The translations under genes and the position numbers were made by a program. A stretch of 64,000 bases of DNA from Aphrocallistes beatrix (Eukaryota > Porifera > Hexactinellida > Sceptrulophora > Aphrocallistidae). The stretch is taken from contig OY725501.1 in NCBI GenBank assembly GCA_963281255.1, positions 3,139,674 to 3,203,673 of the forward strand, read 5' to 3'. The notes under the pieces are model-generated. The model did not search any database and was not told the DNA's origin. It worked only from the letters and a program-made list of their open reading frames with translations. Below, one piece after another: positions 1 through 64,000 of the stretch; positions within the stretch are counted from its first letter, which is position 1, and each line of letters starts with the position of its first letter.

Positions 1-3000
1 TTCCATATGAGATTGATATAAACCGATGGAAGAGTATTTTCCATGAAAGCTTGTCGAATAGGATTGCGAATGAAGAAGAAAAATATGTAGGAGAACTTTT
101 CCCCGTCGTTGAGAAGATTGGTCTACCTTATACCGAATTTGTTAAACTAGATATAGACCTATCGGTGAAGGAAAAGATTGAATTGATGATTCAACGCTTC
201 TTTCAAAGTGTTATGAAGTGTTTCCAAGACCTTGTTAGGTTGCCAGCTTTCTACTTGCTAGATTTTGAGTGGGATGAAAAGTTGATTGAGAAAATAACTC
301 AGGATAGATGTGTGATAGAGGATTGCGGGTATCTTGCAACATTTCTTATTCTTCTGCTCAAAGCTCCCTTCCTTAAGACCTTCTATAAGTATAATATGCA
401 CTCTGCTATAACGCAGGAAGATATCATGAAATACTTGAACGAGATTATACAGAGTGCAAAGACGATTTCAACTCGCTGTGCCAACATTCCCTCTCAAAAG
501 TATTACAAGCACATTCCAACTATCACAGTTTTCATCGACGAGATTAATACATCCTCGTGTCTAGGTCTTTTCAAAGAGATAACTATCGATAATTCCATTG
601 ACGGTACACCGTTACCAAGTAATCTTTTCGTGATTGCTGCTTCTAACCCTCACAGGTCTGTTTCTGCTCCGATCACTAACCAATCGAAGGAACGGGATTG
701 GGTGCTAGGCTGGTACCATGTCAACCAAATACACCCGACTATGGAACTGTTGAAGTGGAACTTTGGTGCATTAAACGAAGTGCAAGAGAACGAATACATC
801 GCTAACTTAATGGCTATCACTGCTGTAAAGTTCAAATCGAAAACAGATAATTGTCGCTCGTTTGCACAAGTCCCTCAAAACGACATTAAAATTTTGAGTA
901 CTTTTATTTTCAGAGGACAGAGCCAGGTACGAGAATATGCTCGGGAGACTTTGACAAGTATTTTCAATGATAAAGCAGGAGAGAGCTTAGACAAGGAAAT
1001 TCATGATAAACACCTTGAAGAGACTAATTCTCGTGCGAAGAGCTCAGTTAGTCAGCGAGATATCAAGCGTGTATTCATTCTGATTGAGTTCCTAGGCTCC
1101 ATTATAGAGGTACCTCCTGATTTGAAAGGAGAGGAGATAAACCATTACAACATGTGCAGGAGAATCATACTCGTAGCAGTAGGGATTGTGTACTACCTCC
1201 GTCTGGATCATCAGTTCCGTAGACGGTTTAAAGCCTCCATCAATATCGACAATCTTGCAAAGTTTGAGGATATATTCGAATACGAAGTTAACAGCTTTAT
1301 CAACAAGGCAGATCTCCCGCATGGAATTGCGAAAACTCAAGGTTTGAAAGAGAATTTATTCGCAACCATTGTGTGCACGATCACTAAGATTCCGCTCATC
1401 ATTGTTGGACCTCCAGGCACCTCTAAAACCCTTTCATTCAACCTGACCGTGTCTAACCTTAACAAAGCTAAGGACTCGAAATGCTTCTATTTCCAACAGT
1501 CAAACTTTCCTTCCCTTGATGCACAGTACTATCAATGCTCTCGCAAATCAACCTCGAAAGAAATTGAAAATGTTTTCAAGCGCGCTTTGAAGAGACAAGA
1601 AGCGAATGACGAAGCAGGCATTCCAGTCAACTGCGTAGTATTTCTAGACGAGGCGGGACTACCAGAGGAACAACAGGACTCGTTGAAAGTTCTCCACTAC
1701 TTCCTGGATGCTCCCAAGGTCTCATTTGTGGCTATCTCCAACCACATCTTGGATGCGGCTAAGAGCAACAGAGCTATCAACGTATTCAGACCCTACCAAC
1801 AGGATGCAGTGAGTCTCTCCCTATTCAGTCGGGGCCTGCATTTGTCAGAATCTTGAAGATGTCATTTGTCAGAATTTCCATCACTGGCATTAGTCAGAAT
1901 GGTTTTTATCGAGTTTTGACTTTGTCAGAATAGTTTTTATTTCGTTCTGACTTTGTCAGAATGGTTTTTATCGAGTTCTGCACTTGTTAGAATGGAATTT
2001 CTAGAATTCTACTAAATGCCACGAAATTAAAATGCCACTTTCACATTCAAATGGACACTATTTCGACATAAAATGCCCCTTTTCACACCTTTATTTTACA
2101 TATTACTCTCGAAAATGCTCACTTTCGCTCTCCCATTCATTCTAAAAGAAACAAAATGCCACTCAACCACACTCCCACTAGAGTAGAACCTGACTCCCAT
2201 TCTAACAAAGACAGAACTCAATAAAAACTATTCTGACAAAGTCAGAACTCAATAAAAACTATTCTGACTAACGCCAGTAATGGAAATTCTGACAAATGGC
2301 ATCTTCAAAATTCTGATAAGTGCAGCGTCCCCATTCAGTCGATTTTATTAGCAAATTTAATCTGTTTATTTCATTGCTAGAATGACCTGTGCGAGCTAGC
2401 TCGAGGCTGTTTCCTACAGAATGAAAACTCTAAAATCCCTCCTGAACTGGAGGGCAAGCTCAAGCAGTATTGTATCGCTTATTCGCGTTTGGAATTTCAC
2501 CTCAAGTAAGTTGGAATATTCCTAAATTGACACTTTAATTTATTCGTGAAGGGATAAACTTTACTAAATTTCAGAATTTGTGGTTTGCTGGTACCGATTT
2601 AACTTAATATTCTAATATTTTAAAGGGAGATGGAACGCCATGATTTCTTCGGTATGCGAGATTTCATTCACTTTCTTAACTATCTCAACCGTCACTCAAC
2701 CCCACTGACTGGAATCAAAGAGGAATTGGTAGTGAGAGCTCTTGAAAGAAATTTCTCCGGCGTGGACAGCAAAATATTTTTCAACATTGTCCGCCATTTC
2801 GTACCAGACCAGGTATATAAAACATGTGTATGCTGAATGCCTTGTATGTATTGTAAACAAATGGATTAATTAAAGTATTAATATTTAGCACCCATATATA
2901 TGAATATCATATTGTAAACAAATCTCAAAATATGCTAGAAACTAGCTTTTAACTTTTTACATTGTTTTTTAGGTGCGTGGATTTCGAATTCTTTTTATCA

Positions 3001-6000
3001 TGGTCCTAATTTTTCGTACTTTTCTAGGAAGAGAGTCAGTTGAAGCATCTTCTCAGAAATACCGTGGACGTACTCAGGAGTAGTCTGAAGGACAAGAGCA
3101 TACGGCCTCTGAAAAAGACCGGCGAGAAACTCGTGGAGGTGCGCTTCAAACTGATAATAGACACGAGTGAGGACGACACAGTCATCCGACTTCTGTTCCG
3201 ACACAACGTGCTGGACTCTAAATCCCGACACTTCGTGTGTACTGACTTCTTAGAGGATGATGAGATGCAGAAAGTGAATCTCGTCTCCGCTATACAGAAT
3301 GCTGCGTCCCAGGGGTTGACTGTTATAATGAGTCATGGAGACGACATTTTCGAATGCTTCTACGATCTGTTCAATCAGAATTACAAGGAGATTAACGATG
3401 TGAAAACTGGAGTGAGATACTATGCAAACATTGCAATCGGGTCACATACTAAACCGTGCAGAATACATCCAGATTTCCAATGTATCGTGCACATGCACAA
3501 ATCAGAGATATCATCGGCCCCCGCCCCATTTCTCAACCGTTTTGAAAAGTTCCTAATCACTCAGGAGGATATTAAGAAAGCTACCGTCAATGGGATTCCT
3601 AAATCGATGAACAAATTAGTCATGTGTGCTATCGAAAAGGTTAGTTCAATACTTAAATATTCAGTTCGAGATACATTTGTTTATTCAATTCATTTTTAGA
3701 TCCAGCAATTCTTGAGTAACTTAGCTCCCAAGAACTTCTACAGTCAGATTCAAGACACAGTCAACTCTCTTCTCATCGAACTCTTGCCGCATCCACGTCC
3801 GGAATCTGAACAGGATTCTGCCCCTCACCTCAGCGAAATTCCAAAAGTTCCATCTTACATGACACAGCAGAGCGAATCAGAAACCTTGTTCAATGAAGAT
3901 CCTCACATCTACCTAGACCTGCTAATAGACCATCTGCGCGAAAAGTATCACTTCCAGATACTCCACCTAGCCTTGGAGGAGCGTAACACAATCGCAACCG
4001 ATATCCTCGACTATGCGTTGAATCAGGTGCCAGATGCTCAGAAAGAGTACCACATGATCAGGTCTGACCCGACCACCATCATGAGGTGGATCCCACACGC
4101 CCTAGAGCTCCTATACACCGTGGATGACCCGGATGCTGCGTTTATTGACAGTGACAGGAGACTGTTCGTTGCTAAATTGATTGTTAACTACGGGGAACGT
4201 CTTGTTGCTAGTATGATCCTACAGTTCATTATTCGTTACGTGTGCTGTCAGCTACTCAAGGTCACCATTCCTGAAACAATTACAATTAATAAGAATTTCA
4301 TCGATCCTGCATACAGAAAACACTACCTCTACTACCAATACCATTTCTCACTCAAGAACCTGATTGCATCTCATATAGAGCTGCTGGAAGAGGTGAATTG
4401 GGATCTTAGACTGCGTCCAACTAAGCTGATCTGCTTCACAACTACGAACTCGTTCCTTAATAAACTGCCTGACCTCTATCCAATGGAATATAGTGTTGGT
4501 GTTAATGAGGAGAACACCATATACGACATCAGGTCCTGTATATACGAATATCCGGAGAGAGTTTCCCTCTTCTCTCTGAGGTTTTTCCCCACTCAAGAGC
4601 ATTTCTTGCAGGAGCTGAAGAATTTCATTGACTCTAACCGTACAGTAATGGTACTCGTTGTGAACGTCCAGCTTGTATCCAAGCGTAAAATTAACTTTGT
4701 GCGGCACATGATTGAGCAGGAAGAGAGGCTGAGTAAGAATCCCAGAAAGTTTTTCGTCCTCATTCTTCACTACTCTCCAGGTATCTTCCATTCCCAGGGA
4801 TTCAATTCTGCTACTAATGAGAATAACCAGCACTGTACAGCTTCTCGCTATCCCTCTCACTTCGTACTCGGTTGGGATCATTATTACATTGATAGCGTCT
4901 CTCCTCCATCGAATATTGTGGACATTCAGGCTTGGCTGAAGCTTACTATTGATAACGTTGAAGGAGTGGAATGGAAAGAAGCATTTGTTAGCAAACTCAG
5001 AGACTCTCTGATGGAATATATCATGTTTGACATAACAAGTTTTATAAGTTTCAGAGCTAAAAAAATCGATTCGCGTACTACGATTAACTCGAAATCACAC
5101 AGTGTAACAAGACGTATTCATTTCTTGAAGAAAATATTCGAATGCACCGATATTGGAAGGATTCTGTGTGAAAAATTTGTCCACTATTGGACGCCCAAAG
5201 CCATCCAAGAGAGATTAGTAATCGCGTCTTCCGCTGTCATTTCCCGAGACTCCAACTTAAACATCAGTGACTACGTTCAAACTAATATTCGATTCCTATT
5301 CTCGCAGTACATCATCGAGATGATATTTAGGATTAACGACGATCTCAATTTGGATACTCTCTTTGAGGAAAGCCACGAGAATTCCGTGCCCGATCAAGTA
5401 GACGAGCCACACAACGTTGATAGTCCGTCAATCAGGCACATGAGTGAGTTCCGGTTCTCCGGTAATGATGAGGAAAATGTAGTCAGCATTCCAAATATTA
5501 ACAAGCAGAATTGTGCGTTGTTCGAGAAGATTCTTCTAAACTACGATTGCCTTCCAAGTATTGAAGATTTGCAGTTGGTTAACCGTAACAAGGACATGTC
5601 AGTTAATAACTTTTGTTGGAGTAGAGGGTTCCCATTTTCTAAATACATCTCACAGATAATGGAAGATATGATCGAAGGATCTCTTAAGGATCTTGCCCCC
5701 AAGTCCTTGGACACGCCAGGCCTGCGGCCTGGGACCAGTGATAAAATGACGGACTCAGATAACTCACTTCAAGATCGGCTGAAAGAGAACCTGATTCACA
5801 AACTAATGAAGATTGAGACGACTGGAAAATATAATGAAATTAGATATCCAATAATATCTATAATTCTCGACGCTTTTAGCAACGAGGAAGCTTGGAACCG
5901 ATACAAAACAGATTACATAATATCCCGATTGGAATTACAGGAAGACATGAGCAAATTCATAGCGGAATTCGCACATCTTTGGGGAATGAAGTTTAACTGT

Positions 6001-9000
6001 CCAGGACAATCTGTGATTGATCACGTCGCTTCATTCCATGTTGAAAACTACTTCAACCCGCCCGACTCCAGTCGACAGCTCTATCTGGTGCTGCATTTGC
6101 AGAAGAATGTAGAAGTAGACTTGAGTATGACGATCGAATCTGCTCATGCTGACTTCTCTGTATACATTCTCAGTACGTTACAGAAGCTGCTTGTAACGTG
6201 TGGCAATGATACAGAAAAGTGGAAAGAATGGACGCTCAACTATGAATGCCTCTCTTCTGTAAAAAACATAAGTCATAAACGTTTGCCACCATCATGTAGA
6301 GATCTCTATTTGAAACTCCATTTCCTCTATCTCAATAACTCCTGTGACCGTGTCACCTGGACATTTATTCCGAATGCGATCAGGATGTACAGTGAATATA
6401 GGAACATGGGATTCGAAGAGTCCAGTGATCTCCCTACATTCATAATGCATATACAGCACATATATAGAGAGTCCACTGATAAAGCTGCTATTCACGAGTT
6501 TCTCAGCAAGTTCTTGGACCACTACATTGACGTATACTCTCCTCTGGGTGAACAAGATTGCGATTATCTTTTGAAGTTCATTCTAAATGTGTTCACCCCA
6601 CCTTCAGATGGGTCACAGCACCCCCACGAATTCTACCATACACTCTCTTTCCAGCACTTAGAGCATCTCCTCGTTCAACTGCTTCACTCCCAGCCTACTG
6701 AAACGAATGAAATGGAGCAAGCTATTCTCCCATTCAACACACGTATGAAGGAGAAGATAGGTTGTTTAATACTGGATCGGCCGCATACATTAGATGATTC
6801 ATTGCACAGGACCATTACACCCAGTTTTTCCTCATACTTCCCACCCATCAAGAAACTTGCACCTGCTTCTAACCAACCGCCTCTATTTCTGGAAGCGTAC
6901 ATTCCTCCATACTATTACAATCCTAAAAACGAGTTTATTGAACAGGCAAACAAGAATGTAGCAAAGCACATGAGAACTGAGTTAGCACATCTCTACTATT
7001 CTGTCTGCATGAACGAGATTGAACGCCTCATGCAAGGGAGAGAGTTTGAACATATAATGCGTCTCCATGAACAGTTTTCTTTATTCCGTGAATCTCTGGA
7101 ATTGGAAGTGATTGCTCAAATCGAGAAGCAAGCTCTGTTTCAAGTCACTCTCAAAAAATACGCCTCATTTTATGATGTCAGCCAACCCTTCATTATAAAT
7201 CCTAAGGGTGTAGAGCAGTATCAGCAGAATTTCCCGGCGGTAATCGATGCTTTCCAAAAGGAGCTTTTGAACCCCGACACAGGCGGTGGTAAGAAGGGGG
7301 GACACTCATGGGTCTTGTTGTCTTGGGTGTACAAATGTTATTCAAGCAACATTGACTGTACAAAACATCTTGATAATATTCTGCATGAAAACTTGCACGG
7401 TTGGTTACGCGATTTCGACTCTAAGTTGAAGAATTCCCTGAATCAGAGTCAATCTGACTTTCCATGGATAACTACTTCATTTACTAATATTTCCAGGGCA
7501 CTAACGGGCATTCAATCTCAATCTAAACATCCCTCTGCTAAGATTTCAGAAAACCCCTCTCTTTCCAAGCTAAACGACTTCCATAACCTTTTACAGAAAG
7601 AACGTAATAATCCATCGCACCAAGCCGTTATGACGCTATGGTATGCCATCTACACGGAGCTTTTCTGTAAGTCTAAGTTCTATCCTCTTGATGATGTGAT
7701 CGCACGAGCCTTCCCTGAATTGAGTCCACAACTACAGAAGTTTATTTGCTATTTTGCGACCCCTGACCCTATGGGTCAAAAGGATCTCAAATTGATCCGC
7801 GACTTGCTTACTGAACCTTCTTGTCTACAGAAAGCAATTTTTTACTTCATCGATTACTTCCTCTCTCCAGATGGTTCGAACAGTTTCTACCACATCCTGA
7901 TATTCGATCCACTCAGCGTGATCTACCTGCCAGGCTCTCTGACACAGAAGAAGATAGGAGAAGACTGTACCGCTCGGATTGACCTGATGTGCTGTCTGAA
8001 TGAAGAGGGATTGTACTCGGCCGACTCGTTCCTTCTTGCATCAACCAACAAACATAATAGTTTCAGCCTCCAATCCTTCTACATGATTAACATGCTCAAC
8101 TACATTTCACTCCTGCTCTCCTACCTAATTCAGGACACGCTCAGGCATCCTGAAGTTCAAGCTAAACTGTTCTCTCCCAACTATAAAGCAGGTCTCGTAA
8201 GAAATCTAATTAACGACGTCAAGATGTATTGGAGACTAATGGTTGAAGTAAGCGGGGTATATGAAGAGGATATGGTGTCTGTCATTGGACACTTCTTTAC
8301 GAAAACCCCGAGTGGAAGTTCTAAAGAATATCCTAAAGTCCTTTTAGATCCTAAAGACATTAATAGTTTCGAGTTAGATGCTCACTTGAGATTTCATAAA
8401 GTAAGTTTAACACATGTCAAGCACGATTTGAGGAAAAACCCTGATTTAGCACGGAATTTGTGGACACTCAACGCTAGAATACCGCAACCAATCACAGCGA
8501 AAAGTATTCTCGCCTATATCGAGCCGAGAAATTTAGTTCAGCCGAGAAATTTAGTTCCCGAGAATGAGCACTTGAATAACTATGAAGTAGTTCGCGCCTT
8601 TATTTCCTTGAGAAAACCGCTTCGAGTCGGAGCTATGCTCCTCCCAATCGCATTGCGGCTCTACGAGATATTCCATGTTGACCTGAATTACGTCCTGGTC
8701 AAAGAGTTGGCGAGGTCTAAATCGCTGAGACAATTCGTTAAGGATGTTAGTCGGCAGCAGAGCATGCACGAGCTGAAAGTGATGGCTGACGATTTCGAGG
8801 TTTACCTCAGAGAATATCTGAATTTGAGAAGACCGAACATCAAGATAGGGAAGTTGCCGAGTCCACTCTACATGTACCATATCTTGAATTTGGATAAGAA
8901 AGGACAGGAGCCAGAAGAGCCGTCCTTGAACCTTCTTCTTACAGTCATCAAAGACATCGTAAGTTATTCAATGAGTTCGAATCTACGTGCGTGTTATCCT

Positions 9001-11431
9001 TTTATATGAACGAACATTTGTTATGGAGACATCTTAGTTGTAAAAATATCGGTCGATACACCGATAGTGTAGCTACCACACAAAAATACAAGGTGTGAAA
9101 ATGTATATATGAATATGTTAATCTTTCATGAAATGCCCTTATCCCAAATTTATAAGTGTAGAAAGCGAGTCTCCATAGTTCGCATACCTTATAACCATCT
9201 CGTTTCTATCTTGGGATACAGATATGGATTTCATACCATATATAAGGACGGTCAACTATCCAACCTTAAATGCCTCATTCCAATAGATTCACCTTCACAA
9301 CAGTCTGATAGATCTCGCCAGCAAATCCATCACTAAGAATGCGGGGAATCAGAGTGAATCATCTCCCAGCATTCTCCCCACTGAAGACTCTGCCATCTCG
9401 AACATGATCACAGACCTCACACAGAGTGAGTTGGTACAATTCAGAAACGACAGGTTGGTCCTAACACCAATGATTGATTCTACAATTAAAAGAATATTTG
9501 TGAGTAAATATTATTCCTTTCTAGTATGGCATCGTGTCGGGGGGACCCCCCACCTCCACTGACTGAGGAGAAGCTCGAGGTGTCTAAGTTCTACCGGCGG
9601 AGAGCTCCGGACAGCTTCATCGTGGTGAAGGAGATTCAGGGCGGATTCAATCTGGAAGGAATTGAGAGGGACATTATAATGACCTATATTTCACCCAAGT
9701 TTAAGTTTGACGAACTTCCGGAGAAAGAATATCACTTCCGAGTGCAGACACCTCACACGTATGTATCAGTTTACTCAAATGCCATAATTCCCAGACTTCA
9801 ATTTCACTCTCCGTTTCTATTCATAGTCAAACAGCTTCTCAATACTATAAAATCAACGTGTTCAATGATCTGCTATCAGAAGACTTCAAGGTATGCTCCC
9901 ATGTGTAACTTTATAGATTTGCTAGTGTAGTTACACATGTATTATATATTTCCATCATTTTGCACAAGTCATCTGTAAATTAAACTTGTATAATTAATTC
10001 CATCCAGAGAGCTTTGTCGGAGGATTTAACACGAGACCTGGAGTACCACTTCCACATGCTAGACTACACTAACCTCCACATCTTGCTGAAGGGGTTGCAA
10101 ACAGTGACCAGCTTCCTCATTCAGAGCCAGAACATCACTGTAAGTATAGCATTGGACCCTATTCTGCAGTGAAGTTGTTGTCTTATGATGGATTTATGCT
10201 ATTCTGAAATTCTGTTTTAGCCTGCTGATAAGGAGTGGGGAGAAATTTCGTTAGGAATGTATGCTCAAGATATAATGAATCAGGAAACTGTTGAGAAAGC
10301 GTTCATTTCATTTGACTTTAACAAGTAAGTTATGAACCACTTATACATATCCCAAGTTCACAATGATAGAAATAAGATTTTATTGTATTTTAATATTGAA
10401 CTGCTTTAATGTCTTTGAATCATGAATTTCTGGAATAATTCGTGAGAAATTTAACTTATATTTTCAGATTATCAAAGGGCCAAGCTACTATTATAGCAGA
10501 AATCAAGATTGTGAACCTATTCGAATGTTTCAAATTTTTCCATGACAAGCTGAGTTTGAAGTATTACGAATTCTGTCACCTCACTTACTCTGTGAAGAAG
10601 GCACTGCCCATTGAGGTGGAGAAACACCTGGAAGCTGTAGCACAGGAGTGTCTAGGTACTGTGTGAGATAACGAATTTAATTAGAATAGAAGAGATGAAC
10701 TGTTCAAATTTCTCTATTTCCTAGACAATCGAGTGGGATACTACGCAGACATTGAGCCGTATCGTATCTTCTTGGATGACTTGCAAGTAAAGCTTCAGTA
10801 CAAAGAGAGCTACATCATCCAGAACCCAAAGGTAGAGATAGGAATCTGACGCGATTAACGCCAATTGGAGAATATTGTATTGAGTATTCGCATTGTTTAG
10901 AGCTCTATGGATGACATTCTGAAACTCGTTCACGCGTACGACATTAAGCACAAACGTCTGATAAGCCTGCTGAATCAGAAAATTACTAATGAGCACTACG
11001 TGCACCTCATACTCAAGATTAAATCGTATGTTGCATTCACAGATATATCATCGAAATATTAGGAAATTATATTAATCATTACGAGGTTTTAGCAATTCAC
11101 ACTTTGATATTTTCAAACATTTCAATAATTTGTTTTGTTTAGAATTGTGTCTCAGCTGAAAGCTAAGCATCCCAAGCTCCAGAAGTGGGAGGAGAACGTG
11201 CACAACTTCTGGGAGCTGCACCTGCCCTATTTCTGTGAGCACACTGAAGACGACACGATCGACACTTCAGGCAACATCCTCTACCACTACAACCTGGACT
11301 TCTTCGATACTGAGATCTCCTTCTTCGAACTGCTGGAGCAGTCCAAGCCAACCAAGCGACTGCGCTCTGCGCTAGCTATGGAGACGCACGTGTACGATTT
11401 CATTCCTAAGGAGGCTAAGGAGTATCTGTGA
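1..11431 (+). CDS. RNF213: RNF213-like giant AAA+ protein, 3' part (partial at left edge)
   Basis: Fourteen exons are supported by GT-AG sites with matching phases: 3-1808 (open from base 3, no start codon), 2381-2505, 2626-2812, 3028-3639, 3700-8958, 9287-9499, about 9568-9758, 9827-9890, 10008-10139, 10221-10324, 10468-10655, 10725-10831, 10901-11025 and 11143-11431, giving about 3133 residues. The first exon holds one AAA unit's Walker B (FIDEIN, about residue 177) followed by an ASNPH sensor, then a second AAA unit with Walker A GPPGTSKT (about 468) and Walker B VVFLDEAG (about 545). Exon 3028-3639 carries the FLNRFEKF motif of the last AAA unit. The remainder follows the order of the vertebrate RNF213 E3 and C-terminal regions as I remember them, ending in the LKLVHAYDIKH segment. 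Vertebrate RNF213 is a cytosolic dynein-like ATPase and ubiquitin ligase acting on lipid droplets and intracellular bacteria. Unusually, the 1753-codon exon has no C-x2-C pair, so neither the RING nor the RZ finger is visible. The acceptor of the 9568 exon is uncertain. Confidence 0.88.
1823..2340. mobile_element. hAT-like MITE (502 bp) in an RNF213 intron
   Basis: The element occupies 1831-2332 and is flanked by a perfect 8-bp target duplication ATTCAGTC (1823-1830 and 2333-2340). The termini are imperfect inverted repeats beginning GGGG, then CTGCA and TGTCAGAAT. They continue with inverted copies of a CAGAATTTCCAT segment and several subterminal copies of a motif around TTTGTCAGAATGGTTTTTAT. 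No transposase is present. An 8-bp duplication is typical of hAT (also P) elements. The element lies wholly in the intron 1809-2380: the donor GTGAGT at 1809 precedes it, and without it the intron would be about 62 bp. Confidence 0.85.
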
Positions 11432-11602
11432 ATCAAACCAAACTGTTCTTCATCTTTTTATTCTTTTTCAGATTTTAACTTTTAAGATTGTGTAAATATG
11501 CTTGCTTCTTTTATCCTGTCTTGATATGTTTCATGTTTCTCTAATGCACTAACAATTATATTTTCTTACTAAATCCTTAAAGTTGGGAAGGAAGGAACTG
11601 TA

Positions 11603-12151
11603 TGAGGGCCGGCTGAAAGGTTCGTAGGCTAAGTATGATAGCATGACTTGTGGGATGAGACTATATGTGGGTTATTTTTCAACACAGTCCTCTTTAAGCT
11701 CCACACATTTCTTCCAACGGTACTGTAGCGTTTGGATCCCCTTAGGATATAAGTTTTCTTCCTGAGGGGTAAAAGGTCCTCAACAACGGATACCACCTCA
11801 TCATCGCTCCGATATTGCTTTCCAGCCAAATGTTATGTTCGGAATCAGATGGCAGTCAGATGGTGCCATATCAGGAGAGTATGGTGGATGGTCAATCAGT
11901 TTGAAGCCACAGTCACACATAGTATCCATGGTACTTGATAACACCGCGATGCTAAATATCGTCAATTTTTTAGAAATACTCGCTACCGTCAACTTTCAAA
12001 GTAATCCATGAACTACTAAATAAGGCCTTAAATGTAAATAAAAAATATGTTCTGTTAAAATTTGTTGAAATAAAGGTACCGGTATGCAGAATTTCATTAT
12101 TCCAGCATGACTCATTCATAGTCAACCTACGAACTTTTCAGCCGACCCTCA
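11603..12151 (-). mobile_element. Decayed mariner element with transposase fragments
   Basis: The element is bounded by inverted ends of about 28 bp (TGAGGGCCGGCTGAAAGG on the left, its near-complement on the right) and by TA at 11601-11602 and 12152-12153. On the minus strand, 11801-11992 encodes the signature HPPYSPDMAPSD, the block around the last catalytic aspartate of mariner transposases. Part of the transposase C-terminus follows in another frame at 11629-11829. At 549 bp it is far shorter than an intact mariner and is frameshifted, so it is inactive. Confidence 0.85.
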
Positions 12152-12153
12152 TA

Positions 12154-12515
12154 CTTGCATATAGCGGTATACGTATTCCAATTATATAGGTTTGCTCGTC
12201 AAATGTTAAACGGCAGAATTAATGAGTATTGTTTAACACACATGATTTCCCGAAACGCTAGTAAGCCACCTCACTTTTGAATTATCAACATTGTGAGTGA
12301 CCCATGCATGTGTCCTTTGTTTTAAAATTTAATTGAATTACTTTAATTCTGGTTTGGAATTCGTTTTTAAGTAAATAAAGGTGTTAGTTATATATGTACA
12401 TCATTTTAGAATCAGATGAAACTTGATCTTGAAAAGTAATTTCTATAAAGTACTAGTACTTGTATTTCTATGCTCATTAGTTTCAGTTATCTTTTCACAT
12501 TCACGTTAGTTAGTA
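12154..12515. other. Intergenic; left edge of the duplicated segment
   Basis: No gene is visible. From about 12273 the sequence is clearly similar to 26586 onward, upstream of the second NHL gene. This marks the left boundary of the segmental duplication. Confidence 0.7.
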
Positions 12516-12781
12516 CAGTACACCCTCGATAGTCCGAACCTCGCCAATCCGAACCCTCGCTAATCCTAACACTTAATTCTTAAAATCCGAACACCCAAAA
12601 TATAATTTTATTCGCCTCTATGCTTTGAATAAACGTATATAAACTTAAATCTATCAATAAGATTGAGAAACCTCGTTAAATAAGCAATCATAGCGTTTTC
12701 ACTAATCGGAACAAATTCACTAATCCGAAAGAATTTTTCGAACATTGGAACAGAGCTGTTCGGATTAGCGAGGGTGTACTG
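12516..12781. mobile_element. pogo/Tigger-like MITE (266 bp)
   Basis: The inverted ends begin CAGTACACCCTCG on the left and its complement on the right, each followed by a TAGTCCGAACC-like or TAATCCGAAC-like stretch. A TA duplication flanks the element (12514-12515 and 12782-12783). The homologous position upstream of the second NHL gene (TTAGTTAG-TA-TTGGTATC near 26825-26841) is an intact empty site. This proves insertion boundaries and shows the element is specific to the left copy. No coding capacity is seen. Confidence 0.9.
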
Positions 12782-12796
12782 TATTGATATTGAGTA

Positions 12797-14077
12797 ATGG
12801 CCACGCGAATATCAGCAGAATCACTGCTGAGAGAGGAGAGAGTAGAGAGAGAGTTGAAGGAGTTGAGGAGTCAGGTGCAGAGAGAGAAAGAGAAAGTGAG
12901 AAGCTATTTCCATCAGCTCCACCTACTGCTAGCAGCTAGAGAACAAAGTGTGTTGCTAGAACTAGATGAGATTGTAGAACGAGTGAGAGCAGAGTTGTCA
13001 GAGAAGAGAGTTCTCCTCCAACAGCTGAACACAGCTCGAGAGGGTCTGGAGAGAGATCTGACAGAGAACAAGTTGAGAGAACTTCTGCAGAAGAATCTGC
13101 GTAGTCTGGAAGATGGTATGGGAGAGGTGCTAGAGGGAAGGGGAGGAGGTGTGACAGTTGGATGGGTAGAGGTGGAGTGGAATGTGGAGGGAGTAGAGGT
13201 GTCAGTGAGTGATGTGTGTAAGGTTGTGTCTCTGAAGGAGAAACCTGTTAAACGTGTGGACTATTCTCTGAAAGTGCGTCCTGTGTGGTCTCGTGTTACT
13301 AATGGAATAGGTCCAGATCAGATTTCAAAACCAATGCAGATAGCTGTTGACAATACTACACAGAACATATTTGTAACCGACCTGCACTGTCCTAGAATCC
13401 AAGTGTTCGATTCAGATGGAAACCATCTCTACTCCCTTACTGATGGAATAGTAGGATGTACTGTTGGAATAGCTCTAACGAACGAATTTATTTTCGTGAT
13501 GAGTAGATGCAATTTGTTGAAACTAAACAAATCTAATAACAACTTAATTGAGTCAGTGGAAACAGAGAATATTATTTGGGGAATTGAAGTTGATGAACAG
13601 ACAAACGTTTATGGATGTGAGTATGAGAACCAATCAATAGTTGTATTTGACAGGAATCTGAAATTCCTGAGAAGAATCAAACTGAAATCAACTCATTTAC
13701 AATCAACTACTGAAACTAAAAGCATGAAACTCTATCAGAACAACATGTATGTAATGTGTGGTATCCATCCTACTTTCCATCTCCAAGTATTCTCTCTAGA
13801 AGGAGATCTGATGAGATGTTTGATACCAAAACAAGAAATTGGTTGTAGTTATTTCTTCTCTGTCGATGAAGTGGGAAATATCATAGTAGCAGATTGGGGA
13901 GCTGGAGGTAATCAAATCAAGATATTCAGCAATGAAGGAGAAACAATACACACCATTACCAATTCAAACTTAGCTGAGAACGAGAAATTTGATGAACCTC
14001 ACGGAGTAGCTCTTGACAAATCTAACAGGATCATTGTGGCACAAGAGAATGCTAAAAGTTGCCTACAAGCTTTCTGA
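12797..14077 (+). CDS. Coiled-coil/NHL-repeat protein, left copy (426 aa)
   Basis: Single exon with ATG at 12797, 15 bp after the MITE flank. Residues 1-110 are strongly charged and heptad-like (coiled coil similar to those of TRIM proteins). Residues about 165-426 are a beta-propeller of NHL-type repeats, each with a GPxQIxxPMQIAVD or DEVGNIIVAD-like strand. There is no RING or B-box ahead of the coiled coil, so it resembles the C-terminal two-thirds of a TRIM-NHL protein. NHL propellers in that family bind RNA or protein; any such role here is inference. It is a tandem paralogue of 26848-28125, and both frames are intact, which argues that both are or were recently under selection. The upstream region differs from the right copy by the MITE insertion. 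Confidence 0.75.
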   Translation: MATRISAESLLREERVERELKELRSQVQREKEKVRSYFHQLHLLLAAREQSVLLELDEIVERVRAELSEKRVLLQQLNTAREGLERDLTENKLRELLQKNLRSLEDGMGEVLEGRGGGVTVGWVEVEWNVEGVEVSVSDVCKVVSLKEKPVKRVDYSLKVRPVWSRVTNGIGPDQISKPMQIAVDNTTQNIFVTDLHCPRIQVFDSDGNHLYSLTDGIVGCTVGIALTNEFIFVMSRCNLLKLNKSNNNLIESVETENIIWGIEVDEQTNVYGCEYENQSIVVFDRNLKFLRRIKLKSTHLQSTTETKSMKLYQNNMYVMCGIHPTFHLQVFSLEGDLMRCLIPKQEIGCSYFFSVDEVGNIIVADWGAGGNQIKIFSNEGETIHTITNSNLAENEKFDEPHGVALDKSNRIIVAQENAKSCLQAF

Positions 14078-14291
14078 TTATTAACCTTTGTTCGGAATTT
14101 TTAAACAATTTCCAGTTATTTCCATTTGACTGATATTTTATATGATGGAGATGAGGCCTGTGTTCTAAGCATGAGCATTTGACATATTAGCAATTTCTCA
14201 GATTTTTTCTTGTGCCAAGCGATCGCATTATTTACTTCGTCCCTCAATAGAAATAAATCTGAGTTAAATACGACTGCTGTTCCACTGTACA

Positions 14292-15918
14292 ATGATTGTC
14301 CATTACAGAATAGCAAATGAGAGTAGAATGCTGCTGAATCCGCGTACCGCTACCTCCAGTACGAGCAGTCTGATGGAGGAGGTATCCTCCCCCCCTCCCC
14401 CCCATGTGCAGAGGTGCATCGAGGAGCTGCGTTCTCTGGGTGTGTCAGTGTCTCGGAGCAGACTGTATAAGGAAGTTAGCAAAGCGAGATCTCCAAAGGT
14501 AACTTTAGTTCTAGATATTCTCTCTCAGATTAAACACTGCAGTTCTGATTTTTGAGGTTTGTAACAAGATTGAACATGACTATCTTATACTGAATACGAA
14601 CTGGTGTGGTGTGTACTTTCACTCTCCGTGAATCCCGTTTGTAGATCTCACTGGTTTCAGGGAAGTCTCTCCGAGAGCTGCAGCCGCCCTGTCACGACGT
14701 GGCAGGGCTGGTGAAGTCGTTCCTCCGCTCTCTCCCAGAGCCTCTCTTCCCAGAGCAGATCCTCTCCGTCCTCACTCAGTGCCCCTCTCTGCTGGGGCAG
14801 AGGGTGCGCGGCATCCTGCTGGCTTGCTCCCTCCTCGCCACTCCCTCCCTGCACTGCTTGCAAGCGCTGCTGTCTCTCCTCCTGAAAGTGTGGCACCGGG
14901 AGAGTGAGAACAAGATGGACAGACACAGCCTGGCTGTTGTGATAGCGCCGACTCTGTTCAACACGAGCAACTCCCTCAAGAAACCCTCCAAGGCAGGGTT
15001 GGGTTCAATTATATTTTTATATTCAATTACAATTACAATTACAACTAATTCGAATTTACAATTATAATTATAATTACAAGCAACTTTAATTTATAATTAT
15101 AATTACAATTATAATTATAATTGAGAAGATATTCACAATTACAATTACAATTACAAAAATGATGCGTGTATATCTTCGGTGAACATATTTATAGTGCACA
15201 GGGACCATGAAAAAGAGAGAATTCATATGCTTACACGTAAAGTTGTCAACTTACACTTACCAATTCCCGAGAAACACCAATCACAACGATATCCAAACAA
15301 TAATGTAAAGAATTAACACATGTATAGGAATTGTAAGCGTGGCTTTAACCTTTAGGTATAATTTAGACGTAATTACAATTATGTACTCTAATTACAATTA
15401 CAATTATGTCAATTTTTTCGAATTACAATTACAATTACAATTACAAAATTTTTCAATGATCAATTACAATTACAATTACAATTATGTACAAAACGTAATT
15501 AATTGTAATTAATTAATTACAATTATAATTGAACCCAACCCTGCTCCAAGGAGCGTGCGACCACTCAGGAAATCATTTCCGTTAGTTTCTGATCAAATAT
15601 TGACCCAATACGACCCAAGTGATAATTATGATCTGGACAATTCATTCTGGACTCTTTAGGTGAAATCTTGTGAGAATAATTTCTCGATTTTCCCATTATT
15701 ACAAACTCTATAAACTATACCACAACGTATAACATTAGTTTCTAGTCCCTTGGTGCCGTTATAAACTGTATCTCAGTATCTGATTCTGTCTCAGTCTATT
15801 TGCTGTGTTTAGGTGATAGAGACAATGTTGCAGCATCCTGAAGAGATGGGGAGGATACAGAATAAAGTTGGATTCGAACCTGACAAGATCGAGCGTAGGA
15901 GAGCTGGATCTCTCTCCG
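14292..15918 (+). pseudogene. Truncated ARHGAP11-type RhoGAP copy
   Basis: Left-hand copy of the first five exons of the gene at 28670-33510. Recognisable remnants are exon 1 (14292-14498), the 3' end of exon 3 (about 14552-14608), exon 4 (14661-14993 plus 15552 onward) and exon 5 (15813-15918). Compared with the right copy, about 0.5 kb is missing at about 14550, removing exon 2 and the start of exon 3, including the catalytic GLFRKS arginine finger. A 550-bp MITE splits exon 4. Homology stops at about 15948, just after exon 5, and no exons 6-9 follow. The remaining RhoGAP body (SLPEPL, NKMDRHSLAVV) is almost identical to the right copy, so the event looks recent. Residual transcription is possible but a working GAP is not. 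Confidence 0.85.
14986..15551. mobile_element. hAT-like MITE (550 bp) inserted in a RhoGAP exon
   Basis: The element is 14994-15543, flanked by the 8-bp target duplication CTCCAAGG (14986-14993 and 15544-15551). The inverted ends are perfect over at least 20 bp, beginning CAGGGTTGGGTTCAATTATA. The interior is largely AATTAC-type simple repeat on both sides with a short unique core. The right-hand RhoGAP copy has the empty site with a single CTCCAAGG near 29836-29843. Termini starting CAGGG plus an 8-bp duplication place it with the hAT superfamily; there is no transposase. Confidence 0.92.
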
Positions 15919-15948
15919 GTGAGTCAAATTATTCTACAAGGTTGTGAT

Positions 15949-16183
15949 TCGAAATAATCCAATTCTCGTGTATATTCTGCCCATTGTGACCAACTATAAC
16001 CCTGTAGTGGTAACATAGATTGCTTGAAAGCAGCTAGCAGTTGTGAAGGATCTTTTTTGTCAATACTATCAGAATTTAACAGTTTTGTCATTATTTTGTC
16101 AACAGCACATCTGCTCGATACAATATTGCTCTCATCTATGTCTACACGTAGTAGAAGTTTTCTCGCGATTGGGATGCAGTCCA
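15949..16183 (-). other. Unique stretch with an open minus-strand frame
   Basis: This 235-bp stretch lies between the end of the left duplication copy and the satellite. On the minus strand a frame runs from the first satellite unit (about 16205) to 15924 and encodes about 85 non-repetitive residues of ordinary composition, including DESNIVSSRCAVDKIM and QGYSWSQWAEYTREL. It looks like a coding or transposon-protein fragment cut by the array. I do not recognise the family. Confidence 0.35.
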
Positions 16184-17439
16184 CATGCTCTTCGGTCAAG
16201 AGCATGCTCTTCAGTCAAGAGCATGCTCTTCAGTCGAGAGCATGCTCTTCAGTCAAGAGCATGCTCTTCAGTCGAGAGCATGCTCTTCGGTCAAGGCATG
16301 CTCTTCAGTCGAGAGCATGCTCTTCAGTCAAGAGCATGCTCTTCAGTCGAGAGCATGTTCTTCAGTCAAGAGCATGCTCTTCAGTCAAGAGCATGCTCTT
16401 CAGTCGAGAGCATGCTCTTCAATCAAGAACATGCTCTTCGGTCAAGAGCATGCTCTTCAGTCGGGAGCATACTCTTCGGTCAAGAGCATGCTCTTCAGTC
16501 GGGAGCATGCTCTTCGGTCAAGAGCATGCTCTTCAGTCGGGAGCATGCTCTTCGGTCAAGAGCATGCTCTTCAGTCGAGAGCATGCTCTTCAGTCAAGAG
16601 CATGCTCTTCGGTCAAGAGCATGCTCTTCAGTCGAGAGCATGCTCTTCAGTCAAGAGCATGCTCTTCAGTCGAGAGCATGCTCTTCAGTCAAGAGCATGC
16701 TCTTCAGTCGAGAGCATGCTCTTCAGTCAAGAGCATGCTCTTCGGTCAAGAGCATGCTCTTCAGTCGGGAGCATGCTCTTCGGTCAAGAGCATGCTCTTC
16801 AGTCGGGAGCATGCTCTTCGGTCAAGAGCATGCTCTTCAGTCGGGAGCATGCTCTTCGGTCAAGAGCATGCTCTTCAGTCAAGAGCATGCTCTTCGGTCA
16901 AGAGCATGCTCTTCGGTCAAGAGCATGCTCGTCAGTCAAGAGCATGCTCTTCAGTCGAGAGCATGCTCTTCGGTCAAGAGCATGCTCTTCAGTCGAGAGC
17001 ATGCTCTTCAGTCAAGAGCATGCTCTTCGGTCAAGAGCATGCTCTTCAGTCGGGAGCATGCTCTTCGGTCAAGAGCATGCTCTTCAGTCAAGAGCATGCT
17101 CTTCGGTCAAGAGCATGCTCTTCGGTCAAGAGCATGCTCGTCAGTCAAGAGCATGCTCTTCAGTCGAGAGCATGCTCTTCGGTCAAGAGCATGCTCTTCA
17201 GTCGAGAGCATGCTCTTCAGTCAAGAGCATGCTCTTCGGTCAAGAGCATGCTCTTCGGTCAAGAGCATGCTCTTCAGTCAAGAGCATGCTCTTCAGTCGA
17301 GAGCATGCTCTTCAGTCGAGAGCATGCTCTTCAGTCGAGAGCATGCTCTTCAGTCAAGAGCATGCTCTTCAGTCGAGAGCATGCTCTTCGGTCAAGAGCA
17401 TGCTCTTCAGTCGAGAGCATGCTCTTCGGTCAAGAGCAT

Positions 17440-18910
17440 GATCTTCAGTCGAGAGCATGCTCTTCAGTCAAAAGCATGCTCTTCAGTCGAGAGCATACTC
17501 TTCAGTCGGGAGCATGCTCTTCAGTCGAGAGCATGCTCTTCAGTCGGGAGCATGCTCTTCGGTCAAGAGCATGCTCTTCAGTCAAGAGCTGCTCTTCAGT
17601 CGAGAGCATGCTCTTCAGTCGAGAGCATGCTCTTCAGTCAAGAGCATGCTCTTCGGTCAAGAGCATGCTCTTCAGTCGGGAGCATGCTCTTCGGTCAAGA
17701 GCATGCTCTTCAGTCGGGAGCATGCTCTTCGGTCAAGAGCATGCTCTTCAGTCAAGAGCATGCTCTTCAGTCAAGAGCATGCTCTTCAGTCGAGAGCATG
17801 CTCTTCAGTCAAGAGCATGCTCTTCGGTCAAGAGCATGCTCTTCAGTCGGGAGCATGCTCTTCGGTCAAGAGCATGCTCTTCAGTCAAGAGCATGCTCTT
17901 CGGTCAAGAGCATGCTCTTCAGTCGGGAGCATGCTCTTCAGTCAAGAGCATGCTCTTCAGTCAAGAGCATGCTCTTCAGTCGGGAGCATGCTCTTCGGTC
18001 AAGAGCATGCTCTTCAGTCAAAAGCATGCTCTTCAGTCGAGAGCATGCTCTTCAGTCGAGAGCATGCTCTTCAGTCAAGAGCATGCTCTTCGGTCAAGAG
18101 CATGCTCTTCAGTCGGGAGCATGCTCTTCAGTCAAGAGCATGCTCTTCAGTCGAGAGCATGCTCTTCAGTCGAGAGCATGCTCTTCAGTCGAGAGCATGC
18201 TCTTCAGTCAAGAGCATGCTCTTCGGTCAAGAGCATGCTCTTCAGTCGAGAGCATGCTCTTCGGTCAAGAGCATGCTCTTCAGTCGAGAGCATGCTCTTC
18301 GGTCAAGAGCATGCTCTTCAGTCGAGAGCATGCTCTTCAGTCAAGAGCATGCTCTTCAGTCAAGAGCATGATCTTCAGTCGAGAGCATGCTCTTCAATCA
18401 AGAGCATGCTCTTCGGTCAAGAGCATGCTCTTCAGTCGGGAGCATACTCTTCGGTCAAGAGCATGCTCCTCAGTCGGGAGCATGCTCTTCGGTCAAGAGC
18501 ATGCTCTTCAGTCGGGAGCATGCTCTTCGGTCAAGAGCATGCTCTTCAGTCGAGAGCATGCTCTTCAGTCAAGAGCATGCTCTTCAGTCGAGAGCATGCT
18601 CTTCAGTCAAGAGCATGCTCTTCGGTCAAGAGCATGCTCTTCAGTCGAGAGCATGCTCTTCAGTCAAGAGCATGCTCTTCAGTCGAGAGCATGCTCTTCA
18701 GTCAAGAGCATGCTCTTCAGTCGAGAGCATGCTCTTCAGTCGAGAGCATGCTCTTCAGTCGAGAGCATGCTCTTCAGTCAAGAGCATGCTCTTCAGTCGA
18801 GAGCATGCTCTTCAGTCGAGAGCATGCTCTTCGGTCAAGAGCATGCTCTTCGGTCAAGAGCATGCTCTTCAGTCGAGAGCATGCTCTTCGGTCAAGAACA
18901 TGATCTTCAG
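17440..18910. repeat. Higher-order block, duplicated at about 22581-24032
   Basis: Rare marker variants recur in the same order in both blocks: AAAAGCATGC, then GAGCATACTC, the short unit AAGAGCTGCTC, the CTTCAATC unit, GAGCATACTC and the CTCCTCAG unit. The offset is 5141 bp at the start (17457 and 22598) and 5122 bp later (18387 and 23509), differing by exactly one 19-bp unit. Confidence 0.85.
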
Positions 18911-21179
18911 TCGAGAGCATGCTCTTCAGTCAAGAGCATGCTCTTCAGTCGAGAGCATACTCTTCAGTCGGGAGCATGCTCTTCAGTCGAGAGCATGCTC
19001 TTCAGTCAAGAGCATGCTCTTCGGTCAAGAGCATGCTCTTCAGTCGGGAGCATGCTCTTCGGTCAAGAGCATGCTCTTCAGTCGGGAGCATGCTCTTCGG
19101 TCAAGAGCATACTCTTCAGTCAAGAGCATGCTCTTCAGTCGAGAGCATGTCTTCAGTCGAGAGCATGTCTTCAGTCAAGAGCATGCTCTTCGGTCAAGAG
19201 CATGCTCTTCAGTCGGGAGCATGCTCTTCGGTCAAGAGCATGCTCTTCAGTCAAGAGCATGCTCTTCGGTCAAGAGCATGCTCTTCAGTCGGGAGCATGC
19301 TCTTCGGTCAAGAGCATGCTCTTCAGTCAAGAGCATGCTCTTCAGTCGAGAGCATGCTCTTCAGTCAAGAGCATGCTCTTCGGTCAAGAGCATGCTCTTC
19401 AGTCGGGAGCATGCTCTTCAGTCAAGAGCATGCTCTTCAGTCGAGAGCATGCTCTTCAGTCGAGAGCATGCTCTTCAGTCAAGAGCATGCTCTTCGGTCA
19501 AGAGCATGCTCTTCAGTCGAGAGCATGCTCTTCGGTCAAGAGCATGCTCTTCAGTCGAGAGCATGCTCTTCAGTCGGGAGCATGCTCTTCAGTCGGGAGC
19601 ATGCTCTTCAGTCGAGAGCATGCTCTTCAGTCAAGAGCATGCTCTTCGGTCAAGAGCATGCTCTTCAGTCGGGAGCATGCTCTTCGGTCAAGAGCATGCT
19701 CTTCAGTCAAGAGCATGCTCTTCGGTCAAGAGCATGCTCTTCAGTCGGGAGCATGCTCTTCGGTCAAGAGCATGCTCTTCAGTCAAGAGCATGCTCTTCA
19801 GTCGAGAGCATGCTCTTCAGTCAAGAGCATGCTCTTCGGTCAAGAGCATGCTCTTCAGTCGGGAGCATGCTCTTCGGTCAAGAGCATGCTCTTCAGTCAA
19901 GAGCATGCTCTTCAGTCGAGAGCATGCTCTTCAGTCGAATGCATGCTCTTCAGTCAAGAGCATGCTCTTCGGTCAAGAGCATGCTCTTCAGTCGAGAGCA
20001 TGCTCTTCGGTCAAGAGCATGCTCTTCAGTCGAGAGCATGCTCCTCAGTCGGGAGCATGCTCTTCGGTCAAGAGCATGCTCTTCAGTCGAGAGCATGCTC
20101 TTCAGTCAAGAGCATGCTCTTCAGTCGAGAGCATGCTCTTCAGTCAAGAGCATGCTCTTCGGTCAAGAGCATGCTCTTCAGTCGAGAGCATGCTCTTCAG
20201 TCAAGAGCATGCTCTTCAGTCGAGAGCATGCTCTTCAGTCAAGAGCATGCTCTTCAGTCGAGAGCATGCTCTTCAGTCGAGAGCATGCTCTTCAGTCGAG
20301 AGCATGCTCTTCAGTCAAGAGCATGCTCTTCAGTCGAGAGCATGCTCTTCAGTCGAGAGCATGCTCTTCGGTCAAGAGCATGCTCTTCGGTCAAGAGCAT
20401 GCTCTTCAGTCGAGAGCATGCTCTTCGGTCAAGAACATGATCTTCAGTCGAGAGCATGCTCTTCAGTCAAGAGCATGCTCTTCAGTCGAGAGCATACTCT
20501 TCAGTCGGGAGCATGCTCTTCAGTCGAGAGCATGCTCTTCAGTCAAGAGCATGCTCTTCAGTCGGGAGCATGCTCTTCGGTCAAGAGCATGCTCTTCAGT
20601 CGGGAGCATGCTCTTCGGTCAAGAGCATACTCTTCAGTCAAGAGCATGCTCTTCAGTCGAGAGCATGTCTTCAGTCAAGAGCATGCTCTTCGGTCAAGAG
20701 CATGCTCTTCAGTCGGGAGCATGCTCTTCGGTCAAGAGCATGCTCTTCAGTCAAGAGCATGCTCTTCGGTCAAGAGCATGCTCTTCAGTCGGGAGCATGC
20801 TCTTCGGTCAAGAGCATGCTCTTCAGTCAAGAGCATGCTCTTCAGTCGAGAGCATGCTCTTCAGTCAAGAGCATGCTCTTCGGTCAAGAGCATGCTCTTC
20901 AGTCGGGAGCATGCTCTTCAGTCAAGAGCATGCTCTTCAGTCGAGAGCATGCTCTTCGGTCAAGAGCATGCTCTTCAGTCGAGAGCATGCTCTTCAGTCG
21001 GGAGCATGCTCTTCAGTCGGGAGCATGCTCTTCAGTCGAGAGCATGCTCTTCAGTCAAGAGCATGCTCTTCGGTCAAGAGCATGCTCTTCAGTCGGGAGC
21101 ATGCTCTTCGGTCAAGAGCATGCTCTTCAGTCAAGAGCATGCTCTTCGGTCAAGAGCATGCTCTTCAGTCGAGAGCATG

Positions 21180-22400
21180 CTCTTCAGTCAAGAGCATGAT
21201 CTTCAGTCGAGCATGCTCTTCAGTCGAGAGCATGCTCTTCAGTCAAGAGCATGCTCTTCGGTCAAGAGCATGCTCTTCAGTCGAGAGCATGCTCTTCGGT
21301 CAAGAGCATGCTCTTCAGTCGAGAGCATGCTCTTCGGTCAAGAGCATGCTCTTCAGTCAAGAGCATGATCTTCAGTCGAGAGCATGCTCTTCGGTCAAGA
21401 GCATGCTCTTCAGTCGAGAGCATGCTCTTCGGTCAAGAGCATGCTCTTCGGTCAAGTGCATGCTCTTCAGTCGAGAGCATGCTCTTCGGTCAAGAGCATG
21501 CTCTTCAGTCGAGAGCATGCTCTTCAGTCAAGAGCATGCTCTTCAGTCAAGAGCATGATCTTCAGTCGAGAGCATGATCTTCATTCGAGAGCATGCTCTT
21601 CGGTCAAGAGCATGCTCTTCAGTCGGGAGCATGCTCTTCGGTCAAGAGCATGCTCTTCAGTCAAGAGCATGCTCTTCAGTCGGGAGCATGCTCTTCGGTC
21701 AAGAGCATGCTCTTCAGTCAAGAGCATGCTCTTCAGTCGAGAGCATGCTCTTCAGTCAAGAGCATGCTCTTCGGTCAAGAGCATGCTCTTCAGTCGGGAG
21801 CATGCTCTTCGGTCAAGAGCATGCTCTTCAGTCAAGAGCATGCTCTTCAGTCGAGAGCATGCTCTTCAGTCGAATGCATGCTCTTCAGTCAAGAGCATGC
21901 TCTTCGGTCAAGAGCATGCTCTTCAGTCGAGAGCATGCTCTTCGGTCAAGAGCATGCTCTTCAGTCGAGAGCATGCTCTTCGGTCAAGAGCATGCTCTTC
22001 AGTCGAGAGCATGCTCTTCAGTCAAGAGCATGATCTTCAGTCGAGCATGCTCTTCGGTCAAGAGCATGCTCTTCAGTCGGGAGCATGCTCCTCGGTCAAG
22101 AGCATGCTCTTCAGTCGAGAGCATGCTCTTCAGTCAAGAGCATGCTCTTCAGTCGAGAGCATGCTCTTCAGTCAAGAGCATGCTCTTCGGTCAAGAGCAT
22201 GCTCTTCAGTCGAGAGCATGCTCTTCGGTCAAGAGCATGCTCTTCGGTCAAGAGCATGCTCTTCAGTCGAGAGCATGCTCTTCGGTCAAGAGCATGCTCT
22301 TCAGTCGAGAGCATGCTCTTCAGTCAAGAGCATGATCTTCAGTCGAGAGCATGCTCTTCGGTCAAGAGCATGCTCTTCAGTCGAGAGCATGCTCTTCGGT
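21180..22400. repeat. Higher-order block, duplicated at about 25031-26250
   Basis: Marker variants (ATGATC units, GAATGCATGC, CTCCTCGG, GTCAAGTGC) recur in the same order with a constant 3851-bp offset: 21251/25102, 21384/25235, 21574/25425 and 22085/25936. A further marker run starting at 18919 recurs at 20456 and 24041 (offsets 1537 and 5122). Confidence 0.85.
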
Positions 22401-25400
22401 CAAGAGCATGCTCTTCGGTCAAGTGCATGCTCTTCAGTCGAGAGCATGCTCTTCAGTCGAGAGCATGCTCTTCAGTCGAGAGCATGCTCTTCAGTCAAGA
22501 GCATGCTCTTCAGTCGAGAGCATGCTCTTCGGTCAAGAGCATGCTCTTCAGTCGAGAGCATGCTCTTCGGTCAAGAGCATGATCTTCAGTCGAGAGCATG
22601 CTCTTCAGTCAAAAGCATGCTCTTCAGTCGAGAGCATACTCTTCAGTCGGGAGCATGCTCTTCAGTCGAGAGCATGCTCTTCAGTCGGGAGCATGCTCTT
22701 CGGTCAAGAGCATGCTCTTCAGTCAAGAGCTGCTCTTCAGTCGAGAGCATGCTCTTCAGTCGAGAGCATGCTCTTCAGTCAAGAGCATGCTCTTCGGTCA
22801 AGAGCATGCTCTTCAGTCGGGAGCATGCTCTTCGGTCAAGAGCATGCTCTTCAGTCGGGAGCATGCTCTTCGGTCAAGAGCATGCTCTTCAGTCAAGAGC
22901 ATGCTCTTCAGTCGAGAGCATGCTCTTCAGTCGAGAGCATGCTCTTCAGTCAAGAGCATGCTCTTCGGTCAAGAGCATGCTCTTCAGTCGGGAGCATGCT
23001 CTTCGGTCAAGAGCATGCTCTTCAGTCAAGAGCATGCTCTTCGGTCAAGAGCATGCTCTTCAGTCGGGAGCATGCTCTTCAGTCAAGAGCATGCTCTTCA
23101 GTCAAGAGCATGCTCTTCAGTCGGGAGCATGCTCTTCGGTCAAGAGCATGCTCTTCAGTCAAAAGCATGCTCTTCAGTCGAGAGCATGCTCTTCAGTCGA
23201 GAGCATGCTCTTCAGTCAAGAGCATGCTCTTCGGTCAAGAGCATGCTCTTCAGTCGGGAGCATGCTCTTCAGTCAAGAGCATGCTCTTCAGTCGAGAGCA
23301 TGCTCTTCAGTCGAGAGCATGCTCTTCAGTCAAGAGCATGCTCTTCGGTCAAGAGCATGCTCTTCAGTCGAGAGCATGCTCTTCGGTCAAGAGCATGCTC
23401 TTCAGTCGAGAGCATGCTCTTCGGTCAAGAGCATGCTCTTCAGTCGAGAGCATGCTCTTCAGTCAAGAGCATGCTCTTCAGTCAAGAGCATGATCTTCAG
23501 TCGAGAGCATGCTCTTCAATCAAGAGCATGCTCTTCGGTCAAGAGCATGCTCTTCAGTCGGGAGCATACTCTTCGGTCAAGAGCATGCTCCTCAGTCGGG
23601 AGCATGCTCTTCGGTCAAGAGCATGCTCTTCAGTCGGGAGCATGCTCTTCGGTCAAGAGCATGCTCTTCAGTCGAGAGCATGCTCTTCAGTCAAGAGCAT
23701 GCTCTTCAGTCGAGAGCATGCTCTTCAGTCAAGAGCATGCTCTTCGGTCAAGAGCATGCTCTTCAGTCGAGAGCATGCTCTTCAGTCAAGAGCATGCTCT
23801 TCAGTCGAGAGCATGCTCTTCAGTCAAGAGCATGCTCTTCAGTCGAGAGCATGCTCTTCAGTCGAGAGCATGCTCTTCAGTCGAGAGCATGCTCTTCAGT
23901 CAAGAGCATGCTCTTCAGTCGAGAGCATGCTCTTCAGTCGAGAGCATGCTCTTCGGTCAAGAGCATGCTCTTCGGTCAAGAGCATGCTCTTCAGTCGAGA
24001 GCATGCTCTTCGGTCAAGAACATGATCTTCAGTCGAGAGCATGCTCTTCAGTCAAGAGCATGCTCTTCAGTCGAGAGCATACTCTTCAGTCGGGAGCATG
24101 CTCTTCAGTCGAGAGCATGCTCTTCGGTCAAGAGCATGCTCTTCAGTCGGGAGCATGCTCTTCGGTCAAGAGCATGCTCTTCAGTCGGGAGCATGCTCTT
24201 CGGTCAAGAGCATACTCTTCAGTCAAGAGCATGCTCTTCAGTCGAGAGCATGTCTTCAGTCAAGAGCATGCTCTTCGGTCAAGAGCATGCTCTTCAGTCG
24301 GGAGCATGCTCTTCGGTCAAGAGCATGCTCTTCAGTCAAGAGCATGCTCTTCGGTCAAGAGCATGCTCTTCAGTCGGGAGCATGCTCTTCGGTCAAGAGC
24401 ATGCTCTTCAGTCAAGAGCATGCTCTTCAGTCGAGAGCATGCTCTTCAGTCAAGAGCATGCTCTTCGGTCAAGAGCATGCTCTTCAGTCGAGAGCATGCT
24501 CTTCGGTCAAGAGCATGCTCTTCAGTCGAGAGCATGCTCTTCAGTCGGGAGCATGCTCTTCAGTCGGGAGCATGCTCTTCAGTCGAGAGCATGCTCTTCA
24601 GTCAAGAGCATGCTCTTCGGTCAAGAGCATGCTCTTCAGTCGGGAGCATGCTCTTCGGTCAAGAGCATGCTCTTCAGTCAAGAGCATGCTCTTCGGTCAA
24701 GAGCATGCTCTTCAGTCGGGAGCATGCTCTTCGGTCAAGAGCATGCTCTTCAGTCAAGAGCATGCTCTTCAGTCAAGAGCATGCTCTTCGGTCAAGAGCA
24801 TGCTCTTCAGTCGGGAGCATGCTCTTCGGTCAAGAGCATGCTCTTCAGTCAAGAGCATGCTCTTCAGTCGAGAGCATGCTCTTCAGTCGAATGCATGCTC
24901 TTCAGTCAAGAGCATGCTCTTCGGTCAAGAGCATGCTCTTCAGTCGAGAGCATGCTCTTCGGTCAAGAGCATGCTCTTCAGTCGAGAGCATGCTCTTCGG
25001 TCAAGAGCATGCTCTTCAGTCGAGAGCATGCTCTTCAGTCAAGAGCATGATCTTCAGTCGAGCATGCTCTTCAGTCGAGAGCATGCTCTTCAGTCAAGAG
25101 CATGCTCTTCGGTCAAGAGCATGCTCTTCAGTCGAGAGCATGCTCTTCGGTCAAGAGCATGCTCTTCAGTCGAGAGCATGCTCTTCGGTCAAGAGCATGC
25201 TCTTCAGTCAAGAGCATGATCTTCAGTCGAGAGCATGCTCTTCGGTCAAGAGCATGCTCTTCAGTCGAGAGCATGCTCTTCGGTCAAGAGCATGCTCTTC
25301 GGTCAAGTGCATGCTCTTCAGTCGAGAGCATGCTCTTCGGTCAAGAGCATGCTCTTCAGTCGAGAGCATGCTCTTCAGTCAAGAGCATGCTCTTCAGTCA

Positions 25401-26847
25401 AGAGCATGATCTTCAGTCGAGAGCATGATCTTCAGTCGAGAGCATGCTCTTCGGTCAAGAGCATGCTCTTCAGTCGGGAGCATGCTCTTCGGTCAAGAGC
25501 ATGCTCTTCAGTCAAGAGCATGCTCTTCAGTCGGGAGCATGCTCTTCGGTCAAGAGCATGCTCTTCAGTCAAGAGCATGCTCTTCAGTCGAGAGCATGCT
25601 CTTCAGTCAAGAGCATGCTCTTCGGTCAAGAGCATGCTCTTCAGTCGGGAGCATGCTCTTCGGTCAAGAGCATGCTCTTCAGTCAAGAGCATGCTCTTCA
25701 GTCGAGAGCATGCTCTTCAGTCGAATGCATGCTCTTCAGTCAAGAGCATGCTCTTCGGTCAAGAGCATGCTCTTCAGTCGAGAGCATGCTCTTCGGTCAA
25801 GAGCATGCTCTTCAGTCGAGAGCATGCTCTTCGGTCAAGAGCATGCTCTTCAGTCGAGAGCATGCTCTTCAGTCAAGAGCATGATCTTCAGTCGAGCATG
25901 CTCTTCGGTCAAGAGCATGCTCTTCAGTCGGGAGCATGCTCCTCGGTCAAGAGCATGCTCTTCAGTCGAGAGCATGCTCTTCAGTCAAGAGCATGCTCTT
26001 CAGTCGAGAGCATGCTCTTCAGTCGAGAGCATGCTCTTCAGTCAAGAGCATGCTCTTCGGTCAAGAGCATGCTCTTCAGTCGAGAGCATGCTCTTCGGTC
26101 AAGAGCATGCTCTTCGGTCAAGAGCATGCTCTTCAGTCGAGAGCATGCTCTTCGGTCAAGAGCATGCTCTTCAGTCGAGAGCATGCTCTTCAGTCAAGAG
26201 CATGATCTTCAGTCGAGAGCATGCTCTTCGGTCAAGAGCATGCTCTTCGGTCAAGAGCATGCTCTTCGGTCAAGTGCATGCTCTTCAGTCGAGAGCATGC
26301 TCTTCGGTCAAGAGCATGCTCTTCAGTCGAGAGCATGCTCTTCAGTCAAGAGCATGCTCTTCAGTCAAGAGCATGATCTTCAGTCGAGAGCATGATCTTC
26401 AGTCGAGAGCATGCTCTTCGGTCAAGAGCATGATCTTCGGTCGAGAGCATGATCTTCAGTCGAGAGCATGCTCTTCGGTCAAGAGCATGATCTTCGGTCG
26501 AGAGCATGATCTTCAGTCGAGAGCATGCTCTTCGGTCAAGAGCATGATCTTAGGTCAAGAGCATGATCTTCAGTCGAGAGCATGCAGTTTTGAGTTATTA
26601 ACATTGTGAATGATCCATGAATGCGTCCTTGGTCTTAAAATTTGATTGAATTACTTTAATTCTGGTTTGGAATTCCTTATAAGTATTGTAAATAAACATG
26701 ATGAATTATATACACCATTTTAGGATCAAATGAAACTTGATCTTGAAAAGTAATTTCTGTAAAGTACTTGTATGTTTTTTCACGTACTCATCTTTATCTA
26801 TTCAGTTATCTTTTCACATTCATATTAGTTAGTATTGGTATCAAGTA

Positions 26848-28125
26848 ATGGCCACGCGAATATCAGCAGAATCATTGCTGGGAGAGGAGAGAGTGGAGAG
26901 AGAGTTGGAGGAGTTGAGGAGTCAGGTGCAGAGAGAGAAAGAGAAGGTGAGAAGCTATTTCCATCAGCTCCACCTACTGCTAGCAGCTAGAGAACAAAGT
27001 GTACTGCTAGAACTAGATGAAATTGTAGAACGAGTGAGAGCAGAGTTGACAGAGAAGAGAGTTCTCCTCCAACAGCTGAACACAGCTCGAGAGGGTCTGG
27101 AGAGAGATCTGACAGAGAACAAGTTGAGAGAACTTCTGCAGAAGAATCTGCGTAGTCTGGAAGATGGTGTGGGAGAGGTGTTAGAGGGAAGGGGAGGAGG
27201 TGTGACAGTTGGGTGGGTAGAGGTGGAGTGGAATGTGGAGGGAGTAGAGGTGTCAGTGAGTGATGTGTGTAAGGTTGTGTCTCTGAAGGAGAAACCTGTT
27301 AAACGTGTGGACTATTCTCTGAAAGTACGTCCTGTGTGGTCTCGTGTTACTAATGGAAAAGGTCCTAATCAGATTTCAAATCCAATGCAGATAGCTGTTG
27401 ACAATACTACACAGAACATATTTGTAACAGATCTGGATTGTCCTAGAATTCAAGTGTTCCATTCAGATGGAAACCATCTCTACTCCATTACTGATGGAAT
27501 AATAGTTGGATGTACTGGAATAGCTCTAACGAACGAATTTATTTTCGTGATGAGTGGAGGCAATTTGTTGAAACTAAACAAATCTACTAACAACCGTATT
27601 GAGTCAGTGGAAACAGAGAATGATATTTGGGGAATTGAAGTTGATGAACAGACAAACATTTATGGATGTGAGTATGAGAACCAATCGATAGTTGTATTTG
27701 ACAAGAATCTGAAATTCCTGAGAAGAATCAAACTGAAATCGACTCACTTACAATCAACTACTGAAGCTTACAGCATGAAACTCTATCAGAACAACATGTA
27801 TGTAATGTTTGTTCTATGTCCTACTTTCCATCTCCAAGTATTCTCTCTAGAAGGAGATCTGATGAGATGTTTGATACCAAAAAAAGAAATTGGTTGTAGT
27901 TATTTCTTCTCTATCGATGAAGTGGGAAATATCATAGTAGCAGATTGGGGAGCTGGAGGTCAAATCAAGATATTCAGCAATGAAGGAGAAACAATACACA
28001 CCATTACCAATTCAAACTTAGCTGAGAATGAGAAATTTTACCATCCTTACGGAGTAGCACTCGACAGTTCAAACAGGATTATTGTAGCACAAATGAATCC
28101 TGAAAGTTGCCTACAAGCTTTCTGA
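26848..28125 (+). CDS. Coiled-coil/NHL-repeat protein, right copy (425 aa)
   Basis: Single exon with ATG at 26848. The architecture matches the left copy: coiled coil over residues 1-110, then a linker, then NHL-type beta-propeller repeats from about 165 to the end; no RING or B-box. Substitutions against the left copy cluster in the propeller (for example HSDGNHLYSITDG versus DSDGNHLYSLTDG, and changes near residues 205-235 and 315-325), while the coiled coil is nearly identical. Small in-frame indels near residues 215 and 380 keep both frames open. The upstream region keeps the pre-insertion TA where the left copy carries a MITE, so it represents the ancestral promoter arrangement. The function is not known from sequence; TRIM-NHL-like binding is inference. 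Confidence 0.78.
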   Translation: MATRISAESLLGEERVERELEELRSQVQREKEKVRSYFHQLHLLLAAREQSVLLELDEIVERVRAELTEKRVLLQQLNTAREGLERDLTENKLRELLQKNLRSLEDGVGEVLEGRGGGVTVGWVEVEWNVEGVEVSVSDVCKVVSLKEKPVKRVDYSLKVRPVWSRVTNGKGPNQISNPMQIAVDNTTQNIFVTDLDCPRIQVFHSDGNHLYSITDGIIVGCTGIALTNEFIFVMSGGNLLKLNKSTNNRIESVETENDIWGIEVDEQTNIYGCEYENQSIVVFDKNLKFLRRIKLKSTHLQSTTEAYSMKLYQNNMYVMFVLCPTFHLQVFSLEGDLMRCLIPKKEIGCSYFFSIDEVGNIIVADWGAGGQIKIFSNEGETIHTITNSNLAENEKFYHPYGVALDSSNRIIVAQMNPESCLQAF

Positions 28126-28669
28126 TTATTGACCTTTGTTTGGGATTTTGAAACAAGTTATTTACATCATTTGATTAATTTTATATGGGAACTAGTCAAC
28201 TCGTACAACTATCAAAATGAAATGCACGATTTCTATAGAATTTTTGGATGATGTATCTGTAAGACAATTTGACCTAATTAGCACGAGTTGTTAGCTAGAG
28301 GTCCTTCTGCTAAAAACATTTTCGCCTGGCTGGTAAATCCAAATTCGATTTATTTGCCAGAGACCCAGTTCAAATAGCTCTGATATTCCCATGTTGCCCG
28401 GATAGTTAATTAACACTTATTTAGTCAATTATAAGTAAATCCTAATTTCGGATGTTCAGACCTCAGCAAGCCTGCCTGAGTCAGGAAGATATTTTGAGTC
28501 GATCTATTCCTATTCTACGTAAGGGACGATATTTGTGTTCTAAATCTGAGCATTTAGCCTAATAGCAATTGCTCTATGATTTTCTCGTACCAAGCGATCG
28601 CATTATTTATTTCGATCCTCAATAGAGAAAAATTCAGAGCAAAATACGACTGCTATTCTACTGCATACA
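28126..28669. other. Spacer between NHL and RhoGAP genes
   Basis: No gene is seen. About 330 bp (roughly 28190-28530) has no counterpart in the left copy; this is either an insertion here or a deletion there. I found no terminal repeats that would decide it. Confidence 0.5.
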
Positions 28670-31600
28670 ATGATTGTCCATTACAGAATAGGAAATGAGA
28701 GTAGAATGCTGCTGAATCCGCGTACCGCTACCTCCAGTACGAGCAGTCTGATGGAGGAGGTATCCTCCAACCCTCCCCCCCATGTGCAGAGGTGCATCGA
28801 GGAGCTGCGTTCTCTGGGCGTGTCAGTGTCTCGGAGCAGACTATATAAGGAAGTTAACAAAGCGAGATCTCCAAAGGTAACTTTAGTTCTGATAATTCTT
28901 TCTCAGATTAAACACTGCAGTTTTGATTCGATTGTTCTAATCTGATAATCTTACAACCATGGATTCATTAATGAGATTGTAATTTGTGATTCTTTATCAA
29001 GTGGTCAAAATGTGTTTTTTTCTATTTATTTTTATAAATGGTTTCCGTGGTTTCCCGATCAGCCAAGGTGTACAGATAACGAGCATGTTATCAATGTGAC
29101 ATAAGCAGAGTTGATTTGAGTGGTTCTCTTCTAGCTGAGACAGAAGAGGATAATCGGGATACCACTGGACCAGTACGAGGATTCCATTCCTTACAACGCA
29201 CACTTAGGCTGTGTAGTGCTACGTCTTCAGATTCCGAGGTAGCTCTCCTCCTAGCTGCACAGATCTGCAGTGTGGGAGTGCAGAGTTGAGTGTGAGTTGT
29301 TTCGTTTAGTTTGTTCGGTGAGTGTCTGCTCTACCTGGAAGAGCATCTCCACGTGAAAGGACTGTTCAGGAAGAGCCCAGCTGTGAGCAGACTGAGAGAA
29401 CTTGAGGTTTGTGACAAGATTGAACATGACTATCTTAAACTGAATACGAACTGGTGTGGTGTGTACTTTCACTCTCCGTGAATCGCGTTTGTAGATCTCA
29501 CTGGTTTCAGGGAAATCTCTCCGAGAGCTGCAGCCGCCCTGTCACGACGTGGCAGGGCTGGTGAAGTCGTTCCTCCGCTCTCTCCCAGAGCCTCTCTTCT
29601 CAGAGCAGATCCTCTCCGTCCTCACTCAGTGCCCCTCTCTGCTGGGGCAGAGGGTGCGCGGCATCCTGCTGGCTTGCTCCCTCCTCGCCACTCCCTCCCT
29701 GCACTGCTTGCAAGCGCTGCTGTCTCTCCTCCTGAAAGTGTGGCACCGGGAGAGTGAGAACAAGATGGACAGACACAGCCTGGCTGTTGTGATAGCGCCG
29801 ACTCTGTTCAACACGAGCAACTCCCTCAAGAAACCCTCCAAGGAGCGTGCGACCACTCAGGAAATCATTTCTGTTAGTTTGTGATCAAATATTTACCCAA
29901 TACGACCTTAGTGATAATTATAATCTGGACAATTCATTCTGGACTCTTTATCTCTGTATCTGATTCTGTCCTCAGTCTATATGCTGTGTTTAGGTTCTAG
30001 AGACAATGTTACAGCATCCTGAAGAGATGGGGAGGATACAGAATGAAATTGGATTCGAACCTGAAAAGAACGAACGTAGGAGAGCTGGATCTCTCTCCGG
30101 TGAGTCAAATTATTCTAACAAGGTTGTGATGGTAAAAACATTATGAATGGATCCCTTACACATTATAAGTATTGTATCTCTGATTCAATGTAAATTGAAG
30201 CTAGTATTTTCTGCTTTTTTTATTTTGAATTCTTGTTTTTAAATAATTTTCTAAACTCTGTGACCGTGATTTATCATTAAATCCTCATCTAGACATGTTT
30301 AGAGTATTCCCAAGAAAGGCAACCAAGTTTCGCATCTCTTCTCAGCCTTACCCTGCCACTCTATGCATAAACGGTTAGAAGCAATATTTCCATGCCATTC
30401 TTGAGTGCATACATTTATCTTGTTCCACCAGATGATATGGTTGGTGAGAAGATCCCGGTCATTCGGAGGAAACAGAGAACGAAGCGACCGCTGGAGAAGG
30501 GCAGACCCCTCCTGACTGAGGCCAAGAGGTGCAGACTGTTGCAGCAGAGCGGGACTCTGAGAGAGGTGATCATTCGTAGGGAAGCGCAGATTAAAGAGAA
30601 TAAGCTCTCGAGGAGAAACGCATTCCTGCACAGAAGGAACATTCCGGATACTACAGGTACCGTAAACTGGGGCGACTTTGGCCCTAAGAGGTGACTTTGT
30701 CCCACAATAGCAATTTTAATAGAATATACTCAGACTTAGAAATATTGCGGTTTAAATACCTTTGGATATGTTGAGAGTTTCATTCAACATATTATCAATG
30801 TGATTACATTGATTCATAAGTTTGAGTATATTTTATTAAAATTGCTATTGTGGGACAAAGTCACCTCTTGGGCCAAAGTCGCCCCAGTTTACGGTAGTAC
30901 TATGCATGAATTCCACTTCAAGTTTATGTAGAACGTACAACTACTCAGTAATCTTATTCGTGTGAGAGCATTGTACTAATTCGAGTTATCCGAGTGTGTA
31001 ATTTCTATTTTTATCTCAATTCTCTAGTGCATTCTAAGCATCAAACCTTTATTAAACGATTTGTACTAATTAGTACCGAACAATGTCCGCACCAACTATT
31101 GATGTGAAGTTTGTAATATAATCACACGGTACTTATGAGAGTACAATAGGCCCTTTATTGTCTGAATGAGTGTGATTCTACGCCATTGTGTAGGGGCGGA
31201 TGTGTATTTAAACTCCAGAACAGCTGGGAACAATTGCAAAGGAGCAACCAAGCCAGAAATAAGACTATCTTATCCTAAAGAACCATATCCCTTCCATAAC
31301 ATACGAGAAAATCTTGAATTCAAGTTTATTTCAGAAGATACGGAAATTTTTCAAACTCTCTTCACAGCCAAAACTGATATTTCATCCAAATTAGTTCCAA
31401 CAGGACCCATCCATAGTCCAAGTAGTCAAACCAGCGCACCATTGAGGCAGTTTGATAATTCTCTCGACTCTTTCCAGTCTAGCATCCAGGCAGAAGATAG
31501 TATTTCCAACCACGACATGATCAGATCTCGAACTGAAGAGAGCCTCGAGCTATTCGCCAACTCACTTATGAACGCTGAGCCGCAGTCCAAACCTCCAATC

Positions 31601-33510
31601 TTCGATTCCACCCCCAACTTCAGGAAGACTTCAGACATTGGCCAATTTATGGACATTTGTTCCCCCTTCCCCCCTCCGAGGAGGGTGCAGCCTCCTCGGT
31701 ACTTCGAGCGGCCTGAGAACAGGGTGCACATCAACGACAGGGACGTCTTGCTGCCCTCCTCACACCTCGAGATCTATATCTCTGCTGACGGGTGCTCCTC
31801 CACCCCCATCAACGTGTTGGAGAGTCCGTTCAGGGTCAGGAGTACCCTGGGGGTGGATTCTGGTGACACTGCACTCCCCACCCAGTTCGGTACCGTCCCT
31901 CTGCAGAGAGTGAGTGTGAACACTGATGAGTCATTTTTATTTGAATTATTTTCTATTAATAGTATTATACGTTTTTGTTTGTAGCACATTCGAGTGAGAG
32001 ACAATATTGAAAAAGATGATTCTCCTTCACACCTCGCCATGCCTCCCTTCTCACTGGCACAAACCGAGATCCCGGACAGATCCAGGAGACCCCCCTTCCC
32101 GCTGTCCCACTCTCGAGAAACCTCGAGAGACAAGAGCAACGCATCCCTTACCCCGAACGAGATCTCAGTTGACCCAAACGAGATAACTGACTCAGAGACG
32201 CCTGCCTCCTTCCACAGACAGAATCCTATCCGGAGGAGTTTCAGGAAACTGCTCAGTCCTGTTCTCCCGATGAAGCGAGACAAACCTGAGACAGACAAGG
32301 ACTCTTTCGGTCAGTTCAGTGATAACTCGTTACTTCTGATTCACAACTCTCGGATCAAATAGATTTCTGAAATAATTAATTTTTTATCGATTTCCTCTCA
32401 TCTACTTTTCATATGTGTGGATATCCACCAAATCCATTCTAGCCTTCGCTTAAATTCCATTATACTTGTTTCAGGGTTGAATTTAACGCAATTCTCACTG
32501 TAGAGAAGACGTTGAACAAGTCCAATAGCAGTTCCTTCTCTTCGAGCAGAAGGAACAAGCCTCAGAGACGTTGGAGCTTCAAAGGCATGTTCAAGTCCCC
32601 TACTCCCCCTCGTCCTGTCATCCACACCACCCTCATCTCCTCCCCCATCCCTGTCAAGCTCCCAGCGCACGCAGCGCTAGCTCGGATTCCAGCCGGCCCC
32701 GCCGGAACCAGGGAGTCCCCACCCATCGTGAAGAGGGCCTGCCTCAAGCCCACCCCTCCCCTGCAGCACCACATCTACCCCCAGACCCCCAATCTCCCCG
32801 CGGCCAGCCAGAGGAACGTCAACGTCGTTCCGGAGTGGGTTGGGTCCCCCCCTTCCATAATCTCCTCTGAGAACACAGACGTGACGTCATCACTGGAATC
32901 CAGCAGTCAGATGCAAATTCAGCCGAAACAGGAGCCTGTACCCCCCGACATAAACCCCCTCGCTGCCCCCACCCCCTCTGACAACACCTCAGAGGATCTC
33001 CTAAGGGACGACTCCTTCACTGACACGTCTCTGGACACGTTCCCCTTCTGCCTGAAGGAAGAATCGCCAGAAGTTTACTCTCCTTTTGTAGACGCGTCTC
33101 CGTTCGTGAAGCCGTACATGGGTGCAATCAAGGTCCTCCCTGACCTCCCTCCCATCGCCCCTCTGAGACGCACACTCGCCCTGTCCAAACCTGTGCGACT
33201 CCTCAGAGGAAATGTGTCCTCTCACGAGGACGCCCTGAGTGAGGGGAGTATTTCGGACGGAGAGGACCGGCATCCGGTCAAGTGGAGACCGGTTGTTAAG
33301 CGGGCACACAAACCGGTTAGAGCTGCCAGCTGTGTCGAGACAGCTCCCCTCCCGGATGTGGCAGACTGTGTCCGGCTGTTTGAAGCCATGGCCCGACCCA
33401 ACTCAGAAGCGAGGAAGGATCCGACCGTCCGAGCTTCCTTCGCCGGATTCAACTACGCTCCTAGCAAACTCAAGTACAGCTCTAGCATGAGGGAACCTGA
33501 TCGCTTATGA
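28670..33510 (+). CDS. ARHGAP11A: ARHGAP11-type Rho GTPase-activating protein
   Basis: Nine exons with consistent phases: 28670-28876, 29135-29238, 29310-29458, 29511-29872, 29994-30099, 30432-30656, 31194-31909, 31985-32309 and 32504-33510, giving 1066 residues, close to vertebrate ARHGAP11A. The RhoGAP domain spans about 70-275 and has the arginine finger in GLFRKS (about R124), then VAGLVKSFLRSLPEPL and ENKMDRHSLAVVIAPTLF. Upstream residues resemble the short helical N-terminus of ARHGAP11A; downstream is a basic segment (KIPVIRRKQRTKRP) followed by a long Ser/Pro-rich, low-complexity tail, also typical of that family. ARHGAP11A acts on RhoA in mitosis and cytokinesis. The first in-frame ATG conserved in both copies is 28670; 28706 or a later methionine is also possible. 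The exon 9 acceptor (TGTAG at 32503) was chosen because the nearer AG gives a stop. A MITE abuts the exon 6 donor. Confidence 0.8.
30658..30896. mobile_element. Foldback MITE at the exon 6 donor (235 bp)
   Basis: The element is 30660-30894 with inverted ends of about 75-80 bp, beginning CCGTAAACTGGGGCGACTTT and differing at only a few positions. It is flanked by TA (30658-30659 and 30895-30896), so it is of Tc1/mariner type. The donor of RhoGAP exon 6 is GTACCG at 30657, meaning the element starts at intron position 4. The pre-insertion donor would have been GTAGTA. Confidence 0.9.
30897..31193. other. Rest of RhoGAP intron 6
   Basis: AT-rich intron sequence ending in the acceptor TGTGTAG at 31193. 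Nothing else is recognised. Confidence 0.5.
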
Positions 33511-34476
33511 ACCTGTAAGTTTCTATTCGAGATATTTTACCATTTATACATTAGATCTGAATCATACTTATATACGTTTATTCCTCTAGGCGAGCACTTT
33601 ATTAAATCAGAGAGAGAGCATTTTTAAACGAATAATTACATAGTTTATATCGAATACGGTTGCTGAGATTCTATCCCTCTACAGAGCGGCGTCTTTACCT
33701 TACTTACCTATTTTGATTACACACTACAGTACGAGTATTTGGATAGGTGATATTATGCGCCATCTGTTCTCGAGTTATGTTTTGCTATCGAATGATCTAC
33801 TTTTTCTTTCATTGCTGCATTTCATTTATTATTTTCTTCCAATACTATATGATGTGAGTAGACACATGGTTAGAAGGGCTAGAATGCAGCCTTCGTGTCG
33901 ACTAAAATTGTTGTTACATGCAACTTCCTCGAGGATCCTTTTATAAAATGAAACACTTTGGGATTTGGCATTTTTCAAATTTGATCCCCTTTTTATGACA
34001 AATTATTTCTCTATAAAGTACCAATATTTATCTAGTAGATCAACTTGAGTTCTAGCTAGCCGTTACAACACTCAAGTTACCAAGTAAGACCCCCACGCAA
34101 TACTTATAATAACCTGAAATGTCCACTAAGTCCTCTTCCAAGCACTCAATCCAAGACTACTACTACCTCTGCTCCTCTTCTACAGGTAATTTATACTTAA
34201 TTCCACAACCTACACCCAAACATTGACTTATCTTGTATGTACTGCGTTTAATATACAGTTTCCATCAATGTTTCAAATATTAAGTGTGATTTTATTCCAA
34301 TATTATCCAATTCAAATGTGTTATGTCTATTCGCTTCAAATAATAATTAATACGTCGAGTGCACAGACAATCCATACAATCAGGAGACAAACAGGAAACA
34401 GATTGAATTCACTTAAAGCTGCTAAAAGTTGTGAATTGGTTAGGAACTAGAGGGATTCTGTAGTTAACATCATTTC
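33511..34476. other. Convergent intergenic region
   Basis: About 1 kb of AT-rich sequence between the stop of the RhoGAP gene (+) and the stop of the RING/FN3 gene (-). Short frames here lack splice support or family resemblance. It presumably holds both 3' UTRs; I see no clear AATAAA on either strand near the stops. Confidence 0.5.
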
Positions 34477-37400
34477 TCACTTCTCAATGGCTTTTCTCAC
34501 TCCGTTCTGCATCAGGCTGTCTATTTCGCCAGATTTCCCGTTCAGACTGAGAATGCTCTCCGAATCTGTCTCCGAGATGTCCTGAGTGTCTTCTGGGGAG
34601 GTCCCTGACATGGAGGGGATCTGCTTCACTATGACCAATCCATGGTTGTCGTGTTCTGTCTTCTTCACGATGTCCCTTCCGTCTTCTCGTATGTACGACC
34701 CTCCCCCACCCCCGCTGTACCCGCCTCCTCCTCCTATACAACGGACACCATCATTGGAATGTTATCATGGATGTACCAATGCTATTCCGTAACAATTGCA
34801 AGATGAACATTAAGATGAACATTACAATGTTAAAGTAATATTACGTAATGTTACGTGGGCTAAATTTATTCATAATTATGTTATAATCGTTACTGGTTTA
34901 ATTTACATATTCCAGAATTCTCACCTGAATATCCTCCCCCGCCGCCTCCCCCTAGCGACCCTATCGCCCCTCCTCCCCCGAACCCCCCGCACTCCCCTGC
35001 GTCTCCTCCGTTCATGAAGCACTTTCCGGTAGAAGAATTGTTGAAGTACCCCGCACCCCCATACCCGTGCGAGAGATCTCTGATCACTGCGTCTTTGCCG
35101 TTTCCACCTTTCTTTCCTCCTAAACAATTATTTTAAATAGAGTTGATGAGCTGCTACTAAGCATCAATACAACCATTAGGCTGATGGAAAGGGGATAAAT
35201 AAGTGCAGGATTGCTACGAACTATCCTATGTTGTCTTCTTACCTTCAGAATAGTATCGTCCCTTCCCGCTATGCCCCCACTCCTCTAAGCTCCCGTCTTG
35301 TCCGTCCGGATCGTCTTCATCGTACCCCCGGGTGCCGCCCCCTCCGCCTGCCACGATCAGAGGATTGTTCCTCCCATTAACCGACACAAATGTTCCTCCT
35401 CCCCCACCGCTGCTGGATCCGTGTCTCTGGGACATACTCCCGCACAAAATCTCTAGTCTGTCGCCTCCCTACACACAGCGAGTTAATCAACACATGCTGA
35501 ACATTCCATTGGTCCAGATTGGTAACGCATTACTGAGCATGGGATATAAGCAGTTTAGTTAAAATGAATGGAATCACGCGCGCACAGAGAGGAAGAAGGT
35601 GGTGGTGATATCAGCTCCGCAGCCTCCCTTCGACATTAGTCCGTCTGCAGCTTTGGCGCCTTTAGCTTGGATCACATACCAGCCGTCCATTGGGATGGAA
35701 ATGTCCACTATCTCTCCTACAAACGCATTCTTCAGTTATATGAGCTGAAACTAAGATTAAGGACTGTAGTGGGAGATAGATTTACCTGTGTATCCGATTT
35801 CGAGAGGGAAATCTTGAAAGCAGCCGTCGATATACTCAGACCAGACCCCCCACCCCGCAGCATTCTCTGACCTCACTCTGAACTTGTAGGTCGCCCCCGG
35901 ACACAGTCCATCAATACGGGCTTGCCCCCCTCTAGCTCCGTCCATGTAGGAGGAACAGGTCTGAGTTTCCGCTAGCAACACCTACACAGGAAACCTAAGT
36001 CATACACATTGTTCCGCATATGCAGATGGCGGGAGTATATACTTGTACTAATCTCACTTCAACTGATCCTCTGCTCGTAGAGGGCACGAACTCCCTCTCC
36101 ACCTCGTACCGCCCGATTCGACAGTCCGGGGGGTCCCACTCCAGGTAGAAGAGTCCTTTCTTGTGCACGCACTTAATGTTGGTGGGGACTGGTCCGCCCC
36201 CCACAGCTCCTATGGTGCAGGTTTATAATCAAATTTCTTCTTTTCTACCAATCATGCAGGATCCCTGGATCGTGTCGGGCTTTTTTGAACCACTCTATTT
36301 TCCTGCCTCATTTTATTTAAACGTACGTATATGGCGAAGTTCCATCATTGTTTAAACAATCAATACTATTTAAAATGCAGAAAACCTTTAAATTCTGAGT
36401 TTTAAAATGTAAATAAAAGGAATTTTTGAAAATAGCAGTAAGTATTTATTTCTAGTTAGATGGTTTTATAGTATGCTAGTGTGTAATGGAACTATCTACA
36501 TTATAATGAATGGCATTTCATTGGTTTGATGCAAAGTCATTGTCCTTAACATAGCATGCCATTGTGTCGTTCTTCGTTCATAGTTGCTAGGCATGGATTA
36601 GTGAGATCTGTAATACGGCTTTCTACCAATTGAACTTTTGTTAGTCGAACTCACCTAAGTCATCCAACTGCTTGAGGAATGCCTCGTCCATCATGACAGG
36701 TATCCCAGGCTGTACCAGGGTTCGGAGTAGGCTGGAGTTCTCTTCGTTTAGGATTCGCTCGATCGCATGAATGGCAGAATCGCTGTTAGCCAGGAACTCA
36801 GCCAGCTGCTTCTGAAGGAGGATGTTAGCCATGTCGTTACAGCTAGCTATCCCTGAAGCGGCGATGGCCAACTGCTGCTGTTGATTCTGTAGCCGCTCCA
36901 GTCTGATGTTGTACTCCTGCTCCACTGAGTTCACCAGCACCGTTCTGCGTCTCTGGAGCGCAGACTGAATAGTAGGAAATAAAATAATTGTCAGGTGAAG
37001 ATTTGAGTTTGAAAATAAGGAATAGCGGGATAGTATGGGAATCTGAAATGTACGACGAGATTAAAATAAAACATTTATTAAATTCAATAGTTGAACTCCT
37101 CGATTTTTTTAAAATTCTAAGACAAAATGAGAAGATAATATCAAAAATTTGAAAGTACCAATAGGAATGCGTTATTTTTAGTCCCACTAGTATATGATTA
37201 AACTAATTAGTCACAGACCTCGTATTTAGCAATGTCGTCTCTGATCGTCTTGAGTGCCTCGTCTGCAGAAGGTCTGAGGTCAGCCAGGATGTTCTGCATC
37301 TCGTGTCTCGCCCTCTGCACACGCGTGGAGTAGATGCTCAGTCTCTGCAGAAGGAAGTGGAACTTTGCCCTGCGTCTCTACATTAAAATAATACGTAGTA

Positions 37401-38135
37401 GGGTAGTCAAACTGACGGTGAAATAAACCGTATTGTACTAGCGGTATAACCTTGAGTGCATCAGACAGAGGCTCGAGCTTGTTTCTGTTGAGGCTGTCAT
37501 CTTGCAGTATCGAGGAAGTGCAGTGCTGACAGAGGACTACGTTAGCATCCGGATCGTAGAGGTCGGCTTTGAGTCCGTGCTTGGAGCAGGTGATGTCAGA
37601 GGTGGAATTGCTGTTCATCTCTGAGATCAGAATAGGTTTGTGCGTGCGAGCAATAGCACTGGCTCTGTCGTGCTCCTCTCCGGAGCACTCCTCACACAGC
37701 TTGAAACCTACGAACACGGAATATGTTTAAAATCAGCTGATTGAAGATAATTTGGCTAAATAGTTCGTTTAAGTCTATAAGCCTACCGTTGGGTCCACAG
37801 AGTCCGCAGTACATGATGGCTTCTCTGAGGTTGCAGGCCTGACAGAGCAGCGCAGTTTGTCCTGGGAGGTTATCGGACGCGTCAACCAGGGCGTAGTTGA
37901 TCGGCAGTCCGGAAAGAAGATTGTTGGGCAGGGCTGTGATCTTCCGACAGGCTGGACACTCGATGGTGTTATGAGACACCAAATGTGAGAGACACTTTGA
38001 GCAGAAGGTGTGACCACAGCACAGAACTCGCGGTTGTTTGTTGTTAGAGCCAGAAAACATATCCGAACACACGTTACACTCCAAATTAGGAAGCGAATTC
38101 TTCTCCAGCCCCGTTTCTAAAGTGCTGATTCTCAT
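34477..38135 (-). CDS. RING/B-box/coiled-coil/FN3 protein with ALK-like glycine-rich tail
   Basis: Ten exons, read from the right: 37787-38135, 37451-37707, 37219-37377, 36655-36964, 36043-36209, 35786-35981, 35586-35716, 35243-35468, 34925-35119 and 34477-34733, giving 748 residues in one frame. The RING has C20, C23, C40, H42, C45, C48, C60 and C63. Two B-box-like Cys/His clusters follow (about 95-130 and 150-185), then a Gln/Glu-rich coiled coil (about 200-355) and an FN3 domain (about 365-478; GLFYLEWDPPDCRIGRYEVE, then ATYKFRVRSENAAGWGVWS). After that comes a region with GWYVIQAKGAKAADG, NPLIVAGGGGGTRGY, ECGGFGGGGAIGS and GGGGYSGGGGGSY (about 480-690), closely resembling the glycine-rich module of ALK/LTK receptors. 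The tail is acidic/Ser-rich. RING/B-box/coiled-coil proteins are ubiquitin ligases; there is no signal peptide or membrane segment, so the glycine-rich module is expected inside the cell. The donor of the 35586 exon (GTGCGC) is weak. Confidence 0.82.
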
Positions 38136-38345
38136 TACACTTCACTACGACTCATTTATAGTTCGTTTACTAAGCTTGTCGTTGCATGTGACGTAGTAAG
38201 TCTGTCTGGTACTTAGTGAGGTGATTAACGTATTACTATCGCGTGGGATAGGAAGCTTGTAGAGATGCTAGCATCATGGTATTCTTAATGAATTCTTACC
38301 ACGGGTGGATTTACACATAATTTCCATAATGTCTGGAGGTTAATT

Positions 38346-38351
38346 TTATTC
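38346..38351 (-). other. Poly(A) signal AATAAA
   Basis: AATAAA on the minus strand, 66 bases past the stop of the Q/P-rich gene and about 210 bp before the start of the RING/FN3 gene. It supports ending the former at 38417. Confidence 0.6.
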
Positions 38352-38416
38352 ATATGCTATATCCGCAACGATACTGACCAATTTGTCTCCGTTCAACACA
38401 TAATGTTCTAACTATT

Positions 38417-41400
38417 TTAAGTTAACCTCAATAGTAAGATATAACCGGCAAACCAATACGTACCACCGAAGGATCTGTATGAGCCAAAGTCGAAAGATGA
38501 CTCGTTCCGCAGTACATGGCCATGGAAATCAACACCAACATCCTGCGTTATAGAGAGAGGAGAACTCCTCGTAGGGAGAAATTCGAAATTTGATGCAACC
38601 TTTCTCGATCCATTTGAATCACAACCCTAAAAGAAATAATATTACCTGTTTATAAGCATACATATTATGCGTTATTCAGGTTTTAATTATGTCTCATTGG
38701 ATGTATATTTATCATTTCAGTAATTAATTAGTTCATTACGTGATAATATTCTACATCTGTCCAGCATTCCACACTCCCTCAAATGTTAAGTTATAATAAA
38801 GAATTTGATATTCAATTTCAGTCTCGTATCGCTTTACACTTCACGCCCAGACCATTCTTACTTAACCGCCCATACAAGCACTGCCATCTCTCACTTGAGA
38901 AATGCTAGGAGAATAATTTAATTATGCAACCCCAATATTATACAAACGACGATGACATCATTATTCCATAAAAGGGCAACTTGGATGCATAACTCTAACT
39001 TCAAATTTGTTAGAATATAATAAAGGATTAGGAACAAACACCAACAAACCCAGGTTGCTAGTATTAAGAAATCCCTTCAATACAAATTCTTGACCTAAAC
39101 TTGACGTAGCAATAATACCCATTCTGTTCTGTGGGAGTATCAACTGAATATATTATTAATTTGATATCCAAAATGTTTTCGCTGACTGTTATTTCTGAAG
39201 ACGAACTAAATTTAAATGCTGTGGCATTGTTTTAAAATAAGAAGGAATCAGAGAGAGTGATTAATTTAGTTTATACTAATTGGATTGTCTGCTGCTGATT
39301 AGGAGAGCATTCTAACTGATCTTTATTCAAATATGTAAGGATTACGTAGTCAACTGCAATTATGCCAGTCATTGCCAAAACCTATATTCCTGTTTTAACA
39401 ACAAATATCAAATCGAAATTTATAAATTTAGCCCATCTAAAATTCTAAATTAGAACTCACTCTAAATTCGCTATCGTTGAGAGAGCCATCAGTCCGACTC
39501 GTGCTGGACACACTCATGATTCCATTCGTGAGTGTGAGGCTAGGCCCGGACGTGCTAGTGGCGGGGGTAACCGCGGGAGGGTGAGTGAACTCGAGGATCT
39601 GGTTGGTCGAGACAACGTGTGAGGTGGTGAGGACGGGAGTAGACTGCACGAGCTGAGTGCTGGACAGGTGCTGCAGGGGGGTAGGGAGCTGTGTGTGGAT
39701 GATACTGCAAGGGACAAGCGGTTGTTTCGGTGCGAGCTGTTGCATCGGCAGCTGTCGCGTGGGATTGAGCTGCTGCATCGCTACCAGTTGTGGCTGCAGT
39801 AAGTGCTGTGAGGGCGGGATCTGTATTGGGATGTTGGACTGTGTACTGGTTGTCAGAATCTGGTCCACTCGGTCGAAGTGCGCGAGGTTGAGAACTGGAG
39901 GTGCTTGCATCTCTGACTCCGAAATGTTGCTTGCCTTTTGGTAGATATTTGTATGGGTGAGGTTCTGATAATTAGAGTACAATACTACTGCAATATTGTG
40001 CATATTATGCCAAGTAGCCTCTCACCATTTCACTATTTTATATTAGTATTGTTGCATGGCATTTTATTATTTGAACTAGCACATTTTAAGTATTTACTAC
40101 ACACATGCATTCGTCTGATTTGCCAGTATATATACCATTCACTCTCTGTGATGGCAATACTGTAACCACCACTGCACTAGACATAACTCCTGTTTCACGG
40201 TGACTAGTTACTGGATTTTGGGAAGTAGGGATTGTTTCCAGATAATTTTTAAGAAATGCGAAGAATGCAAATACTTTGACGGCCATAATATGCCAGACGA
40301 AACCCTTCTTTCCAAATTACTTCAGTGTTCAATGCTAACAACCGATGCTTCCCAAGTTGCTAATTTTAACACTTTATTTAAAATAGCTAAGGATGCGAGT
40401 AATAGAGAATTTGTTTAATTATAGATTAGAATCCATACACGAATACACGTACATTATGCGTGTCAGTTGTCACCAAATGCTCAAAATTGTATCAGATTTC
40501 CACTGAGAAATGTCTGGATATACCATGCACATATCAAATTAGTATAAATATTACATTTTCTAGAATCTGATCTGCTGCTTATTCAATTGGGAAATCATGG
40601 AAGATCGATATTAATAAGAACCATTATCTAGAAAGGATCCGTCATAGCTTTTTTGTTTATTATATACGTATGTATAGTTCCAGGGTAATAATTATGCATG
40701 ATAACATTTTATTCAATCGGATGTTTCGTCAAGGTATTGAAATATTTCATACTTTAGCGCTCTCGAGTTTATGAGCTGATGCACGCTCGTGTCACGTGAA
40801 ACACTCTTATACAGTCGTAGAAATTTTAGAAGTCATACTAAGAATAATGGCTAATAAGGATGATTGCTCTACTCAAAGCTGTTCAGTTCTAGACTTCCAG
40901 TCATCTAAGTCCATTTGATTAGTAGGAGATTACTGGCACCTTAGTTATGTCTTGCAAGGGCTGGAATTAGAAAATTGATTTAAATCATTTCTAGAAAATG
41001 TGAAATTCACATTGCCACACCTCTTAAAATACTCTCTAGGCTTGTGGTAAATTAAACTTTATTACGGTCAGATATATGAGGGTGAACTCTACATATCTTT
41101 ACTCAGTGAGATCAGGGGTGCCTTCAAACCAGAATTGTTAACTACTCCTATGACTATAGACTCGATTTGTACGTATTTATATCTGACAGAAGTCTTAAAT
41201 CTGATTTGTATTTAGATCGGAGATCCCACAAATGCCCACAATTCCTAGTGAGTATAGTATGGATTGGACAGTTATTGTCAATAGTTCCACCGTGCTGTTG
41301 GACTAGACCATATTTTATTCAAAATAACGATATATTATTAGTTAGAACGGTTCAATTTCAAAAATAACATCAAAATTGGTTGATAGAAGATAGGGCCAAA

Positions 41401-41656
41401 ATAGAAGAGACGTTTTACTCTAGAATTCTTATAAATCAATATATGATAAAATGTTACTAATCAAAATTTCCTATTCTTCGGAGAATTAATTCACAAGACG
41501 CTGTGGCTAACATGAATAGAGAAAGGGACTTACCAAGCTAGGAAGGCTTGTGGGAGGGAACTGTGCATTCGTTTGTATGACTGAAGGATTTGATATCCGT
41601 CTCTGATTTTGGATGAGGGGTGGAGGAATTATCGTCTCTTCGTGTTGTAAAGCCAT
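38417..41656 (-). CDS. Unrecognised Q/P-rich protein (278 aa)
   Basis: Three coding exons on the minus strand: 41534-41656 (ATG, 41 residues, donor GTAAGT), 39461-39964 (168 residues) and 38417-38626 (stop TAA at 38417-38419). All phases are zero. The middle exon is rich in Gln, Pro, Leu, Ser and Thr (for example PIQIPPSQHLLQPQL and RQLPMQQLAPKQPL), like activation or scaffold segments of transcription regulators, but no folded domain is visible. An alternative donor GTACGT at 38463 would splice out the end of exon 3; reading through gives a stop shortly before an AATAAA, so I prefer that. The first intron is 1.57 kb and contains nothing recognisable. The start faces MED19 across about 520 bp, so a shared two-way promoter is possible. 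Confidence 0.5.
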
Positions 41657-42177
41657 TCTATCTAACAGAGGCAAACTTTCTCAATAAGTATTCTCTCAAT
41701 AGCAAGCAATGTAATTATAAAACAATAGCTGGGAGCCTTACAGCTAAGCCTAACTGAGTTACTACTAATTCCTAGTTCAGCCTTTTGACTGAGGATTAAT
41801 TATTCAATATTCCAAGAAATTTATTGACACCTTCAACTCAATTCTACACTGCATACGACTCTATTATTTACCTTTGCGGTCAGCATGTGACATGTATTCC
41901 AGAATATTCTAGACTTGAACAGATCGATTTAGGAACTCTAAATTATTTAAATTATGAATTGTTATATCTAGTATAATCCCGTATGATATTTTCACACATA
42001 TACTCCAGGTTCGTAGGAGGCAAATATTTATTGGTGCTGAGAGAGCAGCAAGAAAACTTGGCCCGCACCTGCTCCGATTGCCATGTACTTCTAAAAACCA
42101 GCTCTTTCTCTACGCCCTTGTCTAGAATCTAGACTCTCTCGTTAAAATATCGCATTTCCTTGCTAGTTCAATTCAAC
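41657..42177. promoter_or_regulatory. Divergent intergenic region
   Basis: 521 bp between the ATG of the Q/P-rich gene (-) and the ATG of MED19 (+). No gene is present. The head-to-head arrangement makes a shared promoter plausible; I see no convincing core elements. Confidence 0.35.
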
Positions 42178-43913
42178 ATGGCGAATGGTACAAGTATGAT
42201 GATAGATGAGAGTTATTACATTCGTGAATATGAAAGCAGTAGCGGTATGACATTGTGACGTTGTGTTGCCACTAGATCAGGATGTCAGTGCTCTCAAGCA
42301 ACCCTTAGTGACCCCAATAAATAGCACCACCCCTCCAACCACACAGGAGAGGTCCATAAAAGAAGGACTAGGAGATTATCTGCAGAATATTCCAGGTAAT
42401 TACTCCCATTTGAAATCTGATTATATATTAATTAAATGAATTATATTCACTAAACGAACTTTTGTGTTGATTGTCTACTGATAATGTTGTATTGTTTTAG
42501 GAGACTTGAATTCATCTGGGCCTGAGGATTGGAGGTAACTACGAGATTTATTATACTTGTCTTAGCCGATGAGTTCTAACATTTACAGTAATGAATGATT
42601 TGTGAAGTTTAGTTTAATAATTTAAGTTTTAAGTTTTCCGACTATACTTTGTATAGTGGCCAACTTCTGAAATGAGTGCCTCCTAGACTACTTGATAAAG
42701 GTGGAGGCAAACTGGTTGAGATTAGTTTACTTCATGTATCTACAGTGGTCAAAAGTAAACAAATAATTTAATATATAGATTCGAAAATATGATTTTCGAA
42801 ATCTACACCCCTAAAAACCCCATGGAAGCTAGCCTCTAGCCTATTTTTGTAATTTGTTTACTTTATGTATCTATTGTGAACAAAAGTAAACAAATAATTT
42901 ATTATATGATATAATTTATATAATTTGATTATTGGCATTCCATTGGTCTGAATTGAAATCTGTAGCTTGCATCACCTCATCCTCAACCCTCCGAGGGCAG
43001 ATAATGAACTCTCCTACTTCTCCGGAACTCAGTTCATGGGATTCATACTCAAGGAAGGAGAGGTGTGTGCTCTTACACAGCACTTAAATGTTTATTTATT
43101 TGTTGATTGACTGATTAATATTAAATTTCATTTAGCCGATTCCGGATATGTATAAAATGGAGCCTTCAAATTATACTTACGGAAGTGAAAAGTTGAAGAA
43201 AAAGCACAAAAGCAAGAAGCATAAAATAAACCAACACGATTCTTGCAACCATTTATTAGACAAAATTCCTCCTGACGTCCCCACCCCTACGACCCATGTG
43301 GAGCCTAAACTAGAATCGAGCTATGGTTAGGTTTTAGTTCCAACTCTCTTCTGTTCCGCTCTTTGATTAATTAATTGAATGGAATGTATGTTTAGGTTCT
43401 GCAACAGACATGAAGAAAAAGGACAAGAGAGCTGCTGTTAGTATTTGTATCAAGTTGTGTGTTCCGCATACTACCCAACCACCCCGGCATTCCTGGAATT
43501 TTGAGTCAATTTATATGTCCATCAATCGCTTTTTATGTGTCATAAGAATGGGAAATATGAATAATCTGCTTCAAGCATCGCGAAAACATTCCAGAATTTG
43601 ATTATTAACAAATAAAAAGTGATTAGCATTTAGGGGTTTTCTATCAAAATCCAGGAAATTCTTAACAATCCCGGGACTTCGGTCCCCAAATCCTTAAATC
43701 ATCTAAATGGGTTGGGAAGTATGCTCCCGCACTATTTTGATATAATTAACAATTAATGGTTCTGAATCCTTGGATGTATGCATTCATTGTATTTAGAAAA
43801 AAGCGAAGAAAAAGATGAAAGAAGAGAAAAGGAGAAAGAAAACGAGACAGAAGGAAGATGGCGACAGATCCGGTTCTCCCTCTTACCCAATGGGCTATCA
43901 ATTCGCGAGTTAG
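42178..43913 (+). CDS. MED19: Mediator subunit 19
   Basis: Seven exons: 42178-42244, 42276-42395, 42501-42534, 42966-43062, 43136-43325, 43396-43436 and 43797-43913, giving 221 residues with every phase matching. The N-terminal SYYIREYESSS matches the FYLMRELPG-like segment of MED19. LGDYLQNIPGDL and LHHLILNPPRADNEL, followed by SGTQFMGFILKEGEPIPDMYKM, match the conserved MED19 core. The C-terminus has the lysine-rich KKKHKSKKHK and KKAKKKMKEEKRRKK tracts seen in animal MED19. MED19 sits in the middle/head part of Mediator and connects it to RNA polymerase II. Exon 3 is only 34 bp and intron 1 only 31 bp; without removing intron 1 the frame meets TGA. The intron before exon 4 holds two direct repeats. 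Confidence 0.88.
42725..42903. repeat. Two direct repeats in a MED19 intron
   Basis: Two copies of about 48 bp (42725-42773 and 42856-42903), each starting GTTTACTT and containing AAAAGTAAACAAATAATTT. GTTTACTT and AAGTAAAC within each copy are complementary, so each can fold into a hairpin. Confidence 0.6.
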
Positions 43914-44202
43914 CCTGCTGGCAGTGAGACTTTGATTTTAATGAGATGGGACATCTCCCAAAGTCCACCTCGCCTCTATACATTACTGATCAATCAACCG
44001 ATTGCTCTGCTCTGCTCGTTCAAGATATTAAGATTCCACTAACTTCAAGTGTCTGTATGATCTGTTACCTATTTTAATTCATTGAGTTAAAAGAAATTAG
44101 TTGTGTACACGATTTATTATTAAACAGACATTAGAATTCTATCACGTACTACGAAAATAGACCTGAGAATCTAATACATTGTGACGTCACTCACATTAGC
44201 TC
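43914..44202. other. MED19-VPS54 spacer
   Basis: 289 bp containing the MED19 3' end and the VPS54 5' region. No further feature is recognised. Confidence 0.4.
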
Positions 44203-46914
44203 ATGGCGCATAAGCCATACAAAGAATGGAACTTCTACAAAGCCTCTCAGGTCATTCCTCTCGCACTGAACGACCCCAACGACCAGCTCCGACCGCTGGA
44301 CTTCTTCACACTGGACTGGGGGGACACGTTCACACATACAGCTCTGCCCCCTGAGTCGATGGAACTAGAGTCCACCACAGTTCTCTCAGACTTCAAGCCC
44401 TACTTCCAGTACACAGCCAGGCTGCAGAAGAGATTAACAGCCACGGACACACGACACAAGAAGCAAGATGTCCGTAACGGAATTAAGAAGGACACCTTGG
44501 AAACGAACGAGGCAGAGTTCTCTCGGATCCCCAGCCACTTCTTCAGTCCCCTCTTCAAGCTGCACGCACTAGAAACCTTCAACGACGTGATCCCCTGGAT
44601 TGTGTTCGAGCCGCGGTCTACTAACCGCAGTGGTTGGTCCATCCTCAAAAAACCGCAGAAACGATCTGACAACCGTGTGCACCTGCTACGCACTCAGCTC
44701 ACGCACTACCTGGACGTGATCGAGACGAAGCTAGCTCACCACGTGTCCAGGAAATCGGATGACTTCTTCAAGATCCTGGAAAGCCAGGAGAAAGTGCTTA
44801 GAGCCATACGCGAGGTCTCCTACAACACTCGAACATTCAGAACGGCACTACACAGCACATGTGACATCTCCATCTCTAATAAGCTACGCGTGTTTCTGCT
44901 CGCCAGGAAGAAGAAGAGGTTGAGTAAGATGTGTGAGAAGATGAAACTCATGTCGCTCGTCCACCAGACCCTCTCCACCATTCAGGCGCAGCAGGTGGCA
45001 CACGACCATGTCGCTGCTCTGGAGCTCATCACCACGACCAAGGACGTGCTGAGGTCTGACCTGCCAGGACTCCACTGCTTCCGTCAGCTGTCCCTCACCC
45101 TGTCCAGCATGGGAGGAGTGATCGAGGACAAACTGGAGGGAGAGTTCACCAAACTCTTCTTCGAGACGGTTTCCCTGTTCGGCATCTCTGGGGAGACTGA
45201 GATAGCAGACTCGGACTTTGAAGAACAGGTGGCCATTCTGATAGCGAGACTCGCCAAGCAGAATCGTGTCGAGTTCCTGACCCCTCTGAAGGATGCCATC
45301 CCAGACGTGATGCGGTCCAAGTTCCAACAGTGCCTGAAGAGCGAGCTGGGGAATGAGGCGGAGTTGGAGGAGGCCGCCCTCTCCCAGCTGATCCAGCAGC
45401 TCCCCTACCAGGAGTGGGTGCGCCTGCTCTCCCGCGTCTTCTCACACCTGCTGCGTCTCACGGAGAAGATGGCCTACATCTTCAGGACGATCAGCTCCTC
45501 CAGCGCCGCTCTCAACCCGGACACGAGACAGCAGTCAGTGGGCTTGCGCGGCCCTGCGGTTCCGGTTCCTAGCCACAGAGGAGCAGAACCGGAGTATGCA
45601 CACATTGACTTCATGAATGACACTCAGTTAGACCTGCGCATCCAGAACATAGTAGCCGCTTCTGCTGACGTCATCAACTCCTCGAGCAGCAGTGCGGACC
45701 CTACTGAGTGTGGTGAGGCTGTAGCAGAGACAGATTTATCTCTCAGTAGGGAACAGGTGCTGAGTATTCACGGGGAGTGCGTGAAGCTGTTAGAATCCGC
45801 CACTGACACGATACACCTCAGGTGTAGCCACCTGGTGGGGTTGCGGGGGAAGAGCGGGCAGTTTGAGAAGCTGACCAGTCAGGAGTTCATCACTCTCGTT
45901 CAGACGCTGGAGAGCTTCATCAGTCGGAGTCAGTCCCTCAGCAACTGCAGCTGTCCACACCTGCGCAGTGTCCTGCTCGCTCACTCGAAGAAGTTTCTAG
46001 AACAATTCCACGAAGAGCGCTTGAAGAAACTGTCTCTCCTGCTAGACCAGGAGCAGTGGGTGCAGCAAGACGTGCCTTGTACCGTGCAGTGTAGAGTCAA
46101 TAGGCTACAAGACGGATTGATATCCGAGGGAACTTCAACCCAGACAGAGGTGTCATTCCTTAATGAGGAGTCGAAGCCGACTCTAACTCTTAAAAACCGC
46201 ACATACCCAGTGGTGGGGACTCTCCTATTACTCCTGAACATGATAACTGACTACTGCTCCTCCCTGCAGGATCTACCGTCACTGACGGCGGAGATACTCA
46301 CCAAACTGGTTAAACTCATCGAATTCTTCAACACCAAATCTTGTCGCCTCGTCCTGGGTGCAGGTGGACTGCCTACGATGGGGATTAAGAGCATCACAGC
46401 TAAACACTTGGGTCTAGTGCAGAGGTGCCTCGAAGTTCTATCCGTGGTCCTACCACTGGCAGAGGAATGCTTTCTGAGACGGCTGACTGATAAACAGAAA
46501 ACCCTGATGACGCAATTCGAACGTGCGCGGACTGCGATACATAAACACCAGGAGCAGATTCACGTTAAGCTGATCGATATCATGGATGAAACGTTTCAGA
46601 GACATCTGAGCAGCTGGGAAGTTTCTCCCGAACAGCCGTCTCCTCCCATTAAATCCATCACGAAGCAGATGTCCAAACTTCACGAGGCCCTCCGGGGCGT
46701 TTTCACACCTGATCAAGTTGAAACTCTCTTCGTAGAGGTGGTGCTAGCATTCACGAAAAGATTTTCTGCTCGACTTTGTAAGCTAAGCAGGTCAAAGGTG
46801 GTAGTTAAAGATCATGTGATTGAAAATGAGCTGGGTTATGTTCATAACTCGATTTCTTCTTTGCAACATTTGAAAAATTTAGATTTGGAATATTTCCAAG
46901 TCACATTTGAATAA
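44203..46914 (+). CDS. VPS54: VPS54, GARP complex subunit (single exon)
   Basis: Uninterrupted frame of 903 residues from ATG 44203 (vertebrate VPS54 is about 970). The segment FFKILESQEKVLRAIREV, then KMKLMSLVHQTLSTIQ and ELITTTKDVLRSDLPGLHCF, is the conserved VPS54 N-terminal helical region. About residues 690-890 form the C-terminal VPS54 domain (SCRLVLGAGGLPTMGIKSIT; MSKLHEALRGVFTPDQVE). VPS54 is the GARP-specific subunit that tethers endosome-derived vesicles at the trans-Golgi network. The lack of any intron, beside genes with 7-14 exons, suggests intron loss or a retrocopy that replaced the parent; the frame is intact. An AATAAA at 46910-46915 overlaps the stop codon. Confidence 0.94.
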   Translation: MAHKPYKEWNFYKASQVIPLALNDPNDQLRPLDFFTLDWGDTFTHTALPPESMELESTTVLSDFKPYFQYTARLQKRLTATDTRHKKQDVRNGIKKDTLETNEAEFSRIPSHFFSPLFKLHALETFNDVIPWIVFEPRSTNRSGWSILKKPQKRSDNRVHLLRTQLTHYLDVIETKLAHHVSRKSDDFFKILESQEKVLRAIREVSYNTRTFRTALHSTCDISISNKLRVFLLARKKKRLSKMCEKMKLMSLVHQTLSTIQAQQVAHDHVAALELITTTKDVLRSDLPGLHCFRQLSLTLSSMGGVIEDKLEGEFTKLFFETVSLFGISGETEIADSDFEEQVAILIARLAKQNRVEFLTPLKDAIPDVMRSKFQQCLKSELGNEAELEEAALSQLIQQLPYQEWVRLLSRVFSHLLRLTEKMAYIFRTISSSSAALNPDTRQQSVGLRGPAVPVPSHRGAEPEYAHIDFMNDTQLDLRIQNIVAASADVINSSSSSADPTECGEAVAETDLSLSREQVLSIHGECVKLLESATDTIHLRCSHLVGLRGKSGQFEKLTSQEFITLVQTLESFISRSQSLSNCSCPHLRSVLLAHSKKFLEQFHEERLKKLSLLLDQEQWVQQDVPCTVQCRVNRLQDGLISEGTSTQTEVSFLNEESKPTLTLKNRTYPVVGTLLLLLNMITDYCSSLQDLPSLTAEILTKLVKLIEFFNTKSCRLVLGAGGLPTMGIKSITAKHLGLVQRCLEVLSVVLPLAEECFLRRLTDKQKTLMTQFERARTAIHKHQEQIHVKLIDIMDETFQRHLSSWEVSPEQPSPPIKSITKQMSKLHEALRGVFTPDQVETLFVEVVLAFTKRFSARLCKLSRSKVVVKDHVIENELGYVHNSISSLQHLKNLDLEYFQVTFE

Positions 46915-46915
46915 A
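46910..46915 (+). other. Possible poly(A) signal overlapping the VPS54 stop
   Basis: AATAAA contains the TAA stop (46912-46914). If used, the 3' UTR would be very short. Confidence 0.4.
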
Positions 46916-47066
46916 TCAATTAATCACACTTATAGTATAATCGAGCTTGTAAATATATGTATTTTTAAAACTATTTGATTATATTTAAATAGGTTCAAGT
47001 TAAAATTTGCGATTAACTGCCAATCGACCTTCAAATACTTTATTTGTTGATAAATATGTATACCAG

Positions 47067-47206
47067 TACAGTCAACTCCGCTTAATCGGGACAAGTATCC
47101 AGGAAGGGAATGGTTCCCATACATAGAAGCTAATACTAAATTTCATCGGTTAATCGGGACAGAATATCCGGGACCAAAGTGTCTCGATTAAGCAGAGTCA
47201 CCTGTA
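47067..47206. mobile_element. pogo/Tigger-like MITE (136 bp)
   Basis: The element is 47069-47204 with imperfect inverted ends of about 25 bp (CAGTCAACTCCGCTTAATCG on the left; complement of CAGGTGACTCTGCTTAATCG on the right). TA flanks are at 47067-47068 and 47205-47206. It lies between VPS54 and AAMP and has no coding capacity. Confidence 0.88.
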
Positions 47207-47280
47207 ACAGATGATTTGTTATGAATTTTTTTCTGGAAATTTTCTAGTTTGTAACAACCTTGGGTCAACGAAAGAAAGAA

Positions 47281-48477
47281 ATGGAAAATGAAGACTACAT
47301 AATTCCATCAGACGATGAGGATGGAGCAGGTGCAGAGGCGTTTAAAGTAGTTAAGACCATCGAGCTAGGAGAGGGGCAGGATGAAGGAGATGTGTCAAGT
47401 GATGAAGAAGTGGTGGAAATGGGCCAAGGGGTGGAGGTAGAGGAATTAGTATCTAAACCTAAAGAGCTGAGTCCTTGTTCTGTGGAATTTCGTGCACACA
47501 AAGGCTCCGTGTTTAGTTTAGGCGTCTGTCCGAAGGGAGAGATGGTGGTGAGTGGAGGAGAGGATGACAGAGGGCTGCTATGGCGGAGTGTGGACGGGGA
47601 GGTTGTGTACGAGTGCGGGAATCATAAAGACTCTGTAGTTAGCTGTGGATTCAGTTATGATGGGAAGTATGTGTGTTGTGCTGACATGTCTGGACAGATT
47701 AATGTCCTGAAAGCTAAGACCGGTGAACTTGTGTGGAACTTTGAGACAGCGGATATCGAGTGGACACAGTGGCACCCTACTGCCCATGTGCTCCTGGCTG
47801 GCTGTGCTGATGGGATGACGTGGATGTGGAAGGTTCCTTCGGGGCAGTACAAGACCTTCCCTGCTCACGGTGTTAGCAATACCTGTGGTCGCATCGCTGG
47901 GGACCTGCTGCTCACTGGGTACAAGGATGGAGCCTTGAAGATTTGGGATCTGAAGCAGGGACTCATACAGCACCACATCAAGAAAGGAATGGGCGCGCAT
48001 TCTGATGGTGTGACTTCGCTAGATGTTATTCCGTCAGGCAACCTCGCGGCCTCTGGGTCTGAAGATGGTACCTGCCACCTGAGCAGCCTCCACGCCGGTA
48101 AAACGGTGGAGACTATCCGGTTCGGGTCTGAAGCAGCACCGGATGGAGTGGAGAGTGTGGCACTGGGCGCCACCATGCTCGCCTGTGGAACCCTGGGTGG
48201 ATCCGTGGGCGTGTGGGACTTACGGGAACAGAAGATGCGGCACTTGCTGTCTGCAGGAGCTGGTGTGGTCCATTTGAAGTGGTTCCCCACTCCGTACAAT
48301 ATCCTGTGCTGCACGCTGGACGGGAGTGTCCAGCTGTGGGATACTCGGGGCGGGGAAGTAGTCAGGAATTGGAATGCTCACTCAGATCAGGTCCTCGCTC
48401 TGGATGTGATAGAGCAGAAGAATGCATTCGTGACAGGTTCTGCCGATCAAACTGCTCGAGTATTTACTCTGCAGTGA
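47281..48477 (+). CDS. AAMP: AAMP, WD40 repeat protein
   Basis: Single exon of 398 residues from ATG 47281. An acidic N-terminus (IPSDDEDGAG, SSDEEVVEMG) precedes about eight WD40 repeats starting at FRAHKGSVFSLGVCPKG and ending in GSADQTARVFTLQ. The order and sequence of the blades (DDRGLLWRSVDGEVVYEC, WHPTAHVLLAGCADGMTW) match angio-associated migratory cell protein and its yeast counterpart Sqt1, a chaperone that loads ribosomal protein uL16; the animal protein is linked to cell migration. A TTTCTAG 33 bp before the ATG (47241-47247) could be the acceptor of a 5' UTR intron or of trans-splicing. A poly(A) signal lies at 48582. Confidence 0.95.
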   Translation: MENEDYIIPSDDEDGAGAEAFKVVKTIELGEGQDEGDVSSDEEVVEMGQGVEVEELVSKPKELSPCSVEFRAHKGSVFSLGVCPKGEMVVSGGEDDRGLLWRSVDGEVVYECGNHKDSVVSCGFSYDGKYVCCADMSGQINVLKAKTGELVWNFETADIEWTQWHPTAHVLLAGCADGMTWMWKVPSGQYKTFPAHGVSNTCGRIAGDLLLTGYKDGALKIWDLKQGLIQHHIKKGMGAHSDGVTSLDVIPSGNLAASGSEDGTCHLSSLHAGKTVETIRFGSEAAPDGVESVALGATMLACGTLGGSVGVWDLREQKMRHLLSAGAGVVHLKWFPTPYNILCCTLDGSVQLWDTRGGEVVRNWNAHSDQVLALDVIEQKNAFVTGSADQTARVFTLQ

Positions 48478-48581
48478 AATTTATATTTTATAACTGCACA
48501 GCATGAGACTCAGTAATGTACATACAGTTCCGAGTTATGAAGTTTATCGAAAACGTCCTGGACTATCATAAGTGTTTAATT

Positions 48582-48587
48582 AATAAA
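48582..48587 (+). other. Poly(A) signal for AAMP
   Basis: AATAAA about 105 bp after the AAMP stop. Confidence 0.55.
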
Positions 48588-48912
48588 TAACTGGTTCAGC
48601 AGCGGAGTTATGAGAGTTGAGAGATTTGACTAAACAATTTATATCTGTTAGTAACAATGTGTCAATCTAACTACGATGAGACAGTAGTCTAAGAATGCAA
48701 ACTATACCACACACACTATATATCTGTGTGAAACTGCAACTAACCTGAGTATATTTACAAGGAATGCGATTCTAATCCACCGGACAGTGGACACAATTAA
48801 CGTTAATTTTATGCCCTAGAATAGAAGCACTATCCAAGCACATCCCATTGTCTCGCTACACGATTATTACATTATACTCCGCGTTAGTGTATGCCTGTAT
48901 TAGTCTACTAGA

Positions 48913-51900
48913 ATGTCTGATGTAAACGAAACGAAGAAGCTGCTGCGCTCTCTGCTGATTTCGGCAGAACACGGAGTTGCTTTGAAGGACTTGGCTCGGG
49001 ACTTTTACGACACAGTAGGATACCCACTCCCCTATAAGTAAGCAAGTTCTATTCTCAATGTATAATGTGTTCCATTACATATTTTCACACACTTGATCAT
49101 AAACTAAGCTCTACAAGAATAGCTATCATGCATTGAACAATGTAGTGTCGACTATTCGAAGTGATTTAATCACTTCTTTGAACTGATCCAGCTCCCATTT
49201 CCCGCCCTCTCCCCCTTTCTCACTGCTGCTGCCCTCACTGACCGCAACTGGGTCATTGAAAACCGCAATCAAGTCAGTCCCGTACGTGTGCAAGCGGTAC
49301 AGGACGAGGTGAATCCGCACTAGATTGCTAACCTCCATAGACTCGTTGAACTTCGCTACTTTCTGTGTCCCACTCAGATAATGGCACGAGTCGCAATTCT
49401 CAATGTCTATCCCGTTGGTATCCACTGCCTCATGGCTTAGTATCACTGTTTCACTGGATTTGTTGGCTTGTGAGATCTCCTGGTAGTGAACCCTCACAGC
49501 TTCCTCTCCACTCGCTACATTCTGATACTCGAGCAGTTCTATCATTATGCTCTGGTCTGTGTTTGGGTGTGCAAACACTTCCTGGTGGTCTGGAACCTGT
49601 CTGACCTCGCTGATGTCCACTCGCTGGGAGGGGAGGGAGCAGGTGATGGCCCCTCCGTAGAGAGATGCCACACTGGTGGTAGAGGTATCCATCTCTGATA
49701 TGAATTCTGCCATCGTTCGGACTGGATTGTTAGTGCACTGAGACCATGTACACTGCTACTATATAGCAATCTTATGGATTAGCAATAACGTGCAAAACCT
49801 GTTTAACTCGATGGCCAACGCTCACTAGATGAACTTGTTTGTAAGTAGATCACTGGGATATGTCTTCTGATGATACCAAACTTGGACCGACTGAAAGCTA
49901 ATTATAGATACTTCCTTAAGAATATGAATGTGCTAAGATAGACACGAGAAAGTGTATAACATTGAATTTTATTACTTGAAGAATGAGATCCATACTTGTA
50001 ATGCTTTATATAGGAGGCTGGGGTACATGAGCATGGAGGAGTTGCTGGAGGACATTCCTGACACTGTGAGGATCTCTAGGGACTACACAGGTCAGGCCCG
50101 CCTATTCGGAGTGTCCAATCAGGACACAGAGCACATTGCCGATATGGTGAAGAAGCAGAAGAAGGGGACATTCAACCCTTACAAACCTCCTCCCAAAGTA
50201 ATCACTCTCCCTTCACGATAATAATTTAGATAGTTGTAGGGGAGGATTTGTATAGATACGTACATGCATGTAGTTTCTAGTCCTGGAATGTGTATATCTA
50301 TTTTAGGCTCAGGGTATGCAGCAGATGCAGAGAGGAGGCAAGCGCTCTTCAAAGCCTCACTACAACAGCCACAACAGCAGCTTCAACGCCTCCAGACCCG
50401 GTCCCCCTCGGGTACACGCCCGCTCCCACACACTCCCTCAGAACCACTTCGAGGTGGACAGCCTCTCTTCGAGCTCCTATCCTGACATTAACAAGCCAAG
50501 ACATGGACCTAGCTACTATAAAGGACCCCCAGCCTTCAGATCTGCTGGCAATAATCACTACGCGAAGAACTCCAATTCTCCCCAGTATAATAACGCTAAA
50601 CCTCATACACAGCAATCCCATCAGTCTTCTAACGACTACAACTACCAGAGACCTGTGCCACAGCATGTGCCGCACACTCTGTCTGGCTCTGGCATTAGAT
50701 CGGATCTCTCATCTCCGAACAAGAACTCACACTTGCTCCACGGCACTAAAGAGGCTATTTACGATCTCCTCTTGCAGAATCCAGGCGGGATTGTTGGAGA
50801 GAACATTGAGGAGGCGTACTTTCGCATTTTTAGAACGAAACTTCCCTACTATCAGCTAGGTCACAGGGACGTGAAGGGGTTCATTGAATCCATTCCTGAC
50901 ATAGTTCGAATCGACTACTCGAATGCTCAAACTCCCATCTGTCACCTAGCCCATAGGCAAGAGAAGCAAACTTCAAAAAAGGATTACAAAAACTCGGATT
51001 GGAGTACCGTTTTTCCGGAGTCATTTCATCCCTTAGAACAGATGGAACCAGATCGCGGCCCTTCGCCGGACACTAAATTTAATCTGGCAAAAGATGCTGG
51101 CTTGAATTTGGAGGAGGACTACAGTTCGTTCGTTCTGACTGAAGAGGAAAAGAAGAGGCACATCAATGACTTGAAGTCTAAGATATACATATTTCTCATG
51201 AGCAAAGGGGGTCCAGTTCCTCTTGAGGAGTTTGAGCATCAGTACAGGGCTGTGAACCGGGAAGATCCCGAGATAGCCTACCGTGTGCTAGGATACGCGA
51301 CACTTAAAGAGTTCTTGCGCGAGATAAAGGACATCTTACAGTTCATAATAGAGGACAAAGACGGAAGCACATCTGTAACTATGAAGACGAAAAAACCTTC
51401 TCCCCCTTCTCCTGGAGACCCTCTCAGGAGTTATGTGAACAATGCCCGGCCTTTTATGCCTCCTTCGAACTTAGTCCGCCCCTTTCCCGCCCAAATACAC
51501 CCTGTCTACAGGACCACACTTCCCAACTCTGGATTCATCCCGGCCGGAGCTCCCCTTAACATCCGACCGCAGAGACGGCCCAACGATAGCAACCAGAATG
51601 TACCCCGGTTCCCTACCCACACCCACAACCCTTACCCGCGGCCCCCACGCCCCCCGATTCCTGAAAAACAAAGCTACCTAACCATCCCCAATGAGCCGCA
51701 GATCCCCTTTCAATTCAGAGCTGATCCACCCGGTTTTGAGGCTAACATCAATCCATCCATCATTCCGCTCTCACCACTCAGCGACCCGTTGCTCGGCCCC
51801 TTCCCACTAGACGGTCTCATGACAAACCTGTCCTCTCTCTCGTTACGACCGGAAACTACTCCTTTGAAACCCTTCAACCCCTCCCACACAACGATCCACT

Positions 51901-53671
51901 CCCTCAATATGGACTTCAGCAAGGCACAGCGAGACTTCGTGCAGACACAGATCGTGAGCATCGCTGAGATGAGAAGTGAGGTTAAGATGAAATTCTCCTG
52001 TGAGCCTGTGCTCCGGTTTCTAGAGGGAAATAATGTAGTTCTGTTAGCAGGAGAAGATCAGGGAAAATGTGCACTAACGTCAGTGGCTCTAACGAATGGC
52101 CTCAACGTGCTGACTGATAATCTCCAAAGTTTAGTCATATGCCAGGACGCTAAGGGGGCACATAAAATATTCCAGTGCTTAGAAAATTTATCAGACAACA
52201 CAGGGCTAAAAGTCTCTTGTTACGATTCTCCCGAAAAGTTTAAATCCGTCCGCACAGAAGCGCACATAATCGTTCTGATACACTCCTTACTCGGTGAGTT
52301 ATTCACCCAATACAACACGACACAGCTGACTCGTATCGGGCTATACAACCTCATCACGGATCTCAACACATACTATGAGATTGTTCGTATTTTGAAGCTT
52401 CACATGAGTGGGAAGTTAAACGAACTCAAGTTCTTCTTCGCCACCAATCCACACAACGAAGCGGGCACATTTATACTAAAGCTCATCAATACGCTTATGG
52501 TATCTAAATGCATTTTCTCTTACTACGGGAAAGACCAGGAAACCTGCCTGACTCTGCTCCCTCATGACGTGGAGAGCAACCAGATTCGGAATGAATCAGA
52601 TGCAGACATCCGTCCTCACCTATTAGCTAGTCTAACTAGAACCCGCACGTTCCCTAATCTTTTCGACAAATTTTTAATTCCACTGGGCGCTTCCTGCAAC
52701 AATTTCACAATTCTATCTAACCACATGGAGGAGGAGCTGCTGCTGCAGTCTCTAGCTCTGATCGCGATGAATAAGGTAGAGCCGTCCACAGCCACGACAC
52801 AGGTGGCCATCGTCGTGCCTAATGAGCAGCAAGCTAAAGATTTCTTAGAGCTTTGTGAGTTAGGACAGGTTGCTGGGGTCAAAAGTTTGATGGTGAATGG
52901 CAAAACCATCAAAGAAGAGATGAGATATACTCACATATGTATTGGATGGTAAGTCAAGTACTATGCATAGACTCTCTTGATAATTTGCAATCGATGTTTT
53001 CGTCTTTAACGAAAACTATTCTGATTGCTTCCCATTGGTTGATGGAAAAGCAATATATCAAATTCCTGATAAGTATCACGCATTAGCATACAAGCCAACT
53101 TGAGCTATGATAAAAGAGACAAGAGAAAAGTGTCATTTATAGAAAAAAAAAGCGGGCATAATGAGTTTAATTTCATGTAAAAATGAGACACGTGAAAATT
53201 AGCTCAATGGAAGAGTGAAAAAAGCGGGGCTGTATGCACCAGCATTGAATCATTTTCTACAAAATAACTAAAAATCATTCTGGAGAAATGAGTTTCAAGG
53301 AAAATATTTGAGTTTTCTCTAACTTATCAGTTCAAATATTTTAAAAATGTAGAAATTGTCGATCATATGGTCCTGCAACCGATATATCTTTTTTTATCTT
53401 AATTAGTAATTGATATCTTTCGAATTTTAGGCCAAAGGAAATATCGCATATGTCCAACAACACAAAATTCCTCTCAAAACTGTCGCTAGCCATACTCTTC
53501 CGTGTTGATATAGAGCAGAAGTTTGAATATTTAGAAGATCTATTTCGAAATTGTCTCGGTCCTCAGATTGTAGTGGTTGGCTCCAACTACTCAAGACAGA
53601 TTCTGAAATTTGAGTCTCAATTCATGTCAGAACCGAAACACATCACATTTCTAGCGAGAGATACGTACTAG
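48913..53671 (+). CDS. Triple-LOTUS protein with diverged DEAD-box-like C-terminus
   Basis: Four exons, 48913-49037, 50014-50197, 50307-52948 and 53431-53671, give 1063 residues. LOTUS (OST-HTH) domain 1 (about 8-90: LLISAEHGVALKDLARDF, GYMSMEELLEDIPDTVRI), domain 2 (about 247-325: YDLLLQNPGGIVGENIEEAY, VKGFIESIPDIVRI) and domain 3 (about 385-465: FLMSKGGPVPLEEFEHQY, LGYATLKEFLREIKDIL) are clear, as in TDRD5/TDRD7. Linkers are Pro/Asn/Ser-rich. From about 640 the pattern follows a DEAD-box helicase with its motifs eroded: FLEGNNVVLLAGEDQGKC where Walker A belongs, SLVICQDAKGAHKIF for Ia, IGLYNLITDLN where DEAD belongs, FFFATNP for SAT, then AIVVPNEQQAKDFLEL for the second RecA-like half. LOTUS domains bind the Vasa helicase in germ granules, so a germline role is inferred. 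There is no Tudor domain. The helicase-like assignment is weaker than the LOTUS one. Confidence 0.82.
49126..49713 (-). CDS. RANGRF: RANGRF/MOG1, Ran-binding nuclear transport factor
   Basis: Single-exon frame of 195 residues on the minus strand, nested in intron 1 (49038-50013) of the LOTUS gene. LYGGAITCSLPSQRVDISEV, then RQVPDHQEVFAHPNTDQSIM and IELLEYQ, is the hallmark of Mog1. The C-terminal half has LSGTQKVAKFNESMEVSN and LVLYRLHTYGTDLIAVFNDP followed by a short acidic loop and a helix, as in the family. Mog1 binds Ran and promotes nucleotide release; in vertebrates it also affects sodium-channel delivery. The length is close to the usual 185-220. The frame starts at ATG 49713, with a 12-residue leader before the conserved core. 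Confidence 0.93.
   Translation of the reverse strand: MAEFISEMDTSTTSVASLYGGAITCSLPSQRVDISEVRQVPDHQEVFAHPNTDQSIMIELLEYQNVASGEEAVRVHYQEISQANKSSETVILSHEAVDTNGIDIENCDSCHYLSGTQKVAKFNESMEVSNLVRIHLVLYRLHTYGTDLIAVFNDPVAVSEGSSSEKGGEGGKWELDQFKEVIKSLRIVDTTLFNA
52949..53430. other. Last intron of the LOTUS gene
   Basis: AT-rich intron, donor GTAAGT and acceptor TTTTAG; nothing else recognised. Confidence 0.5.
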
Positions 53672-53854
53672 TAGAGAAGATCTGGATTCAGGCTGTTTGC
53701 AGAAGTTCCTGGGTAAAGATATTACAGCTAGCTCCTTCCTACCATTAACTTCTTCTGAAAAGATTTATACACCCTTCGCCTTTAATAATCCTCTCTTCAC
53801 TGTTTAAATATGATTATTCCTGACGAATTAGAGTATGTCTAATCACATTAATTT

Positions 53855-53860
53855 AATAAA
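53855..53860 (+). other. Poly(A) signal for the LOTUS gene
   Basis: AATAAA about 184 bp after the stop at 53671. Confidence 0.5.
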
Positions 53861-54109
53861 GAAATATTTTCTATAAAATACTCAGTTTGTTCTTATTTCC
53901 CTTTAATAACTTAGCTAAGTAAGCTTTCTGGGGTATCATTCTATCAATTATTAACATTGCGAACAGAATATATATCATTTCGAAAAAATGATATCCGGAT
54001 CTACACCATTTGAGCAAAGTTTTCATCTTTCGATTCCAGATTCAAATTCAGAAACTTGTAGGTATTTGGTAGAGCTCGGATAAGACTTACCACTCCGGGA
54101 AGCGGAAAA

Positions 54110-54240
54110 AAGTACACGTACTTTATTCTCAACTCGGTTAGTACGTGTACTAACCGAGTTGATATTACATAGGAATCTATATATTAAATGAATTTTGGTT
54201 CAGAGAAATGAGTACGTACTAACCGAGTTCTACTGTATGT
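54110..54240. repeat. Palindrome and probable MITE relic
   Basis: 54131-54160 holds 14-bp inverted arms AACTCGGTTAGTAC separated by GT. A third copy of the arm lies near 54210-54228, followed by TCTACTGTA. The AACTCGGTTAGTAC arm next to TACAGTA resembles the ends of the pogo-like MITEs seen elsewhere in the window, but no intact element or target duplication could be set. Confidence 0.45.
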
Positions 54241-54994
54241 GATGACAATTAATTTCGAGAATTTGAATGAGTGTTGAGTAGATTTCAACTTGTACAATAT
54301 TGTTATATATCCAACGTTCAAGAACTTTCCTAACTCCTCGAATAGCAATTATAGGTACATATTAACATCTTAATTGCTACTCGTATTGGATTGTAAAGAA
54401 CCAATCCGAGTATAGCAGACCTTATTATTCTTAGTTATTCTTTGTGGCGTGCATTTCAGTTCTGCCATATTCTCTACACGTTATTGGTCTTTTTTATGTA
54501 AGTAGATAATTGTATTGACATCTATAGTAATCTACTCTATTAACTTCAAGGGTTTTAGGAATTATTCCGGCGACTTGGTGAGATGCTAGATTCCGGTTCA
54601 AACTAAGCCGAAATTAATATTCCAGTACGGAGTGTTTGAGTCATCTTCACAATAAATCTGTTATCATGCATACATGCCAGCCGTCCCGCTTTTGTGTACT
54701 ATTTTTGGTCTCAACTGCTGATCTAAAACCCTATCTTTACCCCTGTAATACAGGCATCAAAATAAAATAGAATATCATTTTACCCATAATTATATAGTAA
54801 CATTATTTAACACAAAACTAGTAGAATGAATATCAGTTCACCATTCCTTGCACATCATTGTGTTTATAGCATTTGGCCACCTCAAATCCAATGAGCAGTT
54901 GTAGTAATAATAAAGGGACAGTGTCTAACTTCAAAAATACCAAACATAAGAAAGGGTTGTTAGGAAATAACGGGATAACGTGACTGCTGAGGGG

Positions 54995-57900
54995 TTAGTA
55001 ATTTCTATCTGGCTCAGATATAATTATGTTCTTAGTGTCCACCTCTAGGCCTTGGTCATAGTTCGTGTCCGCGGGGTAGTGTGCATACACCTCTTCCACC
55101 TCTGTACCTAGAACGCCAGGACTCAACACCTGTCGCGCTTGTGTGGGGGAGAGCACAGACGGAGATGAATGGAAGGGCTGCTCTATCTCCATTGCAGTGT
55201 ACTCAGTAGGCTTATCATGTAGAGTCGAGGGAAGAACCACACACTCGGTCGTCTGGTTGGATATTTGCGCAGAGGTGCTAACTGGAGGGGGCATAGAGGA
55301 CGGCACTGACAACTCGCTGGACCAGGCGAGGTTGTGGGTACTAGTAGGGGGGTAGGAGGGTGAGACGGGATCAGGGAGAGTGTCGTCCATCTCAGGGGGA
55401 CGGGTGAGTTTGAAGAGTTCGGACACTGGAGGCGGCCTCCTGTCATGCTGCATCATGCCTTTGCTTGCGCTCTTATGTTCGATCCACCCCGAATCCACAG
55501 GTATCAGCAGTTCTGCAGTGAGGTTCGACTCCGACTCCATCGGAAGGTGATCGTCCAAAATCTGCTCAGCGAGCATCGCGAAATCTGACCCCGTGCGTCC
55601 TGGACTGTCGTCTCTCCTCCTTCCGCTCTGTCCTGTGCGGGACAGACGAGAGGAGCCGATACTCGAGGCTCCTTCATTCGAGTCCTCCTGGAATATGTTG
55701 TGGGGTAGAGTGGACGTTTGGTCCAGTGGCTCTTTGCCTGGGGTTGTGGCGGGTTTCTTGGGACTGCGTTTCCTAGGCGTGGCTTGTCGCTTCGGAGGAG
55801 GCATGGTCATGGGCTGCTTCGGTCTGGGACGTTTCTTGGGAGTGGAACTGTCAGGAAGTGGAATATCTCCTGGAGATAGAACGATCATAAATATATTATT
55901 TAAGATAATAACGGGGTTAGTTCATAGAGCACTGAAAGTGATCTATGAACTAACCCCGAAAAAATTCTACAAATTCGTCGAAAAGCGAGTGATTTCTGCA
56001 TACAGCATGGGAGACGTATGAGTATCAATTATCAACGAACTCAAGTTTCTTGAAATATTACCTTTCTTGCTGGAATCCTTTTTTCGGAGTCTCTTTGTTA
56101 AATCTCCATCAGTCGATTCTTCCTCAACAAACGTGACATCTACCTCTCGCATCATGCGCGAAGGCTCTATCTGTCCGATTAAACTCTGCCCCATGCTCTG
56201 TCCTTCTATCCCGCTCAAGTCATAGCTGCTCCCCTCCTCTGCCGTCTGGTAGGAAGTGTCATCCATATACGCAGATGTACCTGGGACCTCCTCCACTGCC
56301 TGTGTTATCACCTGCTCGTATGACACTGGGAAGTTCAGGTCATCCTACAAACAATAATTAACTTCAAAACGACACGTTTCCCTAATATGTTTGGTTGAGA
56401 GATTTCGCGTGCTCTTACCTCGAAAAGGTCCTCATCAATTTCTCCATGATTGAACTCGCTCTTTATCTTGTTGATTGCGTTCTTCTTTCTCTGCTCACTT
56501 CCTAGCTCGTCCGAGCTGTCGTCCATCGATCCCATCACGTCGATCTGCTCGCACAAACGTTTCAGACAGCGGGGCATGTGCTTGTTCAGGTTGGACCGGT
56601 CAGCGAACGGATGGTTACACACATTACACACATACGGCTTCTCTCCTAAGGAACAAAGTTGTAGCATTATTAGCTCGTAGTTATAATGTAACTTATCTAG
56701 GCCCCACTTCTCCTAAAGAATTGGGATTCAGTGAAATCATATGTATAGAATTGATAAATATTGATTTGCTGGTTGAAATTCAAGCTATATCTCGAGGTGG
56801 AGACTACTTAGGGTGTTCAATATGTTCCAGGCCCAACTTTATAATTCGAAAGGCAACTGAAACAATGTATTTTAAATTCTTTTATTGTATTCGTTAGATG
56901 ATTATCTTTCTACTGGCAATTTGATTTGCTGTGATAATATAATTATTGTGGTTAGCACACACGATGTATACACCCGGTTTACGGTCCTTGTACTTATGGA
57001 GAGTTTTAGCTTAATATTTGATGTATTTCAGTTCTGAGCAAACTTAGATTAAAACAAATCTCTCATTGAATTCTGCAAATCAAATAACAGAGATTGACTT
57101 CTTTGAACTCTTCTAATTTTAAGCTGGGGGAATAATGTGTTTTTTTGCAATTCACTGACACTTTTGTCCCACTTTTAAGTGGCAAAAAATTGGGAAAAAT
57201 CCACCATAATTAGTATAACATATTTTTATCACAAAATATTCAACTGGACACCTCCCGTTTGCATCTTCTCCATGCCTTCTTGATTATTTTACATTTCAAC
57301 GATATTATTTAACAATTTTGAGGAATCTTATCCATACAAATTGTTTTCCAGTCTTTTTCAATGGCAAAATTGAAATTTTCTATAAGGACCGTAAACCGGG
57401 TCTATAATCGTGTGTGCTAACCACAGTAATTATATTCATAACACAGCAACCAACATACCAGTCGAAGCATAATCCTGCAACGAATTCATTAAACGAATTG
57501 AAAATACTTTGTCTTTGTTACCTTTTGACATATAAAGTTGGGCCTGGAACATATTGAACGCCCTAAGTAGAATATACACACAATCAACAGCTGTGATATA
57601 TTCATTGAGTCTTACCTGTGTGCTTTCTTCTGTGTATAACGAGGTTGAAGTTGTGAGGGAATCCTTTCCCACAGATCTCACACGAGAATGGCTTCTCACC
57701 CGAGTGCACTCGCTTGTGTCTGTTGAGGTGAGAAGTCTGTTTGAAAGCCATCTTGCATTCATCGCATTTGAACGGTTTCTCCCCTATAACATAACAAATT
57801 CATCACACCATGTCTGGAATACTGTTTCTACTATGAATGGCACAGTTGATTTGATAGGTTAATATTATTAATTAAAATTTATGTTGGAAATATGATATAA

Positions 57901-59467
57901 TATGCTTTTTGACCTGATTATTAGATCTTGTAAAATCCTCAGAAAAGCATGAGATAAACAAGAATAATTTAATTTCTTGACATGAATTGTAAATATGTAT
58001 GCAACTTTATTTCTAAAAAAATAATATCAGATTATTTTTAACTGTACATTAATTATGATATAATCGGATATTATGTCTAGTTTACAATTCTACAACAGGA
58101 TTGCTCCTTCACATTGAGCAACAAAAGGAATTTAATTATAGTTTCTTATCTCACTACGCAAGATTCCTTAGGAATGCCTTTAATCGTATTGTGCAACGCT
58201 TATCAATTGTGCATGAAACCACAACGAGACAACTAATTGTCGTCAGAGATATTCACTGGTATCTTAGAATGTTGAATGGATTATTGTGCTTCCATTGGTT
58301 TTGTTATTATCTAATGGGAGATGATAGATATACGATTCAATACAATTAATTGTGTGTGAAATGCTAACCTGTATGCACACGTATGTGCGCAATTAGAACC
58401 GAGTTTGAGTTGAACGACTTCTGACAGATACCGCAAGTAAACAATCGCTTCTGTCCCTCTTCTGTGTGTGATTTCATGTGTCTCTTCAGTTTGCCGACAG
58501 ACGAGTAAGTCTTGGAGCAGATGTGGCAAGCATGAAGTCGCTTCATCATTCCGCCCTGATACGTTCTCGTCATCCGTTTCTTGTTCGGAGTGGAGCCAGG
58601 AGTGCCTATTCCGCTGGTGCTCGTAGCACCCATTGACATCGTGCTCTCATCGAGAATATTTTCTTTCGCTAAAGAAAGAAATTATGACGGTATATAAGTC
58701 TATAGATTTTAAAAAGTAGAGTAAAATGACGAGGCGGGGCGGGGCAACTTACAGTCTTCTTTGGAAGAATAATCATCTTCAAAATCTTCCCCCTTGAAGT
58801 CGGGCAGGTCTCCAACCCCCTCATCGTCTGATGCGTCGTCAAAATCGTAGATTGATTGGGGAAATGAGTCCGCCGTTGTGTCTAGGTCTCTCGCGTCGAT
58901 GTCTTCGAGGTGAATGAGCTCGGAGTTGCCGAGATCTGGGTCATCGATATCAATCTCTATCTTGGGTGTGATCGTATCTGACTGTTCAGCTAGCAGATCG
59001 GCCTTCGCGTGGGTCTTCTGTTGCCTGTTCCTGTATCTGTAAGAGGAGGCTGGCCTGACACGACCTTTCGCTCTCAACTTCTTTCTTGGCGCTTTTGTAC
59101 TTTTGCCCTTCTCGATAATTCCAGGACTAGGGACCGAACTTGTGCCTTCTCTTGCTCCCGAGTTTTGATTAGTATTCTTGGTGTTCGCATCACTGCTAGC
59201 TGCAGGACCTGGGATCTCTGTGTTGGATGAGTTCCCTTGTTTACTTCCTTCTTGTAAACCAGCTCCATCCTCGGTACTGATTCCATTGGTACTAGGTGCA
59301 TGGTGTTTTAGAATATGCCTTGCGAGGTAGGCTGCTGAGCTATAGCGTTTATTACAGAAGCATTTGTAAGTATCTTTTTTCCTCGCTTTTGGCGTCTCTT
59401 CTTCAGATAGCCAGTTTGAAGCTATCTTTGTCTTCGGCACTAGCTTCCCTCTCCTCTTTGCAGACAT
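54995..59467 (-). CDS. C2H2 zinc-finger protein (855 aa)
   Basis: Six coding exons, read from the right: 58753-59467 (ATG 59467), 58369-58668, 57616-57783, 56419-56645, 56062-56344 and 54995-55869; all phases match. Finger 1 (CFCNKRYSSAAYLARHILKH) is near residue 35. Fingers 2-6 run over about 265-420: CHICSKTYSSVGKLKRHMKSH, CGICQKSFNSNSVLIAHIRV, CDECKMAFKQTSHLNRHKRV, CEICGKGFPHNFNLVIHRRK and CNVCNHPFADRSNLNKHMPR, the last ending in Cys rather than His. TGEKPF-type linkers join fingers 3-6. Between finger 1 and the block lies an acidic region; the C-terminal 400 residues are low-complexity, with a Pro/Lys-rich basic patch. This suggests a nuclear DNA-binding regulator. No orthologue is recognised. 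Confidence 0.82.
56939..57433. mobile_element. MITE in a zinc-finger gene intron (479 bp)
   Basis: The element is 56947-57425 with inverted ends of about 46 bp: TGTGGTTAGCACACACGAT, a short mismatched stretch, then CCCGGTTTACGGTCCTT. The flanks ATAATTAT and GTAATTAT match at 7 of 8 positions, suggesting an 8-bp target duplication (hAT-like). It lies in the intron between the exons for fingers 5 and 6. No coding capacity is seen. Confidence 0.8.
57784..58368. other. Zinc-finger gene intron
   Basis: AT-rich intron of 585 bp; nothing recognised on either strand. Confidence 0.5.
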
Positions 59468-59847
59468 TTCAGTAGATATATAAAAACAATGAACTCGTAG
59501 AAACTAGAAATGAAATTGGACTACGAATTATCAGCTAGCAATTGTATAACTTTATACTAGTTGCTTTCTGAAAGCCTATAGTGCTTGATCATACCAAGGT
59601 AGTAATAACATTACTCCGAATAATCTATGACTTATTCTCTATATACTCCACTGCTCTGAGCTAGCCATTTCTGCACACAATTCAGAGAGAAACCACGATT
59701 GTGTGTTATTCTACTTTTATTAGTTGTTTTATCAGATAAAATATAGGCCGTCACTAGGGTCTGATTCTTCGATAATTCTCTCAATATTTTACATACCTAT
59801 TATCTTCATCTGAAAGCTTAGCGTTGAATAGGAAACCTAGTTTGACA
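59468..59847. promoter_or_regulatory. Divergent intergenic region
   Basis: 380 bp between the ATG of the zinc-finger gene (-) and that of CEP192 (+). The genes are head to head, so a shared promoter is possible. No motif stands out. Confidence 0.35.
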
Positions 59848-62800
59848 ATGGCACATAAGGAAATTCTGCTCAATTCCTCGCTACATTCCAATTTTAGTGA
59901 AGCTTCTATGGGGATTATCGATCTCGATTCCTTTGATGCGTCTTCATCACAGTTTTTGACACGCCCCACTCATCCCCACAAGGACTTTTCTCTCGACGGA
60001 CTCGATCCGAACATCACGTGAGTAAGTTTATTCAAAATGATTACCTAGAGTAGAATTAGCAAAGATAATATTTCATTTGGTCTACCACCACGATATAAAC
60101 TAAACAACATTACCACACCATTAGGAATCTAGATTTCAATGGAGTTCAATTTTGATTGAAATGAGAAACTTGTTTATTAACTATTACTCCCGATTTCCAC
60201 TGCCAAGTTTGCATCGGACTAGTTCTTACTTGTTTGGGTGTATTCAGTGTTGCCAGATAAACTGCTTAGCATGCTCATGCCACATACCTTCAAATGTTCT
60301 TGCCAAAGCTCAAATGTTCATGAAAATAGTCAAACCTATGAACTTTGTTCATGATATGGCAACATTGCCCGTGCATTACAGAATGATTTATATTTGAATT
60401 GTTGCTTTCAGGTTGGAGGACACGCTAGAAGGAGCTGTGACGGCGTCTCCTGACTCTACCCTCATCAATCCTCACAGTTCCAACTACGACAACCCCTTTC
60501 AAATCCCTCTGAATCCATTCCAGGGAACCTCACAGCCACACTCTCTCCCTTTTGATCATAGAGCGAGTTCGCTGTTCCCCCAGCAACCACTGAATGTGTC
60601 GGGTTTTTCTAGCTCTGGCTTCCAGGCCCCAGGGGCCAGCTTCCTGGAGCAGTTGGAGGGGGAGGAGGAAGAGCTGAACAAGAAGAACTCGATCATCTCG
60701 GAGAAAGACCTGGTGGACATATCCACTTACAGCAGCGAAGAGAGGGAAGAGCACCCGGCGGATTACACTGCCTACTTCGCAGGCCGCTCTAACGAGATGG
60801 GTAACCTCACCCAACCCTTCACCCCCTCCTCACGACCCCAATTCTCCGAGATTAGTATCCGTTCCCCCAAAAAATTTACACCCCCAGAACTCGTGCACGC
60901 CCCCTCCTCTCCGCCCCTTGAAGCTACCCACACCTCAGACCTCGAGTCCGAAGGGGAACTGACGCCGGTGCTACCGACCGGTCGGCTCAGAGTGAAGGGG
61001 GAAGTGCCGACGGAAGAACTGCTCAGCAAGTCCAACAGTCTGGTCAGGAAGGTCACCTCGCTCTTGGAGTGCAAGAGGTTCGATGCTGACGAGTTTATCA
61101 AGACGCTGGAATCTGAGATAAAGCCGAGGACAGAATACAGGACAGAGCAGCCCCATCTGCACCAGTCTCCCCCCTCCACACCTCTAGGGTACCAGTACAC
61201 CTCCGTGCCCGAGATGTACCTCACCCCCCAGCCCCCCACCCCGCTGCCCCCTCCCACTCGTGAGAGGGATCAAGTGGCGCCTAGCTCCCCACCGGAAGTC
61301 TACCTCCCTTCCTCCCGTCCGCTCCAGTGGGGACACGAGCTGGACGCCGCACCTCCAGACAACCTCCTGTCCCGGCTGAGTGGGGACTCACTCGACGAGA
61401 GAGATGCCATGGGATCCCAGGAGGGCTTCACCGACCTCTCTCTACTCGAGTACCCTCCACTCTCCACATCAGCTGATGACGTCAGTAGGGTACCGGTACC
61501 CCGTGACCGGTATGGCCATACCGTACAGCATTCACTACTGCCTACTAGTCCGTCTCTCTATCACAGTACACTCACCACATCAGCTGATGACGTCAGCAGG
61601 GTACCGGTACCTCGTGACCGGTATGTGCATACCGTACAGCATTCACTACTGCCTGCTAGTCCGTCTCTCTATCACAGTACACTCACCACATCAGCTGATG
61701 ACGTCAGTAGGGTACCGGTACCTCGTGACCGGCATACCAATACCGCACAGCCATCACTACTGCCTACGAGTCCGGTTTTACAACACAGCGCACTCACCAC
61801 ATCAGCTGATGACGTCAGAGACACATCTCGTCCTGAACGCCGCCTCTCCAACACCTCACTCTCAGTCCCGGAAGGACTGGACAAGTTGTCGGACAACAAA
61901 CTGCCCACGTCCCCTCGTCCCCCCCTGGCAGGGCTAGGGGTCACAGACCGCAGGGCCTCGATAGAAGAGCTCACTCCGAAACAGCTGCTCGTAGACCTGG
62001 AGCTGTGCGACGCGGGGGGTCTCAGCTGTTGCATCGGGACGATAGAGCACGCCTACCTCAGACTGACCAACATGTCTCCGTGCTGGGTGCAGACGCAGTT
62101 AGAGTTCAAAACTGTCAAATTAGGCGCCGAATACATCGACACGAAATCAGAGCACATGCCCTTCTCAATGTATAACCGGTGTATCCTGGGGACTTCTAAA
62201 TCAGAGCAGGTGAAGCTCTCATTCGCCCCCACTGGACCCCCGGGGCTCTTCACGGTCACACTGGACGTATTCATTTCCAAGATTGTGGACGCCTGCAGCT
62301 CCAAGCCGACCAAGACTTTCACACTCACGGCTGAAGCCATAAAACCTGAAATCGCGATTGTGTACCCTAACAAGGAGTCGAAGGTGTTAGATTTCGGTTA
62401 CGTGAGAGAAGGGAAGTGCTACGAGCAGTGCCTGACAATCGTGAACCAATCCAAGTGCTCGATTCCACTCCTCTTGTCTGTGCCAGCTAGGAACTCCAGC
62501 CTCCACCTCTCACTGACACCTCCTAGCGAGAGACGTACCCATCCAGTGAAGGAGAGCTCCGCCCTCTCCACCAACCTAGAGGGTGCAGGAGAGGGTGTGA
62601 GGGGGCGGTTGGAACTCTGGGTCTCCTTCAAACCCACCCACTCCCTCCCTTCCTCCGGAAGACGGTCCCCCTTCCCTGCTCCGTCCGAGCTGAGCACAGC
62701 CGTAGAGCTGCTGCTTGACAGCCAGTACGCCACATCGGCATGCAAGCGTATCTCCACCGTCCCCGTCACTGCCAGCTTCTCGCAGGCAGACCTGGTCATC

Positions 62801-64000
62801 CTGGAGTCTGTGGACACGCTCAGGTTCGAGACTCAGCTCTCTCGCTCTCTCGCCAGGTCCTTCACTCTGCACAACAGAGGCCCACACCCACTCACACTCA
62901 CCATGCAGCTAGACCCGACCTCCCACGACTTTGCCGTCTTCCCTTCTCAGCTCTACCTGCAACCGGCACAGCAGTCTACTGCTACCGTGGAGTACCGGCC
63001 CAGCGTGCCGGAATCCACGTACACCGGCATTCTCCAGATCCTCTCCAGCCCTGGAGACAAGCGCCAGGTGTTGAAAGTGCTAGCCAGAGCAGACCCCCCC
63101 GAGTCCCCTCCGGTCCCCCAGGGGGCTAACCCCTCCTCATCTGGAGGCAGCTACCTACTGAGTAACATCCTCTCTCTCAGCTGGGGGGGCACACAGCTGG
63201 ATGAGTGTGTGGAAAGGAAAATCGTCCTTTTCAACACGAGTGAGGAAGATCTAATGCTGGATATTCAACTCAACTCTCCATTCTTCTTCGTGAAGGACAG
63301 CAACGGTAAATATCAGCCTTTTCTCAACACCACGATCTCCTCTCGCGCTAAGATTCCTGTCGCCATTGCCTTCTCTCCCACCGACCCTGTCACCTACTCA
63401 GACAACCTGTCAATCACTGACATCTCACACAACAAAGTGTTCCAGATCCCTCTAACAGGTTACGGCGGTAGAAGCCAGATTATTCTTGTCAATGCAGAGC
63501 AGACCTCAGACGGATACTGGATGAACATCGGAGAGGTGAAAAGGAGTGAAAGGAATGTGTTTAAACTGTACCTGCATAATAGCGGGGTGAGGAAGGCTTA
63601 TATCCGTGCAGTGTGTCGAGACAACCAACCGGGGAAACCCGTCCTCTCCACTCCCTACGTCAGCATCACCCCCTCCGAGTTCATCATAGCGCCTCAGGAT
63701 CACAAGTCCATTCTTGTCACCTTCTCGCCTCGGCCTGACCACATTGCGCTGTGTGACACCTCTCCACACAGGCTGGCCTACGTGCACGTCACGACGGGGG
63801 ACTGCATCGCTGCTAAGATCTATTTCTCACAGCTGCAGAACAGCGGTGGAGCCGTACCCGCTCAGTTCGAGTACCTGAATAAACTGTTTTCATTGGACAA
63901 CTCCGAGGATGAGGACTTCTCACAGTTCCCATTTGACTCGCACCAGTTGTCCCCTCCCACTGAGACGGACATCTCGGTGCCCCTACTCGGCTATCCCCCC
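59848..64000 (+). CDS. CEP192: CEP192/SPD-2 centrosome protein (partial, runs off right edge)
   Basis: Exon 1 is 59848-60017 (ATG; donor GTGAGT, phase 2). Exon 2 starts at 60412 and stays open to the window end, about 1250 residues in all. The N-terminal part is acidic and Ser/Pro-rich, with ISTYSSEEREEHPADYTAYF, a plausible kinase-recruiting acidic segment. After a 37-residue tandem repeat (61471-61815) come several immunoglobulin-like ASH/PapD-type domains. Among these is the SPD-2 hallmark YGGRSQIILVNAEQTSDGYW followed by SGVRKAYIRAVCRD. CEP192 recruits PLK4, Aurora A and PLK1 to centrosomes and drives pericentriolar assembly. A first ATG slightly upstream is excluded because the frame there starts with TTG; 59848 is the first ATG. 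Domain numbering is approximate. Confidence 0.88.
60018..60411. other. CEP192 intron 1
   Basis: 394 bp, donor GTGAGT, acceptor CTTTCAG. Nothing else recognised. Confidence 0.5.
61471..61818 (+). repeat. 111-bp coding tandem repeat in CEP192
   Basis: The motif AGCTGATGACGTCAG starts at 61471, 61582, 61693 and 61804, a strict 111-bp (37-codon) period: three full units and the start of a fourth. Units read SADDVSRVPVPRDR, then a variable HTVQHSLLP segment and SPSLYHSTLTT. Divergence is low and the length is a multiple of three, so the frame is kept. Confidence 0.95.

What the first reader, a model, noticed from the sequence alone, without database searches (positions are those of the whole stretch)
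50307..53671. LOTUS-domain protein fused to a pseudo-DEAD-box helicase
LOTUS domains of Oskar/TDRD5/TDRD7 bind and stimulate Vasa. Here three of them precede a region following DEAD-box order with every catalytic motif altered (GEDQGKC, LITDLN, FATNP). A tethered, inactive helicase partner could regulate or mimic Vasa, a germ-granule arrangement I do not know to be described.
Basis: partly seen in the sequence, partly recalled or inferred. Interest (0 to 1): 0.75.

Follow-up and report, generated by a model that had tools for sequence, protein, structure and literature searches.

The report
LOTUS protein carrying degenerate helicase lobes
An animal gene, probably from a sponge, joins domains that dock on the germline helicase Vasa to what look like two decayed copies of a helicase's front half, so it may act as a dead helicase scaffold in germ granules.

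Summary
The observation largely holds. The gene has four exons (48913-49037, 50014-50197, 50307-52948, 53431-53671) and encodes 1063 residues. LOTUS1 lies upstream of the given interval, in exons 1-2, with the extension that marks Vasa-binding eLOTUS domains; LOTUS2 and LOTUS3 are in exon 3. Residues 636-848 (A) and 876-1063 (B) each match Pfam DEAD and nothing else (E 0.0043 and 0.0066), both under the curated cut-off. Both score as the N-terminal (RecA1) lobe; no Helicase_C or Tudor domain was found. So this is probably two consecutive decayed RecA1 lobes, not one two-lobed helicase. The same genome holds another LOTUS + A' + B' gene, next to three LOTUS-less relatives; B' cut out alone passes Pfam's DEAD cut-off. 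AlphaFold without relatives gave no usable model (pLDDT 38 and 47), so the RecA fold is unproven. Most likely function, inferred: a catalytically dead scaffold that recruits Vasa through eLOTUS, its lobes serving for assembly or RNA/protein contact, as Yb's helicase-derived parts do. New variant of a known kind. Expression, distribution and function are untested.

The parts
48913..49037 (+). exon 1: start codon and first half of LOTUS1
   Evidence: alignment to TDRD5 LOTUS runs across the exon 1/2 junction
50014..50197 (+). exon 2: second half of LOTUS1 with the C-terminal extension typical of eLOTUS (HIADMVKKQKK)
50307..52948 (+). exon 3: linker, LOTUS2, LOTUS3, Pro-rich linker, degenerate DEAD lobe A, first part of lobe B
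   Evidence: 878-aa ATG-to-stop frame 50316-52952
50748..50924 (+). LOTUS2
   Evidence: PF12872, 28.0 bits, cut-off 23.8
51168..51341 (+). LOTUS3
   Evidence: PF12872, 26.4 bits, cut-off 23.8
51903..52541 (+). degenerate RecA1-like domain A, residues 636-848
   Evidence: PF00270 E 0.0043, 17.2 bits, cut-off 26; own-genome profiles
52623..52948 (+). degenerate RecA1-like domain B, first part (from residue 876)
   Evidence: PF00270 E 0.0066 on the spliced domain, 16.6 bits, cut-off 26
53431..53671 (+). exon 4: rest of domain B to residue 1063 and the stop codon
   Evidence: the DEAD match spans the exon 3/4 junction
53855..53860 (+). AATAAA, likely polyadenylation signal

Best explanation
A real gene encodes an eLOTUS protein (one eLOTUS, two further LOTUS domains) whose C-terminal part is made of two consecutive, decayed N-terminal (RecA1) lobes of DEAD-box origin with no second (RecA2) lobe. 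Shown by sequence: gene model, LOTUS domains, DEAD relatedness of A (good) and B (weaker), loss of the canonical motifs, no detectable Helicase_C or Tudor. Inferred: it cannot hydrolyse ATP; eLOTUS docks on the C-terminal lobe of Vasa; the pseudo-lobes act as interaction modules (self-assembly, or RNA/protein binding) that build or tune a germ-granule condensate around Vasa, much as Yb uses a helicase-derived part for self-assembly. My estimates: architecture with A of DEAD origin about 0.85, B about 0.65, the scaffold mechanism about 0.35.
For: LOTUS1 hits TDRD5 LOTUS through the C-terminal extension; that extension is needed for Vasa binding (passages of PMC5458760). DEAD is the only Pfam family listed for A and for B. 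Profile of 14 own-genome DEAD-box domains: A 11.3 bits, 0 of 2000 shuffles as high; A+B 14.3 bits, 0 of 2000; best of 54 fragments of five other window ORFs 4.7 bits. Adding five C2-cluster domains to that profile raises A to 20.7 bits (0 of 1000 shuffles, top 9.0). Helicase_C profile: A 0.4 bits (192 of 1000 shuffles as high), B 3.0 (18 of 1000). 0 of 89 Helicase_C and 0 of 56 Tudor matches of the genome lie in this gene or the C2 cluster. A second gene, on C2, has LOTUS + A' + B'; B' cut out alone scores DEAD 29.2 bits against a 26-bit cut-off and keeps GKTT. Vasa candidate L016 reads ADFLATY where L018 reads ADLLASQ. Yb precedent: its Hel-C part is a self-assembly domain (passages of PMC6958439).
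Against: No usable structure (pLDDT 38.3 and 46.8). Both Pfam matches are under the curated cut-off; B' too is just under it (25.6 against 26) when the whole C2 protein is scanned. With the 25-domain profile A is only 7.6 bits: 1 of 2000 shuffles and 2 of 1000 are as high. B with the 14-domain profile: 1 of 2000, 1 of 1000, 0 of 1000; with the joint profile 1 of 1000. Residues 1-630, meant as a negative control, scored 5.9 bits with the joint profile, above all 1000 of its shuffles (top 4.6), so a small excess over shuffles is not specific. The profile of the C2-cluster domains alone does not recognise A or B (59 and 21 of 1000 shuffles as high), so the link between the two genes rests on LOTUS and on DEAD as a common relative. 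A' is not recognisable as DEAD. The exon 3 C-terminal part finds only itself in the genome; the genome-wide DEAD search did not list this gene, though it scored only 37 of 98 candidates. No expression data; no other animal genome could be searched.
Confidence: 0.45

Rival explanations
1. A and B are the two lobes (RecA1 + RecA2) of one former DEAD-box helicase that has decayed; B is a RecA2 too diverged to be seen.
For: Lengths (213 and 188 aa) fit a normal two-lobe core. RecA1 and RecA2 share a fold, and some C2-cluster domains score on the Helicase_C profile: G573_B 8.6 bits (0 of 1000 shuffles as high), G573_0 5.9 bits (3 of 1000).
Against: The window's B matches DEAD, not Helicase_C, in Pfam; 3.0 bits on the Helicase_C profile, 18 of 1000 shuffles as high, against 6.5 and 11.3 bits on the two DEAD profiles. 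By my cutting, C2-cluster frames carry up to five consecutive units, not pairs.
Confidence: 0.2
2. The lobes are RNA-binding modules that no longer need ATP: a passive RNA clamp that hands RNA to Vasa docked on eLOTUS.
For: RecA1 lobes carry half of the RNA-binding face of DEAD proteins (established knowledge, recalled); Yb's helicase domain confers RNA binding (passages).
Against: The RecA1 motifs that contact RNA (PTREL, TPGR; recalled) are not preserved in A (alignments).
Confidence: 0.15
3. The C-terminal region is some other alpha/beta or P-loop fold, and the DEAD similarity is convergence or chance.
For: Scores under Pfam cut-offs; low-confidence models; the residues 1-630 control also beat its own shuffles slightly.
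Against: Two separate fragments pick the same one of 24,736 families; A reaches 20.7 bits with the joint profile; DEAD similarity is clear in two C2-cluster relatives.
Confidence: 0.12
4. It is a decaying gene under no selection.
For: Highly diverged motifs; no orthologue, expression or selection data; codon signal is weak in B and absent in the Pro-rich linker.
Against: An 878-aa frame without a stop (chance about 5e-22 from window composition); splice sites that restore domains across two junctions; the reading frame scores best of six for A and B, narrowly for B.
Confidence: 0.08

Closest known systems
TDRD5/Tejas and TDRD7/Tapas
   Same: N-terminal eLOTUS, in some animals with further LOTUS domains; LOTUS1 matches TDRD5 at E 5.9e-12
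   Different: No Tudor domain found in this gene (0 of 56 Tudor matches of the genome); degenerate DEAD lobes instead. LOTUS + Tudor genes exist separately on C1, C16 and C7
Yb / TDRD12 family
   Same: piRNA-pathway proteins built from helicase-derived domains; in Yb the Hel-C part is a self-assembly domain (passages of PMC6958439)
   Different: Here LOTUS instead of Tudor, N-terminal-lobe sequence only, and no Helicase_C match. Tudor matches close to helicase matches elsewhere (C1:936-942 kb, C7:1.19 Mb) suggest conventional Tudor-helicases too
Oskar
   Same: eLOTUS in a germ-plasm protein that recruits Vasa (passages)
   Different: Pfam lists no OSK hydrolase-like domain in exons 2-4; DEAD-like lobes instead
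DEAD-box helicases (Vasa, eIF4A, DDX6)
   Same: RecA1 sequence relation of A and B; one C2-cluster relative hits DDX52 and eIF4A directly
   Different: Canonical motifs lost; no recognisable second lobe; lobe apparently duplicated
MIP-1/EGGD-1 and MIP-2/EGGD-2 of C. elegans
   Same: LOTUS scaffolds that recruit a Vasa homologue (titles and abstract starts)
   Different: Described there as LOTUS domains plus disordered regions; no helicase-derived lobes mentioned in what I saw

Membership tests
TDRD5/TDRD7 | N-terminal eLOTUS domain with C-terminal extension | tested here: met
   by sequence:
TDRD5/TDRD7 | one or more Tudor domains | tested here: not met
   Pfam on exons 2-4 and 0 of 56 genome Tudor matches at this gene
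Yb/TDRD12 | Tudor domain with a DEAD helicase region | tested here: not met
   no Tudor; helicase region degenerate
DEAD-box helicase | DEAD domain over the curated score | tested here: not met
   17.2 and 16.6 bits against 26
DEAD-box helicase | catalytic motifs I, II (DEAD) and III (SAT) | tested here: not met
   motif I AGEDQGKC; no DEAD or SAT at an aligned place
DEAD-box helicase | second lobe (Helicase_C) | tested here: not met
DEAD-box derived (RecA1 fold) | RecA-like fold of A and B | tested here: inconclusive
   sequence profiles positive, weaker for B; models unusable
eLOTUS Vasa partner | binds and stimulates Vasa | not testable with these tools
   needs a pull-down and an ATPase assay

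The most novel reading that the evidence does not exclude
A family of tandem pseudo-RecA1 proteins, two of them with eLOTUS, works on Vasa in trans: eLOTUS holds Vasa's C-terminal lobe while the tethered dead N-terminal lobe competes for, or completes, its interface, forming a hybrid core that sets Vasa's open/closed cycle and drives granule assembly.
Probability: 0.12. Interest if true: 0.82.

Novelty: new variant of a known kind. Interest (0 to 1): 0.56.

Why it matters
LOTUS domains regulate Vasa from outside; here such domains sit in one chain with what look like dead helicase lobes. If true, germ-granule scaffolds were built by recycling helicase parts more than once (Yb with Tudor, this with LOTUS), and there is a ready test of whether a tethered dead lobe can control a DEAD-box enzyme. 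The C2 cluster suggests a whole family of repeated pseudo-lobes.

Tried and rejected
Structure: the exon 3 C-terminal part (349 aa) and domain A alone (188 aa) were folded without relatives; pLDDT 38.3 and 46.8, so no fold search was run on them. phmmer of the exon 3 C-terminal part against PDB gave one hit, a designed protein at E 0.32, taken as chance. Pairwise hhalign among A, B, A' and B' found no convincing mutual relation; best were C2_A/C2_B (E 0.035) and W_A/C2_B (E 0.04). The profile of the repeated first-type domains (9 sequences, without the window) does not match DEAD, and touches A only marginally (4.0 bits). A search with the 1190-aa C2 protein found, besides itself, B' of the LOTUS gene and four weak sites matching its first domain, two of them in DEAD-box ORFs used here, but not the other two cluster frames. 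In one search I read minus-strand loci in the wrong orientation; one search corrects it. Profiles used 25 of the 30 DEAD loci fetched (five shorter, partial matches were left out: L032, L034, L036, L042, L043); 14 of the 25, those holding the letters DEAD, made the DEAD-box profile; 17 gave the Helicase_C profile. Rejected: one two-lobed helicase; TDRD12/Yb member (no Tudor); mere chance. Literature: no LOTUS-helicase fusion was noticed in the listings of searches (6 of 6 shown; 20 of 24; 15 of 48; 2 of 2; 8 of 9; 10 of 642; 8 of 20); these cover open-licence papers only, and there I saw titles and abstract starts, so this is no proof that none is in print.
Full report
What is there. The window lies in a genome of 100.5 Mb in 28 contigs, on contig C15. 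The gene reads through four exons, 48913-49037, 50014-50197, 50307-52948 and 53431-53671, giving 1063 residues and a stop; AATAAA follows at 53855. The splice model is supported by homology across two junctions: LOTUS1 aligns over residues 8-92 with a solved TDRD5 LOTUS across exon 1/2, and the DEAD match to B spans exon 3/4. In a codon-preference test the reading frame scores best of six for A and, narrowly, for B, but not for the Pro-rich linker.

LOTUS part. LOTUS2 and LOTUS3 pass Pfam's cut-off as genome matches. LOTUS1, split by an intron, carries the C-terminal extension (HIADMVKKQKK; TDRD5 has IASLVAKQRS at the same place). In passages of PMC5458760 that extension defines eLOTUS, is needed for Vasa binding, and contacts Vasa's C-terminal lobe; mutating either of two aromatic Vasa residues prevents binding. 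The genome's Vasa-like ORF L016 shows ADFLATY and L018 shows ADLLASQ in the region I take, by eye, to be that helix.

Helicase part. Domain A (636-848) and spliced domain B (876-1063) each gave one Pfam family at E up to 10: DEAD, at 0.0043 and 0.0066, under its 26-bit cut-off. A profile of 14 DEAD-box domains from the same genome gives A 11.3 bits (0 of 2000 shuffles as high), B 6.7 bits (1 of 2000) and the whole C-terminal part 14.3 bits (0 of 2000). A broader profile of 25 SF2 domains gives A 7.6 (1 of 2000), B 11.5 (0 of 2000) and the whole part 15.4 (0 of 2000). Repeats with new shuffles gave 2 of 1000 for A with the broad profile and 1 of 1000 for B with the DEAD-box profile. Of 54 fragments from five other window ORFs, the best scores were 4.7 and 3.9. 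A Helicase_C profile from 17 genes of the genome gives A 0.4 and B 3.0 (192 and 18 of 1000 shuffles as high). With five C2-cluster domains added to the DEAD-box profile, A rises to 20.7 bits (0 of 1000, top shuffle 9.0) and B to 7.9 (1 of 1000). Against this: the control, residues 1-630, scored 5.9 with the joint profile, above its own 1000 shuffles (top 4.6), and the C2-cluster profile alone does not find A or B.

Relatives in the genome. The LOTUS search scored 14 candidates and kept 10 matches, in five genes. Genes on C1, C16 and C7 are LOTUS + Tudor, TDRD5/7-like. The gene at C2:551.6-553.9 kb (764 aa) has LOTUS, a domain A' and a domain B'. B' scores DEAD 29.2 bits when cut out and 25.6, just under the cut-off, in the whole protein; it keeps GKTT. 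Its LOTUS is 39% identical to LOTUS1 over 94 positions, but LOTUS1 is slightly closer to C16's (46% over 87). A search with this protein found three more relatives of B' at C2:567-577 kb, in stop-to-stop frames of 443, 1297 and 1190 aa, with no LOTUS reported by Pfam. By my cutting they carry repeated first-type domains (nine across the four genes) and one B domain each. The 1190-aa frame opens with a domain that hits DDX52 (E 6.2e-7) and eIF4A; scanned whole it scores DEAD 25.7 bits, just under the cut-off, best in its B domain. Pfam reported nothing in the other two frames. The four B domains as a profile match the genome's DEAD profile (hhalign probability 90, E 1.5e-6, 97 columns) but only weakly PDB helicases (cgh-1, E 0.037). 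The first-type repeats do not match DEAD by sequence; calling them RecA-like is inference. Introns of these genes were not modelled.

No partner lobe. Of 89 Helicase_C matches and 56 Tudor matches in the genome at E up to 0.001, none lies in this gene or in the C2 cluster. Tudor matches near helicase matches on C1:936-942 kb and C7:1.19 Mb suggest that conventional Tudor-helicases exist apart.

Structure. Two AlphaFold runs without relatives gave mean pLDDT 38.3 and 46.8: no evidence for or against the fold.

Organism. Not given. Inference: a sponge, perhaps a glass sponge. The homeodomain search gave 19 matches from 24 candidates, near the 20 homeodomain proteins reported for the glass sponge Oopsacas minuta (passages of PMC10280926); let-7 gave 0 matches, though that search had no positive control. 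This is not proof.

Mechanism. Best-supported: a scaffold that recruits Vasa by eLOTUS and uses dead helicase-derived lobes as interaction modules. The precedent is Yb, whose Hel-C part self-assembles and whose helicase and Tudor parts bind RNA (passages of PMC6958439). Vasa recruitment is inferred from the eLOTUS type; assembly by the lobes is inferred by analogy. Trans-regulation of Vasa is possible but speculative.

Comparison and novelty. It fails tested criteria for TDRD5/7 (no Tudor), for Yb/TDRD12 (no Tudor) and for DEAD-box helicases (motifs, second lobe). It looks most like a LOTUS scaffold with Yb-like borrowed helicase parts. Paper searches showed no such fusion in the rows listed. 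I class it as a new variant of a known kind.

Noticed in passing
window 49126-49713 (-): An open frame matching Mog1 (Ran-interacting protein; PF04603 E 2.3e-40, nearly the whole profile) lies antisense inside intron 1 of the LOTUS gene.
   Followed up: partly
own-genome C2:551.5-576.8 kb (L011, L054, L055): Four related genes with repeated, diverged domains of probable DEAD origin, up to five units in one open frame by my cutting; one carries LOTUS.
   Followed up: partly
L026 (C9:2.949 Mb): Near-copy of Vasa-like L016 (87% identical over 499 aa, dN 0.062, dS 0.138) with VFYEAD at motif II and SVA at motif III, while the candidate LOTUS-binding aromatics are kept: a possible second dead helicase.
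   Followed up: partly
window 16184-26585: Tandem array of a 19-bp unit, about 548 copies; the long overlapping ORFs there look like by-products of the repeat.
   Followed up: no
own-genome C2:557.9-566 kb (L053) and L011:5937-7394 (-): Similar proteins on the minus strand with hydrophobic, membrane-like stretches (by eye), next to the C2 cluster; one ends in repetitive sequence.
   Followed up: no
own-genome C16:719-748 kb: Dense array of Tudor domain matches, including a 2696-aa open frame with many copies.
   Followed up: no
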